A stretch of DNA of 64,000 nt from Haloterrigena sp. KLK7 (lineage in GTDB: Archaea; Halobacteriota; Halobacteria; Halobacteriales; Natrialbaceae): the NCBI RefSeq assembly GCF_037914945.1, contig NZ_CP149788.1, positions 1 through 64,000 on the forward strand, in the 5' to 3' direction. The translations under genes and the position numbers were made by a program. The notes under the pieces are model-generated. The model was not told where the DNA came from. It did not search any database and was given only the letters and a program-made list of their open reading frames with translations. Positions 1-64,000 of this stretch are shown in pieces. Every line of letters starts with the position of its first letter. Positions within the stretch are counted from its first letter, which is position 1.

Positions 1-89
1 CTCAACTGCTGACATGGACTGGCGGAAGTTGTCACATAGACGCACGACCTTCTCATACTTTCGTTGGGTGATCCCGAATATCCGCAGAC

Positions 90-720
90 TCTTAGACAAC
101 ATTCTTAGATTAGTTTCTTAGGGCTTTTGTTGGTGAATTGGATTGAAACAGAACCCATATCCAGAGTAACCTGTTTAGTCCTTCCCATACGGATAGTACC
201 ATCGAGTCGCGTGTGAGGCGAATTGGAATCGGTCCATCGGACCGCGTCTGTCTCTCACTGTCTCTCCCGCTTCGAGTCGCGAACTGCTGAGTTGCTCTGG
301 CGGCATTGATCTACGCCTACCTGCATGGTTGACCGACGAAACTACCGGTTCGTCTGCCAACTGTGCTGGTCCCGAGCGCTAAACCGGTGCCTCCGGTGGC
401 TAAGATACATATCTAAGAAACATAGACCTCATCTTTTGCTTGGGTGGTCAGATAATGCGCTTTTCAAGGTTCCACTCGTTGCGAGCAAGCATACGCGACT
501 ACGAATGAGGTCAAGGATATCGATCTAAGACACTTATCTATGTTTCTTAGATATCTCACTCTCCTTAGACAGGTATCGCGCCTCTCGTCGGACCAACCAG
601 TGATAGCTATCTAATCCAACTATGGCTGGGGTAGAAGACACTGGCTTAAGGTTCTTGGATAGCTATCTAAGATATGTATCTTAGGTACCTTACTTAGTTA
701 CCGTACTTAGGTAGCTTATA
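90..720. repeat. AT-rich iteron/palindrome cluster upstream of parA (candidate centromere or origin element)
   Basis: This stretch has no convincing gene. It carries repeated CTTAG/CTAAG motifs. CTAAGATATGTATCTTAG at 667-684 is an almost perfect palindrome; a related copy, CTAAGATACATATCTAAG, lies at 400-417. The 17-mer at 409-425 is repeated exactly, inverted, at 538-554. GATAGCTATCTAA is repeated directly at 602-614 and 658-670. More single CTTAG boxes lie at about 90-121, 523-531 and 683-710. The cluster ends about 40 nt before the parA start and sits in sequence far more AT-rich than its flanks. By analogy with ParA systems it could be the partner-binding centromere and/or an autoregulatory operator; that role is inference. 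Confidence 0.7.
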
Positions 721-760
721 TGGAGAACATTCATATCAAAGCAGAACATCAGCGTTTCTT

Positions 761-1636
761 ATGCTCTCGTACACGGTTTACAGCGAAGCCGGAGGCGTCG
801 GGAAGTCCTCGCTCACAGCGAATCTCGCTGCTGCACACGCTCGAGCGGGGCTCGACGTCCTCGTCGTCCCGATGGATCCCCAGGACGGCGACCTCAGCCG
901 ACTGCTCGGCGTCGACGACGACCGCGCCGATCACGAAGCCGACAATCTCGTTCGCCACATGGTCGGCAGTCCCCGAGGGTCGTTCGATGATCTGATTCGA
1001 TCCGCCGAGGGAATCGATATCATTCCAGAACACAACCTGCTCTCGGATCTCCCCGATTTCCTCGCCCGCGAAAAACAACAGGCCGAGAAACTCGGAGACG
1101 CGTATAATATTTACGCCCAACTCCAGCGCGTTCTCCAGGAAGGTGACGTCGGCGAGAAGTACGACGTCCTGATCTGTGACCCGCCAGCGACCGAGTCGGA
1201 TCACCTCTACAATGCGATTTACGCGACGCGGAATCTCGTGATCCCGGTCGAGCCCTCCGCGAAGGGGGAAGCGTCGGTCGACGGCCTCCAGCAGCTCGCG
1301 ACGAACTTCGCCGATCAAATGGGCATCGAAGTGGGCGTCCTCGCCGCGGTGCCGAACGGATTCAAGGGAACGAACGACCAGATGGAACTGCTCGACGAGA
1401 TCGCGTTCCCGACGCCAGAAGTGATCGGTGATCGAACGGCGCTGATGGAAGGCTGCTGGAAGCAGCAGTGTTCGGCGTTCGAGTACCAGCGCGAGCACCG
1501 CGACTACCCGCGGGATCACGAACTCGAGACGCTCGCACAGCTCGATCGCCTCGCCCGCTATCTCGAGGAGCAGCGCGGAATCGAAGCCCCGAACCCGCCT
1601 GAGCCCGGTGCGCTCGAAGAAGAGGTGACAGCATGA
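761..1636 (+). CDS. parA: ParA/Soj family partition ATPase
   Basis: A 291-residue P-loop ATPase of the ParA/MinD superfamily, expected to drive segregation of a replicon by ATP-dependent DNA binding. The deviant Walker A GGVGKSS is at residues 11-17, the A' segment with DPQDGDLSRLL at about 39-49, and Walker B with ICDPP at about 138-142. There is no N-terminal HTH, so it resembles the short Soj-type ParA. The start is the ATG directly after the repeat-rich leader. The stop overlaps the next start (ATGA), so the two genes are almost certainly co-transcribed. The upstream palindromes are plausible autoregulatory sites. Whether this marks a plasmid, chromid or chromosomal origin cannot be told from the window. 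Confidence 0.93.
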   Translation: MLSYTVYSEAGGVGKSSLTANLAAAHARAGLDVLVVPMDPQDGDLSRLLGVDDDRADHEADNLVRHMVGSPRGSFDDLIRSAEGIDIIPEHNLLSDLPDFLAREKQQAEKLGDAYNIYAQLQRVLQEGDVGEKYDVLICDPPATESDHLYNAIYATRNLVIPVEPSAKGEASVDGLQQLATNFADQMGIEVGVLAAVPNGFKGTNDQMELLDEIAFPTPEVIGDRTALMEGCWKQQCSAFEYQREHRDYPRDHELETLAQLDRLARYLEEQRGIEAPNPPEPGALEEEVTA

Positions 1637-2124
1637 CCGGATTCAAGAGCGGCGCGAGCGCCGACGATCCGTTCAGTGACGATAGCGGTGACGATGACGA
1701 GCCCGAGACCGCCACGTCAGCGTCGGAAACTGAGTCGACCGAGACGGCATCCCGAGACGAGTCCGAGCCCGCGGAGACCGCCGGTCACGAACAGTCTCGA
1801 GAGACAGACAGTGAAACGGCGACGGACGGCGAATCGACTGCCGACAGCGAGTCATCGGCGGACAGCGAACCGACGACGGCTAGCAGCGGCTTGCCGTGGA
1901 TCTACGAGCGCAACAGTATCACGGACGGTCGGAAGAAGACCGTTCAACTGCACCTTCAGAAGTCCTCCCTCGACCGCGAGCGGGACGCGCGGCTGGACGT
2001 CGAGGAAGTGCTCGGTGAGTCGGTCAAGAAGGCCGATCTCCGCGAAGCCGCACTAGTCGTCGGCCTCGAGCGGATCGACGAGGTCGCCGATCAGCTTCGC
2101 GAGTGGGGATACGATTTCGAGTAG
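1633..2124 (+). CDS. Acidic partner protein of ParA (putative partition DNA-binding protein)
   Basis: A 163-residue protein translationally coupled to parA by a 4-nt overlap. Residues about 10-85 are a low-complexity acidic Ser/Thr/Glu/Asp tract that looks disordered. The last ~75 residues are ordered and conserved-looking, beginning GLPWIYERNSITDGRKKTVQ and ending in a helical segment with VGLERIDEVADQL. I recognise no ParB/Spo0J nuclease motif or canonical HTH. The position right after parA is that of the centromere-binding adaptor in minimal parA-partner operons, and that is the role I infer. The basic patch ITDGRKKT could mediate DNA contact. Certain as a gene, uncertain in function. Confidence 0.85.
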   Translation: MTGFKSGASADDPFSDDSGDDDEPETATSASETESTETASRDESEPAETAGHEQSRETDSETATDGESTADSESSADSEPTTASSGLPWIYERNSITDGRKKTVQLHLQKSSLDRERDARLDVEEVLGESVKKADLREAALVVGLERIDEVADQLREWGYDFE

Positions 2125-2145
2125 CGTCTCGATATTCTCACTACA

Positions 2146-2466
2146 CTAACTTTTAGAGACCTCACCCTCGCTCTCTCGAGGATCATCGACTAACTCGTAG
2201 AGGCCGGTCTCGTACAGGTTACGGACGTGGTCGTGTTCGCTGAGTCGAGCGAGCCGCTCGTGGACATACCCTCGAGTGAACTTCAGGTTCTCGTCCTCCA
2301 ATCGCTTCTGACAGTAGACGGGCGTGACGCGACCGTCCGCGAGGTAGTCGAGGATCGTTTCGTCGATGGAGCGGAGATCGTCGGCGTCCAGCATGCCGAC
2401 CTCTTCGCCCTTCTCGGGTACGGTTCTTCCGCCGGCATTCTCTCTCCCACGTTCGTCCGTTCCCAC
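2146..2466 (-). CDS. Small winged-helix protein, PhiH1-repressor-like
   Basis: A 106-residue protein whose core (from residue 25, MLDADDLRSIDETILDYL) fits a winged helix: three helices, with recognition segment FTRGYVHERLARLSEHDHV, then a short wing ending LYELVDD. This matches the haloarchaeal PhiH1-repressor/MarR-like family, usually 80-100 residues. The GTG at 2466 has a possible TATA element about 27 nt upstream; the internal ATG at 2394 would remove a non-conserved polar N-terminus and is also possible. It converges on the parA operon, with only 21 nt between the stops. A local regulator is likely but its target is unknown. Confidence 0.8.
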   Translation of the reverse strand: MGTDERGRENAGGRTVPEKGEEVGMLDADDLRSIDETILDYLADGRVTPVYCQKRLEDENLKFTRGYVHERLARLSEHDHVRNLYETGLYELVDDPRESEGEVSKS

Positions 2467-2698
2467 CTCAGTTCAAGCTATCCGCTGACGTAGTATGCCC
2501 GCGCGAAACTGCCAGTATGAACCGACAACGCGACCCATCCCATTTCGAGCGCAATTTTGCTCTCTCGAGGATCTGTGCTCGGTCGCCTCCAGTAGAACGG
2601 TCGTATCCAGTACTCAATCCCCGAGTCTCGATCATTGTTCGGCTACGGTCTCCTCGCACCAAGCGGAGAGAAAATTAGATCACTGAGACTGACGGCAA

Positions 2699-3853
2699 TC
2701 AGCAGACGCGCTCGGTCGCGATCTCGGCGCCCTCGACGAGTGCTTCGAGTTTGGCCCACGCAATCTCGGGATCGACCATTCCGAGGCCAGCCTGCGTACC
2801 GAATCCGCAGTCGGGCGCGGCGACTAGCGGCGTCGAATCGTCGACCGCGTCGGCGACGCGCTCGAGGCGGTCCGCGATCGTCTCCGGGTGGTCGATGATG
2901 TTCGTTTTCACGTCGACGACGCCGGGCATCAGCGTCCAGCCGTCCGGAAGCGGCTGCTCGGCGAACGCGCGGTACTCGTGCTGGTGGCGGGGGTTAGCCT
3001 GTTCGATACTCAGGCCCGTGATGTCGGCCTCGTAGATCTCCGGTAGCATCTCGACCAGGTCCGTATCGAGGTGGTGGGGTCCTTCGTAGCTCCCCCAGCA
3101 GGTGTGGAGACGGACCTGCTCTGCGGGGACGTTCTCGAGGGCCTCGTTGAGCGCCTCGACGTGGAGACGCGTGGCGTCCCTGATGTCCTCGAGGGACTCG
3201 TCCGCGTAGGCCGCGGTCTGCCCGATCGTCAGGAGTTCGGGTGCGTCGATCTGGAGGGTCATCCCGGTCTCCGCGATCAGTTCGTACTCCTCGCGCATCG
3301 CGTCCGCGACGGCGAAGAGGAACTCCTCGTACGAGTCGTAGTGGTCGTCGACGTGGGTGGTCGCGACGATGCTCGGCGACGCCGAGGTCATGAACGTCCC
3401 CTCGAAGTCCGCATCGACGGTCTCGAGCGCATCGCGGAATTCCTCGAGTTCGGCTTCGGCCTCCTCGTGGCCGGTGTACTCGACGGGACCGGTGACGACG
3501 GGCTGCATCGCGAGGTCGATGACGTCGGTCTCGAACGTCTCCTCGGCATACTCCGGGAACTCCTGGAGGTCCGCCCACAGTTCCTGCTCGCGCTTGCCGT
3601 CGATCCCGCTCAGTCGGTCTGCGACGTACCAATTGAACGAAACTCGAGGCTGCTCGCCGTTGTTGACGACGTCCAGTCCGGCCTCGGCCTGGCGCTCGAG
3701 GACGTTTCGCGTGGCGTCTGCGACGGTGGCGGTCCACTCGTCTTCGTCGACGTCCTCGCCGTCCTGCCGATCCTTGAGCAGTTCCAGTAACTCCGGGGGC
3801 CGCGGGAGGCTACCGATGTGTGTCGTCCGGATCCGATTGTCGGTATTCGTCAT
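2699..3853 (-). CDS. Cobalamin-independent methionine synthase (MetE C-domain) family protein
   Basis: A 384-residue UROD/MetE-like TIM-barrel protein. It starts with the family signature TTHIGSLPRP (residues 10-19). The zinc-thiol site is visible as H250-x-C252 in LHTCWGSYEGPH and C349 in APDCGFGTQAG. Its length equals the C-terminal catalytic half of bacterial MetE, as usual for archaeal core methionine synthases and for epoxyalkane:coenzyme M transferase-like relatives. It therefore probably moves a methyl or alkyl group to a thiol. Methionine synthase is the conservative call; the physiological methyl donor cannot be read from the sequence. It stands alone, with about 230 nt of gene-free DNA upstream. 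Confidence 0.88.
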   Translation of the reverse strand: MTNTDNRIRTTHIGSLPRPPELLELLKDRQDGEDVDEDEWTATVADATRNVLERQAEAGLDVVNNGEQPRVSFNWYVADRLSGIDGKREQELWADLQEFPEYAEETFETDVIDLAMQPVVTGPVEYTGHEEAEAELEEFRDALETVDADFEGTFMTSASPSIVATTHVDDHYDSYEEFLFAVADAMREEYELIAETGMTLQIDAPELLTIGQTAAYADESLEDIRDATRLHVEALNEALENVPAEQVRLHTCWGSYEGPHHLDTDLVEMLPEIYEADITGLSIEQANPRHQHEYRAFAEQPLPDGWTLMPGVVDVKTNIIDHPETIADRLERVADAVDDSTPLVAAPDCGFGTQAGLGMVDPEIAWAKLEALVEGAEIATERVC

Positions 3854-4088
3854 TGCGTACTCACTAGAGTAATAGTTCGAGGCAATAATATAACTGGTGG
3901 TATTACATGGCCGATGAAGCCTGTGGCAACCGAGTCGACGATCTCGCCGGAGTCCTCTCTCCCGATCAGTCCGCCGGTCGACTCGGACGAGTCGATCGCC
4001 TCGAGTGACCCCATACGCGACACAATTCTTGCCAGTGTGTTGCTGGTGTAGCGTTAAAGGCGCTCGTCAGCCACTATGAATCCAAGTG

Positions 4089-4412
4089 ATGGCTCGCGAG
4101 ACAGCACCACCCTCTCAAGAGGAGATCGAAGAACGAATTCAACAGGTCGGACGGTACTCTCGTGCGGTCCGGACTGGATTACTGATCATTCTCAGTGCGT
4201 TCCTGTTGGCCGTTATCGTCGTCCTTCCCGCGAATCTCGACAGTCCGTCTCAGGCGGTCGAGTCGATACTCATGCCGCTCACGTTCGTCGGACTGGGAAC
4301 CATCCTGTACGGGATCGGGATGCATCTCCACCTGATGCATCTCAATCTCGTTCGCCAGTTGCAGCCTGAACCGACGGACAACCAATCGTCGGCTCCCGAC
4401 TCAGACGATTGA
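4089..4412 (+). CDS. Small two-TM membrane protein
   Basis: A 107-residue protein from the ATG at 4089 (a GTG codon lies directly before it at 4086). Two hydrophobic segments are clear, about residues 29-48 (LLIILSAFLLAVIVVLPANL) and 61-81 (LMPLTFVGLGTILYGIGMHL), flanked by a charged N-terminus and a polar acidic C-terminal tail. No catalytic motif is visible and I do not recognise the family. It is divergent from the MetE-like gene. Codon use and composition look native. Confidence 0.7.
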   Translation: MARETAPPSQEEIEERIQQVGRYSRAVRTGLLIILSAFLLAVIVVLPANLDSPSQAVESILMPLTFVGLGTILYGIGMHLHLMHLNLVRQLQPEPTDNQSSAPDSDD

Positions 4413-4554
4413 TTCCGAGCGCGATGCGGACTCGAGTATGTTCGATTCGCAGACAAAGTGATCGTCATGATTAGAATTATTACACTGTTCAAAGAAAAAT
4501 AGCATATTTCGAACACCGATAAGAGATATTATCGCCTATTCCTATCGTTTGGGG

Positions 4555-4570
4555 GGACTATTTATATTGG
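4555..4570 (+). promoter_or_regulatory. Archaeal BRE/TATA promoter
   Basis: The segment ggactatttatattgg ends 23 nt before the ATG at 4594. Its TATA core (TTTATAT) is centred about 30 nt upstream of that codon, the spacing expected for a leaderless or very short leader transcript in haloarchaea. Confidence 0.6.
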
Positions 4571-4593
4571 GGTAAGCCAACTAATTTGGTAAG

Positions 4594-4998
4594 ATGGGAC
4601 TCGATGCTCGAATTGAAAATGGACAGCGCATCATTGAGGGTTGGAATTCCGTTTTCAAGGCTCTTTCAGCAGAACCGCGCCGTCAACTTATCGTCTCGTT
4701 ATTAGATGCGCCATCAGACCAATCAGTTCCGTTACCAGAAAGTGCGGTAAATCCTAATGTTCCTGCTGATCCTAACGCGCTTCGCCAGGAGTTGCACCAC
4801 CAACATTTACCGATGTTGGCTGATCGGGGGTTCATTAACTGGGAGACAGAACCGTTAACTGCAACTCGTGGATCTCGATTCGATCAAGTCGCTACCGTAT
4901 TCAAGGCGTTGCACGAAACCTCGACCGACATTCCCGAGCCATTAGTGATCGGCTGCCAGCGACTTGAACGGGAACAACAGGAGTATTTCGGAGAGTGA
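4594..4998 (+). CDS. Haloarchaeal ArsR-like HTH protein (DUF7344-like)
   Basis: A 134-residue protein. Residues 15-35 (EGWNSVFKALSAEPRRQLIV) match the start of the winged-helix core of haloarchaeal ArsR-like regulators, where a first helix with A-x-E-P-R-R precedes the DNA-binding helices. The later part (HLPMLADRGFINWE) matches the wing region. The gene uses noticeably more A/T-ending codons than its neighbours and is followed by a HalOD1 protein with similar composition, so this small block may have been acquired. Regulator function is inferred from family; no ligand-binding site is visible. Confidence 0.75.
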   Translation: MGLDARIENGQRIIEGWNSVFKALSAEPRRQLIVSLLDAPSDQSVPLPESAVNPNVPADPNALRQELHHQHLPMLADRGFINWETEPLTATRGSRFDQVATVFKALHETSTDIPEPLVIGCQRLEREQQEYFGE

Positions 4999-5155
4999 TG
5001 ACGTTTTGTCTGCAGTACGTTCACATCCATAGCTGTCGGCTAAATCAATGTCAATTAGAACGGCTGAACAAAACGGTAGTGATCAGTACAGATGAAATCG
5101 CTCTTTGGGTATTCGACCCCCTAAACTGAAGTCCAGTACTAGAGTAGGACCGCCA

Positions 5156-5488
5156 ATGAATCAGGACCAACTATCGTTACAGTGTGATTGTACGCCGATA
5201 GGAGTTCACCACTTTGACAGGGACAGCGACATGACCCCTTCTGATGCAGTCATTAGAACAATTGCAGTGGTGACAGATACCGAGCCAGAAGAGCTTGAGC
5301 CATTGTACGAGACGATCGATACGGAGGCACTCAACAAGTTATTTGAGTGCCATTCGAATGCTCCCTACTCAGGAGAACAAGTCCTCGCTTTCACCGTTGA
5401 TGGATGGAACGTTTTCGTTCGCGACGATGGTCAAATACGGGTTTGTGATCCAACTGGACCAGACACTCCATCGCCAATATTTGAGTGA
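5156..5488 (+). CDS. HalOD1 output-domain protein
   Basis: A 110-residue protein taken from the ATG at 5156; a longer in-frame reading to 5105 adds a non-conserved basic segment. The body fits the halobacterial output domain 1 (HalOD1): a helix with DAVIRTIAVVTDTEPEELEP, the LYETIDTEALNKLF segment, then a beta part with VLAFTVDGWNVFVRDDGQIRV. HalOD1 occurs alone or at the end of haloarchaeal response regulators and is thought to act as a signalling output module; its mechanism is not established. It is AT-richer than flanking genes, like the HTH gene upstream, and may form a unit with it. Confidence 0.82.
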   Translation: MNQDQLSLQCDCTPIGVHHFDRDSDMTPSDAVIRTIAVVTDTEPEELEPLYETIDTEALNKLFECHSNAPYSGEQVLAFTVDGWNVFVRDDGQIRVCDPTGPDTPSPIFE

Positions 5489-5526
5489 ATTGACATCACC
5501 GTATCAGCGGTCTCTCCGTAGCTGTT

Positions 5527-6288
5527 TTACAGGGAAAGCTGCTCTCCGTCTTCGGGAACGAGAACGTCCTCTGTCTCCGCTCGCAGTTCGTCACGAGAGA
5601 GCAAGCAGTGATTGATGGCCTCCATGTGAACAACGGCGACTGTGGCGTCGGTGGCGTCACGGACGGCGGAGACGTCTTCGACGCCCATCGTGATGGGTTC
5701 ACCCTGTTCGAACTGTGCTTCGCCGCCGTTGAGAACGACCATATCGGGATCGAACTGCTCGAGTGTCTGTGCAACCGGCTCGTACCAGATCGTGTCGCCG
5801 GCGAGGTATAGCGTCTCGTCGGCTTCGAAGACGAATCCGGAGACCGGTCCCATCCCCTCAGCTAACTCCCCGTGGCCGTGGCGACCGGGCGTCCGGTGGA
5901 TGGTGACGCCGTCGAAGGATACCTCGTCGTCAACGGGCCGTACGTCGGTGAACCCCTCGTCGGCGAAGGCGTCCGCTTCCTCGGGCTGACAGAACAACGG
6001 GACGTCCGCGTCGAGTTCCTCTTTCGCCGCCTCGTCGAAGTGGTCAGGATGTCGGTGGGTGACAACCACTGCGTCGTACGATAGGTCGACGTCAGGCAGC
6101 GCCACGAGCGGATTCTTGCGTTGGTTTGCTGTCGTGAGGGACTCAGGAACCGCCGGGTTATCCGTCACGGTCGGCATCTCGCCTTTTGGTGTGAACATCG
6201 GATCGACGAGGAACGTCGTCCCATCAATGGTCGCGAGGACGGTGGCGTTCCGAACGAGATGGACGCTGATGTCGGAATCGGTTGTCAT
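5527..6288 (-). CDS. MBL-fold metallo-hydrolase, UlaG-like
   Basis: A 253-residue metallo-beta-lactamase fold protein. The metal ligands are in place: T-H-R-H-P-D-H at residues 77-83 (H78, H80, D82, H83), a His-rich turn GRHGHGE at 135-141, D165 in AGDTIWY, and a C-terminal His in VHMEAINHC. The arrangement is that of the L-ascorbate-6-phosphate lactonase-like (UlaG) branch of soluble hydrolases. The substrate is unknown. Its start overlaps the stop of the upstream HTH gene (6285-6635) by 4 nt, so a regulator-enzyme operon is likely. Confidence 0.85.
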   Translation of the reverse strand: MTTDSDISVHLVRNATVLATIDGTTFLVDPMFTPKGEMPTVTDNPAVPESLTTANQRKNPLVALPDVDLSYDAVVVTHRHPDHFDEAAKEELDADVPLFCQPEEADAFADEGFTDVRPVDDEVSFDGVTIHRTPGRHGHGELAEGMGPVSGFVFEADETLYLAGDTIWYEPVAQTLEQFDPDMVVLNGGEAQFEQGEPITMGVEDVSAVRDATDATVAVVHMEAINHCLLSRDELRAETEDVLVPEDGEQLSL

Positions 6289-6635
6289 ACGAGAGATCCT
6301 TCGGCGAGCGGAGGGTTAGGATTTACTCGAAATATTTCAACCGCACCGGTTCCGAGTGTGGTGTACACTCTCCGTCTGAACTCGATGTCCTCGGGATCGA
6401 TATCGGTGTCGGCGTCGACAGCTACCGAATCCGCCGCGAACTGGTAAGCCAACCACACCTCGGCCCGGTTCAGTCGGTAGTGGAACGTCGAACTCGAGAC
6501 GCCAACTTCGGCTGCGATCTCGGTGACCGAACGCTGTCGTGGGACTTCGTAGTATCCGTGTTCGATGGCGGCTTCGAACGCCGACTTCTGTTCGGGCGTG
6601 AGGTTCAGTTGTACGCGACCGTCCCGAGTAGACAC
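6285..6635 (-). CDS. Short bat-type HTH regulator (HTH_10)
   Basis: A 116-residue protein starting with GTG. The bacterio-opsin-activator HTH lies at the N-terminus: LNLTPEQKSAFEAAIEHGYY, then RSVTEIAAEVGVSSSTFHYR followed by a helix of LNRAE type. Full-length family members are about 200-240 residues and put this HTH at their C-terminus after a sensory domain. Here the sensory domain is missing and about 50 extra residues follow the HTH. The region upstream shows no frame that would restore a sensor half, so a genuinely short regulator is more likely than a frameshift. It probably controls the overlapping metallo-hydrolase gene. Confidence 0.75.
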   Translation of the reverse strand: MSTRDGRVQLNLTPEQKSAFEAAIEHGYYEVPRQRSVTEIAAEVGVSSSTFHYRLNRAEVWLAYQFAADSVAVDADTDIDPEDIEFRRRVYTTLGTGAVEIFRVNPNPPLAEGSLV

Positions 6636-6802
6636 GGGGGCGTCTCGAGTCGTTTGACAGTGAGAGACAGGGACGATCCATCTCGACGATTTCTGCAGAT
6701 TTCGTCATGAATCCCGCCTACCGTATCGTCGACGAGGAAACGCCAGCGAGACTGGTTGCCGCGGCGCTCCGAGCGCATAATCAATCCGCGAAGAATAGCC
6801 GT

Positions 6803-8299
6803 TCAATCGTCCGTGGACGGAGTGTCGGTATCAGTGTCACTCGATATCAGATCTTGCTGGCTGAACCGGTTCATGTCACGTGTCGCCGCGTGCCGGATCT
6901 CTTCCACTGTGAACGTCTCACTGCCGTACCACGTGTAACTGAGGATGGCGATCGTGAACAATGCAGCGAGCGTTCCAGGAACTGCCGCCTCGACCGATCC
7001 CTCGCCGAAGAATTCGGGTTCCCCGAGGAGAAACTGCCAGACGACGAAGACTAGCCCTCCGACGAGAAGGCCAGGAAAGCCAGCTCGCCGATCGGTATGC
7101 TGCCAGAACAATGCGAGTACGCCTGCGAACAACACCGACATGACGCCCATTCCGAGGTTGTCGATGACGACGATTTCGACGCCACTGAGCGCAATGACCG
7201 CAGCACCAATCCCGAAGGCCAGAATCACCAGACGCGTGATCCGCACGAGATGCATCTGAGAAACGTTCTCCATCCCTCCCCGCCACGGGATATAGATGTC
7301 GTTTACGAAGGTAGTTGCTCCGGCGAGTAGCATCGAGTCGGCCCCGCTCATCACTGCTCCGACAGCGGCGGCCAACAGAATTCCGCCAAGAACGGGATGC
7401 ATGGTATTTTGCAGCGTCCAAGCGAACGCCATCGAGGAATCGATCTCTGCGCCCTGTGCGTATGCGATCAGCCCCGCAGTAGCGGTCAGAATACCGTAGC
7501 CAGTGATCACGAGCCCGGCGAGAAAGACGCCGCGCTTGGCAGTGTCAGCGTCTTTCGCTGACCACGTCCGTTGGAGGAGGTGTTGCTGTGCACCGGCGAC
7601 GGTGATGTACAGGAGATACCACGTCCCGATTTGAATGAGTCCGACGCCGAACCAGTCGGTATGTCCTGTCGGGAGACCACTGGTGACTGCGCTGACGCCG
7701 CCGGTGTTTGCGAGCGCAACCGGTATCGCGACAGCCATGCCGACGATGATAATGATCCCATGGAGTGTATCCGCCCACGCGACCGAATTCATACCACCCC
7801 AGGCGGTGATACCGACGAAGACGAGAGTACTCATCCAGAACGCTACATTAAGCGGGATCTCGGTGACCGTCGCGATGATAGTCGCCATGCCGATCGTCTG
7901 TCCTGCCGTCAACGCGATTTGTCCGATCACCGTAGCGAGAGCCGCGAAGTATTTCGTAGAAGAACCGAAGACACGCCCCAAGAGTTCTGGGACACTAACG
8001 ACATCGAATGCGTAGAGATAGCCGATTACCAGCGAGATCGTGATCCAGGCGATCCCCTGGGTCATCGCATACCACTGGGCGCTGATGCCGTCGAGGAACG
8101 CTTTTTGTGCGATTCCCATGGTGAGGCCCCCACCGACGAACGTGGCGAAATACGTCATCGTGAAGGGGATGAGGCCGAGGTTCTTACCGGCGAGCGTAAA
8201 CTCGACGTAGCCCGCACCCGCCCCTCGTCCGCTCCACCAGGCGATAAGGATAGTGAGCAGAAAGTAGCCGATCATCGCCGCGACTAGCGGATCGATCAT
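6803..8299 (-). CDS. Sodium:solute symporter (SSS family)
   Basis: A 498-residue integral membrane protein with roughly 13 hydrophobic segments and the LeuT-like SSS pattern. N-terminal features include YVEFTLAGKNLG and TYFATFVGGGLTMGIAQKAF; later there is GAVMSGADSMLLAGATTFVNDIY, the conserved segment around TM8 that holds sodium-coordinating Ser residues. The C-terminus is a hydrophilic acidic tail. Substrate cannot be assigned; the family carries sugars, amino acids, pantothenate or organic anions. It is monocistronic, about 170 nt beyond the HTH/MBL pair on the same strand. Confidence 0.9.
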   Translation of the reverse strand: MIDPLVAAMIGYFLLTILIAWWSGRGAGAGYVEFTLAGKNLGLIPFTMTYFATFVGGGLTMGIAQKAFLDGISAQWYAMTQGIAWITISLVIGYLYAFDVVSVPELLGRVFGSSTKYFAALATVIGQIALTAGQTIGMATIIATVTEIPLNVAFWMSTLVFVGITAWGGMNSVAWADTLHGIIIIVGMAVAIPVALANTGGVSAVTSGLPTGHTDWFGVGLIQIGTWYLLYITVAGAQQHLLQRTWSAKDADTAKRGVFLAGLVITGYGILTATAGLIAYAQGAEIDSSMAFAWTLQNTMHPVLGGILLAAAVGAVMSGADSMLLAGATTFVNDIYIPWRGGMENVSQMHLVRITRLVILAFGIGAAVIALSGVEIVVIDNLGMGVMSVLFAGVLALFWQHTDRRAGFPGLLVGGLVFVVWQFLLGEPEFFGEGSVEAAVPGTLAALFTIAILSYTWYGSETFTVEEIRHAATRDMNRFSQQDLISSDTDTDTPSTDD

Positions 8300-8583
8300 T
8301 TCGTATTAGTCGCATACGATAACGCCCACCGTATTATATTCACTGTTCCACAATATATAAAACAAAATTTGAGGAATTTCTGTCTATATGGTGAATACAC
8401 TCCCGCTATACAATACGTACTTTTAGAAGTCACTAGATTGATGACTAACTAGTCAGGTGTCTGCTCGACCTATACTTACCGCGGGCGTGGGGAGCATCTC
8501 GAGGATGCGCAATCGATGTCCGCGAGTCGCTCGTCTAATATTTTACCGTTTTAGGTGAATAAACTGATAAGAATAGTAACAGT
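8300..8583. other. AT-rich gene-free interval
   Basis: About 280 nt between the symporter start and the terminator of the curlin-like gene. It is AT-rich near 8330-8400 (expected promoter of the symporter) and contains no credible coding frame. Confidence 0.6.
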
Positions 8584-8605
8584 AGCGTCTCCGTGAGCAG
8601 ACGCT
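8584..8605 (-). terminator. Hairpin terminator of the Q/N-repeat gene
   Basis: A perfect 7-bp inverted repeat, AGCGTCT at 8584-8590 and AGACGCT at 8599-8605, lies 13 nt beyond the stop of the repeat-protein gene. On the minus strand it is followed by a pyrimidine-rich tract (TACTGTTACTATTCTTATC), consistent with archaeal termination. Confidence 0.5.
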
Positions 8606-8617
8606 GACGTGGATCTT

Positions 8618-10150
8618 CTAGCAGGATTTCTTGTTGGTTTCTTTGTCCTTTTTCTTCTCTTTCTTCCCGCCCTTTTTGCCTTTCCCGTCGTCGTCATCTG
8701 CGTCTTCGTTGACAGCACTCGCCTCGGCCACCTGCACATTTTCGTTCAGCTGGAAGTTCAGCTGTTCCGCCACTGCATCACCGTTGTCAGTAGCGTACGC
8801 AATCGCTCCGTGCTGTTCGTTGACGTTCAATTGCTCGACGAACTGTAGCTGGTTCACTTCGGCGGCAGCCACTTGTTGTGCAGTCTCGTTCTCTCCGTTT
8901 TCGTAGGCGATCGCCCACGACTCGTCGCCGTTTGTATCCTCCCCGCTTACTGCTGCGGCCGTGCTGCAGTGGGAATCTTCAACGTTCAGTCCCTCCGCCG
9001 ATGCGACCTGTGCATTGAAGTTCCCCTGGTAGCTCTTCTGGCGAGCCGTCGCGTTGCTGTCGTTGATTCCGACAGCGACCGCGGCATTCTGTAAGCTGAT
9101 ATTCTCCTGCCCGACGCTCTGGACCTGCGTGATATCCGCGGACGCGTCCTGCGTGTTCGACTGGCTCGAGCCGTCGTCCGACCGGTTCATCTTCTCGTCC
9201 GAGAGCTCGCCGACCATATTCGCGCTAGCAGTGACTTCGTCGACCGACATCGAATCGAAGTTGATCGCAGTGGCGTCGGCAACTTGCTCGTTATGGTTGA
9301 ACTGGGAACTCACCTGATACGCCTCCGCGACACTGTCGCTGCCGACGGCAATCGCGATGGCAACACCCTGTTCGCTCACATTGAGCTGCGAAACCTCCTG
9401 TGACTGTTCGACTGATGTCTCCGCGTCTTGGTTGTCAGCGTCACCGATGTTCACCGCAGCGGCCTCGGCGTGCTGGTAGTTCTCATTTGCCTGTTCGCTT
9501 TGCTGATACGCTCGGACGCAGCTACCATTGTGAGCGATAGCGATGGCAGTGCTCTGGCTGCTGTAGTTGTACTGGTCGACCTCCTGCGTCTGCTCGATCG
9601 TTGCTCGAGCGGACTGCTCGCTCTGGTAGGTATCCTCGCTAACAACCCAGCCGTTGAACTTCCGACATTCGGTCTCTTCGGCGAAGACGACGTATACGTT
9701 GCTGGCATTGGTGAACGTCTCGCTGTTCGTCACCTCATCGACGTTTACCGACTTGGCGCTCCCATCCTGAGTGTTGCTGTTGTTCTGGTCGGTCTGCTGA
9801 CTCGCCGTCGCCTCGCCGCCGTCGAGGGCAATACTGACGGCGTTGCCCTGCTGATTGACGTTGAGCTGGGAAACGTCCTGGTACTGGATGACCTGTGCGG
9901 TGGAGTCCTGTGATCCTGCGGCGATCGTGTCTTTGTGATCACCGACCCATGAGTCGAGCTCGTCCTCCGATGCATCGGCCCCGAAGATTAGGTACACGCA
10001 GTCACCGTTGACGTCGTGAGTCTCGTCTGAGTCCGCGTGCGTGCTGCCGGTCGCCGCACCGAGCGCGCCGACGCTGAGTCCAGTCGCTGCGATTCCTTTG
10101 AGGTAGCCTCGCCGCTTCATTTCGTCGTGGTTCTCGTGATTTTCTGCCAT
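8618..10150 (-). CDS. Tat-exported protein with five curlin-like Q/N repeats
   Basis: A 510-residue secreted protein. Residues 11-40 form a Tat signal (MKRRGYLKG, hydrophobic core, ending near THAD). Five repeats of about 58 residues lie near 82-140, 180-237, 244-299, 336-392 and 425-482. Each has two half-units: Q-x-Q-x-V-x-Q-x-N-x3-Q-x2-A-x-A-x-A, then Q-x2-x-Q-x-N-x-N-x-Q-x-A-x-A-x-A-x-N. Regular Gln/Asn ladders alternating with small residues recall the curlin repeats of CsgA/CsgB amyloid subunits. A second internal duplication pairs CVYLIFGADASEDELDSWV (51-69) with NVYVVFAEETECRKFNGWV (151-169). The C-terminus is an Asp run, then Lys-rich, ending in Cys. I infer a beta-solenoid or amyloid-like surface structure; no function is established. 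Confidence 0.88.
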   Translation of the reverse strand: MAENHENHDEMKRRGYLKGIAATGLSVGALGAATGSTHADSDETHDVNGDCVYLIFGADASEDELDSWVGDHKDTIAAGSQDSTAQVIQYQDVSQLNVNQQGNAVSIALDGGEATASQQTDQNNSNTQDGSAKSVNVDEVTNSETFTNASNVYVVFAEETECRKFNGWVVSEDTYQSEQSARATIEQTQEVDQYNYSSQSTAIAIAHNGSCVRAYQQSEQANENYQHAEAAAVNIGDADNQDAETSVEQSQEVSQLNVSEQGVAIAIAVGSDSVAEAYQVSSQFNHNEQVADATAINFDSMSVDEVTASANMVGELSDEKMNRSDDGSSQSNTQDASADITQVQSVGQENISLQNAAVAVGINDSNATARQKSYQGNFNAQVASAEGLNVEDSHCSTAAAVSGEDTNGDESWAIAYENGENETAQQVAAAEVNQLQFVEQLNVNEQHGAIAYATDNGDAVAEQLNFQLNENVQVAEASAVNEDADDDDGKGKKGGKKEKKKDKETNKKSC

Positions 10151-10431
10151 GACGCGATTTAATCGATGAGAAGAGATTATTCTGTTATTTACTCTATTAC
10201 GAACAGAATTGTCTGTCTACCGTGTATTTGAAAAACTGCAACTGGAGATGACCATAGTAGGTACCGATTAGGTCCAGTAGATATCGCCCTCTCGATCAAC
10301 GTCATTAGCGGACCACTCGATGCCTTCTCACGAGCGTCTGCGATTCTTATTTTCGGGGGTAGCTAATGGAATTTAGTAGTCGGTTGTCAGACGCAAAATT
10401 TATGAGGGCAAATGTAAACTGGTATGGACAT

Positions 10432-11502
10432 ATGGATAACTCTAATTCGGTGGGGCGGAGAACAGTTCTGCGGGGGACTGCGACCCTCGGAATCGCCAGT
10501 ATAGCTGGGTGTTTTCGTTCTGACGCTAGTGAGAATGGCGAGACTGAAAATGAGTCCGTATCTTCTTCCGACAAAACTGACTCCGATCAAGTCAACAATG
10601 ATGATGGTGGCGCGTCGAAAAATGGAGGAGAAGATGAGTGGTTCGAGAATGGGGCGGTCACATTCATCTATGACGATGGACCGAACGACGATCTAGAACA
10701 AGCATTTCCGGCACATGAGACGTATGACGCGCCAGCGACAGTCGGCATCGTCTCCGAGTGGATGAGAGGGAACGACGAGCGGTGGATGAATGCTGACGAG
10801 GTGACGAGACTCGCTGATGCCGGCTGGGAAATTGCGTCCCACACAGCCACCCATGTAGCGGTCACCTCGTTCAACCTCGTTGAGGACGTGTCACCGGGCG
10901 ATGACCGTATCTACCCCGAAGGACGAGGTCAGCACGGGTTCTTGCTGGGGGATCCAATTGAAGTCACTGATGGTGAGAAGCTCGTACAACGGACGGTCGT
11001 TGAGTCGGATGACGACGATATTGGGCGCTACTTAGAGCTTGACGAGCCGATCGATACCTCGTTCACCGCTGAAGAGACAGTCGAGCGGTATACGGAACCA
11101 TTCGTCCGCAGTCAGCTCGCTGATTCGAAGAAGGCGTTAGCAGAATTCAGCCCGACGACGTTTTTAGCCCCGCACGATGTCATCGATGATCGGCACCTCG
11201 ATATCGTCCGAGAGTACTACGAGGGCGTGTTGAATGTGAATCCCGGTACACCAGTGAACGATATCCCGTTTGATCCATTCGACACGAACCGAGCGTACTT
11301 TGCCGAACACGTCGATCGAGATCAGGTGTATGCTGACCTCACACAGATCGCTGAAGAGAATGTATATGGCGTTCTCGGTGCCCACACCCATCGTGAGGAA
11401 GTGACACAGGATCGCATCGCGGAAACACTTGAGTGGTGCGACGAGCTCGGCATTGAAGTGATCACGTTCGAAGATGCGATCAGCCGAAAAGCTGCTTACT
11501 GA
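10432..11502 (+). CDS. Tat lipoprotein polysaccharide deacetylase (NodB-like)
   Basis: A 356-residue exported enzyme. The start at 10432 gives a clean Tat signal: GRRTVLRGTATLG, then a lipobox IAGC with Cys27, so it should be lipid-anchored outside the membrane. A Ser/Asp/Asn-rich linker runs to about residue 70. The NodB region follows: YDDGP (motif 1, Asp81/82) and SHTATH (motif 2, H137 and H141), the metal-binding pair. The middle has an unusual insertion with GDRIYPEGRGQHGFLLGDPIE before the barrel resumes at FLAPHDVIDD. It likely removes acetyl groups from envelope or biofilm polysaccharide. The coding DNA is more AT-rich than neighbours and an IS-type hairpin follows directly, suggesting transfer. 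Confidence 0.85.
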   Translation: MDNSNSVGRRTVLRGTATLGIASIAGCFRSDASENGETENESVSSSDKTDSDQVNNDDGGASKNGGEDEWFENGAVTFIYDDGPNDDLEQAFPAHETYDAPATVGIVSEWMRGNDERWMNADEVTRLADAGWEIASHTATHVAVTSFNLVEDVSPGDDRIYPEGRGQHGFLLGDPIEVTDGEKLVQRTVVESDDDDIGRYLELDEPIDTSFTAEETVERYTEPFVRSQLADSKKALAEFSPTTFLAPHDVIDDRHLDIVREYYEGVLNVNPGTPVNDIPFDPFDTNRAYFAEHVDRDQVYADLTQIAEENVYGVLGAHTHREEVTQDRIAETLEWCDELGIEVITFEDAISRKAAY

Positions 11503-11503
11503 C

Positions 11504-11776
11504 ATCCTCCCACGGCTAAAGCCGTGGGGTTCCCCCACTGGGGGTTGCACCCACGGAAACGGAGAGGTTCGCAGGTTTGTCGTCACGCTGGACGATGACG
11601 TAACCATCATTACGTACACGGATGGTTCGATGAGAACCGAATGGAAGAACTGAGATTTGGGTGCTGAACGTATCCTCTGGGCCGGTCACATCACACCTAA
11701 CAGAAGTTGTGGTAGTTCGAACTCTCCCTGCTGAACTTACAGCGCGAATATAGCGGGGGTAATCCTCAAAAAGCGT
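11504..11776. mobile_element. IS200/IS605-type end relic with tandem hairpins
   Basis: Directly after the deacetylase stop lies an 8-bp perfect hairpin (CCCACGGC at 11509-11516, loop TAAA, GCCGTGGG at 11521-11528), then a G/C hairpin CCCCC-ACT-GGGGG at 11532-11544. This CATCCTCCCACGGCTAAAGC arrangement is familiar from ends of haloarchaeal IS605/IS1341 (TnpB) elements. No tnpA or tnpB frame remains in the following 230 nt, so only an end or a decayed copy is present. Confidence 0.6.
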
Positions 11777-12862
11777 TCACGTATCGGGTGCCGAAAGCGT
11801 AAACGAAAACGTCGCTCCCTCGCCGGGTTCGGAGTCGACCCAGATCTCGCCCCCGTGGCGTTTGATAATTCGTCGACAGAGTGCGAGGCCGATCCCTGTC
11901 CCGTCGTACTCCTCGTGGCTATGGAGTCGCTGGAACACCTCGAAAACACGGTCTGTATCTTCTTGATCGATACCGATCCCCTTGTCACTGACCGAAATTA
12001 CCCACTCGTCCTCGTTACGCATTGCAGAGATTGATACTCGAGGTTTCTGCTCGCCGCTGTACTGGAGCGCGTTTTCCAGCAGGTTCTGGAAGAGTTGGCG
12101 GAGTTGGCTGGCGTCACCGCTGACAGTCGGTAGCGATTCAACAGCGATATCGGCACCAGTTTCGTCGATCCGGATACGGAGGTCCGTCAACACATCGTCC
12201 AGTACTGCCTCGAGATCGACCGAATCGAAGGACTGTCCCTGCGTTTCGACTCTAGAGTACGCAAGCAGCCCCTCGATCATTGCCTCCATCCGTTCGGCAC
12301 CGTCAACTGCGAACTCGATGAACTCTTTGGCGTCTTCGTCGAGCTCATCGCTATATCGCTGCTCGAGCAGCTGGAGGTAGCTCGTGACCATCCGTAACGG
12401 CTCTTGCAGGTCGTGGGAGGCAACGTAGGCGAACTGCTGGAGACGCTCGTTGGACTCTTCTAACCGACGCTGATACGTATACCGATCAGTGATGTCGAAA
12501 TGGGCAACAGCGACGTATCTCTGGTCGCTGTTAGTGAACGATGCCGCCCGCATGAGAAACCAACGTTGTTCGTCGGGAGAGTGGCACGGGTATTCGAACT
12601 CGAAGAGCTCTCGTTCGCCCGTTAGAATCTCGGATAACCCGGCGGCAGCCGTTCGTGCCGTCTCCGTCTCCGCTTGTCTGGTGATCGTCAGATAGTTGGT
12701 TCCGATCGTATCTGGTCGAAGTTCGATGTCATTCGCTTCGCCGAACTCCTGCCATGCGTGATTTGTATACAGGATCATCCCTTCGTCATCGAGGATTGCA
12801 AAGTTAATCGGGAGTGTGTCTACAGCCGCTGGAATAAGAGTCTCTGGCTCCCGGCCATTCAT
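11777..12862 (-). CDS. PAS-domain sensor histidine kinase
   Basis: A 361-residue soluble kinase from the ATG at 12862; an in-frame extension to 12934 adds a basic non-conserved leader. One PAS domain lies at about 10-125 (INFAILDDEGMILYTNHAWQ ... VAVAHFDITDR). Then comes a HisKA helix pair with phosphoacceptor H150 in ASHDLQEPLRMVTSYLQL, and an HATPase with N box FQNLLENALQYS, G1 DKGIGI and G2 GTGIGLALC. No transmembrane segment is seen, so it senses in the cytoplasm. No response regulator is adjacent. The catalytic core is nearly identical in layout to the kinases at 33884 and 53543, pointing to paralogues. Confidence 0.92.
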   Translation of the reverse strand: MNGREPETLIPAAVDTLPINFAILDDEGMILYTNHAWQEFGEANDIELRPDTIGTNYLTITRQAETETARTAAAGLSEILTGERELFEFEYPCHSPDEQRWFLMRAASFTNSDQRYVAVAHFDITDRYTYQRRLEESNERLQQFAYVASHDLQEPLRMVTSYLQLLEQRYSDELDEDAKEFIEFAVDGAERMEAMIEGLLAYSRVETQGQSFDSVDLEAVLDDVLTDLRIRIDETGADIAVESLPTVSGDASQLRQLFQNLLENALQYSGEQKPRVSISAMRNEDEWVISVSDKGIGIDQEDTDRVFEVFQRLHSHEEYDGTGIGLALCRRIIKRHGGEIWVDSEPGEGATFSFTLSAPDT

Positions 12863-13197
12863 ATTCGTTTTCCGTTGACTACGGGGATAAGGTTGGTCCT
12901 GTTTTGGTTGCAGACGCCGAAACAATCTCTGCAATCAATACGTGTTTTCTACTGAGCGGCTGGTTCCGGTGTTTCGTCGTGAAACAAACGAGGCCATCGT
13001 GCTGAACGCAACCGCTGTATTCAGCGCGCCGCTATTTGACTTGTCCAAGAGACCCATGGAGAGTTCACTAGAATTGCCCCCCCCCCCTTTCAGACGCCCG
13101 AATTTCGCCGCTTGACGCCTGAATGGGCGAGCCTTCGGTAGTCGCATAGGGGATGTGTCCCATCGAGACTCGCGTCCAGCTGGGGCGGAGTTAATCA
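12863..13197. other. Gene-free interval with an 11-C run
   Basis: About 335 nt without a credible gene. It holds an uninterrupted run of 11 C at 13077-13087 and the string CTGTATTCAGC near 13014, which also forms the edge of the dispersed repeats at 18250 and 26045 in the opposite orientation. It looks like decayed mobile DNA, but no protein is recognisable. Confidence 0.4.
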
Positions 13198-14304
13198 TCA
13201 CGGCCTGGCTTCGAGTACGAGGTTGAACGGCGTCTCGGTCGCCCGGCGGACGCTCGTGAATCCGCCCGCAGTGATCACCTCACGGAGACGCGCTTCGCCA
13301 GCCTGTGCTCCCAAGACGGGGTCGCCCCCCTGGCCGAGCGAATTCGGGACGCAGGCCATCGTCGAGGCGCAGTAGAACGCCCTGCCGATCGGATTCAGGT
13401 TGTCCTCGACTCGATCGTCGGCGAAGGGCTCGATCAACATCCACACCCCGTCGTCGGTGAGCGTCTCCCGGACGTGTGACGCCACGCCGACCGGATCACC
13501 CATGTCGTGATACGCGTCGAACATCATCACGAGGTCGTAGTCGGTCCCGTCATACTCCGTCGCCGTCGCCACCTCGAAGCTGATACGGTCTGCAACACCG
13601 GCTTCTTTGGCTCGCTCGCGGGCCACTTCGATCGAGTGATCGTGGTAATCGATGGCGACGAACTCCGAATCGGGGTAGGCCTCGGCCATGATGATCGTCG
13701 ATGCACCGTGACCACATCCCACATCTGCGACGCGCGCGCCCGCCGTGAGCCTCTCGTCTATTCCGTCGATCTCGGGGATCCACTCGTCGACGAGATTCGT
13801 CTCGTAACTGGGCCGGTAGAAGCGCTCCGTGCCACGGCACACGTCTTCATCTTGCTCGTGCCAGCCGATGCCCTCACCGGTTCGGAAGTCGGCCTCGAGC
13901 TCCGAGAGGCGTTTCTGATAGCCCATCAACCCCTGGAACCCACCGGCGAGGAACGCGGGGCTGTCTTCGTCGGCCAGCAGTGCCGTCTGTTCTGGAGTGA
14001 GGCTGTAGCGCTCCGTCTCGGAATCGTAGGTGACGTACCCGCCAGCCGCTCCAGCGGCGAGCCACTCGGTGACGTACGGCTCCACGGTGTCGGTCCGCTC
14101 GGCCAACTCGCCGGGCGTGAGTGGTCCGCCGTTGGCCAACGCTTCGTAGAGACCGAGCCTGTCGCCGATGACGAGCAGCGGCGCGTAATACGCCGCTCCG
14201 AGCTCGGTGACGGCCATTCCGACGAGTTCGTCTAATTTTTCTTCATCGATCGGTTCGTCGGCGAGAGTCGGTGATGCCATGCTAGGACTGTGTACGGCAG
14301 ACAT
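13198..14304 (-). CDS. Class I SAM-dependent methyltransferase with N-terminal winged helix
   Basis: A 368-residue enzyme. Residues about 35-110 form a winged-helix segment (IGDRLGLYEALANGGPLTPG ... ERYSLTPEQTALL) of the kind that dimerises O-methyltransferases. The Rossmann methyltransferase follows: motif I VADVGCGHGAS at 192-202, acidic motif II VAIDYHDHS, then MMFDAYHDMGDP and the motif-III-like GVWMLIEPFADDR. The layout resembles the Rv2258c-like group of small-molecule methyltransferases. ATG codons at 14304 and 14280 are both possible starts. It is divergent from the FilR1 regulator at 14418, with 113 nt between them, suggesting control by that regulator. Substrate unknown. Confidence 0.88.
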   Translation of the reverse strand: MSAVHSPSMASPTLADEPIDEEKLDELVGMAVTELGAAYYAPLLVIGDRLGLYEALANGGPLTPGELAERTDTVEPYVTEWLAAGAAGGYVTYDSETERYSLTPEQTALLADEDSPAFLAGGFQGLMGYQKRLSELEADFRTGEGIGWHEQDEDVCRGTERFYRPSYETNLVDEWIPEIDGIDERLTAGARVADVGCGHGASTIIMAEAYPDSEFVAIDYHDHSIEVARERAKEAGVADRISFEVATATEYDGTDYDLVMMFDAYHDMGDPVGVASHVRETLTDDGVWMLIEPFADDRVEDNLNPIGRAFYCASTMACVPNSLGQGGDPVLGAQAGEARLREVITAGGFTSVRRATETPFNLVLEARP

Positions 14305-14417
14305 ATTGGCCTCATCTACGGAGATAGTGTCTGACCGACTGAACGCCGTTTCAGGACGTGAGTGAACGTTTCAGGGTGTGAACCGAATCGTGATCGCACG
14401 GGATAACATTACTACCT

Positions 14418-15353
14418 GTGCCATCGTATATCACGACAGTGAATGGCATGCATCCCCCTGAAGATGACAGAACATCCGACCTTGTATTCAAACCGCCTGC
14501 ATCACCGATTCTGGAGGCCGTCCTGCAGAACGCGCGGAACCAGAAGTATCTCGGCAAGCGCATGGACGCGGCCGGTTCCCGCATCGACACGGCCCGGCTC
14601 GGTGATATCGTCCGGCACGGCCCAGTCCTCGAAGCGCTCCGCGAGGAGCCCCTGGACCGTCGGGAGATCGAAGCGCGCCTCGACGTCTCGCGGGCGACGA
14701 GTCACCGCCTGACGAAGTGGCTCGACGAACAGGGGTTCGTCGAGAAAGTCGATAGTCGGTTCCAGTTGACGGGACACGGCGAGGCAGTCACCGACGAGGT
14801 GCTCCGGTTCGAGGCGAACGTGAGCGCCGTCCATCGGATGGGGCCGCTATTGGACATGATCTGTCCGCACCACGCGGAGTTCGCCATCGAACCGATGGTC
14901 GACGCGACCGTCACCGTCGCGGAACCGGAGGATCCCTACCGACCAATCGAACGATTCATCTCGCTCGTGAGCGAGTCGGAGACGTTCCGGGGATTCAATA
15001 CGACACACATGGCACCGTTGAGTCTCGGTGAGTTCTACCACCAGATATTCGATGCCACTGAAAGCGAGATCATTCACCCACCCCACATCGTCGAGAAACT
15101 ATCGGACACGTACCCGGCCCGAACGGGCGAGGCGATCGACCGCGGGCAGTTTACCCTCCGAACCCGCGAGAAATTGCCCTATGGACTCGCGCTCTTCGAT
15201 GAACGCGTCGGGATCGGTGGGTACGACGACGAGACGGGCCTGATGCAGGCGTTCGTCGATACGGACTCACCCCTCGCCCGTGAGTGGGCTGAACGGGTCT
15301 ACGCGTCGATCAAGGCCGACTCGACTCCGTTCGACAACTCGGGGGATCGGTAA
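14418..15353 (+). CDS. FilR1-type HTH transcriptional regulator
   Basis: A 311-residue regulator (GTG at 14418; the ATG at 14448 is an alternative). An N-terminal winged helix lies at about 60-130 (PLDRREIEARLDVSRATSHRLTKWLDEQGFVEK). The C-terminal FilR1 effector domain follows, with FRGFNTTHMAPLSLGEFYHQIF and YGLALFDERVGIGGYDDETG. FilR1 proteins are common haloarchaeal regulators, some linked to methanogen filament control. It shares most of its sequence with the protein at 19768-20688, including the core FRGFNTTHMAPL and VGIGGYDDETGLMQ, so the two are close paralogues. It is divergent from a methyltransferase and convergent with a hydrolase 14 nt away. Confidence 0.88.
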   Translation: MPSYITTVNGMHPPEDDRTSDLVFKPPASPILEAVLQNARNQKYLGKRMDAAGSRIDTARLGDIVRHGPVLEALREEPLDRREIEARLDVSRATSHRLTKWLDEQGFVEKVDSRFQLTGHGEAVTDEVLRFEANVSAVHRMGPLLDMICPHHAEFAIEPMVDATVTVAEPEDPYRPIERFISLVSESETFRGFNTTHMAPLSLGEFYHQIFDATESEIIHPPHIVEKLSDTYPARTGEAIDRGQFTLRTREKLPYGLALFDERVGIGGYDDETGLMQAFVDTDSPLAREWAERVYASIKADSTPFDNSGDR

Positions 15354-15367
15354 CCAATCGCCAGTCG

Positions 15368-16234
15368 TTAGTTCTCTTCACGGATGAATCTAAGTACCGC
15401 TTCGAGGAAGCGGTCCGGTCCGGTGAGCATCGCCTCGTGTGCGTGCCCATCGAAGGTAACGATCCGGCTGTTCGGGAGCGCGTCGTTGACCGGGGCCGTC
15501 GCATCTTTCAAGAGTGGAGGGCTCTCGCTGCCGGACAACAGCAACGTCGGCGTCGTCATATCGGCGAACCTGGCTGCATTGAACTCGTACTCGCCGACCG
15601 CTGCTACGCTGCGGGACCAGACGTGTGCCGCGTCCACGAGGTCCTGCCAGTCCGGGGCTGAGCGTTGCGCGTCGATTTCCTCCGGCGTGGATTGAGCGAT
15701 TTCTCGGAGGAACAGGACAAGTACCTGCTCGTTTTCACCGTCGTCCAGCAGCCGCTCCATTTCCGCGAGCACCTCCTCGGAGTAGAGTTCCCGATCGTCG
15801 AACGTAATGGGTGGCTCGTACAGGACGAGTTTGTGTAGGTTATCGGTTCGCAGGGCCGCCTCGAGCGATAAGAGTCCTCCCGATGAGTGCCCGAGGAGGG
15901 TTACGGGTTCGTCGATCGCCTCGACGATCGCAGCCACGTCTTCGAACTCCCGTTCCAGGTCGTACTCGTCTGCGTCCCCGCTCTCACCGACACCGCGACA
16001 ATCCATCGCGTAGACCGTGAAGTGGTCCGCGAAGGTGGCGCGAACGTCGGATAACTCCCAGAATCTGTGGTCACAGACGCCCCCGTGGACGAGCACGAGC
16101 GGTGGCCCGCTTCCCGTCCGCTCGAAGGCAATCTCCGTCCCGTCTGCGGACGCGACTGTTTCCATGTCACCACCCGTGTCTGGTGGTGTTGCTTCTTCCA
16201 TGGGTGGTTCACCCTCGTCATCTATGCGACGCAA
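15368..16234 (-). CDS. Alpha/beta hydrolase
   Basis: A 288-residue alpha/beta-hydrolase. The oxyanion segment LVLVHGGVCDHRFW is at 46-59, the nucleophile elbow GHSSGG at 115-120 (Ser117), and the C-terminal His lies in VTFDGHAHEAML. Where the acid is expected after LLLSGSES a Glu may replace Asp. Candidate starts at 16234, 16201 and 16165 share the same core; the last starts right at the first strand (METVASADGTEIAFERTG) and may be the true one. The family covers esterases, epoxide hydrolases and C-C hydrolases, so the substrate is open. It is convergent with the FilR1 gene. Confidence 0.85.
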   Translation of the reverse strand: MRRIDDEGEPPMEEATPPDTGGDMETVASADGTEIAFERTGSGPPLVLVHGGVCDHRFWELSDVRATFADHFTVYAMDCRGVGESGDADEYDLEREFEDVAAIVEAIDEPVTLLGHSSGGLLSLEAALRTDNLHKLVLYEPPITFDDRELYSEEVLAEMERLLDDGENEQVLVLFLREIAQSTPEEIDAQRSAPDWQDLVDAAHVWSRSVAAVGEYEFNAARFADMTTPTLLLSGSESPPLLKDATAPVNDALPNSRIVTFDGHAHEAMLTGPDRFLEAVLRFIREEN

Positions 16235-16469
16235 TCACATAGAGTCATCTTGTGAAAAATCCCCACGGTCTGAACGGGAAGCACGACTCGCCAGGGCTTG
16301 CTCGATACGGTGGCCTACCGAGGCTATGGTAGAACGCTCACTGTTTCTGCGTGGAGTGGAGTCCATCAGTAGCTAACCCACAAGCGGCTGTCCAGAAGGT
16401 ATACCTGTCCACTACTCTGTCAGGTAGAGGGGGTCTTTACGGCAAATCGAGAGTGACGAATAGATATCG

Positions 16470-16627
16470 ATAAAAGCGGCCATCTATGCCCGCGTGTCGA
16501 CTATCGATCAGGACCTTGAGCGGCAGCTCCACGAGTGCCACGAGCACCTCTAAGGGAACTACTCCAACATCGACGAGATCAACGACTACGCAGACATCGT
16601 CTCGGGCGCCGACAAGACATCTACTGA
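16470..16627 (+). pseudogene. Serine resolvase/recombinase remnant
   Basis: Conceptual translation gives IKAAIYARVSTIDQDLERQL, then HECHEHL, a TAA stop, and NYSNIDEINDYADIVSGADKTSTE. This is the N-terminal catalytic segment of haloarchaeal serine resolvases, including the nucleophile Ser in YARVST and the DQDLERQ and YADIVSGA signatures. The in-frame stop near 16549 and the loss of everything after about 50 residues show that it is dead. It marks a former plasmid or IS607-like element in this accessory region. Confidence 0.8.
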
Positions 16628-17031
16628 GCGTTCACCACTTTCGGAGATCGAATTAGATTGTCTGTCACATTCGCACTATCTATCTTGCAGAGAGTCACTG
16701 AACTACCGAGATGATGTCAGAAGCGGTGTACGCGATACAGAGGATGGGTTTGGCACGACGATATCGATTATTTCGCGGTTACACCGGTGAACCAACCGTA
16801 CACTGCAGATGCGGACTGAGCACCGAGAGTTCTACCCGCTCAAAGGGGTGTTCAGACAGACGTGCGAGATACGGAGCGCGTATGCAGCACGGCAACCTAC
16901 GCGAATCAAATCGGTATTGACACAAGGGGGACGGTTGCTCCGACCCTCAAGACATTTACATGGCCGCTCTAAGAGCAGAATGTTTTTGTAGCACGGGTAC
17001 TACATTCCAGATGAACACGGGAGCAGGTCAA
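16628..17031. other. Gene-free interval
   Basis: About 400 nt that follow the resolvase relic. Short open frames exist on the plus strand but none resembles a known family or has haloarchaeal acidic composition. Likely decayed mobile DNA. Confidence 0.4.
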
Positions 17032-17049
17032 CACCACGGTTCCGTGGTG
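17032..17049 (-). terminator. Palindromic hairpin downstream of the 17081 gene
   Basis: CACCACGG (17032-17039), loop TT, CCGTGGTG (17042-17049): an 8-bp perfect stem about 32 nt beyond the stop of the minus-strand gene. On that strand TTGACCTG follows. A terminator or an IS end are both possible. Confidence 0.35.
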
Positions 17050-17080
17050 CGTGGCCTGGGAAGGGCAGTGAGGTAGTGGC

Positions 17081-17950
17081 TCACGCCTGTTGACTCCCCA
17101 GTTGGTTTCTGGTGTTGATAACGTACTGAGAGACATCTTCATCGTCAATATGGTTCTCCACGAGATTCTCAAATTGTCGCTGTGACAGCTCTCCGAGTAC
17201 GTCTTCTGATGGACGGTGTCCTGTCAGCCACGCCGCCACCTTCGACTCAAACGTGTTCTTCTGAGCGACGCCTTTCGGAGCCAGTTCATAAACACGGTCC
17301 TCAAAATTAACGGACGGGACAGACCGTGAACTGTCGAATCGCTGGACGTTGTCTATTGGTTCAACTGCCTCCTCCTGTTCTATTCGATGGCGAAATACGT
17401 TGCAGGCGCAATCCGCCACAGTGACTTCAGGGTATGTTCTGTCGCCTTTTTCAAGTGTGGCGAAAGCGATGCTGACGTTGTTCTGGTTCTCAAAGTAGTC
17501 GTCAAGTATCTCAGATCGAGAGCGTAGGATATTCTGTTTCCCCCCGAAGTTTGAGACACGACCATCCAGTATGACGAGACAGTTAGTCATGTCGCCGTCG
17601 CGTGAGACCCCTGCTGGGACGACTTCTTTTATCGCCTCGACAGCCATGAGTGCCCGCTGGCCGCGATTAGGTGACCCCCAAGCTGCTCGCGCTCGGGTCG
17701 GTATCTCAGTTTGTCTGAAGAACCTGTAGATATCATCGGTATCCAAGTCTGTCGATTTTTGTAGCCAAGGCTCAGCACCGGCACTGAGAAGTTCCTTCAC
17801 GATATGGACTGACTGTTCCCTGTCGATGAGTGAGGCGCTTACAACAGTCGGTATCCTGTCTTCGTGTATACCGGTTTCGTCGATTGCGATCACAGACTCA
17901 AAAGCCTGTCTTGGCGCTGTCGTCCCAGATAATTTGACAGGCGCAACCAC
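17081..17950 (-). CDS. Putative RNase H-fold protein (RNase HII/DUF3800-like)
   Basis: A 289-residue protein that I cannot assign with certainty. Three acidic sites are spaced as in RNase H-like nucleases: VIAIDETGIHEDRIPTVVSA (D24, E25) at the first strand, CLVILDGRVSN (D129) on a later strand, and PEVTVADCACNVFRHRI (D180) on a late helix. The order resembles DUF3800 (DESG ... lqlAD) and RNase HII (DEAG ... D ... D). The last ~90 residues form a separate helical tail with a Thr-Gly-His-Arg-Pro turn. It uses more A/T-ending codons than most of the window and lies beside a resolvase relic, so mobile or defence origin is plausible. Function is not established. Confidence 0.75.
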   Translation of the reverse strand: MVAPVKLSGTTAPRQAFESVIAIDETGIHEDRIPTVVSASLIDREQSVHIVKELLSAGAEPWLQKSTDLDTDDIYRFFRQTEIPTRARAAWGSPNRGQRALMAVEAIKEVVPAGVSRDGDMTNCLVILDGRVSNFGGKQNILRSRSEILDDYFENQNNVSIAFATLEKGDRTYPEVTVADCACNVFRHRIEQEEAVEPIDNVQRFDSSRSVPSVNFEDRVYELAPKGVAQKNTFESKVAAWLTGHRPSEDVLGELSQRQFENLVENHIDDEDVSQYVINTRNQLGSQQA

Positions 17951-18485
17951 AATATATGCTGGTAGACCTCCAGTATAAACCTTATATTTTGAAGGTGCTG
18001 TAGTCGGTCGCTATCTGGACAGTCAGAGGGCTGCTTAGTTGTGGCTCGTGAAGTCAAGACGCCACGGCAAAGAAGCGGTGGGGTTCGGCAAGGAGAAATG
18101 AGTTGTGGGCTGCTGTTGTGATGGACTCCTTCTCTATATTTAGTAGGCGACTTTTGGAAGAGTTCGGATAGATCGATAGCTGCTTCGGTAACTACTTTCC
18201 CTGTACTGAACGGTAACTACATGTGCGGACATACCGTTGAGGCTTCTGGCAGTTTCCACTGATGTCCAGCGAGTCATGGTGAATACAGGGCGACCCGTTC
18301 ATTCCCCGCCTGCTCGATATTGAGCTCGAACAACGCCTTGATACGGCAACCAAAGTAGGCGGACGTAGTCGTAGCGGCTCTCGTCTACCCTCCTCCAACA
18401 CTTAAATGGATCTCTCTCGTAGTTCTCGTATGTCGATAGTTGGTACCGATCGATCACGCGAACTTGGTCAGAGTGAGGGGGTTCT
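17951..18485. other. Gene-free interval with copy 1 of a dispersed repeat
   Basis: About 535 nt without a credible gene. At 18250-18288 it contains a 39-nt segment (CAGTTTCC ... GTGAATACAG) that matches 34 of 39 positions at 26045-26083. The conserved part GCGAGTCATG-x-TGAATACAG looks like a mobile-element edge. Confidence 0.5.
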
Positions 18486-19217
18486 GTGAGCCTCTTCGGA
18501 CGGCTCTCGTTCGCCGTACGGTCGTGGGCGAATGCGCTGTTGAACCGGGTTTCCGATCCCTCGGCTGAACTGGACTACTCGTACGAACAGCTGCGCGACG
18601 AGTTGCAGGCGATCAACCGTGGAATCGCTGAAGTAACGACCCAGAAGAAACGCCTGGAAATGCACCGCACACGCCTCCGATCGAACGTCGAGAAACACGA
18701 CGGTCAGGTCCGTGAAGCGATCCGCCAAGAGCGAGACGATCTGGCCAGGCGTGCGCTCGAAAAGAAGCATACGACCACCGAGCAGATCGCGGATCTGGAA
18801 GAACAGATCGCGCGTCTCCAAGCGACGCAGGACCAGATGGTCGAACGACAAGTCACGCTCCGCGGGCGAATCGAGGGCTTCCGAACACAGAAGGAGGTGT
18901 TGAAGGCCCGCCACGATGCCGCCCGGGCCTCCGCCCGCGTTGCCGAGGCGTTCAGCGGCGTCGGCGGTGAGCTAGCGGACGTGAACCGCACCATCGAACG
19001 CGCGACCGAACGCACCGAACAGATGGAAGCGCGGGCGGCCGCCCTCGAGGAACTGGAGGAGACCGGCGCACTCGACGATATACTCGCCGAAGGCGACGAG
19101 ATCGATCGCGAACTGGAGCGTCTCTCGACCGATAACAGAATCGAACAGGAACTCGAGGATCTGAAAGTCCAACTGGGACGAGACGTGGAGTCCCAGACGG
19201 ATCACCTTGCTGAATAG
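18486..19217 (+). CDS. pspA: PspA/IM30 family membrane-stress protein
   Basis: A 243-residue, almost fully helical coiled-coil protein starting at GTG 18486. The N-terminal amphipathic helix (LFGRLSFAVRSWANALLNRV) is the membrane-binding helix of PspA/Vipp1. Long heptad-like helices follow, with conserved RQERDDLARRALEKK in the helical hairpin and EEQIARLQATQDQM. Length matches the family (220-260). PspA proteins are ESCRT-III-like and bind or reshape stressed membranes. No other psp gene lies nearby. Confidence 0.9.
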   Translation: MSLFGRLSFAVRSWANALLNRVSDPSAELDYSYEQLRDELQAINRGIAEVTTQKKRLEMHRTRLRSNVEKHDGQVREAIRQERDDLARRALEKKHTTTEQIADLEEQIARLQATQDQMVERQVTLRGRIEGFRTQKEVLKARHDAARASARVAEAFSGVGGELADVNRTIERATERTEQMEARAAALEELEETGALDDILAEGDEIDRELERLSTDNRIEQELEDLKVQLGRDVESQTDHLAE

Positions 19218-19767
19218 ATACTCTATATTCAGGATACTGGTCCTGGCATCTATCTGATTTGTAGATGCCCGTTCTGGTAACTTCTTCGTCTGGACTGCGC
19301 ATCGTATTCAGCCCTCAGCTACTCGTAATTTACATTCAGCATATCATTGCTGCCTAAAAGTCCGTCTGAGAAACCGCGTTTACAGACACTCTGGACATAC
19401 ACGACCGATCTCGAAATAGGCCAAACCGTAATAGTACACGGTTCTTCATAGTATCGTGCTGAGTGTCATAGTCTCATGCAAGTAGTAGAATTATTCTGTG
19501 GTACTAGGTACCAAGATATGCCGGTAAGAAATCAGCACGGCACCCACCGCACCCACCGAGGTAAGGAGTCACCACATGCTCTCTTACCGGCCACCGGGTG
19601 GAGTATTCCCTTCCGGTGTCGGTCAGGGTTGCCTAGGCGTTGACCTTGACCCGAGAGGCTGAGCAAATCGTGATTATGCTACCATCCCGGTTTCGGCTTC
19701 TTCGAGGTAGCGGTCTCGCCGATCATAGATTCCGTCGTCAATCGTTTCCGTCACATCGAGTGCCGTA
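19218..19767. other. Intergenic region with one 26-codon frame
   Basis: About 550 nt with no normal gene. The only coding-like piece is a minus-strand frame at 19674-19754 starting GTG just after the FilR1 stop, reading MTETIDDGIYDRRDRYLEEA and six more residues. Its acidic composition suggests a tiny protein or the tail of a lost gene. Confidence 0.35.
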
Positions 19768-20688
19768 TCACTGACTCAGATCTGGCTTCGCGTCGAGTGG
19801 ACTGGAATCGGCTCTCACTGACGCGTAGACGCGCTCGGCCCACTCCCATGCGATCGGTGCGTCCGTATCGACGAACACCTGCATCAGGCCCGTCTCGTCG
19901 TCGTACCCACCGATTCCAACGCGGTCGTCGAAGAGCGCGAGCCCGTACGGCAGTTCATCGCGCGTCCGGAGGGCTAGATGCCCACTATCGATCGCTTCTT
20001 GGGCACGTTCGGGGTACGTCTCGAAGAGTTTCTCGACGATATGCGGGAGGTAGATGATTTCGGTGCCGGTTTCCTCGAACACTTGCTGGTGAAACTCACC
20101 GAGGATCAGCGGAGCCATGTGCGTCGTATTGAATCCCCGGAAGGTGTCGGACTCACTGACGAGCGCGATGAACCGCTCGATGGGCTTGTAGGGATCGTCC
20201 GGTTTCGCGACAGTGATTGTCGCGTCCACGAACGGTTCGAGGACGAAGTCACGGTGATCCTCACAGACTGCATCCAGAAGCGGCGTCATCCTGTGTGCGG
20301 TCCGCACGTTCGCCTCGAACCGGAGGGCCTCCTCGGCGATGACTGTGCCGCGCCAGGTCAACTGAAATCGGCCATTTTCCTTCTCGACGAATCCCCGCTC
20401 GTCGAGCCACTGCGTGTAGCGGTGACTCGTCGCCCGCGAGACGTCGAGGCGCGCTTCGATTTCCCGGCGATCGAGCGGTTCCTCTAACAGTACTTCGAGG
20501 ATCGGACCGTGCCGGACGATGTCGCCGAGCAGATCCGTATCGACGCGATCGCCCGCGGCGTCCAGACGCTCGCCGAGATAGCGGCGGTTCCGTTCGTTTT
20601 CCAGGATCGCCTCCAGAACCGGCGATCCGGGTGGCGGACGGCCATCGTCATCTAATCGGTCGTCTTGGTCAGGAACCATGTGACTCAC
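19768..20688 (-). CDS. FilR1-type HTH transcriptional regulator, paralogue
   Basis: A 306-residue regulator with the same architecture as the protein at 14418: winged helix at about 55-125 (PLDRREIEARLDVSRATSHR) and the FilR1 domain with FRGFNTTHMAPLILGEFHQQ and VGIGGYDDETGLMQVFVDTD. Identity is high over the whole length, so a fairly recent duplication is likely. It is divergent from the FAD oxidase gene at 20829, with about 140 nt between starts holding both promoters. The pairing of each FilR1 copy with a divergent enzyme gene suggests local control. Confidence 0.88.
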   Translation of the reverse strand: MSHMVPDQDDRLDDDGRPPPGSPVLEAILENERNRRYLGERLDAAGDRVDTDLLGDIVRHGPILEVLLEEPLDRREIEARLDVSRATSHRYTQWLDERGFVEKENGRFQLTWRGTVIAEEALRFEANVRTAHRMTPLLDAVCEDHRDFVLEPFVDATITVAKPDDPYKPIERFIALVSESDTFRGFNTTHMAPLILGEFHQQVFEETGTEIIYLPHIVEKLFETYPERAQEAIDSGHLALRTRDELPYGLALFDDRVGIGGYDDETGLMQVFVDTDAPIAWEWAERVYASVRADSSPLDAKPDLSQ

Positions 20689-20828
20689 TTGCTAGACAAT
20701 AGTTGTCACTGGTAGTAACTCTAGCCCGTACGCGCTCCGGAATTCGTCTCACTGCCTGAAACGGTGCTCTCGACGCCGAATCCTACTCGATGGGTGAGGC
20801 CAACACCCGTGCTGGCGTCCACTTCTAT

Positions 20829-22316
20829 ATGGTACAACAAGCTATCCCAATCGAACGGATCGAACGGTTCGAAGCAGAATTCCACGGCGATCTGATCCGT
20901 GCCGGTGACGTTCGAAAGAGCGGCGCTCCCTCGAGCCCATCAGAACGGCATAGCCGTTCTGCGGACGCTGACTACGACGACGCGCGCTCGGTGTGGAACG
21001 GGATGATCGACAGGCATCCGGCCCTGATTGCCCGATGTCGAGGCGTCGGAGACGTCATCAGCGCGGTGGACTTCGCGCGCGAATACGATCTCTTGGTCGC
21101 GGTACGTGGTGGTGGCCATAACGTCGCCGGAACCGCCGTCTGCGACGACGGGCTCGTGATCGATCTCTCCGAGATGAGGGGCGTGTGGGTAGACCCTGAC
21201 GCACGGACGGCGCGGGTTCAGTCTGGTGCTACATGGGCGGACGTGGACCACGAAACCCAAGCCTTCGGGCTGGCAACGCCTGGTGGGGCCGTCTCGGAGA
21301 CAGGGGTCGCGGGATTGACGCTCGGTGGCGGCATCGGTCATCTCCGCTGCAAGTACGGCTTGACCTGTGACAACCTCGTATCCGTAACTCTGGTCACGGC
21401 GGACGGTGATTACCTGACCGCCAGCGAGGACAAGAACCCGGACCTCCTCTGGGGACTCCGCGGCGGCGGCAACTTCGGAGTGGTCACCGACTTCGAGTTC
21501 GACCTCCACCCGGTCGGCCCGGACGTGGCGATTTGCCTCGTGTTCTATTCGGGTGACCGAACGGTCGAGGTATTGGAAGCCTACCGCGACTACGTCGCGG
21601 ATGCGCCCCCGGAAGTCAGCTTGCTCACTCTGTCCGGTGTGATGCCCGACGAGGACCTCTTCCCGACGGACACGGTGGACGAACTCAAGATCGCAATCGC
21701 GGGCTGTTACGCGGGCTCGGTCGCGGACGGCGAGCGCGCACTGGCGCCCTTGCGAGAGATCGCCGAGCCGATCGCCGACTTCAGCGGACCGATGCCGTAC
21801 GTCGAGCTCCAGCGACTCTTCGACGAGGACTACCCCGACGGGATGCGCTACTACTGGAAGTCGCTGTACCTCGAGGGCCTCTCGGCGTCCGCCATCGATC
21901 GAATCGTCTACTGGTCCGATGTGGCGCCGTCACCGCTCTCGACGGTGGACGTCTGGCAGTTAGGTGGCGCAATCGCTCGGGTCGGCGTCGAGGACAGCGC
22001 GTTCGCGGGGCGACACGCGCCCTTCCTGCTGGGCGTCGAAGCGAACTGGGTACGCCCGGAGGACGACGACGTCAACGTCGAGTGGGTGCGCGACTGTCTC
22101 GAGGACATGCGCCAGTTCTCGGACGGCTCGGTGTACCTGAACTTCCCGGGCTTCCTCGAGGAGGGCGACGACATGATGCGGTCCACGTTCGGACCGGCGT
22201 ACGAGCGGTTGGTCGCGCTCAAGGACGAGTACGACCCGACGAACCTGTTCCGCCTCAATCAGAACATCGCGCCGTCCGAAAACGCTCGAGTCGACAGCGG
22301 GGAATGCCATGAGTAA
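20829..22316 (+). CDS. FAD-linked oxidoreductase (berberine bridge enzyme-like)
   Basis: A 495-residue flavoenzyme from the ATG at 20829; a 13-residue extension to 20790 is less likely. The PCMH FAD-binding domain has LLVAVRGGGHNVAGTAVCDD, where His is the usual covalent FAD site, and GVAGLTLGGGIGHLRCKYGL followed by TCDN, where a Cys could provide a second covalent bond. The central substrate domain contains LLWGLRGGGNFGVVTDFEF, and the C-terminal BBE segment ends YDPTNLFRLNQNI. Family members oxidise sugars or alkaloid-like secondary products with O2. It overlaps the following small membrane-protein gene by 8 nt. Confidence 0.9.
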   Translation: MVQQAIPIERIERFEAEFHGDLIRAGDVRKSGAPSSPSERHSRSADADYDDARSVWNGMIDRHPALIARCRGVGDVISAVDFAREYDLLVAVRGGGHNVAGTAVCDDGLVIDLSEMRGVWVDPDARTARVQSGATWADVDHETQAFGLATPGGAVSETGVAGLTLGGGIGHLRCKYGLTCDNLVSVTLVTADGDYLTASEDKNPDLLWGLRGGGNFGVVTDFEFDLHPVGPDVAICLVFYSGDRTVEVLEAYRDYVADAPPEVSLLTLSGVMPDEDLFPTDTVDELKIAIAGCYAGSVADGERALAPLREIAEPIADFSGPMPYVELQRLFDEDYPDGMRYYWKSLYLEGLSASAIDRIVYWSDVAPSPLSTVDVWQLGGAIARVGVEDSAFAGRHAPFLLGVEANWVRPEDDDVNVEWVRDCLEDMRQFSDGSVYLNFPGFLEEGDDMMRSTFGPAYERLVALKDEYDPTNLFRLNQNIAPSENARVDSGECHE

Positions 22317-22551
22317 TCTAGACACCGAATGTACGACAGTCTGGCAGGTACCGACAGGCTGGATCGTGCTGATGAGTCTACTAGCGGTGTCGCTGAGCAT
22401 CCTGCTAGTCGCTCCCGTGTTCGGTGAGTCCGAGCAGGCTGCTGCCACAGTTGGTTTCGTTCTGGCGGAGGCACTCGTGCTGTACGTCGGATACGGGGCG
22501 TTGGCGCGGGTGGCTAGCCCGGCCGCCCGTAAAATCCTCGTGAGCACCTGA
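22309..22551 (+). CDS. Small membrane protein (DUF7512-like)
   Basis: An 80-residue protein with two hydrophobic helices, about 17-37 (TGWIVLMSLLAVSLSILLVA) and 46-66 (TVGFVLAEALVLYVGYGALA). The second helix with VLYVGYG is typical of a small haloarchaeal family found next to TauE/SafE exporters. It overlaps the FAD oxidase stop and ends 2 nt before the exporter start, so it sits in one transcription unit with both. I infer an accessory subunit of the exporter. Confidence 0.8.
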   Translation: MSNLDTECTTVWQVPTGWIVLMSLLAVSLSILLVAPVFGESEQAAATVGFVLAEALVLYVGYGALARVASPAARKILVST

Positions 22552-22553
22552 TC

Positions 22554-23534
22554 ATGGAACTTCTCGGCCTCGGTATCTCGATGATCGGTCTCTTCGTCGG
22601 ATTCGGCCTGCTCATCGGCATTCTCTTCGGCTTCTTCGGGATGGGCGGGTCGTTCCTCGTGACGCCAGCGCTGTTGGTGGTCGGATATCCGGCACCGGTG
22701 GCCGTCGGGAGCGGACTCGCGTTCGTCTTCGGCACCGGTGTCATCGGTGCGCTCAGACACCGCGATCACGGCCAGGTCAGCTACACACTGGCGGCGGTGA
22801 TGATTCTCGGAATGACGTTCGGTATCGAGATCGGCACTCGGATCGTGTTCTTGCTTGCTGATCTCGGCAGCGCTGACGTCGTCATCAGCGTGGTGTACGT
22901 CGGACTTCTCGGTGCCGTCGGCCTCTCTGTCCTCCGAGATGCCCGTACTGACGGGACAGATGTGGGAACGGGCCGAGTCGCTACCACGGTTCAGGCCATC
23001 GAACTCCCACCGATGGTGTCGCTCCCTGGCGGTGTAACCGTCTCGGTGTGGGTTATCCTCGTTGTTGGGTTAGTCATCGGCATTCTTTCCGGATGTCTCG
23101 GCGTCGGTGGGGGATTCCTTCTGCTCCCCGTCATGGTCACCGGGTTCGGCATTCCCACTGCAATCGCTGCTGGGACTAGCCTCCTCCAGATCTCGGTTTC
23201 GGGTGCGTTCGGGACGTTCGTCTACGCCCAGTCGAACGCCGTCAATATTCCCGTTGTCGCCGCGTTACTCGGCGGGAGCGCGCTCGGTGCTCGCATCGGT
23301 GCGAGTGCGACGCGGCTGGTCAACGAGGCTGACAGCAAGGGATACTTCGCAGTGATGCTGCTCTCAGGGAGTGTCGCTACCGGAAGTAAGCAGGTGAGTG
23401 CTGTGTATGGCGTTGAGATGTTTGAAACCGTGAGTCTAGTCCTCATCTTTGGAACCGCGGTCTTGGTCAGTGGTGCGATCGTCTGCACGTCGATCGCTGC
23501 GCTCAGGGAGCTCGAGAGCGTGGGTCACCCCTGA
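22554..23534 (+). CDS. TauE/SafE family anion exporter
   Basis: A 326-residue membrane protein with about nine hydrophobic segments and the two internal repeats of the family: GFFGMGGSFLVTPALLVVGY (first half) and GCLGVGGGFLLLPVMVTGFG (second half), each followed by an A-x-G-S/T-S/G-L segment. TauE/SafE proteins export sulfite, sulfoacetate or related organic anions. It follows the small membrane protein by 2 nt and the FAD oxidase upstream, so it could export an oxidation product; that link is only contextual. Confidence 0.9.
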   Translation: MELLGLGISMIGLFVGFGLLIGILFGFFGMGGSFLVTPALLVVGYPAPVAVGSGLAFVFGTGVIGALRHRDHGQVSYTLAAVMILGMTFGIEIGTRIVFLLADLGSADVVISVVYVGLLGAVGLSVLRDARTDGTDVGTGRVATTVQAIELPPMVSLPGGVTVSVWVILVVGLVIGILSGCLGVGGGFLLLPVMVTGFGIPTAIAAGTSLLQISVSGAFGTFVYAQSNAVNIPVVAALLGGSALGARIGASATRLVNEADSKGYFAVMLLSGSVATGSKQVSAVYGVEMFETVSLVLIFGTAVLVSGAIVCTSIAALRELESVGHP

Positions 23535-23798
23535 CCCACTAACCATCGGTATAGCCAATTCCAAACTAGCCCATTTCGAAATAGGCCATTCGCAGTATTA
23601 TTCTTCACTGGGATGGAGTGGGCCTCGGACCACTTCGTGAACCGGGAAGGTGATCCCCGCGGCTACGTAGGTGTTATCAGCTGGTAGTACGGTTTCTTTA
23701 TTCAGTGTTAGTCGTGAAACTCGCAGTAAGTACAGGCGGAGCAGTGTTCACTCACCGCGCGCGAACGGATGCGCGGCGCTTCGCGCCGCGGAAAGACG

Positions 23799-23926
23799 AG
23801 CGGCGCAAGCCGCGAGTCAGTGAGCGGGCGGGCCAACGACCGACATGTCGGGGAGGGAGGAGTGCTTTTAATCAACATTTTGCCGAGCGACCGAGCGCTA
23901 GCGAGGGAGCGCAGAGCAAAATGTTG
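23799..23926. repeat. Dispersed two-module hairpin repeat, copy 1
   Basis: Module A (23799-23844, starting AGCGGCGCAAGCCGCGAGTC) and module B (23851-23889, a purine run GGGAGGGAGG, then TGCTTTTAATC) recur at 51551-51596 and 51814-51852 with only a few changes. Module B starts a hairpin: CAACATTTTGC (873-883 of 23 kb) pairs over 11 bp with GCAAAATGTTG at 23916-23926. A GC-rich inverted repeat GGCGCTTCGCGCC precedes it at about 23775-23787. No protein is encoded. It looks like a mobile non-coding element or RNA-forming repeat. Confidence 0.7.
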
Positions 23927-24280
23927 GCATCTATAGTTATTGGATGAGTCGATTCAGCGTCAGTGGAAGTTCTAAATAACGAAATTGTCTACTATCTACT
24001 GTTACGAATACGACGACGTCGAGATGATCGTCATCTTCGGTCGGCGACGCCTCGAGAAGATACAGCTCGTCCAGCACTCGCTCTCGGATCGCGACGACGC
24101 TGTCGTATGGTGTCCTCGGAGACCGCTCTGGAACCTGTCTCGAGCAGGGACCTACGCCGACCTAGCGAACGAGAGACCAGCCAGTAACGAGACCACGCTT
24201 ACAGCCGCCCGTGCAAGAGAGCACCCTCTCGTAGACCGCTGACCTCCCGGTTGGGCAGTGATCAGGTCCTATAGTCAGCC
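23927..24280. other. Intergenic region
   Basis: About 350 nt. A plus-strand frame from about 24000 reads YEYDDVEMIVIFGRRRLEKI and continues to 24242, but has no good start codon and turns Arg/Ala-rich. It could be the relic of a gene; I cannot support it as functional. Confidence 0.3.
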
Positions 24281-24400
24281 CTAGCCGTGGACACCAGTCT
24301 TGATGCGGCTATTTCCGCCACTTACCCTGCCGTGGAACGGCAACAGTACGCGGACGAAGCGACCGCGTTGGCTGTGCCGGCTGGATCACCGCCGGGCTGA
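24281..24400 (+). pseudogene. Fragment of an acidic protein
   Basis: A 39-codon frame ending in TGA reads LAVDTSLDAAISATYPAVER and then QQYADEATALAVPAGSPPG. Composition and GC-rich third positions are those of a haloarchaeal coding sequence, yet nothing precedes it. Probably the C-terminal remnant of a lost gene; family not recognised. Confidence 0.35.
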
Positions 24401-24414
24401 CTCGCGTGGCGCCT

Positions 24415-25764
24415 TCAGTCCGCGTTGCCAAGATTCCGTCCGCGGCCCTCGTTCTTGCCGCGCCTCTCTCCACCGTTTCGGCCGCGACCGCGGCCCTGGA
24501 ACAGCGAGAGGTCGACCGCCTCTGCCATCGCCTCGTACCCCGCGTCCCCCGGATGGATGTTATCACCGCTATTGTACTCCGGAAGTATCCGCTCGGGATT
24601 ATCGGGGTCCCGGATGGCCTTGTCGAAGTCGACGACGCCATCGAAGGCGCCGCTCGTCCGTATGAACTCGTTGACCGTCTGTCGAATCTCCTCGCTCTCA
24701 GGCGTGTAGTACGGGTTATCTTTCATCGGCGTCAGGGTTCCGCCAACGATGCGCAGGCCCTTCGCGTGGGCCCGGCGGATGAGCTGCTGATAGCCGTCGA
24801 TTAGTTCCTCGGCCGTCACCATTTCGACTTCGGGACTCGCCCCAGCTCCGATATCGTTGATTCCCTCCAATAGGAGCACGTCGGTCACGCCCGTCTGGGC
24901 GATAACGTCTCGGTCGAACCGGGCGAGAGCGTTTTCACCGACGCCCCTACTGAGCACGCGGTTAGCGGAAATACCGGCGTTCAACACCGATTTCTGTAGG
25001 CTCTCGCTCTCGTTGATTCGCTCGGCGAGGAAGTCGGGATAGGTCGCGTTGGCGTCGCGGGTCGATTCGAAGCCGTCGGTGATCGAGTTGCCTAGGCAGA
25101 CGATCGCGCCGTTCGTCTCCGGTGCGATCACCTCGACTCCGTCGAGATAGAACCACTGGGAGATCTCCGTCGCGAACGCGTCGGCACCGGTCTCATCCGT
25201 GTGGTCGCCGCTCTCCGAGACGAAGGACGTCTTGGTCCCGAGGTGGTGCAGGGTTGCGGGACCTGTCGGTTCCGCCGCGTAGAGGGTGACCGCCAGGTCC
25301 TGCTCCGGTTCGACGTGCAGGTCCACTGGATCACTCAAGACGCGACCCCCGGCCGTGATCGTCACGTCGGCATCACCGCCGAATGTCAGTTGTCGGAGCG
25401 TCCCCGATTCGATCGCAGCACTACCGGACTCGGCTCGTATCCCCACAGACGCTCGGTCGAACGTGACCGGTTCGTCACCGAACGTATTGGACAGGCGGAT
25501 ACGGACGCCGTTCCCTCCGACACTCGTCCGGACCATCAGCCGAAGCGTCTCGTCCTCGAATCCCTCCTGGGAGAGTCCCTCGTCGGTCGGTGCCATCGGG
25601 CTCGCCGTCCACGTTCCCACGAACTCAGTGCCGGAACGTCCCGGTGGCGTCCCGTTCTCCGTCGGCGAATCGCCGGTCAGCACATTGGCGCCGGTGCCGC
25701 CGAGTACCAGCCCCGAGACCGCACCGAGCGACTTCAACGTCTCGCGTCGGGTCGACCCAGTCAT
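24415..25764 (-). CDS. Tat-exported SGNH/GDSL hydrolase
   Basis: A 449-residue secreted hydrolase from the ATG at 25764, which yields a Tat signal (STRRETLKSLGAVSGLVLGG). An N-terminal beta-rich domain (residues ~45-205) precedes the SGNH fold: block I CLGNSITDGF with Ser near residue 227, block II LNAGISANRVL, block III LEGINDIGAG (Asn), block V SGDNIHPGDAGY (Asp and His). The C-terminus is an Arg/Gly-rich tail. The two-domain design is that of secreted carbohydrate esterases/lipases of the SGNH superfamily, acting outside the cell on acylated polymers. Exact substrate unknown. Confidence 0.9.
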   Translation of the reverse strand: MTGSTRRETLKSLGAVSGLVLGGTGANVLTGDSPTENGTPPGRSGTEFVGTWTASPMAPTDEGLSQEGFEDETLRLMVRTSVGGNGVRIRLSNTFGDEPVTFDRASVGIRAESGSAAIESGTLRQLTFGGDADVTITAGGRVLSDPVDLHVEPEQDLAVTLYAAEPTGPATLHHLGTKTSFVSESGDHTDETGADAFATEISQWFYLDGVEVIAPETNGAIVCLGNSITDGFESTRDANATYPDFLAERINESESLQKSVLNAGISANRVLSRGVGENALARFDRDVIAQTGVTDVLLLEGINDIGAGASPEVEMVTAEELIDGYQQLIRRAHAKGLRIVGGTLTPMKDNPYYTPESEEIRQTVNEFIRTSGAFDGVVDFDKAIRDPDNPERILPEYNSGDNIHPGDAGYEAMAEAVDLSLFQGRGRGRNGGERRGKNEGRGRNLGNAD

Positions 25765-26044
25765 TGTCCGTACCCACCCTGCTGGACATTGTTTCGTACT
25801 ACCATTCCACGCCAAATCACCGGTGGGTGATATTTAGTAATAGTATACCTACCTGTTCTGGGTACAATCAGAGAAACACTCGAAGAACTTCGCTCAGTTT
25901 CTACCCTAATCTATCAGATGAACTACCCCACCCTACTCGCTCACCGCTGTCGCGACTTTTTGACTCTGCAAGCGTCTCGAATTCTCCCCTGCTCAGGATC
26001 TTCACGGAGGTTTTCAGATTCGACGTCACTGCTGAGATTCCTAC

Positions 26045-26083
26045 CAGTTTCAAATGATGTTCCGCGAGTCATGCTGAATACAG
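26045..26083. repeat. Dispersed 39-nt repeat, copy 2
   Basis: CAGTTTCAAATGATG ... GTCATGCTGAATACAG matches 18250-18288 at 34 of 39 positions. A shorter echo, CATGCTGAATAC, occurs near 63759. It lies in a 358-nt gene-free stretch (25765-26122) with no other recognised feature, and is probably the edge of a decayed insertion element. Confidence 0.5.
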
Positions 26084-26122
26084 AGGATGAGTTCAGCACG
26101 ACGACTCCAATGAACCAGCCGT

Positions 26123-26386
26123 TCAGTAGCTCTGCGTGTCGATCGCGTCGAGAAACTCGGCGAGCGTATCAGCGAGATCGGGAGTCGGCCGGTGGTTTGA
26201 TGACTCGAGGAGAGCGTACCGGATGACGATCGTGCTCTCCTCCGTCGTGTTCCGTGCCTGATCGACGCTGTGGACGCCCTGCCAGATCCCGGTGACTTTG
26301 ACGAGGCCATGCCGTTCATGCGTGTAGGTTTCGTCCTGCTTGATGATCTGTTCGGACGCAGAGTTGAGAGATTCCTCAGAATGCAT
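26123..26386 (-). CDS. Small conserved haloarchaeal protein
   Basis: An 87-residue acidic protein from the ATG at 26386 (an in-frame reading to 26431 adds a basic leader). The central motif YTHERHGLVKVTGIWQGVHS, then VDQARNT, followed by strands STIVIRYALLE and a C-terminal helix ADTLAEFLDAI, looks like a small SH3-like beta barrel with a final helix. I recall similar short proteins as conserved hypotheticals in haloarchaea, with no assigned role. It lies alone between gene-poor stretches. Confidence 0.7.
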   Translation of the reverse strand: MHSEESLNSASEQIIKQDETYTHERHGLVKVTGIWQGVHSVDQARNTTEESTIVIRYALLESSNHRPTPDLADTLAEFLDAIDTQSY

Positions 26387-26643
26387 TGGCAGTGGCTGCC
26401 ATAGTCGAGCATTTAAACGTTCGGCCTTCAATGGCCGACAGCGGGCACTGGTACGGATGCGAATTAGATCACTCGGCCCGTCATGGGTCGCGGATGCAAC
26501 TTCCGTTCCCGAACTTGGTGACGTGACAGCTGGCTCGCTCGAGGGTGAATCGTCGCTTCGTCGCTATCAGTTTCTTACGCGCCGTTTCAAAGTGGTTCGC
26601 TCGCTCACTCACGAGTGACTCAAGCCCCTCCGATCAGAGACCG
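26387..26643. other. Intergenic region
   Basis: About 257 nt between the small haloarchaeal protein and a zinc-finger pseudogene. No gene, repeat or hairpin stands out. Confidence 0.4.
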
Positions 26644-27016
26644 ATGAGTTCGCTTTCCCGGAAAGTGGCCGGAGAGACGTTCGTTCGAACGCTCATGGAG
26701 CACCGTTCGGTCTGCGTCACTTGCCTCCTCTACTCGAGTCGAACCCCGGGTTCAGTTTCCGAACGAGCCCGAAGGCCGGCCGCTCGAGTCGCCACAGACC
26801 GTCTCAGATTGCGGTGTCTCGGTAGACGTCTACCCACCTGGTGAGAAGGGGAAGAAGACTATATGCGCGAATTGTGGGGGAAATCGATTTCAGTCTTCTC
26901 CAATGGCCGCTCTACGTGAGGGTCATCAACGTATCGGACACGCCGCAAAGAAGTCACACGTCGGCAAAAGGTGCCGAGTCCCGGTCGCTGGGTGCTTAGC
27001 TACGCTGACGGATTAA
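26644..27016 (+). pseudogene. Frameshifted CxxC zinc-finger protein
   Basis: From ATG 26644 the frame reads MSSLSRKVAGETFVRTLMEH, then RSVCVTCLLYSS, with a CxxC knuckle. Near 26735 the sense moves to another frame, which is open for 91 codons from 26741 to the TAA at 27014-27016: EPRVQFPNEPEGRPLESPQT, VSDCGVSVDVYPPGEKGKKT, then ICANCGG with a second CxxC. Joined, the two frames give a plausible four-Cys zinc-ribbon protein, so a single frameshift is the simplest reading. The 3' end overlaps the end of the convergent surface-protein gene by 21 nt. Confidence 0.5.
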
Positions 27017-27706
27017 CAGCAACGTCCCTGCAACCAGGGCAGAGAGCGTACCGGCGATGCCGAAGCCGGGAACTGATTCGTCCTCCTCGGTTTCGCTGTC
27101 GTTGTCAGCGGTTTCGCTGTCGTTGCCGGCAGCTTCGGTGTCGTTGTCAGCGACTTCGCTGTCGTTGTCAGTAGTATTGTCAGCAGCGGTGTCGTTCTCT
27201 GAAGCAGTAGTGTTGTTGCCAGCAGTATCGTTGCCGGCAGCTTCGGTGTCGTTATCAGCAGTATCGTCGGTAGCACCGTCGTCCGCGGTACCGGTAACAG
27301 TGAGTGTCCCTGAACGTTCCTCGTCACCGGCGGTGACTGTCCACTCATATTCCCCTTCAGAGAGGGCAATCCCTTCAGCAGTGAAGGTGACAGACCCCGT
27401 GTCGTCGGTGCTGGCAGTCACTTCTTCCTGGATCCCCTCACCACTGATTTCGAAGACGACGTCAGTCGTGGCTGGCTCGCCATCGGCTGTGTTCACGGTG
27501 ACGTCGAACGTGCTCGATCCAGTCGTTTCGATCGAATTCGGTGCATCGACCGTCATCTCGAGGTCAGTATCAGCACCGTCGTCGGCATCTGCAGCGGCCG
27601 CGGTTGCTGCGCCCGCAGCGACTGTCGATAGAGCGACCATCGATGCGATCATCACTGCGGCGAGTACGGTCCATCGCGTTTCTCGGGTTGGTATTTCGAA
27701 TGTCAT
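26996..27706 (-). CDS. PGF-CTERM-like surface protein
   Basis: A 236-residue secreted protein. The start at 27706 (MTFEIPTRETRWTVLAAVMI) gives the signal peptide typical of halobacterial surface glycoproteins; 27736 is an alternative ATG. A single Ig/transthyretin-like domain (residues about 50-140, VDAPNSIETTGSSTFDVTVN ... GEYEWTVTAGDEERSGTLTV) is followed by a long Asn/Asp/Thr/Glu repeat tract rich in N-x-T sequons. It ends VPGFGIAGTLSALVAGTLLL with a short basic tail: the tripartite PGF-CTERM signal processed by archaeosortase A. The repeat tract is visible in the DNA as degenerate ~24-nt direct repeats. Confidence 0.85.
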   Translation of the reverse strand: MTFEIPTRETRWTVLAAVMIASMVALSTVAAGAATAAAADADDGADTDLEMTVDAPNSIETTGSSTFDVTVNTADGEPATTDVVFEISGEGIQEEVTASTDDTGSVTFTAEGIALSEGEYEWTVTAGDEERSGTLTVTGTADDGATDDTADNDTEAAGNDTAGNNTTASENDTAADNTTDNDSEVADNDTEAAGNDSETADNDSETEEDESVPGFGIAGTLSALVAGTLLLIRQRS

Positions 27707-28096
27707 GTTTTCGGGTGTGTCTGAGCGGATTTCCATCGAATCGCCGGCGCCGTCTGCAGTACCACGCCGTCGGCCTCCGGTGTGCAGTACCGGCGGTTTC
27801 ACGGCGTGCATTCGGCGGAGATCGCGGCGGGTGGTCACAGTTGGTATTGGTCGCATGCGAATCCGGGAGCGGTGACCAGTCCTGTTCCGCGGCTACTTCG
27901 CCTCGAGTCGACGCCGTCTCTGTTTCGCTATGCGGTCGTTTCGAATCTGCGAGGGTGAGTATCCCTCCGTATTCTGGGTCCGTTGGCTATCGCCTTTCTC
28001 GGCCCCACACGGCTATATTTATAATCGAGTTAGCGATGATTTCAGGACAGTTTCATTCTATACGTCATTTAGACGATAGTTTCGAGCAGCGAAACG

Positions 28097-28318
28097 GTGA
28101 TTCGAGACTGCGTCTCTCCCGTGAGATGCGGCGTCTATACGGGGGTCGGAATTATCGAGTTTTACGCGGCCGCCGGGGGTGTCGTCTACTACGGGCGCCG
28201 ACGTTCGCTCTTCGAAGCAGCGTTCGCCGCCGCCACCGCCAACCCGATCCTCATTGCGCTCCTCGGAATCGGACTGCTCGTTACGCACCGATTTCGTCAG
28301 TCGGAATTCTCGGAGTGA
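28097..28318 (+). CDS. Possible small membrane protein
   Basis: A 73-residue frame starting GTG, with two hydrophobic segments (about 13-30, GVGIIEFYAAAGGVVYY, and 46-64, ANPILIALLGIGLLVTH) and a charged end. A TATA-like TATATTTATAAT lies about 75 nt upstream. GC at third positions is high. The opposite strand is also open over much of it, so coding status is uncertain and no family is recognised. Confidence 0.4.
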   Translation: MIRDCVSPVRCGVYTGVGIIEFYAAAGGVVYYGRRRSLFEAAFAAATANPILIALLGIGLLVTHRFRQSEFSE

Positions 28319-28539
28319 ACGTATCATGTCGGTCTATTCTCATATAGTAGTATCAAATTGAGAACCCTAAATGCATAAATTATTTATATAGAGGTCTCCC
28401 CATCCGAGATAGTAGACTCCATAAATGGTTTCGGGAAGACTACTGCTCAGTCTGCAGGTTACTGTTTGGCGGCTCCAGCCATGTGACCGCTGAAGGACGC
28501 AGGCAAAGTGGTAACTGCAGAGGAAGGATAGTGCTTTTC
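28319..28539. other. AT-rich then decayed interval
   Basis: The first 100 nt are AT-rich (AAATTATTTATATAGAGG near 28376), probably promoter DNA. The remainder leads into a PadR remnant and encodes nothing recognisable. Confidence 0.4.
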
Positions 28540-28638
28540 CGAACGAACGTGTCCTCGATTACTCGGCGCGGGAACCGAGAGACCGAGGCCCGGCGTGCCT
28601 GGGAGGAGCAGTACGTGGACGACCTCCTGTCCAGTTAG
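28540..28638 (+). pseudogene. C-terminal remnant of a PadR regulator
   Basis: Translation gives RTNVSSITRRGNRETEARRA, then WEEQYVDDLLSS and a TAG stop. It aligns residue by residue with the end of the intact PadR at 29266 (RTNYYTITARGQRELEARRE, WEDQYVGELLSKSE). The N-terminal HTH is absent upstream, so this is a 5'-deleted copy. Confidence 0.75.
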
Positions 28639-28716
28639 GCCTGGAAGCTGGCTGCTGCCCGCAGTGTGATCCGGAACTGGCTGGGCGTGTCTGTCGCTCT
28701 GTCCAGTGAGGAGCTA

Positions 28717-28938
28717 TTATGGTAGTGGGTGGTCGAGTATGATGTCAGGTTCGTCGTCGCGGACTGATGCGAGCGCGAAGTTGTCGTGGACGGTGTCGAT
28801 GGTGACGGTGACCCATTGGCCGATCCCGGCGTCGGGGACGACGATGACGAAGCCGTCGATGTAGCCGATACCGTCGCCTTCTTCGCCGAACTCTTTGATC
28901 TGGATGCGCCGTTCGTCGCCTGGTTCTACTGGGTGCAT
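28717..28938 (-). CDS. TRAM-domain protein
   Basis: A 73-residue single-domain protein with the TRAM beta-barrel pattern: RRIQIKEFGEEGDGIGYIDG, FVIVVPDAGIGQWVTVTIDT and VHDNFALASV. Stand-alone TRAM proteins are common in archaea and bind RNA, some acting as RNA chaperones. Length is typical. It lies between the PadR remnant and the intact PadR gene and is not obviously in an operon. Confidence 0.85.
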   Translation of the reverse strand: MHPVEPGDERRIQIKEFGEEGDGIGYIDGFVIVVPDAGIGQWVTVTIDTVHDNFALASVRDDEPDIILDHPLP

Positions 28939-29265
28939 CGAGGAATGTTAACGTGGAACGTGTATATCGGTGTTTCGGTATCTGGTTTGCGGTGGGCCCC
29001 TCGAGAAGCCGGTTCCCTGCCTCGGTCAACACAATACCTGTACGGAAGTTGCCTCTCACCGACGATTCGTCCGCATTCTCCTCCTTTGACTGAAACGGAT
29101 CCTCGTCCGAGGCTTCGGAGCGAACACTCCACGCCTTCCACACTCTGACGTTCGGTTCGGATCCGTTGCAACTCAGTAGAGACGGCTATATGAAGTCGAA
29201 TGCTGGTCCACCGCTCGAGACGAACGGCGATACACGAACTCCTCGAGACACGACTCCCAGTTCCG
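28939..29265. other. Intergenic region with a possible gene fragment
   Basis: About 330 nt. On the minus strand near 29000-29140 a short stretch reads FRTGIVLTEAGNRLLEG, resembling the end of a winged-helix protein, but it lacks a start or a complete domain. I treat it as a likely relic. Confidence 0.35.
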
Positions 29266-29559
29266 TTACTCCGATTTCGAGAGCAACTCGCCGACGTATT
29301 GGTCTTCCCACTCCCGCCGAGCCTCGAGCTCGCGTTGACCGCGAGCGGTGATCGTGTAGTAATTCGTTCGCCGGTCGACTTCGCCTTTGTCGACGAGTCC
29401 CTTGTTAACGAGTTCGTCGAGATTCGGATAGAGTCGCCCGTGATGGATCTCCTTCTCGTAATAGTCCTCGAGTTCCTCTTTGAGCGCAAGCCCGTGCGGT
29501 TCATCCTGGCCGGCGATCGTGTACAGCAGGTCGCGCTGGAATCCGGTGAGATCGTACAT
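29266..29559 (-). CDS. PadR family transcriptional regulator
   Basis: A 97-residue winged-helix protein: MYDLTGFQRDLLYTIAGQDE, then GLALKEELEDYYEKEIHHGR and LYPNLDELVNKGLVDKGEVD, the PadR N-terminal domain, ending with a short C-terminal helix. This compact PadR form is common in haloarchaea. A TATA-like ATTATTATACATC and a GGAGGAG ribosome-binding site (at about 29567-29573) precede the ATG. Two damaged relatives lie in the window (28540 and 45741). PadR proteins usually repress exporters or detoxification genes; no partner gene adjoins. Confidence 0.9.
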   Translation of the reverse strand: MYDLTGFQRDLLYTIAGQDEPHGLALKEELEDYYEKEIHHGRLYPNLDELVNKGLVDKGEVDRRTNYYTITARGQRELEARREWEDQYVGELLSKSE

Positions 29560-29941
29560 ACCGGTACTCCTCCCTATAGATGTATAATAATTCCGTAAAC
29601 AGATAAGTGAAGGGATATATCGAACGGTTGGCTCACTCGGTCACAGCGGGTTCACTCGGCTCAGTCGAACGGACTCGGAGACGCGTGTGCGTTATCGTCT
29701 GGCTCAAACCGTTCCCTGTCGGGCCCGTCGATGTCGAGTTCGTCCACATATTCAGTGAGAACGGTGCTGGTGGATTAGAGCGGGCGAACTCGCGGACGAA
29801 CTCTACCAGTCATTCGACGGCTACGGACGCAACCCCGGTATCGAACCGTCGTTCAACACTCTCTGTACCGCTCTCAATCGGCATTCGACCCGAACCTGTT
29901 CGGACCGAATTTTACCTGTCTCAAGTCAGTACACGCCATCG
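29560..29941. other. Intergenic region
   Basis: About 380 nt between divergent PadR and haemoglobin genes. It contains the PadR promoter near 29580. On the minus strand a short acidic frame (about 29650-29740, YVDELDIDGPDRERFEPDDN) ends in a stop and could be a relic of a lost gene. Nothing else is recognisable. Confidence 0.4.
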
Positions 29942-30307
29942 ATGAGCGAAACGCTCTACGAGCGACTCGGTGGCGAAGACGCGATCACAGCGGTCGTCAA
30001 CGAATTCTACGATCACGTCATGGCAGACGAACAGGTCGCAGGCTACTTCGACGACGTCGATATGCAGAAACAACGCGCACACCAGGCCCAGTTTATCAGT
30101 TCGGTCACCGGTGGCCCGGTCGAGTACTCGGGCGGAGAGATGAAGACCGTCCACGCGGATATGGGCATCACCCCATCGGATTTCCAGGCGATCGCGACCC
30201 ATCTCGACGACGCGCTCGCTGAATTCGATGTCGGGGAGAGCGATCGGCAGGCAGTCCTCGAGGAAATCGCGAGCTACCAGGACGCGATCGTCACAGCGGC
30301 CGACTGA
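29942..30307 (+). CDS. Group I truncated haemoglobin
   Basis: A 121-residue globin. The N-terminus SETLYERLGGEDAITAVVNE is the family signature, Tyr23 in NEFYDHV is the B10 distal residue, and H71 in MKTVHADMGITPSDF is the proximal F8 haem ligand. These proteins bind O2 or NO and often protect against nitrosative stress. The HemL-like aminotransferase gene follows 83 nt downstream on the same strand, a possible haem-supply link. Confidence 0.93.
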   Translation: MSETLYERLGGEDAITAVVNEFYDHVMADEQVAGYFDDVDMQKQRAHQAQFISSVTGGPVEYSGGEMKTVHADMGITPSDFQAIATHLDDALAEFDVGESDRQAVLEEIASYQDAIVTAAD

Positions 30308-30390
30308 TCTCGGAACCGTTCGATCTCCGGTACAGGGGTATCGATTTTATCAACGGATTGTAGTTCGAGGAAAAATAATAACGGATAGAG

Positions 30391-31755
30391 ATGTCTCATA
30401 ACGACGGTTCCGAGTCCACGTACCGGCTATACGATCGAGCGCTCGAGTCGCTTGTCGGTGGCGTCAACTCGCCCGTCAGGGCCGATCCACGGCCGACACC
30501 GGCGTTCGTTGAGCACGGTGACGGCGCCCACGTCGTCGATACCGACGGCAATCGGTATCTCGATTATATCATGGGGTACGGGCCGCTGCTACTCGGTCAC
30601 GATTTGCCCGAACCCGTTCACGAGGCGGTCACGGAGACGGTCACTGACGGTCCGATGTACGGCATCCCGACCGAGGTGGAGGTCGAACTCGCCGAATTCA
30701 TCATCGACCACGTCGACAGCGTCGACCGGCTTCGGTTCGTGAATTCCGGTACGGAGGCGACGGCTGCAGCCGTCCGACTCGCGCGGGGCCACACTGACCG
30801 CAACAAAATCGTCGTGATGCAGGGGGGCTACCACGGCGGTCACGAATCGTTCCTGGTCGACGGAGACGTCGAGGAACGGAGTCCAAGCAGTGCGGGTGTT
30901 CCGCCCGCGTTCGTCGACGAGACGATTCCGGTTCCGTTCAACGACGAAGCGGCGATTCGCGACGTCTTCGAACGTCACGGATCGGAGATCGCGGCCGTTC
31001 TCACCGAACCGCTGCTGGGGAACCACGGCATCGTCCTGCCGGTCGAGGGCTACCACGAGACGCTTCGGGATCTCTGTGACGACTACGGATCGCTGCTGAT
31101 CTTCGACGAGGTCATCACCGGGTTCCGTGTCGGCGGATTAGAGTGCGCACAGGGGAAGTACAACGTGGAACCCGATCTCACGACGTTCGCGAAGGTCATC
31201 GGCGGCGGATTTCCGGTCGGGGCGATCGGTGGGCGAGCCGAGATCATGCAGGCGTTCACTCCGACGGGATCGGTCTTCGAGTCCGGGACGTTCAACGGAC
31301 ACCCCGTAACGATGGTCGCCGGACTCGAGACGCTCCGGTTCGCGAAGGAACACGACGTCTATACGCACGTCAACGAACTCGGAGAACGGCTCCGAGCCGG
31401 TCTTCAGGATATCGTCGAGGATCACGCACCCGAATACACCGTCGCGGGAACGGATTCGATGTTCAAGCTCCTGTTCACTCGAGAGGCACCCGAAACGATG
31501 GCCGGCCACTGTACGGCCGGTTGCAAACAGCGTCCGGACTGTCCGCGATTCGAACTGAGCCCGAAAACGGGTGCGGACGTCGCGGCCGGTAAAACCGACC
31601 GGTGGAAACGGATCTTCTGGCCGGCGATGGCCGATCGAGACGTGTTGCTCACGCCGAACCAGTTCGAGAGTCAGTTCGTCAGCTACGCTCACACCGAGGC
31701 CGACATCGAGCGGACACTCGAGGCGTATCAGGACGTCCTCTCGCAGTCGAACTGA
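30391..31755 (+). CDS. hemL: Glutamate-1-semialdehyde 2,1-aminomutase-like class III aminotransferase
   Basis: A 454-residue PLP enzyme. [20 protein letters not shown] at the N-terminus and NSGTEAT (118-124), [12 protein letters not shown] (237-248) and [15 protein letters not shown] (264-278; PLP Lys268) are the GSA aminomutase hallmarks. The reaction would turn glutamate-1-semialdehyde into 5-aminolevulinate for tetrapyrroles. Between FTREAPETM and [12 protein letters not shown] there is an insertion of about 25 residues with three cysteines (C374, C378, C384 in [19 protein letters not shown]) that I do not expect in the standard enzyme. It may be the main hemL or a second, specialised copy; the window cannot decide. 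Confidence 0.85.
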
Positions 31756-31822
31756 CGATAGCGGCCCGTACACGGGCGATAACTCTCGCTTAAGCTTCTC
31801 CATCGCCTCTGTATCGGTACTG

Positions 31823-32344
31823 ATGGACGAGAACGACGCAGCGTCTCCCGACGAATCACAGCGGTCGCGTCCCGCGACCGAGGAGAGTTACGGAATTCCC
31901 GAGAGCGAGGACGGCATGCTCACGTGGGCGTTCGTGGCAGAGAACATGGCTTCGGATCGGTTCTACTGGATCACGACGATCCGTCCCGACGGGAAACCGC
32001 ACGCGCGACCGACGTGGGGCGTCTGGCTCGAGGACACCTTCTACTGCGGCGGCGGCGAACGGACTCGATGGGTTCGAAATCTCGCGGCGAACGCAGAGAT
32101 CGTCGTGCACCGAGAGGACGCCGAAGCGGTCGTCATTCTCGAGGGAACCGCGGAGCGGATCGACGACGAAACGACGGACGGGGCGCTCGTCGAACGGATC
32201 GATTCGGCGTATACGGAAAAATACGATATCCGTCACGGAACACCGTTCTTCGCCGTCCATCCGGACGCGGTGTTCGCGTGGGAAAACTACCCGATCGACG
32301 CGACTCGGTGGGTGTTCTCGGACGAAAGCGGCCCCTCTGAGTGA
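31823..32344 (+). CDS. Pyridoxamine 5'-phosphate oxidase family flavoprotein
   Basis: A 173-residue split-barrel protein from the ATG at 31823. YWITTIRPDGKPHARPTWGV is the FMN-binding first hairpin; VRNLAANAEIVVHREDAEAV and VVILEGTAERI form the next strands, ending with PDAVFAWENYPIDATRWVF. The group includes F420- or FMN-dependent reductases and haem-handling proteins besides true PdxH, so the exact cofactor is uncertain. It follows the HemL-like gene by 67 nt on the same strand. Confidence 0.88.
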   Translation: MDENDAASPDESQRSRPATEESYGIPESEDGMLTWAFVAENMASDRFYWITTIRPDGKPHARPTWGVWLEDTFYCGGGERTRWVRNLAANAEIVVHREDAEAVVILEGTAERIDDETTDGALVERIDSAYTEKYDIRHGTPFFAVHPDAVFAWENYPIDATRWVFSDESGPSE

Positions 32345-32564
32345 TTAGTCGTCGACGCCGTCTCGATAGCGTTGCGACGGAACCGGGTACTCGAGACGTC
32401 CGCGGTAGATCACGGCGAGACCGACATCGGGGCCGGCAGTCGATCGCCGGTCGAACGCTATCATCGGACCAGCGTTGTACCGTCCCAGCGATCAACGCGG
32501 TCGTCGAATCCGCTCGTGGCCGCGGGAAATACATATATCATTCCGACCACTATAGGAGGTCAGA

Positions 32565-33173
32565 ATGATGGCGACGACTCACGCGCTCTGGGGGATGGCC
32601 TTGGCTCTTCCCGTCCTTGTAGTTGCCCCCGAGCTCGCCCCGACCGCCTTCGCGGCCGGACTGATTGGCGGCCTGGTCCCGGACCTCGATCTCTATGCCG
32701 GCCACCGGAAGACGTTCCACTATCCCGTCTACGCGGCCGTCGCGACCGCTCTGGGGCTCGCGCTCGCGCTTCTCACGCCGTCGCCGGCGACCGTCGCACT
32801 CGCCGTTGCGCTCGCTGCGGCGGCGCTCCACGCCGCGGCCGACGCCGCGGGCGGGGGTCTCGAGCTCCGGCCGTGGCAGGGCGGTTCCGAGCGGGCGGTC
32901 TACAGCCACTATCACCGGCGCTGGATTCGGCCTCGTCGCTGGGTCCGCTACGACGGCTCCCCGGAGGACCTCGGACTCGCCGGAATCGCGGCAGTGCCGG
33001 TGTTCCTCGCAGCCGACGGTCCCGTTCCCGTCGTCGTGCTCACACTGCTGTCGGTGTCGGCCGTCTACGTCCTGTTCCGAAAGCACTTCGCGGGCCTCGC
33101 CGAATACCTCGTCTCCCTGCTGCCGGCACCGGTACTCCCGTACGTCCCAGAGCGCTACCGCGGGGCACAGTAG
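32565..33173 (+). CDS. YdjM-like membrane-bound metal-dependent hydrolase family protein (DUF457)
   Basis: A 202-residue membrane protein (ATG codons at 32565 and 32568). It begins MATTHALWGMALALPVLVVA, with the early His of the family, then GGLVPDLDLYAGHRKTFHYP, the P-D-x-D ... H-R-x-x-x-H metal-like motif. Four or five hydrophobic segments follow. Residues about 85-125 hold HAAADAAGGGLELRPWQGG. The family is annotated as metal-dependent hydrolases but its reaction is unknown. Confidence 0.82.
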   Translation: MMATTHALWGMALALPVLVVAPELAPTAFAAGLIGGLVPDLDLYAGHRKTFHYPVYAAVATALGLALALLTPSPATVALAVALAAAALHAAADAAGGGLELRPWQGGSERAVYSHYHRRWIRPRRWVRYDGSPEDLGLAGIAAVPVFLAADGPVPVVVLTLLSVSAVYVLFRKHFAGLAEYLVSLLPAPVLPYVPERYRGAQ

Positions 33174-33256
33174 CGCGGGTCCGGCCGTCTCGAGACACGC
33201 GTAGCAATTCGTCACGATATCTATATACGCTCACGATTGTGAGTATCGCGTAACCA

Positions 33257-33817
33257 ATGAGGACGTCGGCCGAGCGTGAGGTGGAACGAGGGATTCGATA
33301 CGCACTGCTGGTGGTGGGCCTCGTCGGAATCCGACGGCGGAACCCGGGGGCGGTCGTGAACGCCGTCGCCGCCGCCATCGGCACGTACCTCCCCGATTTC
33401 GCTGAACGGCTGTACGACGTCGAACTCCGGCCGTGGCAGCGCGTGTACGTCGATACCGCAATGGTCACCCACGCCGTCGGAATGCTGGGCCCGTATGACG
33501 ACGTCGAGTGGTGGGATCATCTCACGCACACCCACTCCGCGACGATTCTGGGTGCCGTCGTCTTCGCGATCAGCCGGCGGCGGGGACGTGATCCCGGTCC
33601 GCGAGTCGTCGCCGTCGTCGCGGGTCTCGGTGTGCTGTGGGAACTCCTCGAGTACGCTATTCACACCGCGGCCGATCGCTCCGGTCTCGAACCGATTCTC
33701 GTCACGTACGGGCGGACCGACACCGTCCTCGATCTCGTCTTCGATCTGGTCGGCGCCGTACTCGTGGTCGCGTTCGGCGATCGCGTCCTCGGTGACGTCG
33801 AACCGGGCGACGCGTAG
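33257..33817 (+). CDS. DUF2238-like integral membrane protein
   Basis: A 186-residue membrane protein with about four hydrophobic segments. The motif WWDHLTHTHSATILGAVVFA with clustered His and Trp and the later LWELLEYAIHTAADRSG and TDTVLDLVFDLVGAVLVV match DUF2238/YjdF-like proteins, which have conserved E, H and D residues in membrane helices. Function unknown. It follows the YdjM-like gene by 83 nt; both contain an ELRPWQ string, probably coincidental. Confidence 0.75.
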   Translation: MRTSAEREVERGIRYALLVVGLVGIRRRNPGAVVNAVAAAIGTYLPDFAERLYDVELRPWQRVYVDTAMVTHAVGMLGPYDDVEWWDHLTHTHSATILGAVVFAISRRRGRDPGPRVVAVVAGLGVLWELLEYAIHTAADRSGLEPILVTYGRTDTVLDLVFDLVGAVLVVAFGDRVLGDVEPGDA

Positions 33818-33883
33818 ATCGGTTCCGGTGGGACAGGGCTTTTCCACGTCCGCGTCTTCGGTTCTACAACGAGTGATACAGTC

Positions 33884-35848
33884 GTGACCCCCTCTTTCGA
33901 ACCCACCTCGCCGGCCGATGTCTACGCGAGATTCACGGACGCGGTCTTCGCGCTCGACGCGGAGTGGCGCGTCACGTACATAGAGGAGAAAGCCGAGCGA
34001 GTTCTCGAGGGGACCGAGGCGGAACTGCTCGGAACGAAGCTCTGGGAGGCGATTCCCGACGCACTGGTCCCGTCGTTTCGAAGCCGGTTCGAACGCGCGA
34101 TGGACGACCAGGAGTCCGTGACGTTCGAGGCGTACCACTCCCCGCTCGACGCCTGGTTCGAGGTGCGAGCCGTCCCCTCCGAGACGGGGCTGTCCGTCGC
34201 CCTGCACGACATCACTGACGACGTCCACCGACAGAAGGAACTCGAGCACCGCGAGGAGGCCCTGCGGCGCGCGTACGAGATCATCGCCGAGCCCGACCGA
34301 CCGTTCATCGAACAGATCGACGATCTCCTGGAAGTTGTTCGAGAGACGGTCGGAACGGACTACGCGACATTCTCGTGCGTGGACGGCGACGACTACGTCT
34401 TCGAAGCGATCGATGTCCCGGCTGACGTCGAACTCGAGGCCGGGGCGACGGTTCCCGTCGACGAGTTGCCCAACTGCAAACACGTCGTCGAGACCGAACA
34501 GACGCTCGTCCTCAGGGACGTCGAGGCGCAGGCCCCGGAGTTCGCGGACCCGGAGTGGGGGATCGCCTGCTACCTCGGCGCGCCGGTCTTCTCCGGCGAG
34601 GACGCCTACGGGACGTTTTGCTTCTACGGGACGGAGGCCCGATCCGAGGAGTTCTCCGACTGGGAAGTCACGTTCGTCGAACTCCTGAGCAGTTGGGTGA
34701 GTTCGAGGCTCGCACAGCGGGAGCGCGAACGGTTCTTACACGACGCCAAATCGAGACTCGAGGCGGCGACCGAAGCCGGCGCCGTCGGCACCTGGGAGTG
34801 GTCGATTCCCGACGACGAGATAGCTACGGGCGACTCTTTCGCAGAGACGTTCGGCGTCGATCCCGAGGCCGCCCGCGAGGGCGAGCCGCTCGAGCGATTC
34901 CTCTCGACGATCCACGAGGACGACCGGGATCGAGTGGAGGAGAAAATCGAGGCGGCCCTCGACTCCTGTGGCGAGTTCGAAGCCGAGTATCGCGTCCGGA
35001 ACGCCGACGACGAGCTCCGGTGGGTGTCCGCTCGCGGACACGTCAGGTGCGACGAGGACGGGAATCCGGTCAAGTTCCCCGGCGCGCTCACCGATATCAC
35101 GACGCGAAAGCGGGCCGCGGCGGAGCTCGAAGCGTCGAACGAGCGGCTCGAGCAGTTCGCCTACGCCGCCAGCCACGACCTCCAGGAACCGTTACGGATG
35201 GTCTCGAGCTACCTGCAACTCATCGAGGACCGGTACGCGGACGAACTCGACGCGGAGTGCGAGGAGTTCATCGACTACGCGGTCGACGGTGCCGAGCGCA
35301 TGCGGGCGATGATCGATAGCCTGCTCGAGTACTCGCGAATCGAGACGCGGGGCGACCCGTTCGAACCCGTCGATCTCGAGGCCGTCGTCGATGACGTCCG
35401 AACGGACTGTCAGCTTCAGATCGGGGGGAGCGGCGCCGAGATCACGACCGAGGACCTCCCCACCGTCGTCGGGGACGCCGACCAGCTCCGGCAGTTGTTC
35501 CAGAATCTGCTGGACAACGCGATCGAATACAGCGGCGACGAACCGCCTCGCGTCGAACTCTCGGTGACACGCGACGGATCGGAGTGGATCGTCTCAGTGC
35601 GTGACGAGGGAATCGGCGTCGACCCCGACGATCAACAGCGGATCTTCGAGGTGTTTCAGCGACTCCATACGCACGACGAGCACGCCGGCACGGGAATCGG
35701 ACTCGCGCTCTGTGAGCGCATCGTCGAACGCCACGGCGGCGAGATCTGGCTCGAGTCCGAACCCGGCGAGGGATCGACGTTCTCGGTCACCCTGCCGGCG
35801 GCGGACGACCGCGCGGTGGAGGGGTCCGATCGCGGCGAGCAGCACTGA
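33884..35848 (+). CDS. PAS-GAF-PAS sensor histidine kinase
   Basis: A 654-residue cytoplasmic kinase starting GTG. Domains: PAS at about 8-115 (VFALDAEWRVTYIEEKAERV), GAF at about 140-285 (YATFSCVDGDDYVFEAIDVP ... GIACYLGAPVFSGEDAYGTF), PAS at about 290-405 (ATEAGAVGTWEWSIPDDEIA ... FPGALTDITTRKR), then HisKA with ASHDLQEPLRMVSSYLQLIE and HATPase with FQNLLDNAIEYS, DEGIGV and GTGIGLALC. GAF Cys residues could allow chromophore or redox sensing, unproven. No response regulator lies nearby, as is common for haloarchaeal kinases. Confidence 0.92.
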   Translation: MTPSFEPTSPADVYARFTDAVFALDAEWRVTYIEEKAERVLEGTEAELLGTKLWEAIPDALVPSFRSRFERAMDDQESVTFEAYHSPLDAWFEVRAVPSETGLSVALHDITDDVHRQKELEHREEALRRAYEIIAEPDRPFIEQIDDLLEVVRETVGTDYATFSCVDGDDYVFEAIDVPADVELEAGATVPVDELPNCKHVVETEQTLVLRDVEAQAPEFADPEWGIACYLGAPVFSGEDAYGTFCFYGTEARSEEFSDWEVTFVELLSSWVSSRLAQRERERFLHDAKSRLEAATEAGAVGTWEWSIPDDEIATGDSFAETFGVDPEAAREGEPLERFLSTIHEDDRDRVEEKIEAALDSCGEFEAEYRVRNADDELRWVSARGHVRCDEDGNPVKFPGALTDITTRKRAAAELEASNERLEQFAYAASHDLQEPLRMVSSYLQLIEDRYADELDAECEEFIDYAVDGAERMRAMIDSLLEYSRIETRGDPFEPVDLEAVVDDVRTDCQLQIGGSGAEITTEDLPTVVGDADQLRQLFQNLLDNAIEYSGDEPPRVELSVTRDGSEWIVSVRDEGIGVDPDDQQRIFEVFQRLHTHDEHAGTGIGLALCERIVERHGGEIWLESEPGEGSTFSVTLPAADDRAVEGSDRGEQH

Positions 35849-35953
35849 TCTCGGAGACTCGTTGTTCGATCGCTCGTCGGTGACTCGAACGCACTTTCCT
35901 ACTGATATCGTTCTGCCATCCAAACTATCGCGTATTCGGGAGACACCGACGGT

Positions 35954-36898
35954 TCACATCGCCCGTCCGCGGTTCGTGACGTAGATTCCGAGTAGCACGA
36001 CGGCGCCGCCGAGAACCGTCACGGCTTCCGGAACCTCACCGAGCAACGCGAGCGCGAGGATCGTGCTCCCGACGGGCTCGCCCAGTAACGAGACGCTCAC
36101 GACGCTCGACTCGACGTACTTCAGCGCCCAGTTGATGACCGTGTGGCCGAACATGCCCGGGAACAGGGCCATCGCGAGGAAGAGGACCCATTCCGTCTGC
36201 GGATAGCCGAGGAGCGGCGCATCGGTCCCGACGGCGAGGAAGCCGAGGGCGGCGGCACACACGGCGTAGACGACGAACGTGTAGGCGAACAGCGGAAGCC
36301 GCTGGCGGAGTGAGCGGCCCGAAAGCGTATAGACGGCACCGACGACCGCGCCGGCGAGCGCGAGGGCGTTGCCGTAGAGTTGGGTCGCGCTCCCCGCGAA
36401 CGCGGTCCCGAGCGCCGCGACGATGTCGCCGCCGCCGAGTAGCGGGTCGACGACGAGCGGCCCCACCGACATACAGAACGCGCCCGCGAGCGCGACGGCC
36501 ATCCCGCCGATCATCCGCGGGGTGAGTCGCTCGTCGAGGAGCGCCGCCGCGGCGACGCCGACGAATATCGGCTGGGTAGTGATCAGCGTCACCGACGCGG
36601 CCACCGTGGTCAACTCCAGACTCTCGAAAAAGCTCGCGAAGTGGGCGGCCAGCGCCAGTCCCGAGACGACCGCGAAGACGAGGTCGCGCCTCGAGATCGC
36701 TCGGAGGGCGTCGGCGTCGCGGAGCGCGAACGGCGCGACGGCGACCGCCATGAACAGCACGCGGTAGAACGCCTTCACGACGCTCGGCGCACCGCTCCAC
36801 CGGACGAGGATCGCACTCGTACTGATGGCGGCGATCGCGACGGCGACGCCGATCATCGGGTCAACCCGCTCTTCCAGCGATGTCGTCCACTGATTCAT
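35954..36898 (-). CDS. EamA/DMT family transporter
   Basis: A 314-residue membrane protein from the ATG at 36898 (another ATG at 36910). Ten hydrophobic helices in two EamA repeats are visible: the first includes AISTSAILVRWSGAPSVVKA and TTQPIFVGVAAAALLDERLT, the second AVVGAVYTLSGRSLRQ and VSVSLLGEPVGSTILALALL. The repeats end with the characteristic late P-x-x-x motif of drug/metabolite exporters. Substrate unknown; probably amino acid or metabolite efflux. Confidence 0.9.
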   Translation of the reverse strand: MNQWTTSLEERVDPMIGVAVAIAAISTSAILVRWSGAPSVVKAFYRVLFMAVAVAPFALRDADALRAISRRDLVFAVVSGLALAAHFASFFESLELTTVAASVTLITTQPIFVGVAAAALLDERLTPRMIGGMAVALAGAFCMSVGPLVVDPLLGGGDIVAALGTAFAGSATQLYGNALALAGAVVGAVYTLSGRSLRQRLPLFAYTFVVYAVCAAALGFLAVGTDAPLLGYPQTEWVLFLAMALFPGMFGHTVINWALKYVESSVVSVSLLGEPVGSTILALALLGEVPEAVTVLGGAVVLLGIYVTNRGRAM

Positions 36899-36910
36899 AC
36901 CGGGATTCAA

Positions 36911-37182
36911 CGAACTGAAACAGTTCTCTCGTATCGAATTCTTCCGCGGGTAGAAATATTCTGTCGAATCCGACCGATCAGTTCACGGGATTGATACTCA
37001 CTGTCGTTCGGTCTGTTGCACGGCATCGCCTTCGTTCCACTCGAGTTCGACGGCTGGGGCGGGATCACCGTCGCCGCGAGCGACACGATGCCGGTCGGCG
37101 TCCGTCCGAGTTCCGCTACGGTTGCCGGTCGAATCGCTCCGTCCGGCCAACATTCATACCTCGGGTCGTTGCTATCGGAACT
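36911..37182. other. Divergent promoter region
   Basis: About 270 nt between the DMT exporter and the GT39 gene. Apart from presumed promoters I see no repeat or gene. Confidence 0.4.
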
Positions 37183-38772
37183 ATGTCGCCGTCCCCGCCG
37201 ACCGAGACCGACGGGGAGAGACTCGGTGACCGCTCGTTGGCGGGCGTTCCGATCGAACTGTATCCGATCGCACTCCTCGCTGCTGCGCTCCGGCTGTTTC
37301 GGCTGGAGTCCGAGAGTTACTGGGTCGACGAAGTCGTCTCGGTGACGATCGTCACGTCGAACACGCCGTCCGAACTCCTGATCAGCGTCCCGGGGAACGA
37401 TCCCCATCCGCCGTTCTACTATCTCCTCCTGTCCGGCTGGTCGGCGCTCTTCGGAACGAGCGAACTGGCCACGCGACTGCTGTCGGCCCTCGTCGGAATC
37501 GCCACCGTCGTCGTCCTCTACGGGGTCGGTCGACGGCTCTTCGACAGGGAAGTCGGAGCGATCGCGGCGGTGCTCGTCGCCGTCTCACCGTTCCACGTCT
37601 GGTACTCCCAGGAGGTGCGAATGTACAATCTGCTCGCGCTGCTGACCGCGCTCTCGCTCTACTGGTTCGTGCGAATACAGGCGGAGAGATCGACCGACGA
37701 GAGCGGCGTTCGGGACGATATCGGGTACGTCGTCTCCACGATCCTCCTCGGGTACACGCACGTCTTCGGGCTGTTCGCGATACTCGCCCAGAACGCGTAC
37801 GTCTTCTCTCGGCCGCTGGTCCGGACCGTTCCCCGGTCGCGACTGACACTCCGCCGCTGGATCGCCCTCGAGGGAATAACCGCATTGCTCCTCCTCCCGT
37901 GGTTGGTGCGGTTGCTCCGCCGGACGGTGGCGGCCGGCGGCGGCGATGCGGGCAACGTCTCCTGGATTCCGCTGCCGACCGCCGAGACCGTCAGAGAGAC
38001 GTTCGCCGCGTACCTCGGCGGCCACCTGTTCGGCGAATCGTACCCGCTGTTCGTCTCGCTCGTCGTCGCGGGCTGTCTGGTGCTCGCGCTCTCGAGCGCC
38101 CGAGACGCGGTGACGGCGATCGGCCGGGGTGCGACGACAGAGGCCGACCGGGGCGTGACGGAGACCGACCGGGAGAATCCATCGATAAACGCCGTGTACG
38201 TGGTCCTCCTCTGGTTCGTCGTGCCGGTGCTCGTTCCGATCGCCCTCTCGCACGTCGTCACGCCGATCTTCGTGGACCGCTACTCGATCGGGGCGTCGCT
38301 GGCGTTTTTCCTCCTGATCGCGGTCGGCGTGCGGACGCTCTCCCGCCCGTCGCTTCGGTACGTCGTCGTCGGGGTGCTCCTCGTCGGCCTCGTCGCGCCC
38401 CTCCCAACGTACTATCAGGACGACCAGAAAGAGCAGTGGCGGGCGGCCGCCGCCGACGTCGAGTCGAACGTCGACGGCGACGACGTCGTCCTCGTGAGCA
38501 GACCGTTCACCGAGCGGACGTTCGGCTACTACTTCGACGCGGCGGACGTGCCCACGGTTCGGATCCCGCCCGACGCGTCGGCCGACGAAATCAGGTCGTC
38601 CGTCGACGGACGCGACGACGTCTGGATCGTGCTCTCGTACACCGATTCGTCGACGAATCAGCGGATCGTCGACGCCGTGGCGAGCCGCGACGACTACCGC
38701 GGCCCCGTCGAGGTGAACCGGTACAACGGCATCGCCGTGGTCCAGCTCGAGCGAACATCGAACGGCGGCTAG
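37183..38772 (+). CDS. GT39-like membrane glycosyltransferase
   Basis: A 529-residue GT-C-fold protein from the ATG at 37183. After a short hydrophilic start comes FRLESESYWVDEVVSVTIVT, the D-E motif in the first extracytoplasmic loop that acts as catalytic/metal site in GT39/PMT enzymes, then NDPHPPFYYLLLSGWSALFG. About ten transmembrane helices follow, and a soluble C-terminal domain of about 110 residues ends LERTSNGG. Such enzymes use polyprenyl-phosphate sugars to glycosylate proteins or lipids outside the membrane. It converges on the mannosyltransferase at 38832. Confidence 0.88.
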   Translation: MSPSPPTETDGERLGDRSLAGVPIELYPIALLAAALRLFRLESESYWVDEVVSVTIVTSNTPSELLISVPGNDPHPPFYYLLLSGWSALFGTSELATRLLSALVGIATVVVLYGVGRRLFDREVGAIAAVLVAVSPFHVWYSQEVRMYNLLALLTALSLYWFVRIQAERSTDESGVRDDIGYVVSTILLGYTHVFGLFAILAQNAYVFSRPLVRTVPRSRLTLRRWIALEGITALLLLPWLVRLLRRTVAAGGGDAGNVSWIPLPTAETVRETFAAYLGGHLFGESYPLFVSLVVAGCLVLALSSARDAVTAIGRGATTEADRGVTETDRENPSINAVYVVLLWFVVPVLVPIALSHVVTPIFVDRYSIGASLAFFLLIAVGVRTLSRPSLRYVVVGVLLVGLVAPLPTYYQDDQKEQWRAAAADVESNVDGDDVVLVSRPFTERTFGYYFDAADVPTVRIPPDASADEIRSSVDGRDDVWIVLSYTDSSTNQRIVDAVASRDDYRGPVEVNRYNGIAVVQLERTSNGG

Positions 38773-38831
38773 ACCTGCCGCCGGCGGCCCGCTCGTCGAT
38801 CACGCTCGCTCGAGTCCGAACGCGCCGAATC

Positions 38832-40187
38832 CTAGCCGCGATCGGTTCGACTCGGCCACCCGTCGCACTGTCGCCTATCCAGTCGGTCGTCGGTCATCGC
38901 GATCCACCGCACCTCGTTCCAGCTCAGCCGGTAGTGACAGGTCTCCGGTTTCGCCTGCTCCCAGTAGATCGTCTGCATCGACGGGACGTTCCCGTCGCCC
39001 GGCGTTATCGGCAGGGACTCCCCCTCCGGCTCGGCCGCCTCCTGTCGCGTCTGGAGCGTCGACTGCGAGGCCGGTGAGCCGAAGTGCCAGGCGAGACCCG
39101 AGAGAACGAGCAGCGCGATCACCGCGACGGCGGCGACCGCCGTCCACCGGCGGACGGAACGGGACGCGTCGTCATTGCGTCGATTCGTCGTCACCGATCC
39201 TCCCACGGTCACGCGTTCTACCGCGACGGCGACGCCGAGTGCGACGAAGGCGAGCCAGAGGAACGCGTCCGTCGAACCGTCCAGATCGACGAACAGCACC
39301 TGGAAGGCGAGCAGCAAACCGCCCGCCGGAATCCACCACCGCTCTCGGACGTCGCTGACGGCGGCGCGCGCCCAGCCGTAGAGCGCGACCGGGACGAGCA
39401 GCGACCCGTAGCCGAACACTAGCAGTATCGTGTAGACGCGCTCGGCCAGGGTGTACGACGATCCGGCGGTCAGCGGGGCGACCACCGTCTGGACGACCAT
39501 GGGAACGAGCCCCTCCGTGGCCGCGAACGCGAGGACGACGGCACCGGTCACGACGCCGCCGCCCGCGATCGCCCTGAGCGCGCCCTTGGCGCCGGTTCGC
39601 TGATACGCTATCCCGACGATCAGCATCGCAAAAACCGCCCCGGACTGCCACGACCCGGCGCTCAGCGCCGCGGCGGTGCCGGCGAGGAACGGCCGGTCGC
39701 GGAGCGCCAGTGCGAGCGCGAGGACGCCGAAAAACAGCGCATAGAACTGTGCCCGGACGCCTTCCGGGGAGAGGAGGAAGAGCTCCGGCACGACGAGCAT
39801 CGCGAGACCGGCGGCGATCGCCGCTGCGTCGTCCCCGGTCACGTGGCGGGCGATCCAGGCGACGAGCAGGACGCTCGCGGCTGCGATGAGCGTCGTGAGC
39901 GTCGCTCCGAGGCCATGCAGCACGAGCATGTTCCCGCCCGAGAGGGCGGCGAGCACGGCCGCGATTCCGAACGGAACGGGCGGGTTCACGTCCCAGACGT
40001 CGACGTACGGAACGCCGCCCTTGAGGACGTACCAGCCCGTGTGCTGGAAGAACGCCGGGTCGGTCGCGATCGTCGGCCAGTCGACGAGCAGGTGCCTACC
40101 GAACCCGGCGACGAACAGGACGACAACGATCGGTCCGAGGACGGCGAGCCACGTACTGCGAGACAGCAACCGTGACCGAGGGGGCAT
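38832..40187 (-). CDS. DolP-mannose mannosyltransferase-like GT-C protein
   Basis: A 451-residue membrane protein with about ten helices. The first loop reads DWPTIATDPAFFQHTGWYVL, then GGVPYVDVWDVNPPVPFGIA: the Y-x-D-x-W-D-x-x-P motif of haloarchaeal DolP-mannose mannosyltransferases such as AglS, with candidate catalytic acids. A soluble C-terminal tail contains CHYRLSWNEVRWIAM. It would transfer mannose from dolichol phosphate to an N-glycan or another acceptor on the outer face. It starts 2 nt beyond the end of the epimerase gene, so the two are one operon. Confidence 0.85.
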   Translation of the reverse strand: MPPRSRLLSRSTWLAVLGPIVVVLFVAGFGRHLLVDWPTIATDPAFFQHTGWYVLKGGVPYVDVWDVNPPVPFGIAAVLAALSGGNMLVLHGLGATLTTLIAAASVLLVAWIARHVTGDDAAAIAAGLAMLVVPELFLLSPEGVRAQFYALFFGVLALALALRDRPFLAGTAAALSAGSWQSGAVFAMLIVGIAYQRTGAKGALRAIAGGGVVTGAVVLAFAATEGLVPMVVQTVVAPLTAGSSYTLAERVYTILLVFGYGSLLVPVALYGWARAAVSDVRERWWIPAGGLLLAFQVLFVDLDGSTDAFLWLAFVALGVAVAVERVTVGGSVTTNRRNDDASRSVRRWTAVAAVAVIALLVLSGLAWHFGSPASQSTLQTRQEAAEPEGESLPITPGDGNVPSMQTIYWEQAKPETCHYRLSWNEVRWIAMTDDRLDRRQCDGWPSRTDRG

Positions 40188-40188
40188 C

Positions 40189-41280
40189 TCAGATCCGCTG
40201 TGAGATCTTCTTCGCGACGGCGAGGGCGCCCTGGTCCCACGCGACGCGGTGGTCGAGGCCGCTCTCGTCGGTCTCCTCGTCGGCCTCGTAGTTCTCGAGG
40301 TACCACTCGTAGGTCTCCACGAGCGCCTCCCGGTTGGAGTACTCGGGTTCCCAGCCGAGGTCCGTCAGCTTCTCGACGGAGACGTAGGAGTCCTCGTGGG
40401 CAGTCTCGTAGACCCACGGATACAGCGGGGAGAGGTTCAGTTCGTCCAGCACGCGGAGGACCGCGACCGTGAGAAAGGCGGGCGTCCCGATGGTGCGTTT
40501 CCCCGTCCCCGCGTAGTCGATCGGGGCCTGGAAGTCCTCCTTCATCGTGCCGAACTCGTCGGTCCCGACGTTGAACGTGTCGTTGACCGCGTCCTCGTCT
40601 TCGGTGAGCAGCAGTTCGATGGCGGTGACGAGGTCGCGGACGTGCAACAGCTGGTAGCGGTTGTTCCCCCAGCCGACGAGCGGGACGTTGGCGCCGTCCT
40701 CGATCCAGTCGAACAGCACCTGAAACACGCCGAGTCGTTTCGGGCCGATGAACGTCTTCGGGCGAACGATCGGGACGCACATCCCCATGCGGCGGAAGTC
40801 CTGACAGACCTTCTCGGCCTCGATCTTGGCCTCGCCGTATGCGCCGACTCCGTCTAGCGGCGACTCCTCGGTGATGGGATGCGTGTCGTGGGTCCCGTAC
40901 ACCGCCGTCGAGGAGACGTAACAGATCCGCTCGACGTCGGCGTCGTTCGCCGCCCAGAGCACGTTCCGCGTTCCGTCGATGGTCGTCTCTCGGATACGGT
41001 CGTCGTCCCACAGTGGGAGCGCGGCCGCCGTGTGCACCACCGCGGTGGCATCGCTCTCCTCGAGTGCATCGGCGACGGACGCCTCGCTTCGAACGTCGCC
41101 TTCGACGAAGTCGATTCCGTCCGTATCGTCTTCCGGCTCGAACGGCTTGAGATCGAACGCGGTGACGTCCCATCCCTGATCACGGAAGTACTGGCACGCG
41201 TGCAGGCCGAGGAATCCAGTCCCCCCGGTGACGAGAAGCGAGCCGTTCGAGTCGTCGCTGGCACGCTCACTATCGCTCAT
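40189..41280 (-). CDS. NAD-dependent nucleotide-sugar epimerase/dehydratase (extended SDR)
   Basis: A 363-residue extended SDR from the ATG at 41280; an in-frame leader to 41373 is unlikely. LLVTGGTGFLGLHACQYFRD is the NAD-binding G-x-x-G-x-x-G segment, YVSSTAVYG holds the catalytic Ser/Thr, and YGEAKIEAE the Y-x3-K pair. RPKTFIGPKRLGVF and YQLLHVRDLVTAIELLL shape the substrate side. Likely substrate is a nucleotide sugar, or a lipid-linked sugar given the neighbours. The downstream mannosyltransferase starts almost on its stop. It is divergent from the UbiA-like gene at 41451. Confidence 0.9.
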   Translation of the reverse strand: MSDSERASDDSNGSLLVTGGTGFLGLHACQYFRDQGWDVTAFDLKPFEPEDDTDGIDFVEGDVRSEASVADALEESDATAVVHTAAALPLWDDDRIRETTIDGTRNVLWAANDADVERICYVSSTAVYGTHDTHPITEESPLDGVGAYGEAKIEAEKVCQDFRRMGMCVPIVRPKTFIGPKRLGVFQVLFDWIEDGANVPLVGWGNNRYQLLHVRDLVTAIELLLTEDEDAVNDTFNVGTDEFGTMKEDFQAPIDYAGTGKRTIGTPAFLTVAVLRVLDELNLSPLYPWVYETAHEDSYVSVEKLTDLGWEPEYSNREALVETYEWYLENYEADEETDESGLDHRVAWDQGALAVAKKISQRI

Positions 41281-41450
41281 CGTGATATCACGCTGAACGT
41301 CGATACGATGGGTCAATAGTGTACCGAGGTGTATCGAATCCGTACAGTCTCGAGTCGATTGAAACCGAGACATCCAGCGCGTGATATATGATGTGTGGGA
41401 GTCACAGGCAAGCCGGGACTTTTTGCCGTCATGTGAAGTCGAAGAGACAG

Positions 41451-42365
41451 ATGGCCCGCGCCTACACCGACAGGCGTCGGTTCGTGGGGACCGTCTCTGG
41501 ACTGGTAAAGGAGATGCGGCCCTGGCAGTGGTACAAGCAGGGCATCCTGCTTCTGGGGCTCGTCTTCTCCAAGAGTCTGTTCGATCCGGTCGCCGTCACG
41601 AACGTCGTCCTCGGAATCGTCGCCTTCTGTGCCGTCGCGGGCGCGACGTACATCGGCAACGATATCCTCGACGTCGAGGAGGACCGCAACCACCCGCGGA
41701 AGAAACACCGACCGATCGCCAGCGGGCAGGTGCCGGTCTCCGTGGCGGTGACGTTCGCGGCCCTGCTGTTCGTCGGCGGGCTCGGCCTCTCCTGGCACCT
41801 CGGCCCGCTGTTCCTCCTCGTCGTTAGCACGTACCTCGCACAGAACGCGCTCTACTCCGCGGTTCTGAAGGAAATCGTCATCGTTGACGTGATGGTCATC
41901 GCCATCGGATTCGTCCTGCGGGCCGTCGCCGGCGTCGTCGCCATCGACGTCTACCTGAGCCCCTGGCTCGTCGTCTGTACGTTCCTCGGGGCGCTGATGC
42001 TCGCGCTCGGCAAGCGCCGCCACGAGATGATCGTCAGCGACGATCCGGCCGCGTCGCGCGCGACCCTCGCCGAGTACACCGAGGAGACGCTCGACCAGTT
42101 GCTCGTCACCGTGCTCGCCGCGCTGGTCGTCTCCTACTCGCTCTACACGTTCTTCCGCGGCGGACTGTGGATGATGACCACGCTCCCCTTCGCCTTCTTC
42201 GCGGCCTTTCGCTACCACTTCCTCGCCCACACGCGGAATCTGGGCGGTGACCCGAAGTTCCTCTTCGGCGACCCCCCGTTTTTCGTCAACCTCGTCCTCT
42301 GGGGGCTCCTCGTCATCGCGGTCCTTTACGGGGTTCCGCCGCGACTCCTCGAGGTGATCGCGTGA
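41451..42365 (+). CDS. UbiA prenyltransferase, decaprenyl-phosphate phosphoribosyltransferase-like
   Basis: A 304-residue membrane protein from the ATG at 41451. The start EMRPWQWYKQGILLL matches the LRPxQWxKN segment of DPPR synthases. The first Asp-rich motif is NDILDVEEDRNHPRKKHRPI (70-89), the second lies in YSAVLKEIVIVDVMVIAIGF, and the family-specific MLALGKRRHEM follows. This group joins 5-phosphoribosyl diphosphate to a polyprenyl phosphate, the first committed step of lipid-linked pentose (arabinose in mycobacteria). It heads a plus-strand operon with a PHP and a flippase-like protein. Homology assignment is confident; the product in archaea is inferred. Confidence 0.88.
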   Translation: MARAYTDRRRFVGTVSGLVKEMRPWQWYKQGILLLGLVFSKSLFDPVAVTNVVLGIVAFCAVAGATYIGNDILDVEEDRNHPRKKHRPIASGQVPVSVAVTFAALLFVGGLGLSWHLGPLFLLVVSTYLAQNALYSAVLKEIVIVDVMVIAIGFVLRAVAGVVAIDVYLSPWLVVCTFLGALMLALGKRRHEMIVSDDPAASRATLAEYTEETLDQLLVTVLAALVVSYSLYTFFRGGLWMMTTLPFAFFAAFRYHFLAHTRNLGGDPKFLFGDPPFFVNLVLWGLLVIAVLYGVPPRLLEVIA

Positions 42366-42425
42366 CCGTTTCACTCCACACCGAACCGAGATGACCGTCT
42401 CACCCCGCTCCGCACCAAGCCTACC

Positions 42426-43106
42426 ATGACACGACGATACGATCTCCAGGTCCACACGAACGCCTCGCCCTGCTCGAGCACGCCCCCGGAACGCGTGGCC
42501 GAAGCGGCGGCCGACGCCGGACTCGACGGCATCGCCGTCACGGACCACGACACACTCGCCAACGTCGACGCCGTTCGGGACGCCGCGCCGGCCGATCTCG
42601 AGGTGATCGCCGGCGTCGAAGTGACGACGACCGAGGGCCACCTGCTGGCCCTCGACGTGACGGAGGCGCCGCCCCGAACGGATCCGCTGACGGTGATCGA
42701 CCGCGTCCACGAACAGGGCGGCGTCGCCGTCCTCTCGCATCCGTTCGACACGCTCCGACAGTACTACAAGACGGACCTCGAGGCTCTCGCCGATGTCGTC
42801 GACGGGATCGAAGCGATGAACTCCCGCTGCGTCCGCCGCCGGTTCAACGACCGGGCGGCGTCGTTCGCGGCCGCCCACGACCTCCCAACGACCGGCGGGA
42901 GCGACGCCCACTTCCCGATGGAGGTCGACCGCGCCTACACGGTCGTCGAGGGCGGCGGGTCGCTCGTTGACGCCGTCCGCGAGGGACGCGTGCGGCCGGG
43001 CGGTCGCGGACGCTACCTCTCGGGGCACGTCGCGACGAAACTCCACCAGTTTCGCACCGCCTCCAGTCGCGCCGTCGGGATCCTCACGTCAGGGCGATTC
43101 CCGTGA
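42426..43106 (+). CDS. PHP-domain phosphoesterase
   Basis: A 226-residue PHP protein. Metal-site motifs in order: DLQVHTNASPCS (6-17; the first His of the usual HxH is Gln8, as in PolX-type PHP domains), VTDHDTLAN (38-46), GVEVTTTEGHLLAL with Glu and His, VLSHPFD, and TGGSDAHFPMEVD near 158-170. PHP enzymes cleave phosphate esters. It lies 60 nt after the UbiA-like gene and overlaps the flippase-like gene (GTGA), so a dephosphorylation step for a lipid-linked sugar phosphate is a reasonable but unproven role. Confidence 0.87.
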   Translation: MTRRYDLQVHTNASPCSSTPPERVAEAAADAGLDGIAVTDHDTLANVDAVRDAAPADLEVIAGVEVTTTEGHLLALDVTEAPPRTDPLTVIDRVHEQGGVAVLSHPFDTLRQYYKTDLEALADVVDGIEAMNSRCVRRRFNDRAASFAAAHDLPTTGGSDAHFPMEVDRAYTVVEGGGSLVDAVREGRVRPGGRGRYLSGHVATKLHQFRTASSRAVGILTSGRFP

Positions 43107-44101
43107 CGACGAGCGGCGAGGCCGGTGGAATCGGGGGGACCGTCGTCGATCGGTGCCGGCGGGTCGTCCGCGACCACGGCGTCTGGCTGACGGCACTGCT
43201 CTCGGTCGCCGTCTTCCTCGGCCTCGCCGCCTACGCGGACGTCGGCGACGTGACGAGCGCGCTCGCCACGCTGCGCTGGCGGACGTTCGGGGCCGTCATC
43301 GGCCTGACGACCGTCGGCTACGGCTTCCGCTTCGCCAAGTGGCACTACTACCTCCGGCGCCTCGAGGTGGACGTGCCGCTCGACGCGAGCGCGATCACCT
43401 TCTTCAGCGGCCTGATGATGGTCGTCACGCCGGGGAAGGCCGGCGAGGTCTGGAAGGCGTGGTTCCTCCGGGACAAACGGGGCGTCCCCGCGAGCAAGAC
43501 CACTTCCGTCGTCGGCGCCGAGCGAATCACTGACCTGATCGCGCTCAGCGCCATGGCCGCACTCGGCCTGCTGGTCTACAGTCGCTCGTCGCTCCCGATC
43601 GCTCTCGTCCTCGGCGCCATCGGAGCCGGAATCGGCCTACTCCAGTGGCGACGGGCCTGTCTGGCGGTCCTCAGACGGCTCGAGTCGCTCCCGGTCGTCG
43701 GCGAGTACGCGACCGAACTCGAGCAGTTCTACGAGAGCGCGTACCGCCTGTTCCGGCTCCGACCACTGGTCGTCTCGACGCTGTTCAGCCTCGCGGCGTG
43801 GGGGTTAGAGGGCGTCGCGCTCTGGCTGGTACTCGACGGGTTCGGCGTCGAAGCCGGACTCGTGATCGGTCTGTTCGTCTTCGGCCTCGGATCGGTCGTC
43901 GGCGCGGTGTCGATGCTCCCCGGCGGACTCGCGGCGGCGGAGGCGTCGATGGTCGGCGTGCTGGTCACGTTCGGCTACCCCGAAGCCGTCGCGGCCGCTG
44001 CGACGGTCGTGATCCGCGTGGGGACGCTGTGGTACGCCGCGGCGCTCGGCACGGCCGTGTTTCTCACGTACAAGGCGACTCGTACGCCCCAAAAAGAGTG
44101 A
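43103..44101 (+). CDS. LPG synthase TM-region/flippase-like membrane protein (UPF0104)
   Basis: A 332-residue membrane protein starting with GTG that overlaps the PHP stop. It has about eight helices and the family markers RFAKWHYYLRRLEVDVPLD, FSGLMMVVTPGKAGEVWKAW and VGAVSMLPGGLAAAEASMVG. Members of this superfamily resemble the membrane part of MprF and are annotated as flippase-like. In this operon it may move a lipid-linked intermediate across the membrane; that is context only. Confidence 0.88.
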   Translation: MTTSGEAGGIGGTVVDRCRRVVRDHGVWLTALLSVAVFLGLAAYADVGDVTSALATLRWRTFGAVIGLTTVGYGFRFAKWHYYLRRLEVDVPLDASAITFFSGLMMVVTPGKAGEVWKAWFLRDKRGVPASKTTSVVGAERITDLIALSAMAALGLLVYSRSSLPIALVLGAIGAGIGLLQWRRACLAVLRRLESLPVVGEYATELEQFYESAYRLFRLRPLVVSTLFSLAAWGLEGVALWLVLDGFGVEAGLVIGLFVFGLGSVVGAVSMLPGGLAAAEASMVGVLVTFGYPEAVAAAATVVIRVGTLWYAAALGTAVFLTYKATRTPQKE

Positions 44102-44164
44102 TCGGCGATTCGATTCAGCCAGACGAGACTCAAGAGAGCAACAGTCCAGAAGCGTCCGAAAAGA

Positions 44165-44740
44165 TCAGCCGAGGACGTACTCGAGGGCGGGGTAGCGCTC
44201 GATGAGCGTCTGGCCGCCGAGGTCGTAGTTCTCGATGAGTCGGTCCAGGCCGAGGATCCGGCCGGCGCCGAAGGCGGCGACGGCGAGGAACACGAGCATG
44301 TACGCGAAGTCACCGTTGATGACGCCGTGCGCGATGTCCCAGTTTCCGAAGTAGAACATGAGCATCATCAGCGCGCCGAAGAACGCCGCGAGGCGGACAA
44401 ACGCACCGACGAGCAGTCCGAGGCCGATGAACAGCTCGCCCCACGGGACGGCGACGTTCGCGAACTCGACGAACCACGGCGTCGCGGCCATCCAGGTGAA
44501 CGCGTCCGCCAGCGGGTTGCCGTTGGTCGCCGCGACGTTGGCCAGGTAGCCCCCGGCGCTGAACGGTTCGGCCGCGGTGATCTTGGTGAAACCGGAGTAC
44601 GCGAAGGCCCAACCCATCATGAGTCGAAGCGAGAGGACGAACCACGCCGACAGGCTGTGGGCGCGGCCGCCGACCGTGTAGCCGCCGATCGTGCTCTCGA
44701 AGGTGTTGCGAGCGTCTGGGGAGATTGCGGATGTAGTCAT
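44165..44740 (-). CDS. DoxX family membrane protein
   Basis: A 191-residue membrane protein with four helices. LRLMMGWAFAYSGFTKITAA is the conserved first DoxX helix with its G-x-x-K end, PWGELFIGLGLLVGAFVRLA the third. DoxX-type proteins serve in thiosulfate:quinone oxidoreductase and various redox complexes; here the role is open. TATA-like AT-rich DNA (44781-44799) lies upstream of the start. Confidence 0.88.
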   Translation of the reverse strand: MTTSAISPDARNTFESTIGGYTVGGRAHSLSAWFVLSLRLMMGWAFAYSGFTKITAAEPFSAGGYLANVAATNGNPLADAFTWMAATPWFVEFANVAVPWGELFIGLGLLVGAFVRLAAFFGALMMLMFYFGNWDIAHGVINGDFAYMLVFLAVAAFGAGRILGLDRLIENYDLGGQTLIERYPALEYVLG

Positions 44741-44913
44741 GGTATCGGAAACGAACTTCCTACTTCTATAGAGGTTTGATAACTATATAAAAATATTTGA
44801 ACACGTGATAGCATGGTTTCTCATAAGTTATACAGATCCTATCCTCGCCGATCGCTTCGCTCGTGTCGTTGTTCCCGTCGCCACGAAAACCGGAGAGGTC
44901 GCGAATTCCGCCG

Positions 44914-45564
44914 TCAGAGACCGAAATAAGCGTCGCGATCGACGACGGTGTATCCTTGAACTGCGAGCGCATCCTCACGGTACCGTTCCGCGAGGAATTG
45001 TTGGGGAACGCGTCGCAGTCCGAAGCGCCGGTTCGAGGTATACTCGACGTCGACGATCGTGTGGTCGGTTTCGTCACTGATCGTCGACGTGTACGTCGCC
45101 CACGGTTGGTCGTTCACCACGAGCTCTGACTCGACTCGGTACGTTCCGTCCGGTGCAGTCTCCGTCTCCGTCCGAACAGTCACATCGGCGGAGCGGAGGC
45201 CGAATAGATACGAGGTCCGGTAGACTGCCGTGCGCTCTCTCGTAATGACCTCGTCTGCGACGCCCCATTGAAAGGCGAGTACGGGCGGCGTCGGACCGCT
45301 GAACTTCTCAAGGACCGTTTCCGGACCGTCGTCGGTCCGGAGTCGAACCGTCCCGCGAGACCGAAGAATCGGAGCGCGTGCGATGACGAGCGATACGGCT
45401 CCGACGACGATCGCCGGCAGTAGTGAGGTGAGCAGGAACGTCCCGACGTACAGCGATACGACGAGCGCGACGACGAGCGCATTGAGGAACCGCTCGCGTC
45501 TGAGATATCGCTTCGCGACGGTGAGAGCCTCGGTCGGTCGTTCGATAGCGTTCGCAGCGGGCAT
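44914..45564 (-). CDS. Haloarchaeal membrane protein, unknown
   Basis: A 216-residue protein. Residues about 28-62 form two adjacent hydrophobic helices (LNALVVALVVSLYVGTFLLT and LPAIVVGAVSLVIARA). The rest is a soluble beta-rich domain with repeated short strands (RTSYLFGLRSADVTVRTETE, YRVESELVVNDQPWATYTST). The pattern suggests a cytoplasmic domain on a membrane hairpin. I do not recognise the family; no operon partner. Confidence 0.7.
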   Translation of the reverse strand: MPAANAIERPTEALTVAKRYLRRERFLNALVVALVVSLYVGTFLLTSLLPAIVVGAVSLVIARAPILRSRGTVRLRTDDGPETVLEKFSGPTPPVLAFQWGVADEVITRERTAVYRTSYLFGLRSADVTVRTETETAPDGTYRVESELVVNDQPWATYTSTISDETDHTIVDVEYTSNRRFGLRRVPQQFLAERYREDALAVQGYTVVDRDAYFGL

Positions 45565-45740
45565 TGCGGAAATCGTCTCTCAGTGGATAATTAGTTCCGT
45601 TGAAATCTTCTCCTTCAGATGGGTTCCGAAGCGAAATACCCGTTCGGTGGCCACCACAGAGCCCTCGCAAGCGAGCGAACCGAAGCGGGAGACGAACGCT
45701 GCGTCCGTCCGTCAATGCGACAATGATTAAAAATATATCA

Positions 45741-46036
45741 ATGTTCGATTTCACTGGTTTCCAGCGGGATCTGTTGTTCGTGATCGCCGGATTGGAGGCG
45801 CCACACGGGCTCGCGGTCGAAGACGAACTCGAGAACTACTGCGAGGAACCGATCCACTGCGGCCGGCTGTATCCGAACCTGGACACGCTCGTCGAGAACG
45901 GACTTGTCGACAAGGAGATCAAGGATCGACGAACGAACGCCTACTCGTCACGAGTCGCGGGCGAGACGTACTCTGGGCCCGCCGTGAGTGGGAGGACCAG
46001 TACCTCGAGTACGACTGGGTGCTCGAGGAGATGTGA
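45741..46036 (+). pseudogene. PadR family regulator, frameshifted
   Basis: The ATG at 45741 gives MFDFTGFQRDLLFVIAGLEA, then LYPNLDTLVENGLVDKEIKD and RRTNAYS, a good PadR N-terminus close to the protein at 29266. After about 45946 the correct C-terminus is in another frame: VTSRGRDVLWARREWEDQYL, then EYDWVLEEM and a TGA at 46034-46036. Losing one base near CTACTCGTCACG explains it. The damaged frame would run on to 46394 in unrelated sequence. Either a recent inactivation or a sequence error. Confidence 0.85.
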
Positions 46037-46061
46037 AGGCGATCGTGGCCGATCAGTATCC

Positions 46062-48323
46062 TCACTCGGGAACCGGGATGAACTCCGGTTCGACCCGTCG
46101 CAACCGACCGGTACTCTCGAGAAACGAGTGGAGATCGTCGTAGAGGTCGGTGCCGCCGCCAACGCCGTCCCGCGGACCTCGCAACGTGTACCAGTCGCCG
46201 ACGAGCGCGCAGAACCGTTCGGCGCGGGTCATCGCCACGTTCAATCGCCGTGGACCGTCGAGCGGACGGTCGAGGAAGCCGACCTCACCGTCGGCGTTGC
46301 TTCGGACCAGCGAGATCACGATCGCGACCTTCTCGCTGCCCTGGAAGGAGTCGATCGTGTCCACGGTGACGTCGCGGCCGCGAGCCAACTGTGACGTTAG
46401 TTTCGTCCGAACCGCATCGACCTGTGCCGTGTACGGCGTGATGACGCCGATCTCCGAGGCCTCGAGTCCGGCCTCGCTGCGGAGTTCGTCGACGACGTGC
46501 GCGACGAGTCGGGCCTCCGCGTCGTTGCGCTTCGAGTGGTCGATCGTCTCCTCGCTGCCGCCGACGTCGTAGCCGACGAGCGTCGGTTGGTCCTCGAGCG
46601 CCGCGACGTCGCGGCCCTGCCGCAGCGCCCGGTCGTAGAACCGCCGGTTCGAGAACCAGGCGATGTCGCGGTGCATGCGGTACTGCGTCCGCAACTGGAC
46701 GCCGACGCCCTCGTAGACGCCGCCGTCGGCGTAGAGGTGCTCGAACAGCGACATCCCGGCCGCCGACTCCGGCGGGTCTTCGGTCGCGCTGAACGGCGGG
46801 AGCTGCTTGTGATCGCCCGCGAGGACGACCTTGTTCGCCCTCGCGAGCGGGATGCAGGAGGCGGTACACGTCGCCTGCGTAGCCTCGTCGAGGACGAGCA
46901 CGTCGAACTCCCGATCGAGGGTGGCCGCGCTGCTGTTCGTCGCGGCGACGACGTCGGCCCGGCCGTCGCAGCTCGCGTACCGTTCGCTGACAACGTCGTT
47001 CGACGAGTTGCCGGCGTTGACCCGCCTGAGTGCGAACTCCTCGGCACCGTGCTGCGCGTAGGCGTGGAGCGACCGCTCGTCGTCCGTCTCCGCCGTGCTC
47101 GAGCCGGCGACGAGGTTGTCGACCGCCTGGTTCGAGTCGGCACAGACGAGGACGTCGTCGCCGGCCTGAACGGAGCGCCTGACGACTTCGACGAGCGTTC
47201 GCGTCTTTCCGGTTCCCGGCGGCCCGTGGATGCAGAACAGGTGATCCGCGAGGAGCGCACAGGAGACCGCGAGCTCCTGCTCCTGATTCAACGCGACGTC
47301 CTGTTGGGTGCTCTTGACGCCGGCGGTGTCGCCGAAGGTCACCGCCGTCTCCCCCGTCAGGAGGGCGCGGTGGTCGTCGCGCTCGCGAACGCGCGAGATC
47401 GCCTCGAGTTCGCGGTCGTACGGCACGGGATTCAACAGCAGCGTCACCGCGAACCCCCGCCGTTTCTGCCGGAGGTAGCCGCCGACGGTCGACCGGTCCT
47501 CGATCGCGTACCAGTCGACGGCCAGACTCACGGTCCGCCCCTCGATCGAATCAACCGTCGCCGCGATCGGGAACGCGTCCGGTGCGTGCTCCGCGTTCGG
47601 CGGGTAGAGCAGGACTTCGTTCCCCTCGAAGATGCCGAACTCGCGCTGGACGTACCGGTAGCGATCCTCGGGTCGTTCGTCGCGTCCGTCGTCGGTGTCG
47701 ATTCTGAACCGGTAGACGCCGTCGTCCGGCCGTCCGAGAGACGAGAGCGAGGGAACGGCGCCGAACCCCTGCTCGCGGAGCGCCGCGGGCGTCGAACCGG
47801 CCGCTTTCTCCCGGTTCACGTCGCGTTGCGCGTCCATCTCCGCCCGAACGAACGACTCGAGTTCGTCGAAGAACGAATCCGCGTCGTCGCCGGCGAGCGG
47901 GTTCCGAGGCGGCTCGCGTTCGGCGATCGGCGAGTCGAAGTACGACGGCGGATCGTCGGGCGCGTAGTCGGAGTGCCAGAAGCGTACCCGGCCGGCCAGC
48001 GTCGACTCGACGAACGCGTCCCGCGCGATCGAATCGTAGTCGTCGCCGCCGTCGTAGACGAAGATCTCGCCGTGCAGCGCGTGCTCGGTGTAGGCGATAT
48101 ACTCGCCCGTCAGCGCGGCGCTGTCGGGTTCGTGAAGCGGAATCGCGATCCAGTCGTCCTTCTCGGGATGGTCGAGTCGGTCGTGGTAGCTCGCGTACTC
48201 GACGATGCCGTCGATCGGGACGGGTTCGTCACGCGTCGTCTCGAGATCGTCGCCCGCCGGCGAATAGAGCGTCGCAGCCGAGAGATCGAAGTCGCCGATC
48301 GCGCTCTCGAAGAGGAGAGACAT
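46062..48323 (-). CDS. SF1 DNA2/NAM7-type helicase
   Basis: A 753-residue protein. The first ~340 residues are a haloarchaeal N-terminal region with beta-rich stretches, no nuclease motif seen. The helicase core is complete: Q-type motif LNQEQELAV (345-353), Walker A GPPGTGKT (367-374), motif II VLDEAT (477-482), motif III GDHKQLPP (503-510), motif IV region QLRTQYRMHRDIAWF, motif V TIDSFQGSEKVAIVISLVRS and motif VI LNVAMTRAER. It fits the SF1B Upf1-like clade acting on RNA or DNA. No Cas4-like FeS or nuclease domain is visible, and no defence genes adjoin, so a housekeeping role is as likely as defence. Confidence 0.92.
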   Translation of the reverse strand: MSLLFESAIGDFDLSAATLYSPAGDDLETTRDEPVPIDGIVEYASYHDRLDHPEKDDWIAIPLHEPDSAALTGEYIAYTEHALHGEIFVYDGGDDYDSIARDAFVESTLAGRVRFWHSDYAPDDPPSYFDSPIAEREPPRNPLAGDDADSFFDELESFVRAEMDAQRDVNREKAAGSTPAALREQGFGAVPSLSSLGRPDDGVYRFRIDTDDGRDERPEDRYRYVQREFGIFEGNEVLLYPPNAEHAPDAFPIAATVDSIEGRTVSLAVDWYAIEDRSTVGGYLRQKRRGFAVTLLLNPVPYDRELEAISRVRERDDHRALLTGETAVTFGDTAGVKSTQQDVALNQEQELAVSCALLADHLFCIHGPPGTGKTRTLVEVVRRSVQAGDDVLVCADSNQAVDNLVAGSSTAETDDERSLHAYAQHGAEEFALRRVNAGNSSNDVVSERYASCDGRADVVAATNSSAATLDREFDVLVLDEATQATCTASCIPLARANKVVLAGDHKQLPPFSATEDPPESAAGMSLFEHLYADGGVYEGVGVQLRTQYRMHRDIAWFSNRRFYDRALRQGRDVAALEDQPTLVGYDVGGSEETIDHSKRNDAEARLVAHVVDELRSEAGLEASEIGVITPYTAQVDAVRTKLTSQLARGRDVTVDTIDSFQGSEKVAIVISLVRSNADGEVGFLDRPLDGPRRLNVAMTRAERFCALVGDWYTLRGPRDGVGGGTDLYDDLHSFLESTGRLRRVEPEFIPVPE

Positions 48324-48449
48324 GTCGCGCAGATCGAACTACTCGCTCCTAAATCTTCGCGTTGGATCACCACTGGATTCGAAGCGAGATTCGGCGGCTC
48401 CTCGTGCGATCAGGGGCAATACCGCGTCTCCGTGGGTGGCTCCCAACGG
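48324..48449. other. Intergenic region upstream of the helicase
   Basis: About 126 nt containing the presumed helicase promoter. No repeats or hairpins stand out. Confidence 0.35.
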
Positions 48450-48578
48450 ATGTCACATGCCGATAGTTCGAACGATTCCGACGGTTCGGACGTGTCGAAC
48501 GAGCTAGCATCCGTCGGGTTTCCGTCGGAAGCACCTCGAGACGACTGCCTGAACGCCATCGCCGCCGCGCGTGAGTAA
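48450..48578 (+). CDS. Possible 42-residue acidic protein
   Basis: An ATG-initiated short frame, MSHADSSNDSDGSDVSNELA ... ending CLNAIAAARE. Its acidic Ser/Asp-rich composition and GC-rich third positions are those of haloarchaeal coding DNA. The size, and the fact that its frame continues open upstream, leave it doubtful: it may be a small protein or a relic. Confidence 0.3.
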   Translation: MSHADSSNDSDGSDVSNELASVGFPSEAPRDDCLNAIAAARE

Positions 48579-48706
48579 GCAAAATCTGCGTGACCCGCGG
48601 TACGTACAGGTTGTGGAGTGCCCGATTTTGTGCAGTCGAAATCAGATGTAGACGGAGGGAGAAATATTCGGCAGACGATTGGTGGAATACCCTCTCCAGT
48701 GTCCCC

Positions 48707-49105
48707 TTATCTGTCCGGACTGTCGTCTGATCGCCGTTCATCGCTCTTATCGACAGTCTTCGGGAGTCGTTCCTTGACCAAGTATTCCCGGAACCGAAAG
48801 AGGAGATAGGAACCCACAGTGAACAGGATCAATTCGAGGATATACAGTTCGAGTAGCTCTATCACGGAGAGCTCACCGAGAACCAGTCCCCCTGCGAGCA
48901 TCAAGAACCCGATTGTCAATACGAGTATGATCACTGGAGCAAATAGCAATACTACTGAAATTAATAATTTCTCAACTATGTCTGGATTTTCCCTGACCAT
49001 GTATACAGCCTTGTAACCAGGGACAAAGAGGTATGTCCATTGCGACACAGCTGTCCAATACGCGTCCGTGGTGACTATCCGTAGACAGTGAGAGAATCCA
49101 GTCAC
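48707..49105 (-). CDS. Hypothetical membrane protein
   Basis: A 132-residue frame; an internal ATG at 49000 (MVRENPDIVEKLL) may be the real start, giving 97 residues. Two to three hydrophobic helices are clear: ISVVLLFAPVIILVLTIGFL, MLAGGLVLG and IELLELYILELILFTVGSYL, then a charged tail. Codons are AT-richer than neighbours. Family not recognised; it lies near a TnpB relic, so foreign origin is possible. Confidence 0.6.
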   Translation of the reverse strand: MTGFSHCLRIVTTDAYWTAVSQWTYLFVPGYKAVYMVRENPDIVEKLLISVVLLFAPVIILVLTIGFLMLAGGLVLGELSVIELLELYILELILFTVGSYLLFRFREYLVKERLPKTVDKSDERRSDDSPDR

Positions 49106-49308
49106 TCCGACGCACGCTCAAGCGCTAGCGAGTACCCGGAATCGAAAAGAGACGAACCGTTCGTCTCACTCACCGCTGTTTTTCTCTGCTCCGCTTCGAA
49201 CAGCTGCTCGGTGCGTCTGGACGATCGGATCAACTTCTTCGCTGATCGGTGGCGTCTCCGCGACGTCGAACCCGTTGCGTCGGGTGGCGAGTCGGGCCTT
49301 CAAAATCC

Positions 49309-49399
49309 CAGCCTGATGGGGATGCGAACGCAGCGGTGAACGTATCGGAGCGCGGCTTTTCTGAACGAGGGTCGGGATGGCCCGACGATACGCCTGCGT
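49309..49399 (+). pseudogene. Possible TnpB C-terminal relic
   Basis: The plus strand reads QPDGDANAAVNVSERGFSER, matching the D-x-N-A-A-x-N-I/V segment that ends the zinc-finger/RuvC region of TnpB proteins. The CxxC knuckles that should precede it are not found in frame, and no transposase body is present. I take it as the remains of an IS1341-type element, with moderate certainty. Confidence 0.4.
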
Positions 49400-50704
49400 C
49401 TAGTCATCGTCAGAGACGACAGTTCCAGTGTCGGTCGACGTCTGCGTCCAGACGCCGCTGTCAAAGTCGATCGCGTCGTTCCATTTGCCGACGACAGTCG
49501 AAACCGCGAGATCGCCAGTTACGTTGTTCATCGTCGCGATGCGACCGAGGATCGGGTCGACGCCAGCGACGAACCCGACTACCGCGAGTGGGAGACCGAT
49601 CTGGTTGAGTACTACGGTGAGCATAACGATCCCCGCTCCGGGGACGCCGGCGGTACCAATGCTGATGAGTACGACGACGATCAGTACGAGTACTTGCTCG
49701 GAGAGCGCGAGTGGTTGCCCGACCACGTTCGCGGCGAATACGACGGTAATCGCCTGTCGGATGGCAGCACCGTCCATATTCGCTGTGGCGCCAACTGGGA
49801 GTACGAACGAGTAGATCCGCTCCTTGATGCGGAGGTCTTCTTCGGCGTTGCTCATCGTCACCGGGAGTGTGCCGCTCGAGGTGCGGGTAGCGAAGGCGGT
49901 CACCATCGCGTCCTTCGAACCGGTGAGGAACGCGAGCGGTGAGACGTCAGCAACGACGCCCATGAGGAGGAGGAGGTACGTGAACGTGATGTGGACGACG
50001 ACCGCGATCGCGACGGCGAGCACGAGTTCACCGAGCGACGAGAACACGCCGATTCCCTCGGTGCCGATTCCGGCAGCCATGAGTGCGAATACGCCGATCA
50101 CACCGTACTCGAGGACACCACGAACGATGACAAACATCGCCTCGGCGCCGATTTCGAACGCCTCGAATACCGAGTCGACACGGTCTGCGAGTTCCTCCTG
50201 TTGGGCACGCACATAGGTGAGCGCGATGCCGAAGATGATCACGAAGAAGACGGTTGCGAGCAAGTTCCCTTCCGCCATTGCGGTGATGGGGTTGCTCGGG
50301 ACGATACCGAGTACGACCTCGGTCAGCGAGGGAGGGGCCTGGGACGAAGCCTCACCGCCGGCGAACTCGACGCCACGGCCAGGTTGAAGGACGTTCGCGA
50401 CGACGAGTCCGATGATGCCTGCGATGGTGGTCGTTACCGCATAGAGGCCGACAGTCGCTCCACCGATCTTGCCGAGTCGAGCTGGCGATAGCTGACGGAT
50501 TCCGGTCAGCAGCGTGAAGACGATGATCGGAATCACCAGCATGTTAAGGAGTCGCAGGAAGAGGTCTCCGAGTGGTTCGACGATCGTCATCTGTTCGCCG
50601 AATGCGATCCCTGCTGCGGATCCGAGGACGAATGCGAGTGTGATACGATAGATCAACGGCACCGACCGGTACCGCTGCCACACTTGACCGGCTGTTGAGT
50701 ACAC
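49400..50704 (-). CDS. Dicarboxylate/amino acid:cation symporter (DAACS)
   Basis: A 434-residue GltPh-like symporter. The N-terminus holds AFVLGSAAGIAFGEQM and LLNMLVIPIIVFTLLTGIRQ; the first re-entrant hairpin is RTSSGTLPVTMSNAEED, then GATANMDGAAIRQAITVVFA (NMDG motif, sodium binding) and GTAGVPGAGIVMLTVVLNQI (second hairpin). RIATMNNVTGDLAVSTVVGK carries the N-x-x-G-D substrate site. It should import glutamate, aspartate or C4-dicarboxylates with Na+. Confidence 0.93.
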   Translation of the reverse strand: MYSTAGQVWQRYRSVPLIYRITLAFVLGSAAGIAFGEQMTIVEPLGDLFLRLLNMLVIPIIVFTLLTGIRQLSPARLGKIGGATVGLYAVTTTIAGIIGLVVANVLQPGRGVEFAGGEASSQAPPSLTEVVLGIVPSNPITAMAEGNLLATVFFVIIFGIALTYVRAQQEELADRVDSVFEAFEIGAEAMFVIVRGVLEYGVIGVFALMAAGIGTEGIGVFSSLGELVLAVAIAVVVHITFTYLLLLMGVVADVSPLAFLTGSKDAMVTAFATRTSSGTLPVTMSNAEEDLRIKERIYSFVLPVGATANMDGAAIRQAITVVFAANVVGQPLALSEQVLVLIVVVLISIGTAGVPGAGIVMLTVVLNQIGLPLAVVGFVAGVDPILGRIATMNNVTGDLAVSTVVGKWNDAIDFDSGVWTQTSTDTGTVVSDDD

Positions 50705-50766
50705 GGCAGAAATCAGGGATCCGTTATTTAAACAGCTGTCCTTGTCACTCTATTTGAAACAGTCTA

Positions 50767-51420
50767 TTATCCGGGTCCGAAGGCCGCGATATCGGCTCCC
50801 ACTGTCGCCAGTGCGTCGGCGGGGTTCGGGTCGCTGTCGGCCAGATGCGTGTACCGGTGGTCCGGGACGCTCGACAGTGCCGCCGCGACGGCCTCGCTGT
50901 ACGTCTCGACGCCCGGCTCCGTCGGGTCATCGCCACCCCAGACGTCTCGGATGACCGTCATCGAATCGATGCGCACTTCCAGCCTGCGTGGCTCGTAGCG
51001 AGCCAACAGTTCGGCGAGCCCGAGCTGGAGGGCGACGTACTCGGCGGTGTTGTTCCCCGTCCGGGAGCCGACGGGTCGGCCGAGACGGGCGAGCTGGTCC
51101 TCCGCAGCGTCCATGATGACAGCGCCCGCACCTGCGGGTCCGGGGTTACCGCGTGAACTGCCGTCGACGTAGAGGACGAACGCGTCGCTCGTCGGCTCAG
51201 GAACGGATGGCCGGGTGAGTCCCGACTCCAGCAGGCCCTCGAGCGCGCGACGCAACTCGTCCGGAGTGGTCGCGGGGTCGAAGAGACCGCCGTAGCCGGG
51301 GACAGCGTCGTCGATGGCGTCGATGGCGGCCGCCACCTCGTAGCCGACGCCCGCGAGTACCTCCTCGACGAGCGCGGCGAGCGGCGAGAGGTGTTCGACC
51401 GGCAGGGGTTCGTCGGTCAC
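50767..51420 (-). CDS. Ribonuclease HI family protein
   Basis: A 217-residue protein from GTG 51420 (VTDEPLPVEHLSPLAALVEE); an extension to 51495 is possible. The first ~85 residues are the helical N-terminal domain seen in haloarchaeal RNase HI-like proteins. The RNase H domain has FVLYVDGSSRGNPGPAGAGA (first Asp), GNNTAEYVALQLGL (Glu), and VRIDSMTVIRD (second Asp). The late Asp is likely the one in SDPNPADALATVG. It would remove RNA from RNA-DNA hybrids. Confidence 0.88.
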   Translation of the reverse strand: MTDEPLPVEHLSPLAALVEEVLAGVGYEVAAAIDAIDDAVPGYGGLFDPATTPDELRRALEGLLESGLTRPSVPEPTSDAFVLYVDGSSRGNPGPAGAGAVIMDAAEDQLARLGRPVGSRTGNNTAEYVALQLGLAELLARYEPRRLEVRIDSMTVIRDVWGGDDPTEPGVETYSEAVAAALSSVPDHRYTHLADSDPNPADALATVGADIAAFGPG

Positions 51421-51550
51421 GTCACTTCCCCCGTCGGACTTCGGTTTCGGGCCCTCACATCCTCGCTCCCGGATGATCTCGTTGGCTGGTCGCACAACTG
51501 CATATCGGTCCTCGGTGGTCGAGCGGGATAATCTCTTCAGGTGACACCGG

Positions 51551-51883
51551 AGCGGCGCAAGCCGCGAGTCAGTGAGCGAGCGGGCCGACGACCGACCCGG
51601 AGAGCGCGGCGCGAAGGGCCGCGAATAGGCGAGCGGCGGAGTCGATCGAAAGGCGCGAAGCGCCTTTCGTGACTGAGCGGAGCAAAGCTCCGCGAGGTCG
51701 TCGGCGCTTCGCGCCGACTGCTTGAGGGACCGGAGGTCCCTCGCTGTCCGCGAAACTGAAGGGTTCGCTTGATGACGAGAGAGCGAACCTCTCTCGAACC
51801 ACCGCGAGCCGAGGGGAGGGAGGAATGCTTTTAATCGACATTTTGCCGACCGAGCGAAGCGAGGAAGCGCAGAGAAAAATGTT
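51551..51883. repeat. Dispersed two-module hairpin repeat, copy 2
   Basis: Module A (51551-51596) and module B (51814-51852) repeat those at 23799 and 23851, here separated by about 217 nt of GC-rich palindromes (for example AGGCGCGAAGCGCCT near 51650 and GTCGGCGCTTCGCGCCGAC near 51699) instead of 6 nt. The end hairpin is weaker: ACATTTT at 51838-51844 with AAAATGT at 51876-51882. No gene is encoded, although several short frames run through it. Confidence 0.7.
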
Positions 51884-51913
51884 GGTCTGCTTATCGAACG
51901 AGGGAAACGACCC

Positions 51914-53071
51914 TCAGAGTGGAATAACTGCCACGAGAACCTTCGCGTAGATCACCATTGCGAGGAGCGCGAACGGGTAGGTGTTTCCGTATCCTGCAGC
52001 CACCTCGTCGGAGTCGGTGGCGTCGATAGCCGCGGCGAGTCCCTTCGTGTCCGTGTGTCCGCCGGTGATACCGCCCGCGGCGTGGATCCAGTCCATCTCC
52101 CAAACGACCCTGGTGAGAACCAGTCCACCGATGATAGCGACGATACTGTTGAGTCCGGCGGTCACGACGATTTCGACGCCGTACTCCGCGATGGTCTCGA
52201 TCAGTCCCGCCCCGGCGTCGATCCCGACCACGGCGAGGAACATCGCAAGCGTGAAGGCCCGAATCTCAGAGAGGATCGTCGTTTCCATGCGCATATTGAC
52301 CGGCCCGACCGTGCCGAGATACCCGAGGACGAGGGCGGTGATGAGCACGCCACCGGTCGTCCCGAGGGTAATCACGCCAATCGGTCCCATCGGGATCGGA
52401 ATGCTCCCGAGCACCGACCCCGCGACCAGCACGAGCGCGAATCCGAGCACACTAAAGGTGATCACCTCGATATCGGCCGCCTCCTCGCCGATATCACGTA
52501 TCTTCTCGGAGAATTGCCGTTTCTCGTCGTCAATATCCATACCGCTCACCCTCGGGTAGAGCTGTTGGAACATCACGATGACGAGTACCCCGACTACGTA
52601 ACCGACGGAGTGCCCGATCTGGTACTGCTGAGCGGCCGCCTCGGGGAGTGCCTCGACCGCCGACCCGAGGCCGGGACTGCTCGTCAGTGCCCCCGAGAAC
52701 GAGCCCATGATCAGGCCCGTCGACGCATCTGGGAACACGAGGACCACCCACACGTAGGTGAGGACCACGGCGATCGTCGGCATCAGAACCGAAATGACGA
52801 TGAAGTTGAGTCCGTACGTCTTGACAGTCCCTTCGATCTCGTGAGCGGCGATCAGTCCGACTGCGGCGACGAACAGGGCGAGCGTTAGCCCCGAGTACGC
52901 ATCCGGAACCGTGAAGCCGAAATGACCGAGTACTAACCCCGCAAACAGCGGCCCCGCGACGCCGAACTTGATTCCACGGCCGAAATCGATTCGGCCGAAC
53001 GCCATCCCAACGACGACCGCGAGGAACATCACGAATACGCCGCTTCCGAGGAGAGTATCAATGACCGCCAT
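51914..53071 (-). CDS. AspT/YidE-like permease, single half without TrkA-C domains
   Basis: A 385-residue membrane protein with about ten helices. Two halves carry the aspartate:alanine antiporter-type motifs: SFSGALTSSPGLGSAVEALP in the first and HAAGGITGGHTDTKGLAAAI in the second. AspT and YidE/YbjL proteins (about 550 residues) have two RCK/TrkA-C domains between the halves; here only a short charged linker (DIDDEKRQFSEKIRDIGEEA) separates them. It is probably a transporter of an organic anion or amino acid; substrate unknown. Confidence 0.8.
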   Translation of the reverse strand: MAVIDTLLGSGVFVMFLAVVVGMAFGRIDFGRGIKFGVAGPLFAGLVLGHFGFTVPDAYSGLTLALFVAAVGLIAAHEIEGTVKTYGLNFIVISVLMPTIAVVLTYVWVVLVFPDASTGLIMGSFSGALTSSPGLGSAVEALPEAAAQQYQIGHSVGYVVGVLVIVMFQQLYPRVSGMDIDDEKRQFSEKIRDIGEEAADIEVITFSVLGFALVLVAGSVLGSIPIPMGPIGVITLGTTGGVLITALVLGYLGTVGPVNMRMETTILSEIRAFTLAMFLAVVGIDAGAGLIETIAEYGVEIVVTAGLNSIVAIIGGLVLTRVVWEMDWIHAAGGITGGHTDTKGLAAAIDATDSDEVAAGYGNTYPFALLAMVIYAKVLVAVIPL

Positions 53072-53542
53072 TAGACTTTCACTCCCACGGAACGGTACTG
53101 CGGTTCGTTTGTGTCCTGCTCATCACGCCGCCGGCGTGGTATCAGTACACTTATCATCTTGGCAAGCAGCTTTCATTCATCGGACGTCCCCACTCCGAAC
53201 GTATGCAACACTTTCCCGTCCGACAAATCGGTTGTCACAATTGTCGGTTCGGGGCCCCAAGGAGTATCGTTTATTCGAATTCCCAGAAACCAGTAATCAC
53301 ACTGTAAATTGCTTGACTGATTGGTGCCGCTGTACCGACCAGATCGGACGACCGAATCTGCGGAGATTCGTATAGCCGATCCGCGCGCTGTCTCTCGCAC
53401 AGTTGTCCGAACAGTTCTTTGTACTGGTAGAGAGTTACTCGTCAGGCGGTATCGTCGCGTCAAATCCGCGTTCTCCCCTCATTGAGTGTGGTAGCCATCG
53501 CTATGATCATCTTCGACCGAGAAATCGAGACCCCTTCCTCCG
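53072..53542. other. Intergenic region with a possible fragment
   Basis: About 470 nt. On the minus strand 53173-53310 a frame ends with YWFLGIRINDTPWGPEPTIV and TTDLSDGKVLHTFGVGTSDE, which looks protein-like, but the part before it is Arg/Thr-rich and has no good start. I record it as a possible gene remnant. The rest shows nothing. Confidence 0.35.
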
Positions 53543-55606
53543 TTACCACTCCTTCTGTGCCGTTCCTTCCGCGATACTATCAGGTATCGTGAAGAAGAAC
53601 GTCGTCCCCTCGCCGGGGTCGGACTCGACCCAGATACGGCCATCGTGAGTCGTCACGATGCGTTTGCAGATGGCGAGACCGATACCAGTTCCCTCGTACT
53701 CGTCAGGAGTGTGGAGGCGGTTGAATACTTCGAAGATGTCGTCTGTTTCCGCTGGGTCTATCCCGATCCCATCGTCGCGGACCGAAAACAGCCACTCGCC
53801 GTCTCGTCGCTCGGCGGAGACGTGGACGGTCGGTGGGCCATCGCCTGCATACGTGATGGCGTTATCGAGGAGGTTCTGGAAGAGCTGAATGAGTTGGCGT
53901 TCATCGCCGCTCACCGTGGGCAGTTCATCCGACGTGATGGTGGCATCGCTTTCGGCGATTGCCATCTGGAGATTCTCCATCGCCTCCTCGAGGACTGTCT
54001 CGCAGTCAATCGGCTCGAAGTCCTTTTCATTGGTATGTATTCGGGAATATTCGAGCAGCGCATCGACCATTTCCCGCATCCGGTCTGCGCCATCGACAGC
54101 GAACTCGATGAACTCCTTGGCGTCAGCATCGAGGGTGTCCCCGTAGCGATTTTCGAGTAGCTGGAGATAGCTAGAGACCATCCGTAATGGCTCTTGGAGG
54201 TCGTGGGAGGCGGCGTGGGCAAATCGCTTGAGTTCCGCGTTCGAGCGTCTCAGTTGGGCGTTGGTTTGTTCGAGTTTCCGCTCGTACTCTTTGCGCTCGG
54301 TGATGTCGCTCGCCATACCGACCCACTCGACGATGTCACCGTCCTCATCCAGCATCGGTACCGCACGCGAGAACGTCCAGCCCAGGCTCCCATCGACCTG
54401 CTCTACCTGATGTTCCAGTTCGAAGATGCTCTTGGTCCGGATCGCTTCGTCGATGGCCTCCATGACACGCTCCTGGTCGTCCGGGTGAATGTATCTATCA
54501 AGCCAATCCTCGGTCGATTCGCGCGTATCGGCGATGAACTCCTTGCCTTCGAGGTGATGCATTTCGGTCCAATCGGGGCTCATGCGATACACTACGTCCG
54601 AGCTAGCGGTGACCAACGCTCGGAATCGCTCCTCGCTCTCCTGAAGCGCCTCCTCGGCCTCCTTGCGCTCGGTGACGTCGCGCGTCGTTCCGGCGACGGC
54701 TTCGACTTCCCCCTCCTCGTTGAGTACCGGTGCGAAGATGTAGTCGTAGATTCGGTGGCCGCGCTCGGCGTGTTGGAACGCCACTTCGCCGCGGACGGGT
54801 TCTTTCGTTTCCACGACTTGGTCGATCTCGCGTTCGTGCATCTCCGCGTGCCACGGCTCGTAGCCGTTTTCCCGCAGGGTCTTCCCGACGGACTCTTCAA
54901 AGGTTTGGCCCCACATCTCCAGCAGTGCGTCGTTAGCGAATATGAAGCGGTAGTCGAGGTCGAACGCGTAGACGAGGTCGGGAGTACTGGAGATGATGGT
55001 CTCGTAAAGCCGTCGCTCCTGCTCGGACTCGACGGTCACTTTCGTCATCTCTGCTTCCGTTTCCTTGCGCTCAGTGCTATCAGTATTCGCGGACGACGCC
55101 TCGTTTTCGAAGGCGTATGCGATTGTCACTCCTAACTCTGCGAGCGATTCTCGCTCGACTGCGTCAAATCCGTGCGACCGGTCGGTAGCCAGATGTAAGA
55201 CTCCGTGCAGCGTCTCTTCGTAAACGAGGGGGATGACCGCGCAGGTTCGGTCGTCGTGTTTGTGGGCGCGGTCACGCCGATCCTCGGACGGGGGATCGTC
55301 AACGGGATACCGTCCGACTGTGAGCTCCCGCGTTCGCACGGCTTCCTTTGTCAGTTTCGCTCGGGGTGACTCCTCAGTGAGAGTGATTCCAGTGAGCGTA
55401 TTCTCCGCAATCCCGGCGGAGGCTGACGGAATCACCTCCTCTTTCTCTGGATCATAGCAACCGATCCACGCAAAGGAGTACAACTCCGACGCTGCGAACT
55501 GCTCACAAGTGCGTTGTCGTATCTCGTTTTTGGTGATGTTCGGAATCAACGCCCGGGTGACTTCTCCTATCACCTCATTTATAGAATGTCGCTCACCGCG
55601 ACTCAT
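53543..55606 (-). CDS. GAF-PAS-PAS sensor histidine kinase
   Basis: A 687-residue cytoplasmic kinase. GAF-like domain at about 10-170 (FAWIGCYDPEKEEVIPSASA, then CAVIPLVYEETLHGVLHLAT), PAS at about 205-325 (DLVYAFDLDYRFIFANDALL ... GTTRDVTERKEAE), PAS at about 335-455 (DVVYRMSPDWTEMHHLEGKE ... GMASDITERKEYE), HisKA with AASHDLQEPLRMVSSYLQLL, and HATPase with FQNLLDNAITYA, DDGIGI and GTGIGLAIC. Only the kinase core is shared closely with the kinases at 11777 and 33884. No response regulator adjoins. Confidence 0.92.
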   Translation of the reverse strand: MSRGERHSINEVIGEVTRALIPNITKNEIRQRTCEQFAASELYSFAWIGCYDPEKEEVIPSASAGIAENTLTGITLTEESPRAKLTKEAVRTRELTVGRYPVDDPPSEDRRDRAHKHDDRTCAVIPLVYEETLHGVLHLATDRSHGFDAVERESLAELGVTIAYAFENEASSANTDSTERKETEAEMTKVTVESEQERRLYETIISSTPDLVYAFDLDYRFIFANDALLEMWGQTFEESVGKTLRENGYEPWHAEMHEREIDQVVETKEPVRGEVAFQHAERGHRIYDYIFAPVLNEEGEVEAVAGTTRDVTERKEAEEALQESEERFRALVTASSDVVYRMSPDWTEMHHLEGKEFIADTRESTEDWLDRYIHPDDQERVMEAIDEAIRTKSIFELEHQVEQVDGSLGWTFSRAVPMLDEDGDIVEWVGMASDITERKEYERKLEQTNAQLRRSNAELKRFAHAASHDLQEPLRMVSSYLQLLENRYGDTLDADAKEFIEFAVDGADRMREMVDALLEYSRIHTNEKDFEPIDCETVLEEAMENLQMAIAESDATITSDELPTVSGDERQLIQLFQNLLDNAITYAGDGPPTVHVSAERRDGEWLFSVRDDGIGIDPAETDDIFEVFNRLHTPDEYEGTGIGLAICKRIVTTHDGRIWVESDPGEGTTFFFTIPDSIAEGTAQKEW

Positions 55607-55930
55607 TGGTGGCGTTATATTGCAGGAAGGGGTTTACCCCTGTCGATTTCTGAAGTTGCGTTCGCTCCGGATTTAAGCGGTCGCGTAGGAGGGCATCGGG
55701 GTTATCTCACACTACGCTGACGGGATAGTCTTCCGTGCCAGAGACGCTGACCACAGCTGAAACTCGTCGCGGTCCTCGAACTAGCCGTCGCGTACCGCGC
55801 GACGACACTTCTGCTGACCTCGAGCCGCGAGCGCGACGGTTTCCTTTTCCTGTGTCGCTCGCGGTGTTTCGTCCTCGAGTCACCCCACGTACTGAGTGAA
55901 AATAGCCGGTAGTCGTTACTCCAGAACAGC
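55607..55930. other. Intergenic region
   Basis: About 320 nt between the kinase start and an acetyltransferase remnant. Several short frames but no recognisable gene; probably decayed DNA belonging to the same remnant. Confidence 0.35.
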
Positions 55931-56133
55931 GAGCGAATCGAAGGGCCGGAGTACCCGAACCCGGTTCCAGTCGGTGACATCGTCTGGATCGGTGGACGGG
56001 CCGTTATCAATCCCGGTGTGACCGTCGGAGGCGACAGCGTCATCGCCCCGGAGCGGTCGTGACCGAAGCGTTCTCGACGGGGTCGTCGTACAGGGAAATC
56101 TCGACTGTAGTGAAAGCACTGAGCGAGGACTGA
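55931..56133 (+). pseudogene. Maltose/galactoside O-acetyltransferase remnant
   Basis: Translation gives [20 protein letters not shown], then [19 protein letters not shown]: hexapeptide (left-handed beta-helix) repeats with the V-W-I-G-G signature of CysE/LacA-type acetyltransferases. At about 56053 one frame ends (PERS, stop) while the expected continuation [20 protein letters not shown], then VKALSED and a stop at 56131-56133, is in another frame. The N-terminal half is missing. Both facts mark a dead gene. Confidence 0.75.
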
Positions 56134-56232
56134 TACCACGAGAATCGGAACTCAGCGATCTCCTACCTCTACCGATTCCGGCAGCCTGTTGCCCGATTTG
56201 GTTCTACCTCCCTCTGTCTGAGGGAGATGCAG

Positions 56233-57171
56233 TTAGTTTGAATGCTTTCTACGGGTTTTGTATTCCTCGTAGAACGCCTCGTGTTTGAGTAGTACAAAGC
56301 CGAGAAGGATGAGACAGAACCCAACGAGGGTAAGGACGGTAACGTGCTCGTCGAAGAGCATCCAACTGAATACGGTTCCGAATATTGCCGCTCCGTACGT
56401 AACGAGGTTGAGTTCGACTGACCCGAGCCGAGGGAGGAGATGAAAGTACAGTAGATACCCGATCGCGCTCACGAATACGCCAAGATAGAGGAGCGCGACG
56501 AGTCCTCGCGGAGACACCTGCACGAGCTGTAGAGACTCGTTCGGGCTCACGGAACTGGCGACATGGGTAAGGAGAGCGCCGATAACCATCGCCCACGCGG
56601 TCCGCGGAGAGAACGGCATCTCAGCGTTCGCCCATTGAGTGAGGACGCCACCGAGCGCGAATGCAGCGGCGGACAGCAATAAGATCACTTGGCCGATGGT
56701 GTCCGCTGCGAGAAGGTTCGCTGGGTCGGGTCGAGTAATCGCCGCAATTCCGACGAACCCGAGGCTAATACCGAGCAACTCGAGTATACCGAATTCCTCT
56801 TGTGGGAGAAATATCTTGGCGAAGCCGATCGTTACCACCGGAATCAAGCCGCCGAGGATCGCAGCGATTGCACTCGGAACTGTTTGTTGACCGACGTTCT
56901 GGAGGACGCTGTGTCCGGCGAGGGTGAAGATCCCACCAGAGAAAACCGCTATCCAGTCGCGACCATCGCGTGGCCACCAGTAATCGAACGAACGGGAGAC
57001 GTACAGAAGCAACACGATTGCAGCGAGGTCGAGTCGTAACGCGGCATAAAAGAGCGGCGGAAAATCCTCGAGACCGATCTTTATCGCGGGATACGTGCCG
57101 CCCCAGAGGGCCGCTAAGATAACGAAGAAGACGGCGCTCCGATATCGATTGTGGAAGAGAGAATAGCTCAT
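56233..57171 (-). CDS. EamA/DMT family transporter
   Basis: A 312-residue membrane protein with ten helices in two EamA repeats: FVILAALWGGTYPAIKIGLE (typical first helix) and SAIAAILGGLIPVVTIGFAK in the first half, GLVALLYLGVFVSAIGYLLY and TYGAAIFGTVFSWMLFDEHV in the second. It closes with a basic tail. A metabolite exporter by family. It is only distantly like the DMT protein at 35954. Confidence 0.9.
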   Translation of the reverse strand: MSYSLFHNRYRSAVFFVILAALWGGTYPAIKIGLEDFPPLFYAALRLDLAAIVLLLYVSRSFDYWWPRDGRDWIAVFSGGIFTLAGHSVLQNVGQQTVPSAIAAILGGLIPVVTIGFAKIFLPQEEFGILELLGISLGFVGIAAITRPDPANLLAADTIGQVILLLSAAAFALGGVLTQWANAEMPFSPRTAWAMVIGALLTHVASSVSPNESLQLVQVSPRGLVALLYLGVFVSAIGYLLYFHLLPRLGSVELNLVTYGAAIFGTVFSWMLFDEHVTVLTLVGFCLILLGFVLLKHEAFYEEYKTRRKHSN

Positions 57172-57697
57172 CGTAGCCGGAGGTCGTGCGTCTGTTCCGC
57201 CTCAACGACGCGGGAGAACGAAACGGCATAGACTGCGTTATGCCACGTTACGTTCCTGAAATCGACCTCACGTCTCACGTCATCCCTCGCGTCGGGCGTC
57301 TTCTTCGGTTCCTCGTGTACGCGGTTGAAAGACTGGCGTCGAATCCGAGGATGGTCGTCTCGTCCGGCGTGCTCCCTTGCTGGCGCGGCCATCGTGTCCA
57401 GCGATTCGTTCCGGTCCTATAATCACCCTCCCAACCAAATAATTCTCCCAGAATTTATAATAAATATTATATTGTATACGATGCCCTCAGAGATCTCGGC
57501 CCTGCGGCCGTCGATTCCCCCGCCGTTGATCTAGTGATCGGTCGTCTGTACTATCTACTTGTAGCGTGTGATATCCACAGAGAGAAGGAATGAGAGCGAT
57601 CTCCCCGGGCCAGGAGAGAAATTTCGAGTCCGTTTCGGAGCAGTAGTGCTAATTTTCACTATAGAGCCGACACGCCGCTTCCCGACTATAGACGGGG
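57172..57697. other. Intergenic region
   Basis: About 525 nt. It becomes very AT-rich near 57450-57480 (AATTTATAATAAATATTATA). Plus-strand frames over 57186-57422 lack family resemblance. No repeat or RNA is recognised. Confidence 0.4.
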
Positions 57698-57708
57698 AGT
57701 TTATAAGA
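57698..57708 (+). promoter_or_regulatory. TATA box of the bat-type regulator
   Basis: AGTTTATAAG lies about 27 nt upstream of the ATG at 57730, fitting a leaderless haloarchaeal transcript. Confidence 0.6.
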
Positions 57709-57729
57709 AGATAGCAGTAATAACTGTCT

Positions 57730-58458
57730 ATGCCAAAATCTATCACAACTCCGAAAGAGGCGAACGGAACGACGAGACTCACGCTAAAGATTCAGCATCC
57801 GAACTGCTGGACGCTCGAAGTGAGCGAAAAGACGGCGGCCGGTATGATCGCACACACGGTCTACAATACCCCTCAAGACACTGTGAAAGGTCACTTTACC
57901 GTCTACGCCGATCGGATCGACGAGCTCGACGAATTCGTCAAGACAGCAACGGAGTCGCGGCTGACCGACTCCGTCTCCGAGTTGAGTCCTCGACACGAGT
58001 TCGACAAGGACGCATCGAACATCGGGAACACGACTCGGGAGCTCATGGTCGAGTACGATCCCGACAACAGTATGACGGACGCACTACTCGAGTACGGATT
58101 CGTCCACGACGCGCCCGTGCGAGTCAACGACGGGTGGGAGTACTGGCCGGTGATCGATACCGGAGACGGAGACCTAAAAGAGCGACTTCGTTCGTTGGAG
58201 GAACAGAAAGACGCCGATATCGTCGTCACCAAAATCGCGTCCGTCTCGAAGACGCAAAACGACGTCAGCCACCAGCAGAACCGACTCTCGAATCGGCAAC
58301 GGGAGGTGTTAAACTTGGCCCGCAAGCGCAACTACTACACGTGGCCGAGGGAGACGACCACGCAGGAACTCGCGGACGAACTCGACATCTCGAAGACGAC
58401 GCTGCTCGAACACCTCCGAAAGGCGGAAGCGAAACTCCTCGACCAGTACGACTGGTAA
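57730..58458 (+). CDS. Bat-type HTH regulator (HTH_10)
   Basis: A 242-residue regulator. N-terminal residues 15-160 form a sensor-like beta-rich region (LTLKIQHPNCWTLEVSEKTA ... FVHDAPVRVNDGWEYWPVID). The C-terminal bacterio-opsin-activator HTH starts at about 192: LSNRQREVLNLARKRNYYTW, then TTQELADELDISKTTLLEHL and RKAEAKLLDQY. Full length for the family. Its stop directly abuts the stop of the proline racemase gene, with which it converges, so it is a good candidate regulator of that operon. Confidence 0.9.
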   Translation: MPKSITTPKEANGTTRLTLKIQHPNCWTLEVSEKTAAGMIAHTVYNTPQDTVKGHFTVYADRIDELDEFVKTATESRLTDSVSELSPRHEFDKDASNIGNTTRELMVEYDPDNSMTDALLEYGFVHDAPVRVNDGWEYWPVIDTGDGDLKERLRSLEEQKDADIVVTKIASVSKTQNDVSHQQNRLSNRQREVLNLARKRNYYTWPRETTTQELADELDISKTTLLEHLRKAEAKLLDQYDW

Positions 58459-59490
58459 CTACTCGTCGCTCGAGGAGAGCGTGAAGCCAGATATCTGGTC
58501 TCGCGGATCCTTCACGAAGGTGTGCTTGCCCGTGATTCGGGCAGATCCGGTTATCGTGGGGACCGTCAGTGTGACGCCGTCCTGCTCTCTCGTTTCTACG
58601 ATTCGGCCCTCGAACCGGGTTCCGACGATGCTCTCGTGGATGTACGGTTCGTCGACCGCAAGCCGTCCCTCCTCGTATAGCAGCGCCATCTTCGCACACG
58701 TCCCGGTCCCGCACGGAGAGCGGTCCACCTGTCCGCCGCCGAAGACGACGATGCTGCGGTCGGTGTCGTCGGAGGACTCATAGATTTCGGTGATGGCCAC
58801 CCTCCCTCGCTCGCCGGACAACGGGTGAACGATCTCGAGTTCGTCGTTGACGGCGTCCCGGATTTCGAGTCCCCAGTCGATGACCTCGTCGATTCGAGCC
58901 GTATCGACAGAAACGTCCAGTTGTTCGCTATCGACTAACGCGAAGAAGTTCCCGGCGTAGACGACGTCCACCCGAAGCGGCGAGTCCGAGAACGAGACGG
59001 GGACCGTCGTCGTGCCGTAGACGAACGACTCGACGTTCTGAATCGTGACCGCTTCGACTCCCCCATCGGCGTACTGTGGTTTCGCTTCGACGACGCCCGC
59101 CGGCGTCTCCACGCGGATCGTCGGTTCACTGGGGAGGTGGCCCAACTCGATGAGGGCCGAAACGACACCGATCGTCCCGTGACCGCACATATCCAAGTAC
59201 CCCTCGCTGTCCATGAAGAACACGCCGAGGTCGACTTCGTCCCTATGGGGTTCGACGACGACCGCACCGAACATGTCGTCGTGACCTCGCGGCTCTCTCA
59301 TCAGTAGTTCTCGAACCCAGTCGTACTGCTCGGCGAACGACTCGCGCTTCGCGCGAACGCGATCGCCCTCGAGGGTAGACCGATCGAGACCGTCGAGGAG
59401 GATCCGTGTCGGTTCCCCAGCTGTATGCGTGTCGACCGTCGTAAACGATGCGTCCGTACGCACGTCGTCGAAGTCACCGTCGAACCTCAT
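58459..59490 (-). CDS. Proline racemase / 4-hydroxyproline 2-epimerase family enzyme
   Basis: A 343-residue enzyme from the ATG at 59490. Both catalytic cysteines are present: C102 in MDSEGYLDMCGHGTIG and C260 in GQVDRSPCGTGTCAKM. That favours racemase or epimerase over trans-3-hydroxyproline dehydratase, in which one Cys is replaced. The acid/base Cys pair inverts the alpha carbon of proline or hydroxyproline. The gene overlaps the upstream small membrane protein by 4 nt (ATGA) and belongs to a transporter operon, so its substrate is probably the imported compound. Confidence 0.9.
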   Translation of the reverse strand: MRFDGDFDDVRTDASFTTVDTHTAGEPTRILLDGLDRSTLEGDRVRAKRESFAEQYDWVRELLMREPRGHDDMFGAVVVEPHRDEVDLGVFFMDSEGYLDMCGHGTIGVVSALIELGHLPSEPTIRVETPAGVVEAKPQYADGGVEAVTIQNVESFVYGTTTVPVSFSDSPLRVDVVYAGNFFALVDSEQLDVSVDTARIDEVIDWGLEIRDAVNDELEIVHPLSGERGRVAITEIYESSDDTDRSIVVFGGGQVDRSPCGTGTCAKMALLYEEGRLAVDEPYIHESIVGTRFEGRIVETREQDGVTLTVPTITGSARITGKHTFVKDPRDQISGFTLSSSDE

Positions 59491-59810
59491 TCTTCGAGCG
59501 TCTCCAGTTCCGCTATCTCCTCGTCGGACCAGTCGTAATACGGTTCGTCGATTTCTCGAAGCGATCGCACGCACTCGTTGTATCGCTCTCGTGCTTCCGG
59601 TGCATACGGGTCGTTCGGATTCGCCTGGGCCCACTCACGGAGTTCCCGCAGCGCACGGGGCGGGTAGCTGTCGATAGTCCCCTGCTCTTTGAGTAACCGC
59701 AGCTTCCGTTCTTCGGTGCGAAGTGATTTGATGAGGATGACGCTTGCGACGCCGGGAAGCGCGAGTATCGCGAGAATCATCGTTATCCACGCGACGGTTG
59801 AGAGTGCCAT
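59487..59810 (-). CDS. Small one-TM protein of the NSS transporter operon
   Basis: A 107-residue protein from the ATG at 59810. One N-terminal helix (STVAWITMILAILALPGVAS, VILI) is followed by a charged, helical cytoplasmic part (LREWAQANPNDPYAPEARER) and an acidic end. It lies 2 nt or less after the NSS transporter stop and overlaps the racemase start. The position recalls the small MetS-type subunits coupled to some bacterial NSS transporters, but the soluble tail is much longer. Role as an accessory subunit is inferred. Confidence 0.8.
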   Translation of the reverse strand: MALSTVAWITMILAILALPGVASVILIKSLRTEERKLRLLKEQGTIDSYPPRALRELREWAQANPNDPYAPEARERYNECVRSLREIDEPYYDWSDEEIAELETLEE

Positions 59811-59811
59811 C

Positions 59812-61278
59812 TCAATCACCTCCCTCCGAAGCAGGTTCGGGAGCACTATCCGACACATCTCCAACGACGCTCATTACGACCGTACTTACGACGAGGAGGG
59901 CTATCATGAGTCCAACACCCAGGATCATCAGCGTCTGGTTTTCGGTCCCGATGCTCGTGACGACCCCGTAGCCGAGAATGAACACGACTACCGTGGGGAC
60001 AACGTACTTAACGACCGGATTCCACCATCGGCCAACGTAGAGGCCGGCGTTGCGATTGAGATCGATGACGCGGGCGCGCTCCGGACCGAACTTCCACGCG
60101 ACGAGCGCGATGATCGCCAGCGTCGATAGCGGGAAGCCGAAGCTCCCGAACATGAAGTCCATCTGATCGAGGAACGACGACGAGTACGCACTCGGGAGAC
60201 CGAGCAGCCAGATGATCCCGCAGACCGCGACCACCGAACCGGATCGCGAGAGGCGCGTCTCTTCGGAGACGGTCGTTACGCCGACCTCGGTGATCCCGAG
60301 ACCAGAGGAGAACGTCGCGAAGAAGAACGAGACGAAGAACAAGACGGCCCATGCCGCTCCGCCCGGTAGCTCCGGGAACACCTGGGCCAGCGAGATGAAC
60401 AGCAGATTAGAACCCGCAGTCGGTTCGATTCCGAACGCGAACACGATCGGGAACGTCGCGAACACGGCCAAGAGACCGATACTCGTGTTACCGATCGCGG
60501 TGAACATACCACCGCCGAGCGGGACGTCGTCGTATCTGCTGAGATAGCTCCCGTACGTGAGTGCGATACCCCATCCTAATCCCGTCGAGAATAACGCCTG
60601 ACTGAGCGCTGCGACCCACGTACTCCCGCGAGTGAGGTACGTCCACTCGGGAGTAAAGGCGAATGCGACTCCTTCCATCCCGCCGGGAAGGGTGACACCG
60701 CGCACCCCAACCGCGACCAGTGCGAAGACGAGTAGCGGAATCATCCATTTTACCACGCGCTCGATACCGCGACGGATCCCGAAAACGAGAACACCGGCGA
60801 CCCCTGCCATAGTCACCGTGTGTAACCCGATAACGAGCGCTGGATTCGAGATGAATCCGTCCCAGAACGCCTGGGGCTCGAATCCGGGTTGGGTGAACGT
60901 CATCAAGAAGGAGTGGAGGGCGTAGTAGAGCGCCCACCCGATGATTGGCGCATAGTACGACATCACCGCAATGTTGACGAGGAGAACGACCAGACCGAGC
61001 CCTCCTGCACGTTTGCTTCCGACGATCTGATCGAACGCCCCGATAACGCCTCTGTTCGTGTACCGACCGATCATCGTTTCAGCCATGAGACCGGGAACCG
61101 CGACAACGTACAAGAGAATGATGTACGCGATGAGGAACGCTCCTCCACCGTTCTGCCCCGTGGTGAAGGGCATCCTCCAGATATTTCCCGCCCCGACCAT
61201 GGCACCCACCATGGCCATCAGGAAACCGAACCGAGTACCCCACTCTTCTCTCGCTGTTCTCGACTCAGAGTTTTCCAT
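59812..61278 (-). CDS. Neurotransmitter:sodium symporter (NSS/SNF) family transporter
   Basis: A 488-residue LeuT-fold protein from the ATG at 61278 (MENSESRTAREEWGTRFGFL); the reading to 61293 adds five residues. The first helix GAMVGAGNIWRMPFTTGQNG is the unwound TM1 with sodium and substrate contacts; GSNLLFISLAQVFPELPGGA and VSFFFATFSSGLGITEVGVT mark TM7-TM8. About 12 helices. It should import an amino acid with Na+. A TATA-like GCTATAACT lies about 35 nt upstream. It begins a three-gene operon with the small membrane protein and a proline racemase family enzyme. Confidence 0.92.
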   Translation of the reverse strand: MENSESRTAREEWGTRFGFLMAMVGAMVGAGNIWRMPFTTGQNGGGAFLIAYIILLYVVAVPGLMAETMIGRYTNRGVIGAFDQIVGSKRAGGLGLVVLLVNIAVMSYYAPIIGWALYYALHSFLMTFTQPGFEPQAFWDGFISNPALVIGLHTVTMAGVAGVLVFGIRRGIERVVKWMIPLLVFALVAVGVRGVTLPGGMEGVAFAFTPEWTYLTRGSTWVAALSQALFSTGLGWGIALTYGSYLSRYDDVPLGGGMFTAIGNTSIGLLAVFATFPIVFAFGIEPTAGSNLLFISLAQVFPELPGGAAWAVLFFVSFFFATFSSGLGITEVGVTTVSEETRLSRSGSVVAVCGIIWLLGLPSAYSSSFLDQMDFMFGSFGFPLSTLAIIALVAWKFGPERARVIDLNRNAGLYVGRWWNPVVKYVVPTVVVFILGYGVVTSIGTENQTLMILGVGLMIALLVVSTVVMSVVGDVSDSAPEPASEGGD

Positions 61279-61293
61279 TGTCGATTCGTACAA

Positions 61294-61586
61294 ACTATGA
61301 TAGACGTAGCAGTTATAGCACTCCCCTACTATAGTCGATACCTTAATAGGGACGTCTCCACGTGTGATCAGAGAGCGTCTACCTCTGTGGCCCGTGATAG
61401 GTTCTACAGGCGGAGTAGGCCGAGTGCCTCGGGGTCAAACCCCGAGGCGTGTTCGACGACGTCGACGCCGACCACGTGGCGCGGGCACTCACGACGATTG
61501 TCGACGGCGCTCGGACTCGAGCAGTTGCACTCGACGAAGCGCAATCGCTCGAGACGGCGAGACGAACGTTTGCTCTGGGCCTTTGA
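61294..61586 (+). mobile_element. IS605-type end hairpin and gene fragment
   Basis: GCCTCGGGG (61426-61434), loop TCAAA, CCCCGAGGC (61440-61448) is a perfect 9-bp hairpin preceded by GGCGGAGTAGGCCGAGT, a layout I associate with the right ends of haloarchaeal IS1341/IS605 elements. Directly after it, 61449-61586 reads VFDDVDADHVARALTTIVDG, then ARTRAVALDEAQSLETARRT and FALGL: the C-terminal fragment of an unidentified protein, possibly cut by the insertion. No transposase remains. Confidence 0.5.
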
Positions 61587-61725
61587 TTTGACTTATATTT
61601 GGATCTTAGATTCAGATATCAGCCACGATTCGGAACTCGGCCAGTCAAACGGAGTGAGAAGAACGCTCGACGTTCGGGACGGGACGGTCGTCGCGCCGTC
61701 CCACCGGGCCGCGAGCGGTGACCGC

Positions 61726-62184
61726 TCATCGATCGGGCGAGTCCTCGAGGCGGTCGCCATCGACGTCGACCGCTTTCGTACACCAGTGGCAGAACTCGAG
61801 TTCCGGATCGAGGTCGCTGCCGCAGTGGGGGCAGGCGATCGTGTCTCCGTCGGTCGATTCCGCGCTAACCGCTGTACTGGTGTCCCCCGTAGGCGAGCGA
61901 TCCGTCGCGTTCTGAGCGCGAGCGAGCAGATACGCGTCGATGGCGCTGAGCCCCACGACGCAGAGCATCGGTGACACCGCTAGCATCGTCTCTGGGCTTC
62001 CGCTCCCGGCCATCAGCTCCTCGACCGCTGCCGAATCGACGAGCAGGGCGGACACGACGAACGACGCGGCGAGCCAGCCGAGCGCGCGACGCCAGCGCCG
62101 AAGGTACAGGTGGCCGAACCCAGTGAGGAACACCGCCAGCAGCGCTGCGATCCACGGCCGTTTCTGCGATATCGATCGGCCCAT
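61726..62184 (-). CDS. TM protein with C-terminal zinc ribbon (DUF7575-like)
   Basis: A 152-residue protein. The N-terminal half has TM2-like helices (PWIAALLAVFLTGFGHLYLR, RWRRALGWLAASFVVSALL and MLAVSPMLCVVGLSAIDAYL). After a polar linker the C-terminus is a four-Cys zinc ribbon: ACPHCGSDLDPELEFCHWCT. Such modules are common in haloarchaea; function unknown. A 20-bp palindrome ends 1-2 nt before its start codon, matching one in front of the gene at 63913, so it is probably controlled by the TetR protein at 63068. Confidence 0.85.
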   Translation of the reverse strand: MGRSISQKRPWIAALLAVFLTGFGHLYLRRWRRALGWLAASFVVSALLVDSAAVEELMAGSGSPETMLAVSPMLCVVGLSAIDAYLLARAQNATDRSPTGDTSTAVSAESTDGDTIACPHCGSDLDPELEFCHWCTKAVDVDGDRLEDSPDR

Positions 62185-62185
62185 G

Positions 62186-62205
62186 TCCTGACTAATCAGT
62201 CAGGA
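62186..62205. promoter_or_regulatory. Palindromic operator 1 (TetR-type)
   Basis: TCCTGACT-AATC-AGTCAGGA has 8-bp perfect arms. It lies between a TATA-like TTTTACC on the minus strand (about 62207-62213) and the ATG at 62184, where the transcription start of a leaderless gene would be. The inner 14-mer TGACTAATCAGTCA differs by one base from TGACTATTCAGTCA at 63895. Confidence 0.75.
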
Positions 62206-62342
62206 GGTAAAAGTCTTCGCGATGCCATCGCTCTCCGTCGAGTACTCGGCGCGCGATGGACGCGAAACGCGGATCCCGAACGCTTCGCCACCGGAACCGG
62301 TAGAGGACACCGATCGATACCGGTCCTCCGACCACGACATAC

Positions 62343-62930
62343 ATGCAAACCGAACGCTTACCCGACCGGGCCACGATTCTCCAACCGTCGTTCATGCTCG
62401 AGATGCTGATCGCCGCCGTCGCCGGGGGACTCGAGGCCGTCGTCGAGACGGCGACGGGCTGGCCCGGAATGGGGGTTATCTTCGTCTATTCGTTTCTGAT
62501 CGCGTTCGTGCTTCCCGGCCCGAGCGAGATCGTGCTGGTCGCGCCGCTCGATCTCGGCCTGCCGTCGTGGGCGCAACTCTCGAGTATCATGCTCGTGAGC
62601 GCGATCGGAAAGGCCGCCGGAAGCGTGCTGGCGTTTCATATCGGTCAGGAGGTCAAAGAGGCCGGACCGATAACGCGATGGCTGCGCGAGTCACGGTGGG
62701 ATATCCTGAAATGGTCGGAGAAGCGCTCCGTTCAGCTCGCAAAGCAGTACGGGTACGGCGGAATGGCCCTCGCCCTGTCCGTCCCGTTCTTTCCCGACAC
62801 GATCTCGATCTACGCGTTCGCCGTCCTCGAAACGGACTACGTGAAATTCGCCGTCGCGACGTTTTTCGGGAGTCTCGGACGTCTCGTCGTCACGGCCGGA
62901 TTCGTCGGCGGGCTCTGGACGGTGTTTTGA
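62343..62930 (+). CDS. DedA/VTT-domain membrane protein
   Basis: A 195-residue membrane protein (ATG 62343; ATG 62394 is an alternative). FIAFVLPGPSEIVL-like SFLIAFVLPGPSEIVLVAPL and AIGKAAGSVLAFHIGQ are the VTT/SNARE-associated motifs, followed by YGYGGMALALSVPFFPDTIS and the final helix RLVVTAGFVGGLWTV. DedA-family proteins act in lipid handling and envelope homeostasis. Start is 138 nt from operator 1, divergent from the zinc-ribbon gene. Confidence 0.85.
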   Translation: MQTERLPDRATILQPSFMLEMLIAAVAGGLEAVVETATGWPGMGVIFVYSFLIAFVLPGPSEIVLVAPLDLGLPSWAQLSSIMLVSAIGKAAGSVLAFHIGQEVKEAGPITRWLRESRWDILKWSEKRSVQLAKQYGYGGMALALSVPFFPDTISIYAFAVLETDYVKFAVATFFGSLGRLVVTAGFVGGLWTVF

Positions 62931-63067
62931 GCCCGAGCGGTCCGTCTCCGGCGGAACCGTCTCCATACCGGAGCCGTCGACGAAACTGTACCACAGGCCC
63001 CGTTCTCGATAGTCCGAACGCGTGAAAGCGACCCCACCCGACGTGTGTCCGATCGGCGCTCGCCGTT

Positions 63068-63679
63068 TCACTCGTCGACGAGGAGATACTCCCGAACGTA
63101 TCGATCGAACGCGGCACGGCTGTCTTCGAGGACGCCCTCGTCGTCGTTGGTGACGCGAAGCATCATCGTTCCGAGGAAGACGTTTTGGAAGAGCGCCGCC
63201 GTTTGCTGGGGGTCGACCTCCCGAAACACGCCCTGTTCGATCCCCGACCGAATCGTGTGTGCGACGTGTTTTCGGACGAACTGATCGCTCCGGGTGAAGT
63301 ACTCCCGGTAGTCGTCGTCGTGGGCCGCCTGTGAGCGAAGTTCGACGACCGCTTGCGTGAACTCGGTCGGCATTGCGGTGTCGCCGAATCCGAACGTGTG
63401 GTCGACGATTCCCTCGATGTGATCGTCCGCGCCCCCCTCTCCATACGTGGGAATCTGTCCCTCGATCTGATCCAACATAAACTCGAGGAAATCGAGGAGG
63501 AGGTCGTCCTTGCTGTCGTAGTGGTGATACAGCAGCGACTTGCTCTTCGAGAACTCGTCTCCGATCCGCTGGATCGTGAGCTCGCTGTACCCGTGTTCAC
63601 AGAGCGCGGTGTACGTCGCGCTCATGATGGCGCCGCGAGTTCCGCCCGGATCCTCGAGGAACGGTGGTAGTTCTGTCAT
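63068..63679 (-). CDS. TetR/AcrR family transcriptional regulator
   Basis: A 203-residue TetR protein. The HTH is at about 15-62: RGAIMSATYTALCEHGYSEL, TIQRIGDEFSKSKSLLYHHY, DSKDDLLLDFLEFML. The helical ligand-binding domain follows, with a C-terminal dimerisation part (QTAALFQNVFLGTMMLRVTN). Family length is usual. Two palindromes of TGACT-N4-AGTCA type lie 0.2 kb and 0.9-1.5 kb away in front of other genes, making it their likely repressor. A weaker GGTCAGTC half-site sits upstream at about 63803-63812. Confidence 0.92.
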   Translation of the reverse strand: MTELPPFLEDPGGTRGAIMSATYTALCEHGYSELTIQRIGDEFSKSKSLLYHHYDSKDDLLLDFLEFMLDQIEGQIPTYGEGGADDHIEGIVDHTFGFGDTAMPTEFTQAVVELRSQAAHDDDYREYFTRSDQFVRKHVAHTIRSGIEQGVFREVDPQQTAALFQNVFLGTMMLRVTNDDEGVLEDSRAAFDRYVREYLLVDE

Positions 63680-63879
63680 CGTGATCGCTTCCGAGCTCCG
63701 CCCGCTTTACCGACGGCGACCTGATGTCGGTTCCGATTCGATTCCGTGATACCCGCCATGCTGAATACCGTATACCACTACCAGCTATAAAAATTGATTG
63801 AATGGTCAGTCTCTGACGGCGACGATATATCTCTATCTATAGCCACTGAAGCGTGATATGGCTGCCCGAAGAGAGAAAG

Positions 63880-63887
63880 TATATAAG
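63880..63887 (+). promoter_or_regulatory. TATA box of the gene at 63913
   Basis: TATATAAG centred about 29 nt before the ATG at 63913 predicts a leaderless transcript whose start lies under operator 2. Confidence 0.65.
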
Positions 63888-63892
63888 TACTA

Positions 63893-63909
63893 ATTGACTA
63901 TTCAGTCAG
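63893..63909. promoter_or_regulatory. Palindromic operator 2 (TetR-type)
   Basis: TGACT-ATTC-AGTCA (63895-63908) lies between the TATA box and the ATG at 63913, a position suited to repression. It differs by one base from operator 1. Confidence 0.75.
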
Positions 63910-63912
63910 TAC

Positions 63913-64000
63913 ATGACAGCGGAACTGAGACGGGCGACCGAGACGACACCGACCGGCCGTATCCGGGGGTACTCCTCGCCCAGTAGAGCGTCGAGCATTG
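63913..64000 (+). CDS. Start of a TetR-controlled gene, cut by the window end
   Basis: An ATG followed by MTAELRRATETTPTGRIRGY and nine more residues, open to the window edge. The polar, basic start has no recognisable domain. A good TATA box and the palindromic operator in front support it as a real gene. Genes in this position relative to TetR are often exporters or enzymes, but nothing here shows which. Confidence 0.6.
   Translation, partial: MTAELRRATETTPTGRIRGYSSPSRASSI

Follow-up and report, generated by a model that had tools for sequence, protein, structure and literature searches.

A conserved haloarchaeal family of secreted five-repeat proteins with Gln/Asn ladders and a predicted long-armed beta-arch fold

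The question raised by this locus is whether a secreted haloarchaeal protein with repeated Gln/Asn ladders belongs with the curlins CsgA and CsgB, to which a first-pass annotation had likened it, or represents a structural protein of another kind. The window referred to below is the whole 64,000-nucleotide stretch of Haloterrigena sp. KLK7 DNA that was analysed, and all features given are on its minus strand unless otherwise stated.

The open reading frame and its repeats

A complete ORF with an ATG start (8618-10150) was identified, from the ORF call and family comparison, as encoding a secreted five-repeat protein of 510 aa, which matched the earlier description of a Tat signal followed by five repeats with two Q/N ladders each. 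The protein starts with a Tat-type signal, MKRRGYLKGIAATG (aa 1-40, 10031-10150), recognised by its sequence motif (K-R-R-G-Y-L-K-G), and R13 and R14 were invariant across 14 orthologues. Alignments also indicated a conserved N-terminal motif, G-D-x-V/L-Y-L-V-F-G-A-D (aa 48-75, 9926-10009), which lies outside the repeats and is a possible cap.

The five repeats, of 53-58 aa and with two ladders apiece, extended over aa 85-137, 179-235, 241-298, 334-390 and 426-480. Repeat 1, delimited at aa 81-137 (9740-9910) from AlphaFold2, ladder counts and a scan of the window, had predicted strands at aa 85-101, 104-109 and 113-137. Strands predicted by AlphaFold2 in the other repeats were at aa 179-207 and 211-235 in repeat 2 (9446-9616), at aa 241-269 and 274-298 in repeat 3 (9257-9430), at aa 334-362 and 366-390 in repeat 4 (8981-9151) and at aa 426-454 and 458-480 in repeat 5 (8711-8875). 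Repeat 3 follows repeat 2 after a 5-aa linker, and repeats 4 and 5 are each preceded by a 35-aa linker. Among aligned members the repeats kept a fixed length and so did the linkers (41, 5, 35 and 33-35 aa), the 41-aa length of linker 1 (aa 138-178, 9617-9739) being found in 14 of 14 orthologues. In alignments this linker holds V-Y-V-V-F-A-E...F-x-G-W, and the recurrence there of V-Y-L-V-F-G-A from the N-terminal motif suggests that a small non-ladder element was duplicated.

In consensus, the first arm of a repeat reads A-x-I-x-Q-x-Q-x-V-x-Q-x-N-x-(N/S)-x-Q-x-x-A-x-A-x-A and leads into a turn, after which the second arm reads A-x-A-x-Q-x3-Q-x-N-x-N-x-Q-x-A-x-A-x-A-x-N. Ladder motifs in the repeat region numbered 20 against 0.67 expected from shuffles and Q/N pairs at i,i+2 numbered 34 against 19.4, with none of 10,000 shuffles reaching either observed count; Q/N pairs at i,i+1 were scarcer than chance (10 vs 19.5). 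Ten two-ladder cassettes (Q-x-N-x3-Q / Q-x-N-x-N-x-Q) were present in the ORF; when the 64-kb window was scanned in all six frames, the only other match was a lone, chance-like one. The 510-aa protein matched no sequence family in Pfam, NCBIfam or the PDB; similarly, no solved structure was matched in sequence by the family profile, or credibly by the protein itself.

The C-terminal tail, which had been described as odd for being Lys-rich and ending in Cys, does exist (aa 481-510, 8621-8710) but was rejected as a special feature. It is a low-complexity, Lys/Asp-rich segment with a net charge of just +2, its length ranging from 6 to 61 aa among orthologues with one that nearly lacks it, and Cys is the last residue in only part of the orthologues. 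With regard to csg secretion genes, the neighbours scanned beside the ORF encode a deacetylase, a sodium:solute symporter and a histidine kinase. A polysaccharide deacetylase-like protein (Polysacc_deac_1; 10366-11502, plus strand) is encoded divergently from the ORF and has a Tat signal followed by a lipobox-like Cys; its gene grouped with no gene in the other loci compared.

Family distribution, export signals and neighbouring genes

Of 293 genomes sampled within the order, 62 carried relatives, chiefly in Natrialbaceae and two further families, and a sample of 247 genomes from the phylum contained none outside the order. Named hits fell in Natronococcus, Haloterrigena, Halalkalicoccus, Haladaptatus, Halogranum and Halocatena. 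Further relatives were carried by large plasmids, among them those of Natronorubrum and Haladaptatus, under annotations as hypothetical or PGF-CTERM proteins (the latter given by NCBI to two plasmid-borne relatives). No relative was encoded in viral contigs, and BFVD gave weak fold matches only. Repeats matching those of the window protein were present in the aligned homologues and numbered five in the full-length members among them. In an alignment across both of the clades described below, the members of which were 38-79% identical to the window protein, 76 columns were invariant (28 Q, 15 N, 16 A and others). Gln and Asn thus accounted for 43 of 76 invariant columns (57%) as opposed to 18% of the protein (Fisher p = 7e-17), which argues that selection retains the ladders above almost all else. 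The haloarchaeal family is real, conserved and previously uncharacterised.

An export signal was evident, by motif or inspection, in every member examined. In a maximum-likelihood tree the 47 members were divided by one branch, with 100/100 support, into 21 with twin arginines and 26 without. The motif RR-x-Y/F-L/M/V was present throughout the former clade (21 of 21), with the twin arginines before a hydrophobic stretch as in Tat substrates, and a Sec-like hydrophobic signal was seen by inspection in the 26 members of the latter. This exact split of sister clades by export signal is new here and indicates that the export route can change with the repeat domain unchanged. Tat export, which the first-pass annotation contrasted with the Sec export of CsgA, is in itself unremarkable in a haloarchaeon. 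The window genome carries one gene of each clade, i.e., the window gene and a Sec-type gene (C1:3157134-3158564), which are 44% identical. A PGF-CTERM-like motif was noted at the C-terminus of five Sec-type members; PGF-CTERM is an archaeosortase anchor signal, and a cell-surface site is thus argued for in those species. The relative nearest to the window gene in the tree was from Natronococcus pandeyae (79%), compared with 72-73% for the other four genomes of the same genus, and this placement outside its own genus hints at transfer.

The Sec-type gene has, upstream of it and oppositely oriented, between one and three genes for small secreted proteins rich in Q/N. Most of these proteins are 106-255 aa long; they start with MKRxLxxxLTVAMIGSLMFMGFAGTAAA..., and in several a single ladder repeat was recognisable. 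By a simple rule, divergent small secreted proteins adjoined the Sec-type gene in 18 of 24 loci. In the window genome, two tandem, near-identical small genes encoding one-repeat secreted proteins of 127 and 129 aa (L048:7177-7956) are divergent from the Sec-type paralogue (L048:9069-10583, G000:C1) near glmS and radB. This layout is kept across the family, and the same order (glmS, small, small, large, radB) appeared in the NCBI annotation of Natronorubrum bangense. Elsewhere in the window genome lies a decayed remnant of one more small ladder protein, broken by a stop codon (L103:1570-1760; G000:C1:2134416-2134691). Among Tat-type genes, one (L086) also has a small one-repeat neighbour; no such neighbour of the window gene was found within the window, and across the Tat clade, conserved neighbours were confined to near relatives (glmS/glmU-like genes in Natronococcus). 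Judged from gene position and shared repeats, the large and small proteins may be partners.

Predicted fold and proposed structural role

AlphaFold2, run with an alignment of 14 orthologous sequences, predicted strand-turn-strand in all five repeats, with strands of 26-29 and 23-27 aa and turns of 3-5 aa as assigned by DSSP. Thus, the predicted fold was repeated and beta-arch-like, as had been expected from the ladders, and neither globular nor helical. Mean pLDDT was 56 for the full-length protein, with repeats at about 62-90, and the best model of repeats 2-5 alone had a mean pLDDT of 72.7 and a pTM of 0.68, with repeat blocks mostly at about 84-94. Taken over the best model, pLDDT within the repeats was about 85-90. 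The prediction is considered moderate since good folding was seen in the top models only, i.e., in one or two of five with mean pLDDT values of 72.7, 61, 37, 30 and 27. Centres of ladder mirror symmetry coincided with the predicted turn in 5 of 5 repeats; this symmetry was non-significant for single repeats (P 0.05-0.55) and was therefore not used as proof.

Structural matches were uniformly weak, with no Foldseek E below 1e-3 and no Z of 8 or above. The top match in both Foldseek searches was an amyloid fibre subunit, the best for the trimmed model being FapC 9u4u (E 5.5e-3; VIA Z 2.8, 86 residues). Other weak matches included CsgA 8c50 (Z 3.1, rmsd 2.5 A, 96 aligned; Z 5.3, rmsd 8.4, 95 aligned), the SufB/SufD beta-helices (Z 5.6-7.2) and beta-solenoid adhesins. 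From these matches, on which the choice of arch over hairpin rests, the long arches are predicted to stack with their two sheets facing each other, which as modelled would be an unusual, long-armed Q/N-ladder architecture.

We give an even chance to the reading that the protein is a secreted haloarchaeal surface or matrix structural protein of stacked long Q/N-ladder beta-arches, possibly one that builds fibres or sheets. In favour of this reading are ladders that exceed chance and are conserved, the invariable number and length of the repeats, the strand-turn-strand prediction, the export signals, the PGF-CTERM-like ends of some Sec-type members, the small-protein neighbours of the Sec clade and the fold matches, while the weakness of those matches, the small number of good models, the lack of a small-subunit neighbour in the window and of a conserved neighbourhood across the Tat clade, and the non-significant mirror symmetry weaken it. 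For the window (Tat) member, a surface or matrix structural role is likely, at a location that we infer, and polymerisation of the predicted arch stack is plausible. The protein would be exported by Tat, probably in a folded state, and each of the five repeats would form a very long beta-arch consisting of a strand of about 26-29 residues, a tight turn and a strand of about 23-27 residues. The arches would stack in register, with alternating Gln and Asn forming hydrogen-bonded side-chain ladders inside the stack and with acidic residues and flexible linkers on its outside. The open beta edges could take on further copies of the same protein or, alternatively, the one-repeat small proteins encoded beside Sec-exported paralogues, and such additions would yield a fibre or sheet of cross-beta type, as with FapC and CsgA.

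Clearly short of an even chance is the alternative that the protein stays a monomer and does not polymerise, serving at the surface as an adhesin, spike or scaffold of beta-solenoid-like form with ends capped by the conserved N-terminal motif, linkers and tail, in which case the ladders would stabilise a single molecule in brine. A defined monomer is suggested by the fixed repeat count, the conserved N-terminal motif and the constant linkers, a folded soluble state is implied by Tat export, and beta-helix adhesins and SufB/D are among the structural matches; however, the conserved tandem one-repeat secreted proteins beside the sister gene resemble added subunits and the best Foldseek matches, although weak, are fibre subunits. 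More tentative still, and on balance doubtful, is the proposal that archaea have a dedicated fibre system of their own, separate from both curli and Fap, in which the five-arch protein, Tat-folded or Sec-unfolded according to clade and in some species anchored through PGF-CTERM, would act as base or nucleator for one-arch secreted subunits that polymerise into Q/N-ladder fibres. That the repeats form long antiparallel beta-hairpins in one flat, giant single-layer sheet, instead of two-sheet arches, is improbable. The DSSP pattern and short turns also fit a hairpin, and arches seldom have strands of such length, but the structural matches are two-sheet solenoids and amyloids, with up to 130 residues aligned, and stacking Q/N ladders typify parallel in-register stacks.

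Relation to curlin and other fibre proteins

Curlin repeats are units of about 23 aa with seven-residue N-psi-psi-Q kernels and QX10Q spacing (PMC10192328). In the window protein, QX10Q spacing was below chance (3 vs 5.2 expected) and the kernel was near chance (5 vs 2.5), compared with counts for E. coli CsgA of 7 vs 0.8 and 10 vs 0.4, respectively; curlin-spacing scores were also strong for CsgB and for a true archaeal curlin-repeat protein (L049). The comparison with the Pfam Curlin_rpt profile that the first-pass annotation had proposed was negative for the protein (E up to 1), for 14 family members, namely the protein and 13 aligned relatives (E up to 10), and for the window genome, with the E. 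coli control above the cut-off, and hhalign of the repeat profile against CsgA/B repeats yielded no hit (probability 0.1-0.7%). The likeness to curlin held for the Q/N ladders and the predicted strand-turn-strand repeats and failed for curlin in the strict sense. Descent from a true CsgA/CsgB homologue gained by archaea is very hard to credit, since the general ladder logic, the weak CsgA structural match and the existence of true curlin-repeat proteins in the same genus are set against these profile, spacing and hhalign results and a repeat length of 57 vs about 23 aa, on which grounds curlin membership was rejected. The protein may work like curli without being a curlin member.

One archaeal protein with curli-like repeats was described by Dueholm 2012 (PMC3521004). 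In genomes of the same genus (G001-G004), loci L049-L052 encode Sec-secreted proteins of about 207-245 aa with near-perfect 19-aa true curlin repeats (N-D-A-D-V-D-Q-R-N-x-A-x-V-x-Q-D-G-K-N) that pass the Pfam Curlin_rpt cut-off. These resemble the window protein in genus, secretion and Q/N ladders but differ in their repeats and show no sequence kinship with it, and none of this type was found in the window genome.

The Fap operon includes a dedicated outer-membrane secretion apparatus. The architecture of fixed repeats and linkers is closest to that of Pseudomonas FapC (PMC12392863, PDB 9u4u, 9nqd), which likewise has fixed-length imperfect repeats with linkers and conserved Asn/Gln, in stacked cross-beta layers such as are predicted here, whereas FapC has three Greek-key repeats of another motif as opposed to five simple predicted strand-turn-strand repeats, Tat export and an archaeal host. 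Homology to FapC was undetected in a search of the PDB, which includes FapC entries, with the family profile at E up to 10. CsgA/CsgB (PF07012, PMC10192328, PDB 8c50) stack strand-arc-strand repeats with inward Gln/Asn ladders, an arrangement like that predicted here and with a weak structural match, but combine N-psi-psi-Q and QX10Q in repeats of about 23 aa with a curli secretion system. The window protein instead has Q-x-N-x-N-x-Q cassettes in repeats that are about 57 aa long, and its predicted strands, at 23-29 aa, are about four times longer. That archaea do use arch-based layers is evident from the sheath protein SH of Methanospirillum hungatei (PMC10593813), also secreted, in which several beta-arches connect two large sheets and a giant cross-beta layer is built; as compared by description, SH differs in its cap domain, aromatic-rich non-ladder core and antiparallel strands within sheets.

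Biofilms of Haloferax volcanii are stained by amyloid dyes, and the sole determinant proposed in the study concerned, HVO_1403, was put forward on the basis of homology to a Sulfolobus amyloidogenic protein (PMC4180959). The present family supplies specific, cloneable haloarchaeal candidates, namely a large repeat protein and putative small partners, and can be put to the test as a possible surface or matrix fibre of archaea. Beta-arches whose arms reach 23-29 residues, roughly four times curlin's seven-residue motifs, would be instructive for the physics of Gln/Asn ladders in high salt, and a Tat-exported member would naturally lend itself to testing if cross-beta building blocks can exit the cell already folded. 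An independent fibre system, if real, would supply a candidate molecule for the matrix that binds amyloid dyes in haloarchaeal biofilms.

Follow-up and report, generated by a model that had tools for sequence, protein, structure and literature searches.

The six genes considered here lie between positions 37,183 and 44,101 of the window, the 64,000-nucleotide stretch of Haloterrigena sp. KLK7 DNA that was analysed. They reside on a contig of 396,905 bases within a genome of 4.64 Mb. Families were assigned to the six proteins by their Pfam and NCBIfam profile scores, and all of the genes named in a first-pass annotation of this DNA are present at these positions and could be placed in a family. 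The features are as follows:

37183-38772, plus strand: GT39/PMT_2 family GT-C glycosyltransferase with an ATG start, in an ORF open from 36991 (PMT_2 56.6 bits, PMT 35.7 bits)
38832-40187, minus strand: AglS-type GT-C transferase, PF15971 (Mannosyl_trans4 108 bits)
40189-41280, minus strand: extended SDR (Epimerase 143.8 bits)
41281-41450, no strand: divergent intergenic region of 170 bp between the SDR and UbiA genes, presumed to be a bidirectional promoter
41451-42365, plus strand: UbiA protein of the DPPRS/PPPRS type (UbiA 105.6 bits, NF008977 249.3 bits)
42426-43106, plus strand: PHP-family phosphoesterase (PHP 41.1 bits, PHP_C 51.2 bits)
43103-44101, plus strand: LPG_synthase_TM membrane protein of the MprF flippase type (PF03706 147.7 bits, cut-off 33.4)

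The core of the locus is formed by the last three genes, and the PHP and LPG_synthase_TM genes overlap by four bases. A full-length relative of UbiA was found in 28 of 292 haloarchaeal genomes sampled at class level, and a 29th match listed (G084) is weak, with 28% identity. Neighbourhoods of up to 20 kb were examined around 29 further loci, which gives 30 haloarchaeal loci when the window locus is included. In every one of these 30 loci, drawn from 28 genomes and five families, the UbiA, PHP and LPG_synthase_TM genes are contiguous, follow the same order and share one strand, and the divergent SDR/UbiA order at short spacing is present in most. Members of the same three families are also located near one another in methanogen-type relatives from the same phylum (L077-L081), and a quick tree places the haloarchaeal UbiA proteins in one clade beside two methanogen-type UbiA proteins. 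The UbiA-PHP-LPG_synthase_TM arrangement is not due to chance. The first-pass annotation had staked its proposal of a lipid-linked pentose pathway in part on this clustering, which proves to be strongly conserved.

The UbiA protein scores 249.3 bits against the NCBIfam model NF008977 for decaprenyl-phosphate phosphoribosyltransferase (DPPRS), which has a cut-off of 234, and falls far below the cut-offs of the models for geranylgeranylglycerol-phosphate (GGGP) synthase, UbiA and heme O synthase. The highest-ranking relative of known structure is DPPRS from M. tuberculosis (8j8j; 1.9e-36 with the single sequence and 1.7e-61 with a profile). With residues numbered as in P0004, where the start methionine is left out, the NDxxDxxxD motif comprises N69, D70, D73 and D77, and the KRxxE motif comprises K187, R188 and E191, with the Arg/Glu pair of loop IV. 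Neither motif varies among 19 divergent relatives from archaea and bacteria or across the 30 loci. The residues of NDxxDxxxD and of the Arg/Glu pair were those mutated in Citrobacter ORF15 (PMC11127046). With the model cut-off passed and the catalytic motifs kept, the DPPRS signature that had been recognized at first pass is upheld, and the protein is very probably a polyprenyl-phosphate 5-phosphoribosyltransferase, as predicted from its sequence. The enzyme family itself is already known, since NCBI automatic annotation labels the UbiA of Halostagnicola larsenii as decaprenyl-phosphate phosphoribosyltransferase.

The structural model of the PHP protein (pLDDT 79) matches the PHP phosphoesterases 3e38, 7ug9, 2anu and 3e0f as well as the AMP-bound 2yb1, and the metal ligands His41, Glu65, His105, Asp160 and His162 are conserved. 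The first His of the HxH metal motif is replaced by Gln (Gln8) in haloarchaea and is a His in the methanogen-type relatives, and because of this replacement phosphatase activity of the haloarchaeal protein is not assured. We consider it a putative 5-phosphatase of lipid-P-ribose-5-P, which is the likely role. A sequence search for solved relatives of the LPG_synthase_TM protein returned none. The top five fold matches of its model, which is of low confidence (pLDDT 59.6), are all MprF (E 6e-5 to 2.5e-3), and the protein is a good candidate for the flippase of a lipid-P-pentose.

The GT-C proteins are the exchangeable part of the locus. An AglS-type gene stands beside the SDR gene in 11 of 11 Natrialbaceae loci, with products at least 67% identical, and the corresponding clade occurs in 13 genomes of a 76-genome Natrialbaceae sample. 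All 13 are UbiA-positive; nine were already known to be so, and the four picked blind were positive in each case (4/4). Among the UbiA-negative genomes of the same sample, the clade is found in none (0/48). In families other than Natrialbaceae, the place beside the SDR is occupied by GT39, PMT_2 or unassigned polytopic proteins. GT39 homologues adjoin the module in L032-L034, L045, L048, L049 and L057 and in the operon of L082, and they are missing from most loci, which rules out GT39 as a core member. The GT39 gene seen at first pass next to the GT-C gene is indeed present in the window, but as an optional neighbour outside the conserved core. A further GT-C family at these loci is AftA, the mycobacterial transferase that uses decaprenyl-P-arabinofuranose. 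A single gene in the 292 haloarchaeal genomes matches AftA_N (88 bits, cut-off 26.7); it is located in G169, where it adjoins a second copy of the module, and it matches the solved AftA 8if8 at 2.1e-18. AftA_N is absent from the window genome, and with 1 of 292 genomes AftA was rejected as a general haloarchaeal glycosyltransferase.

The AglS-type and GT39 proteins might instead serve a dolichyl phosphate (DolP)-mannose N-glycan pathway that merely lies beside a separate UbiA-PHP-flippase module. Haloferax AglS is a mannosyltransferase that uses DolP-mannose (PMC3871713), the AglS family is named for mannose transfer, and the identity of the GT-C protein differs among loci. However, the AglS clade tracks UbiA in Natrialbaceae as described above, and no DolP-mannose synthase gene was noticed between the module genes. 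We therefore regard such a coincidence of two pathways as unlikely. The AglS-type protein is proposed to be a pentosyltransferase that probably uses the lipid-P-pentose product, and for the GT39 protein the same use is conceivable, if somewhat doubtful.

The window SDR carries the conserved motifs TGxxGxxG (TGGTGFLG) and YxxxK (YGEAK). A close ortholog, defined by an E value of at most 1e-70 and nearly always 69-95% identical, is present in 27 of the 292 haloarchaeal genomes, and each of the 27 is UbiA-positive (Fisher p ~3e-37, a value inflated by common descent). In L045 the ortholog has shifted by ~5 kb, and the L060 copy is broken; most loci have it divergently adjacent to UbiA. L051 and L058 have a more distant SDR (37-41%). 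Several methanogen-type loci (L077, L078, L080 and L081) are without a nearby SDR. The family, for which a quick tree was made, reaches into bacteria at 50-56% identity. UbiA lies within 8 kb of the bacterial relatives in only 6 of 75 loci, and the idea that the bacterial SDR partners UbiA alone was accordingly rejected. Because most of these relatives are not beside UbiA, the bacterial SDR may have another substrate. At the level of genomes, 33 of 36 SDR-bearing bacteria encode a DPPRS-type UbiA. For Chloroflexota, UbiA is present in 22 of 23 SDR-bearing genomes versus 67 of 118 genomes that lack the SDR (p ~2.5e-4, calculated without the centre genome and with descent ignored). Shared descent weighs on all of these co-occurrence counts. 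This dependence of the SDR on UbiA runs in one direction in Chloroflexota, which is the pattern expected of an enzyme that acts on the UbiA product. The SDR is predicted to be an epimerase of the lipid-linked sugar, and we hold this to be fairly likely.

Other operons point to the same set of activities. L082, from a methanogen-type archaeon of another family in the same phylum, has an operon encoding UbiA, a HAD-GtrA fusion, an SDR and GT39. Its UbiA is of the DPPRS type (252 bits) and its SDR is 54% identical to that of the window. In Citrobacter, it is a phosphatase of the HAD type that was proven to act on lipid-P-ribose-5-P (PMC11127046). In L082, PHP and LPG_synthase_TM are thus swapped for unrelated proteins of the roles expected. 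Among bacteria, separate genes encode UbiA, GtrA, SDR and HAD in Deferribacteraceae L160, and the genes for SDR, UbiA and HAD follow one another in Dojkabacteria L145. The first-pass annotation had mapped the proteins to phosphoribosyl transfer, dephosphorylation, epimerisation, flipping and GT-C transfer, and this mapping gains support from the HAD/GtrA swap, the AftA neighbour and the MprF fold.

A different use of the SDR has to be weighed, in which the lipid-P-ribose-5-P made by UbiA would be used without epimerisation, as plain ribofuranose, and the SDR would have another substrate, such as a nucleotide sugar that feeds the same glycan. The operons of L077, L078, L080 and L081, which have no SDR close by, are consistent with this possibility, as are the direct use of ribofuranose in Citrobacter O1 (PMC11127046) and the presence of nucleotide-sugar epimerases among the general SDR relatives. 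By contrast, the haloarchaeal SDR is strictly linked to UbiA (27/27) and sits inside the UbiA operon in L082, and in Chloroflexota the SDR goes with UbiA while the reverse does not hold. On balance, we find a plain ribofuranose product combined with an SDR acting elsewhere improbable. It is highly improbable that UbiA is an ordinary prenyltransferase (e.g. for ether lipids or quinones) in a lipid-modification cluster unrelated to pentose, as the large size of the UbiA superfamily and the MprF lipid-flippase fold of the flippase-like protein might suggest, given that the protein passes the DPPRS equivalog cut-off, scores far below the cut-offs of the three other models, keeps both DPPRS motifs and has AftA and HAD neighbours.

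Lipid-linked pentofuranoses are known from mycobacteria, where the route is a drug target, and from some Gram-negative bacteria. To our knowledge, a lipid-linked pentose pathway has been worked out so far only in bacteria, for example in the tuberculosis germ and in Citrobacter. The mycobacterial decaprenyl-phospho-arabinose pathway comprises Rv3806c, Rv3807c, DprE1/DprE2, Rv3789 and AftA/Emb. Shared with it are the DPPRS-family UbiA and the AftA-family GT-C protein beside one haloarchaeal copy, whereas an extended SDR takes the place of DprE1/E2, PHP that of PAP2, and LPG_synthase_TM that of the SMR-type exporter. The parallel with mycobacteria drawn at first pass therefore holds for the mapping of roles, but the closest characterised system is the three-component system of Citrobacter.

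In Citrobacter youngae O1/O2, that system consists of PPPRS-PRP, a MATE flippase, a GT136 GT-C protein and the SDR epimerase ORF13 (PMC11127046). The features in common are a PRPP-type UbiA, a dedicated phosphatase, an extended SDR, a flippase and a GT-C protein, together with a pentose that is changed by an epimerase and a glycosyltransferase that varies. The window SDR resembles ORF13 in the motifs TGxxGxxG and YxxxK. Unlike Citrobacter, the window has PHP rather than a HAD phosphatase and LPG_synthase_TM rather than MATE, and where Citrobacter has GT136 the haloarchaeal neighbours match PF15971 (AglS), PMT_2/GT39 or AftA or are unassigned polytopic proteins. The presumed archaeal lipid carrier, the separate genes and the divergent arrangement are further differences. 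With the DolP-mannose branch AglD/AglR/AglS of Haloferax volcanii (PMC3871713), the locus would share a single sugar that is carried on its own dolichol phosphate, flipped and transferred by an AglS-type GT-C protein on the outside. It differs from that branch in the predicted loading step, for which UbiA would draw on PRPP, in contrast to the glycosyltransferase AglD in Haloferax, and it has a phosphatase and an SDR in addition.

The nature of the sugar can be narrowed to some extent. A pentose is supported by the L082 swap, by AftA beside one copy of the module and by the tie between the bacterial SDR and DPPRS-type UbiA. A profile search for DprE1 (FAD/ALO oxidase, PF04030), for which Corynebacterium glutamicum served as the positive control, found the gene absent from 10 module-bearing genomes. 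With no ALO-domain gene in these 10 genomes, arabinose formation by a copy of DprE1/E2 was rejected. In Citrobacter, ORF13 is a ribose-to-xylose SDR epimerase, and O1 uses ribofuranose directly (PMC11127046). With a DprE1-type gene absent and SDR motifs like those of ORF13, arabinose is not the preferred sugar. The earlier suggestion of a ribose- or arabinose-type sugar consequently stands as regards a pentose, with arabinose as the less likely option. Given the missing DprE1 and the Citrobacter precedent of ribose-to-xylose conversion, which a single extended SDR would follow, xylofuranose is our first guess, ribofuranose the next and arabinofuranose the third; a xylose- or ribose-type sugar is somewhat likelier than arabinose.

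Taken together, these findings favour reading the locus as an archaeal version of the polyprenyl-phospho-pentofuranose system of bacteria. It quite probably represents an archaeal lipid-linked pentofuranose system. The sequences show the protein families, the catalytic motifs, the conserved operon, the co-occurrence and the exchange of parts for unrelated families of like expected role, and from these we infer each reaction as well as carrier, sugar and acceptor. UbiA would transfer ribose-5-P from PRPP to dolichyl phosphate, the presumed carrier, and PHP would remove the 5-phosphate from the resulting lipid-P-ribose-5-P. The SDR might then invert a hydroxyl on the lipid-linked ribofuranose, either at C3 to give xylofuranose or at C2 to give arabinofuranose. 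The LPG_synthase_TM protein would flip the lipid-P-pentose to the outside, where the AglS-type GT-C protein, and perhaps also GT39, would transfer the pentose to a glycan or glycoprotein of the cell surface. More broadly, haloarchaea and their methanogen-type relatives may well possess an archaeal pathway with a PHP phosphatase and an MprF-type flippase that supplies dolichyl-phospho-xylofuranose, or another ribose epimer, for glycosylation on the outside by an exchangeable GT-C protein, including a recruited AftA-type enzyme; we lean moderately towards this wider proposal.

We found no description of a lipid-linked pentofuranose pathway in Archaea in the open-access literature, and an earlier account elsewhere is possible. 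Likewise, no report of a pentose on haloarchaeal dolichol phosphate was found in the literature, and a search for pentoses in haloarchaeal glycans gave no usable result. The new elements are the conserved module as such and the evidence gathered on its components.

Only about one in ten of the sampled haloarchaea carries the cassette, which is partly plasmid-borne. This distribution, together with the swapping of the GT-C protein, resembles a surface-variation system, and the cassette looks comparable with those of bacterial serotype conversion. If our interpretation is correct, archaeal surface glycans would contain pentoses whose origin is testable gene by gene, and the PHP enzyme and the LPG_synthase_TM protein would gain a role in lipid-pentose chemistry. 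The locus would then show how a single pathway can be reassembled with phosphatases, flippases and transferases of unrelated families.

In the PHP protein of the module, the first His of the HxH metal motif is replaced by Gln (window positions 42447-42455). This Gln is invariant among haloarchaeal module PHPs, and the methanogen-type relatives have His. A gene of the deoxyhypusine synthase family (PF01916, 328 bits) frequently lies directly downstream of bacterial SDR orthologs, as at L115 (9097-10137) and 20 other loci.

A single AftA_N gene is present among the 292 haloarchaeal genomes, at locus L060 of genome G169, where it adjoins a module copy whose SDR is split into two fragments:

L060, 5992-7764: AftA-family arabinofuranosyltransferase homologue (AftA_N 87 bits, AftA_C 31 bits)

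A transporter-like gene adjoins the GT39 gene of the window:

window, 35954-36910: EamA-family membrane protein (drug/metabolite transporter superfamily)

This superfamily includes some proposed flippases for other lipid-linked sugars.

Sulfotransferase-type genes adjoin the module in two plasmid copies, one of which also has an adjoining adenylyl-sulfate kinase gene:

L196 (Halostagnicola larsenii plasmid NZ_CP007056.1), 18263-19567: sulfation-type genes
L197, 18282-20603: sulfation-type genes

These sulfotransferase-type neighbours raise the prospect that the pentose-bearing glycan may be sulfated.

Haloarchaeal loci L058 and L051 carry divergent versions of the module, in which UbiA is 45-49% identical and two differing SDRs are present, one at 37-41% and the other at 24-27%. 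This may point to another variant of the sugar. Elsewhere, part of the module is present without any UbiA or SDR gene:

L085 (genome G066), 8957-10569: PHP (60%) and flippase of module type

This pair, which adjoins sulfatase-like and glycosyltransferase-like genes, is probably a module remnant. At L045 (genome G263; coordinates the same as Natronococcus sp. CG52 plasmid NZ_CP099392.1), a UbiA-PHP-flippase set of the type found in another family (~60% identical) adjoins Natrialbaceae-type SDR (86%) and AglS (67%) genes, and an SDR fragment adjoins UbiA. The mixed make-up of this chimeric locus suggests cassette exchange.
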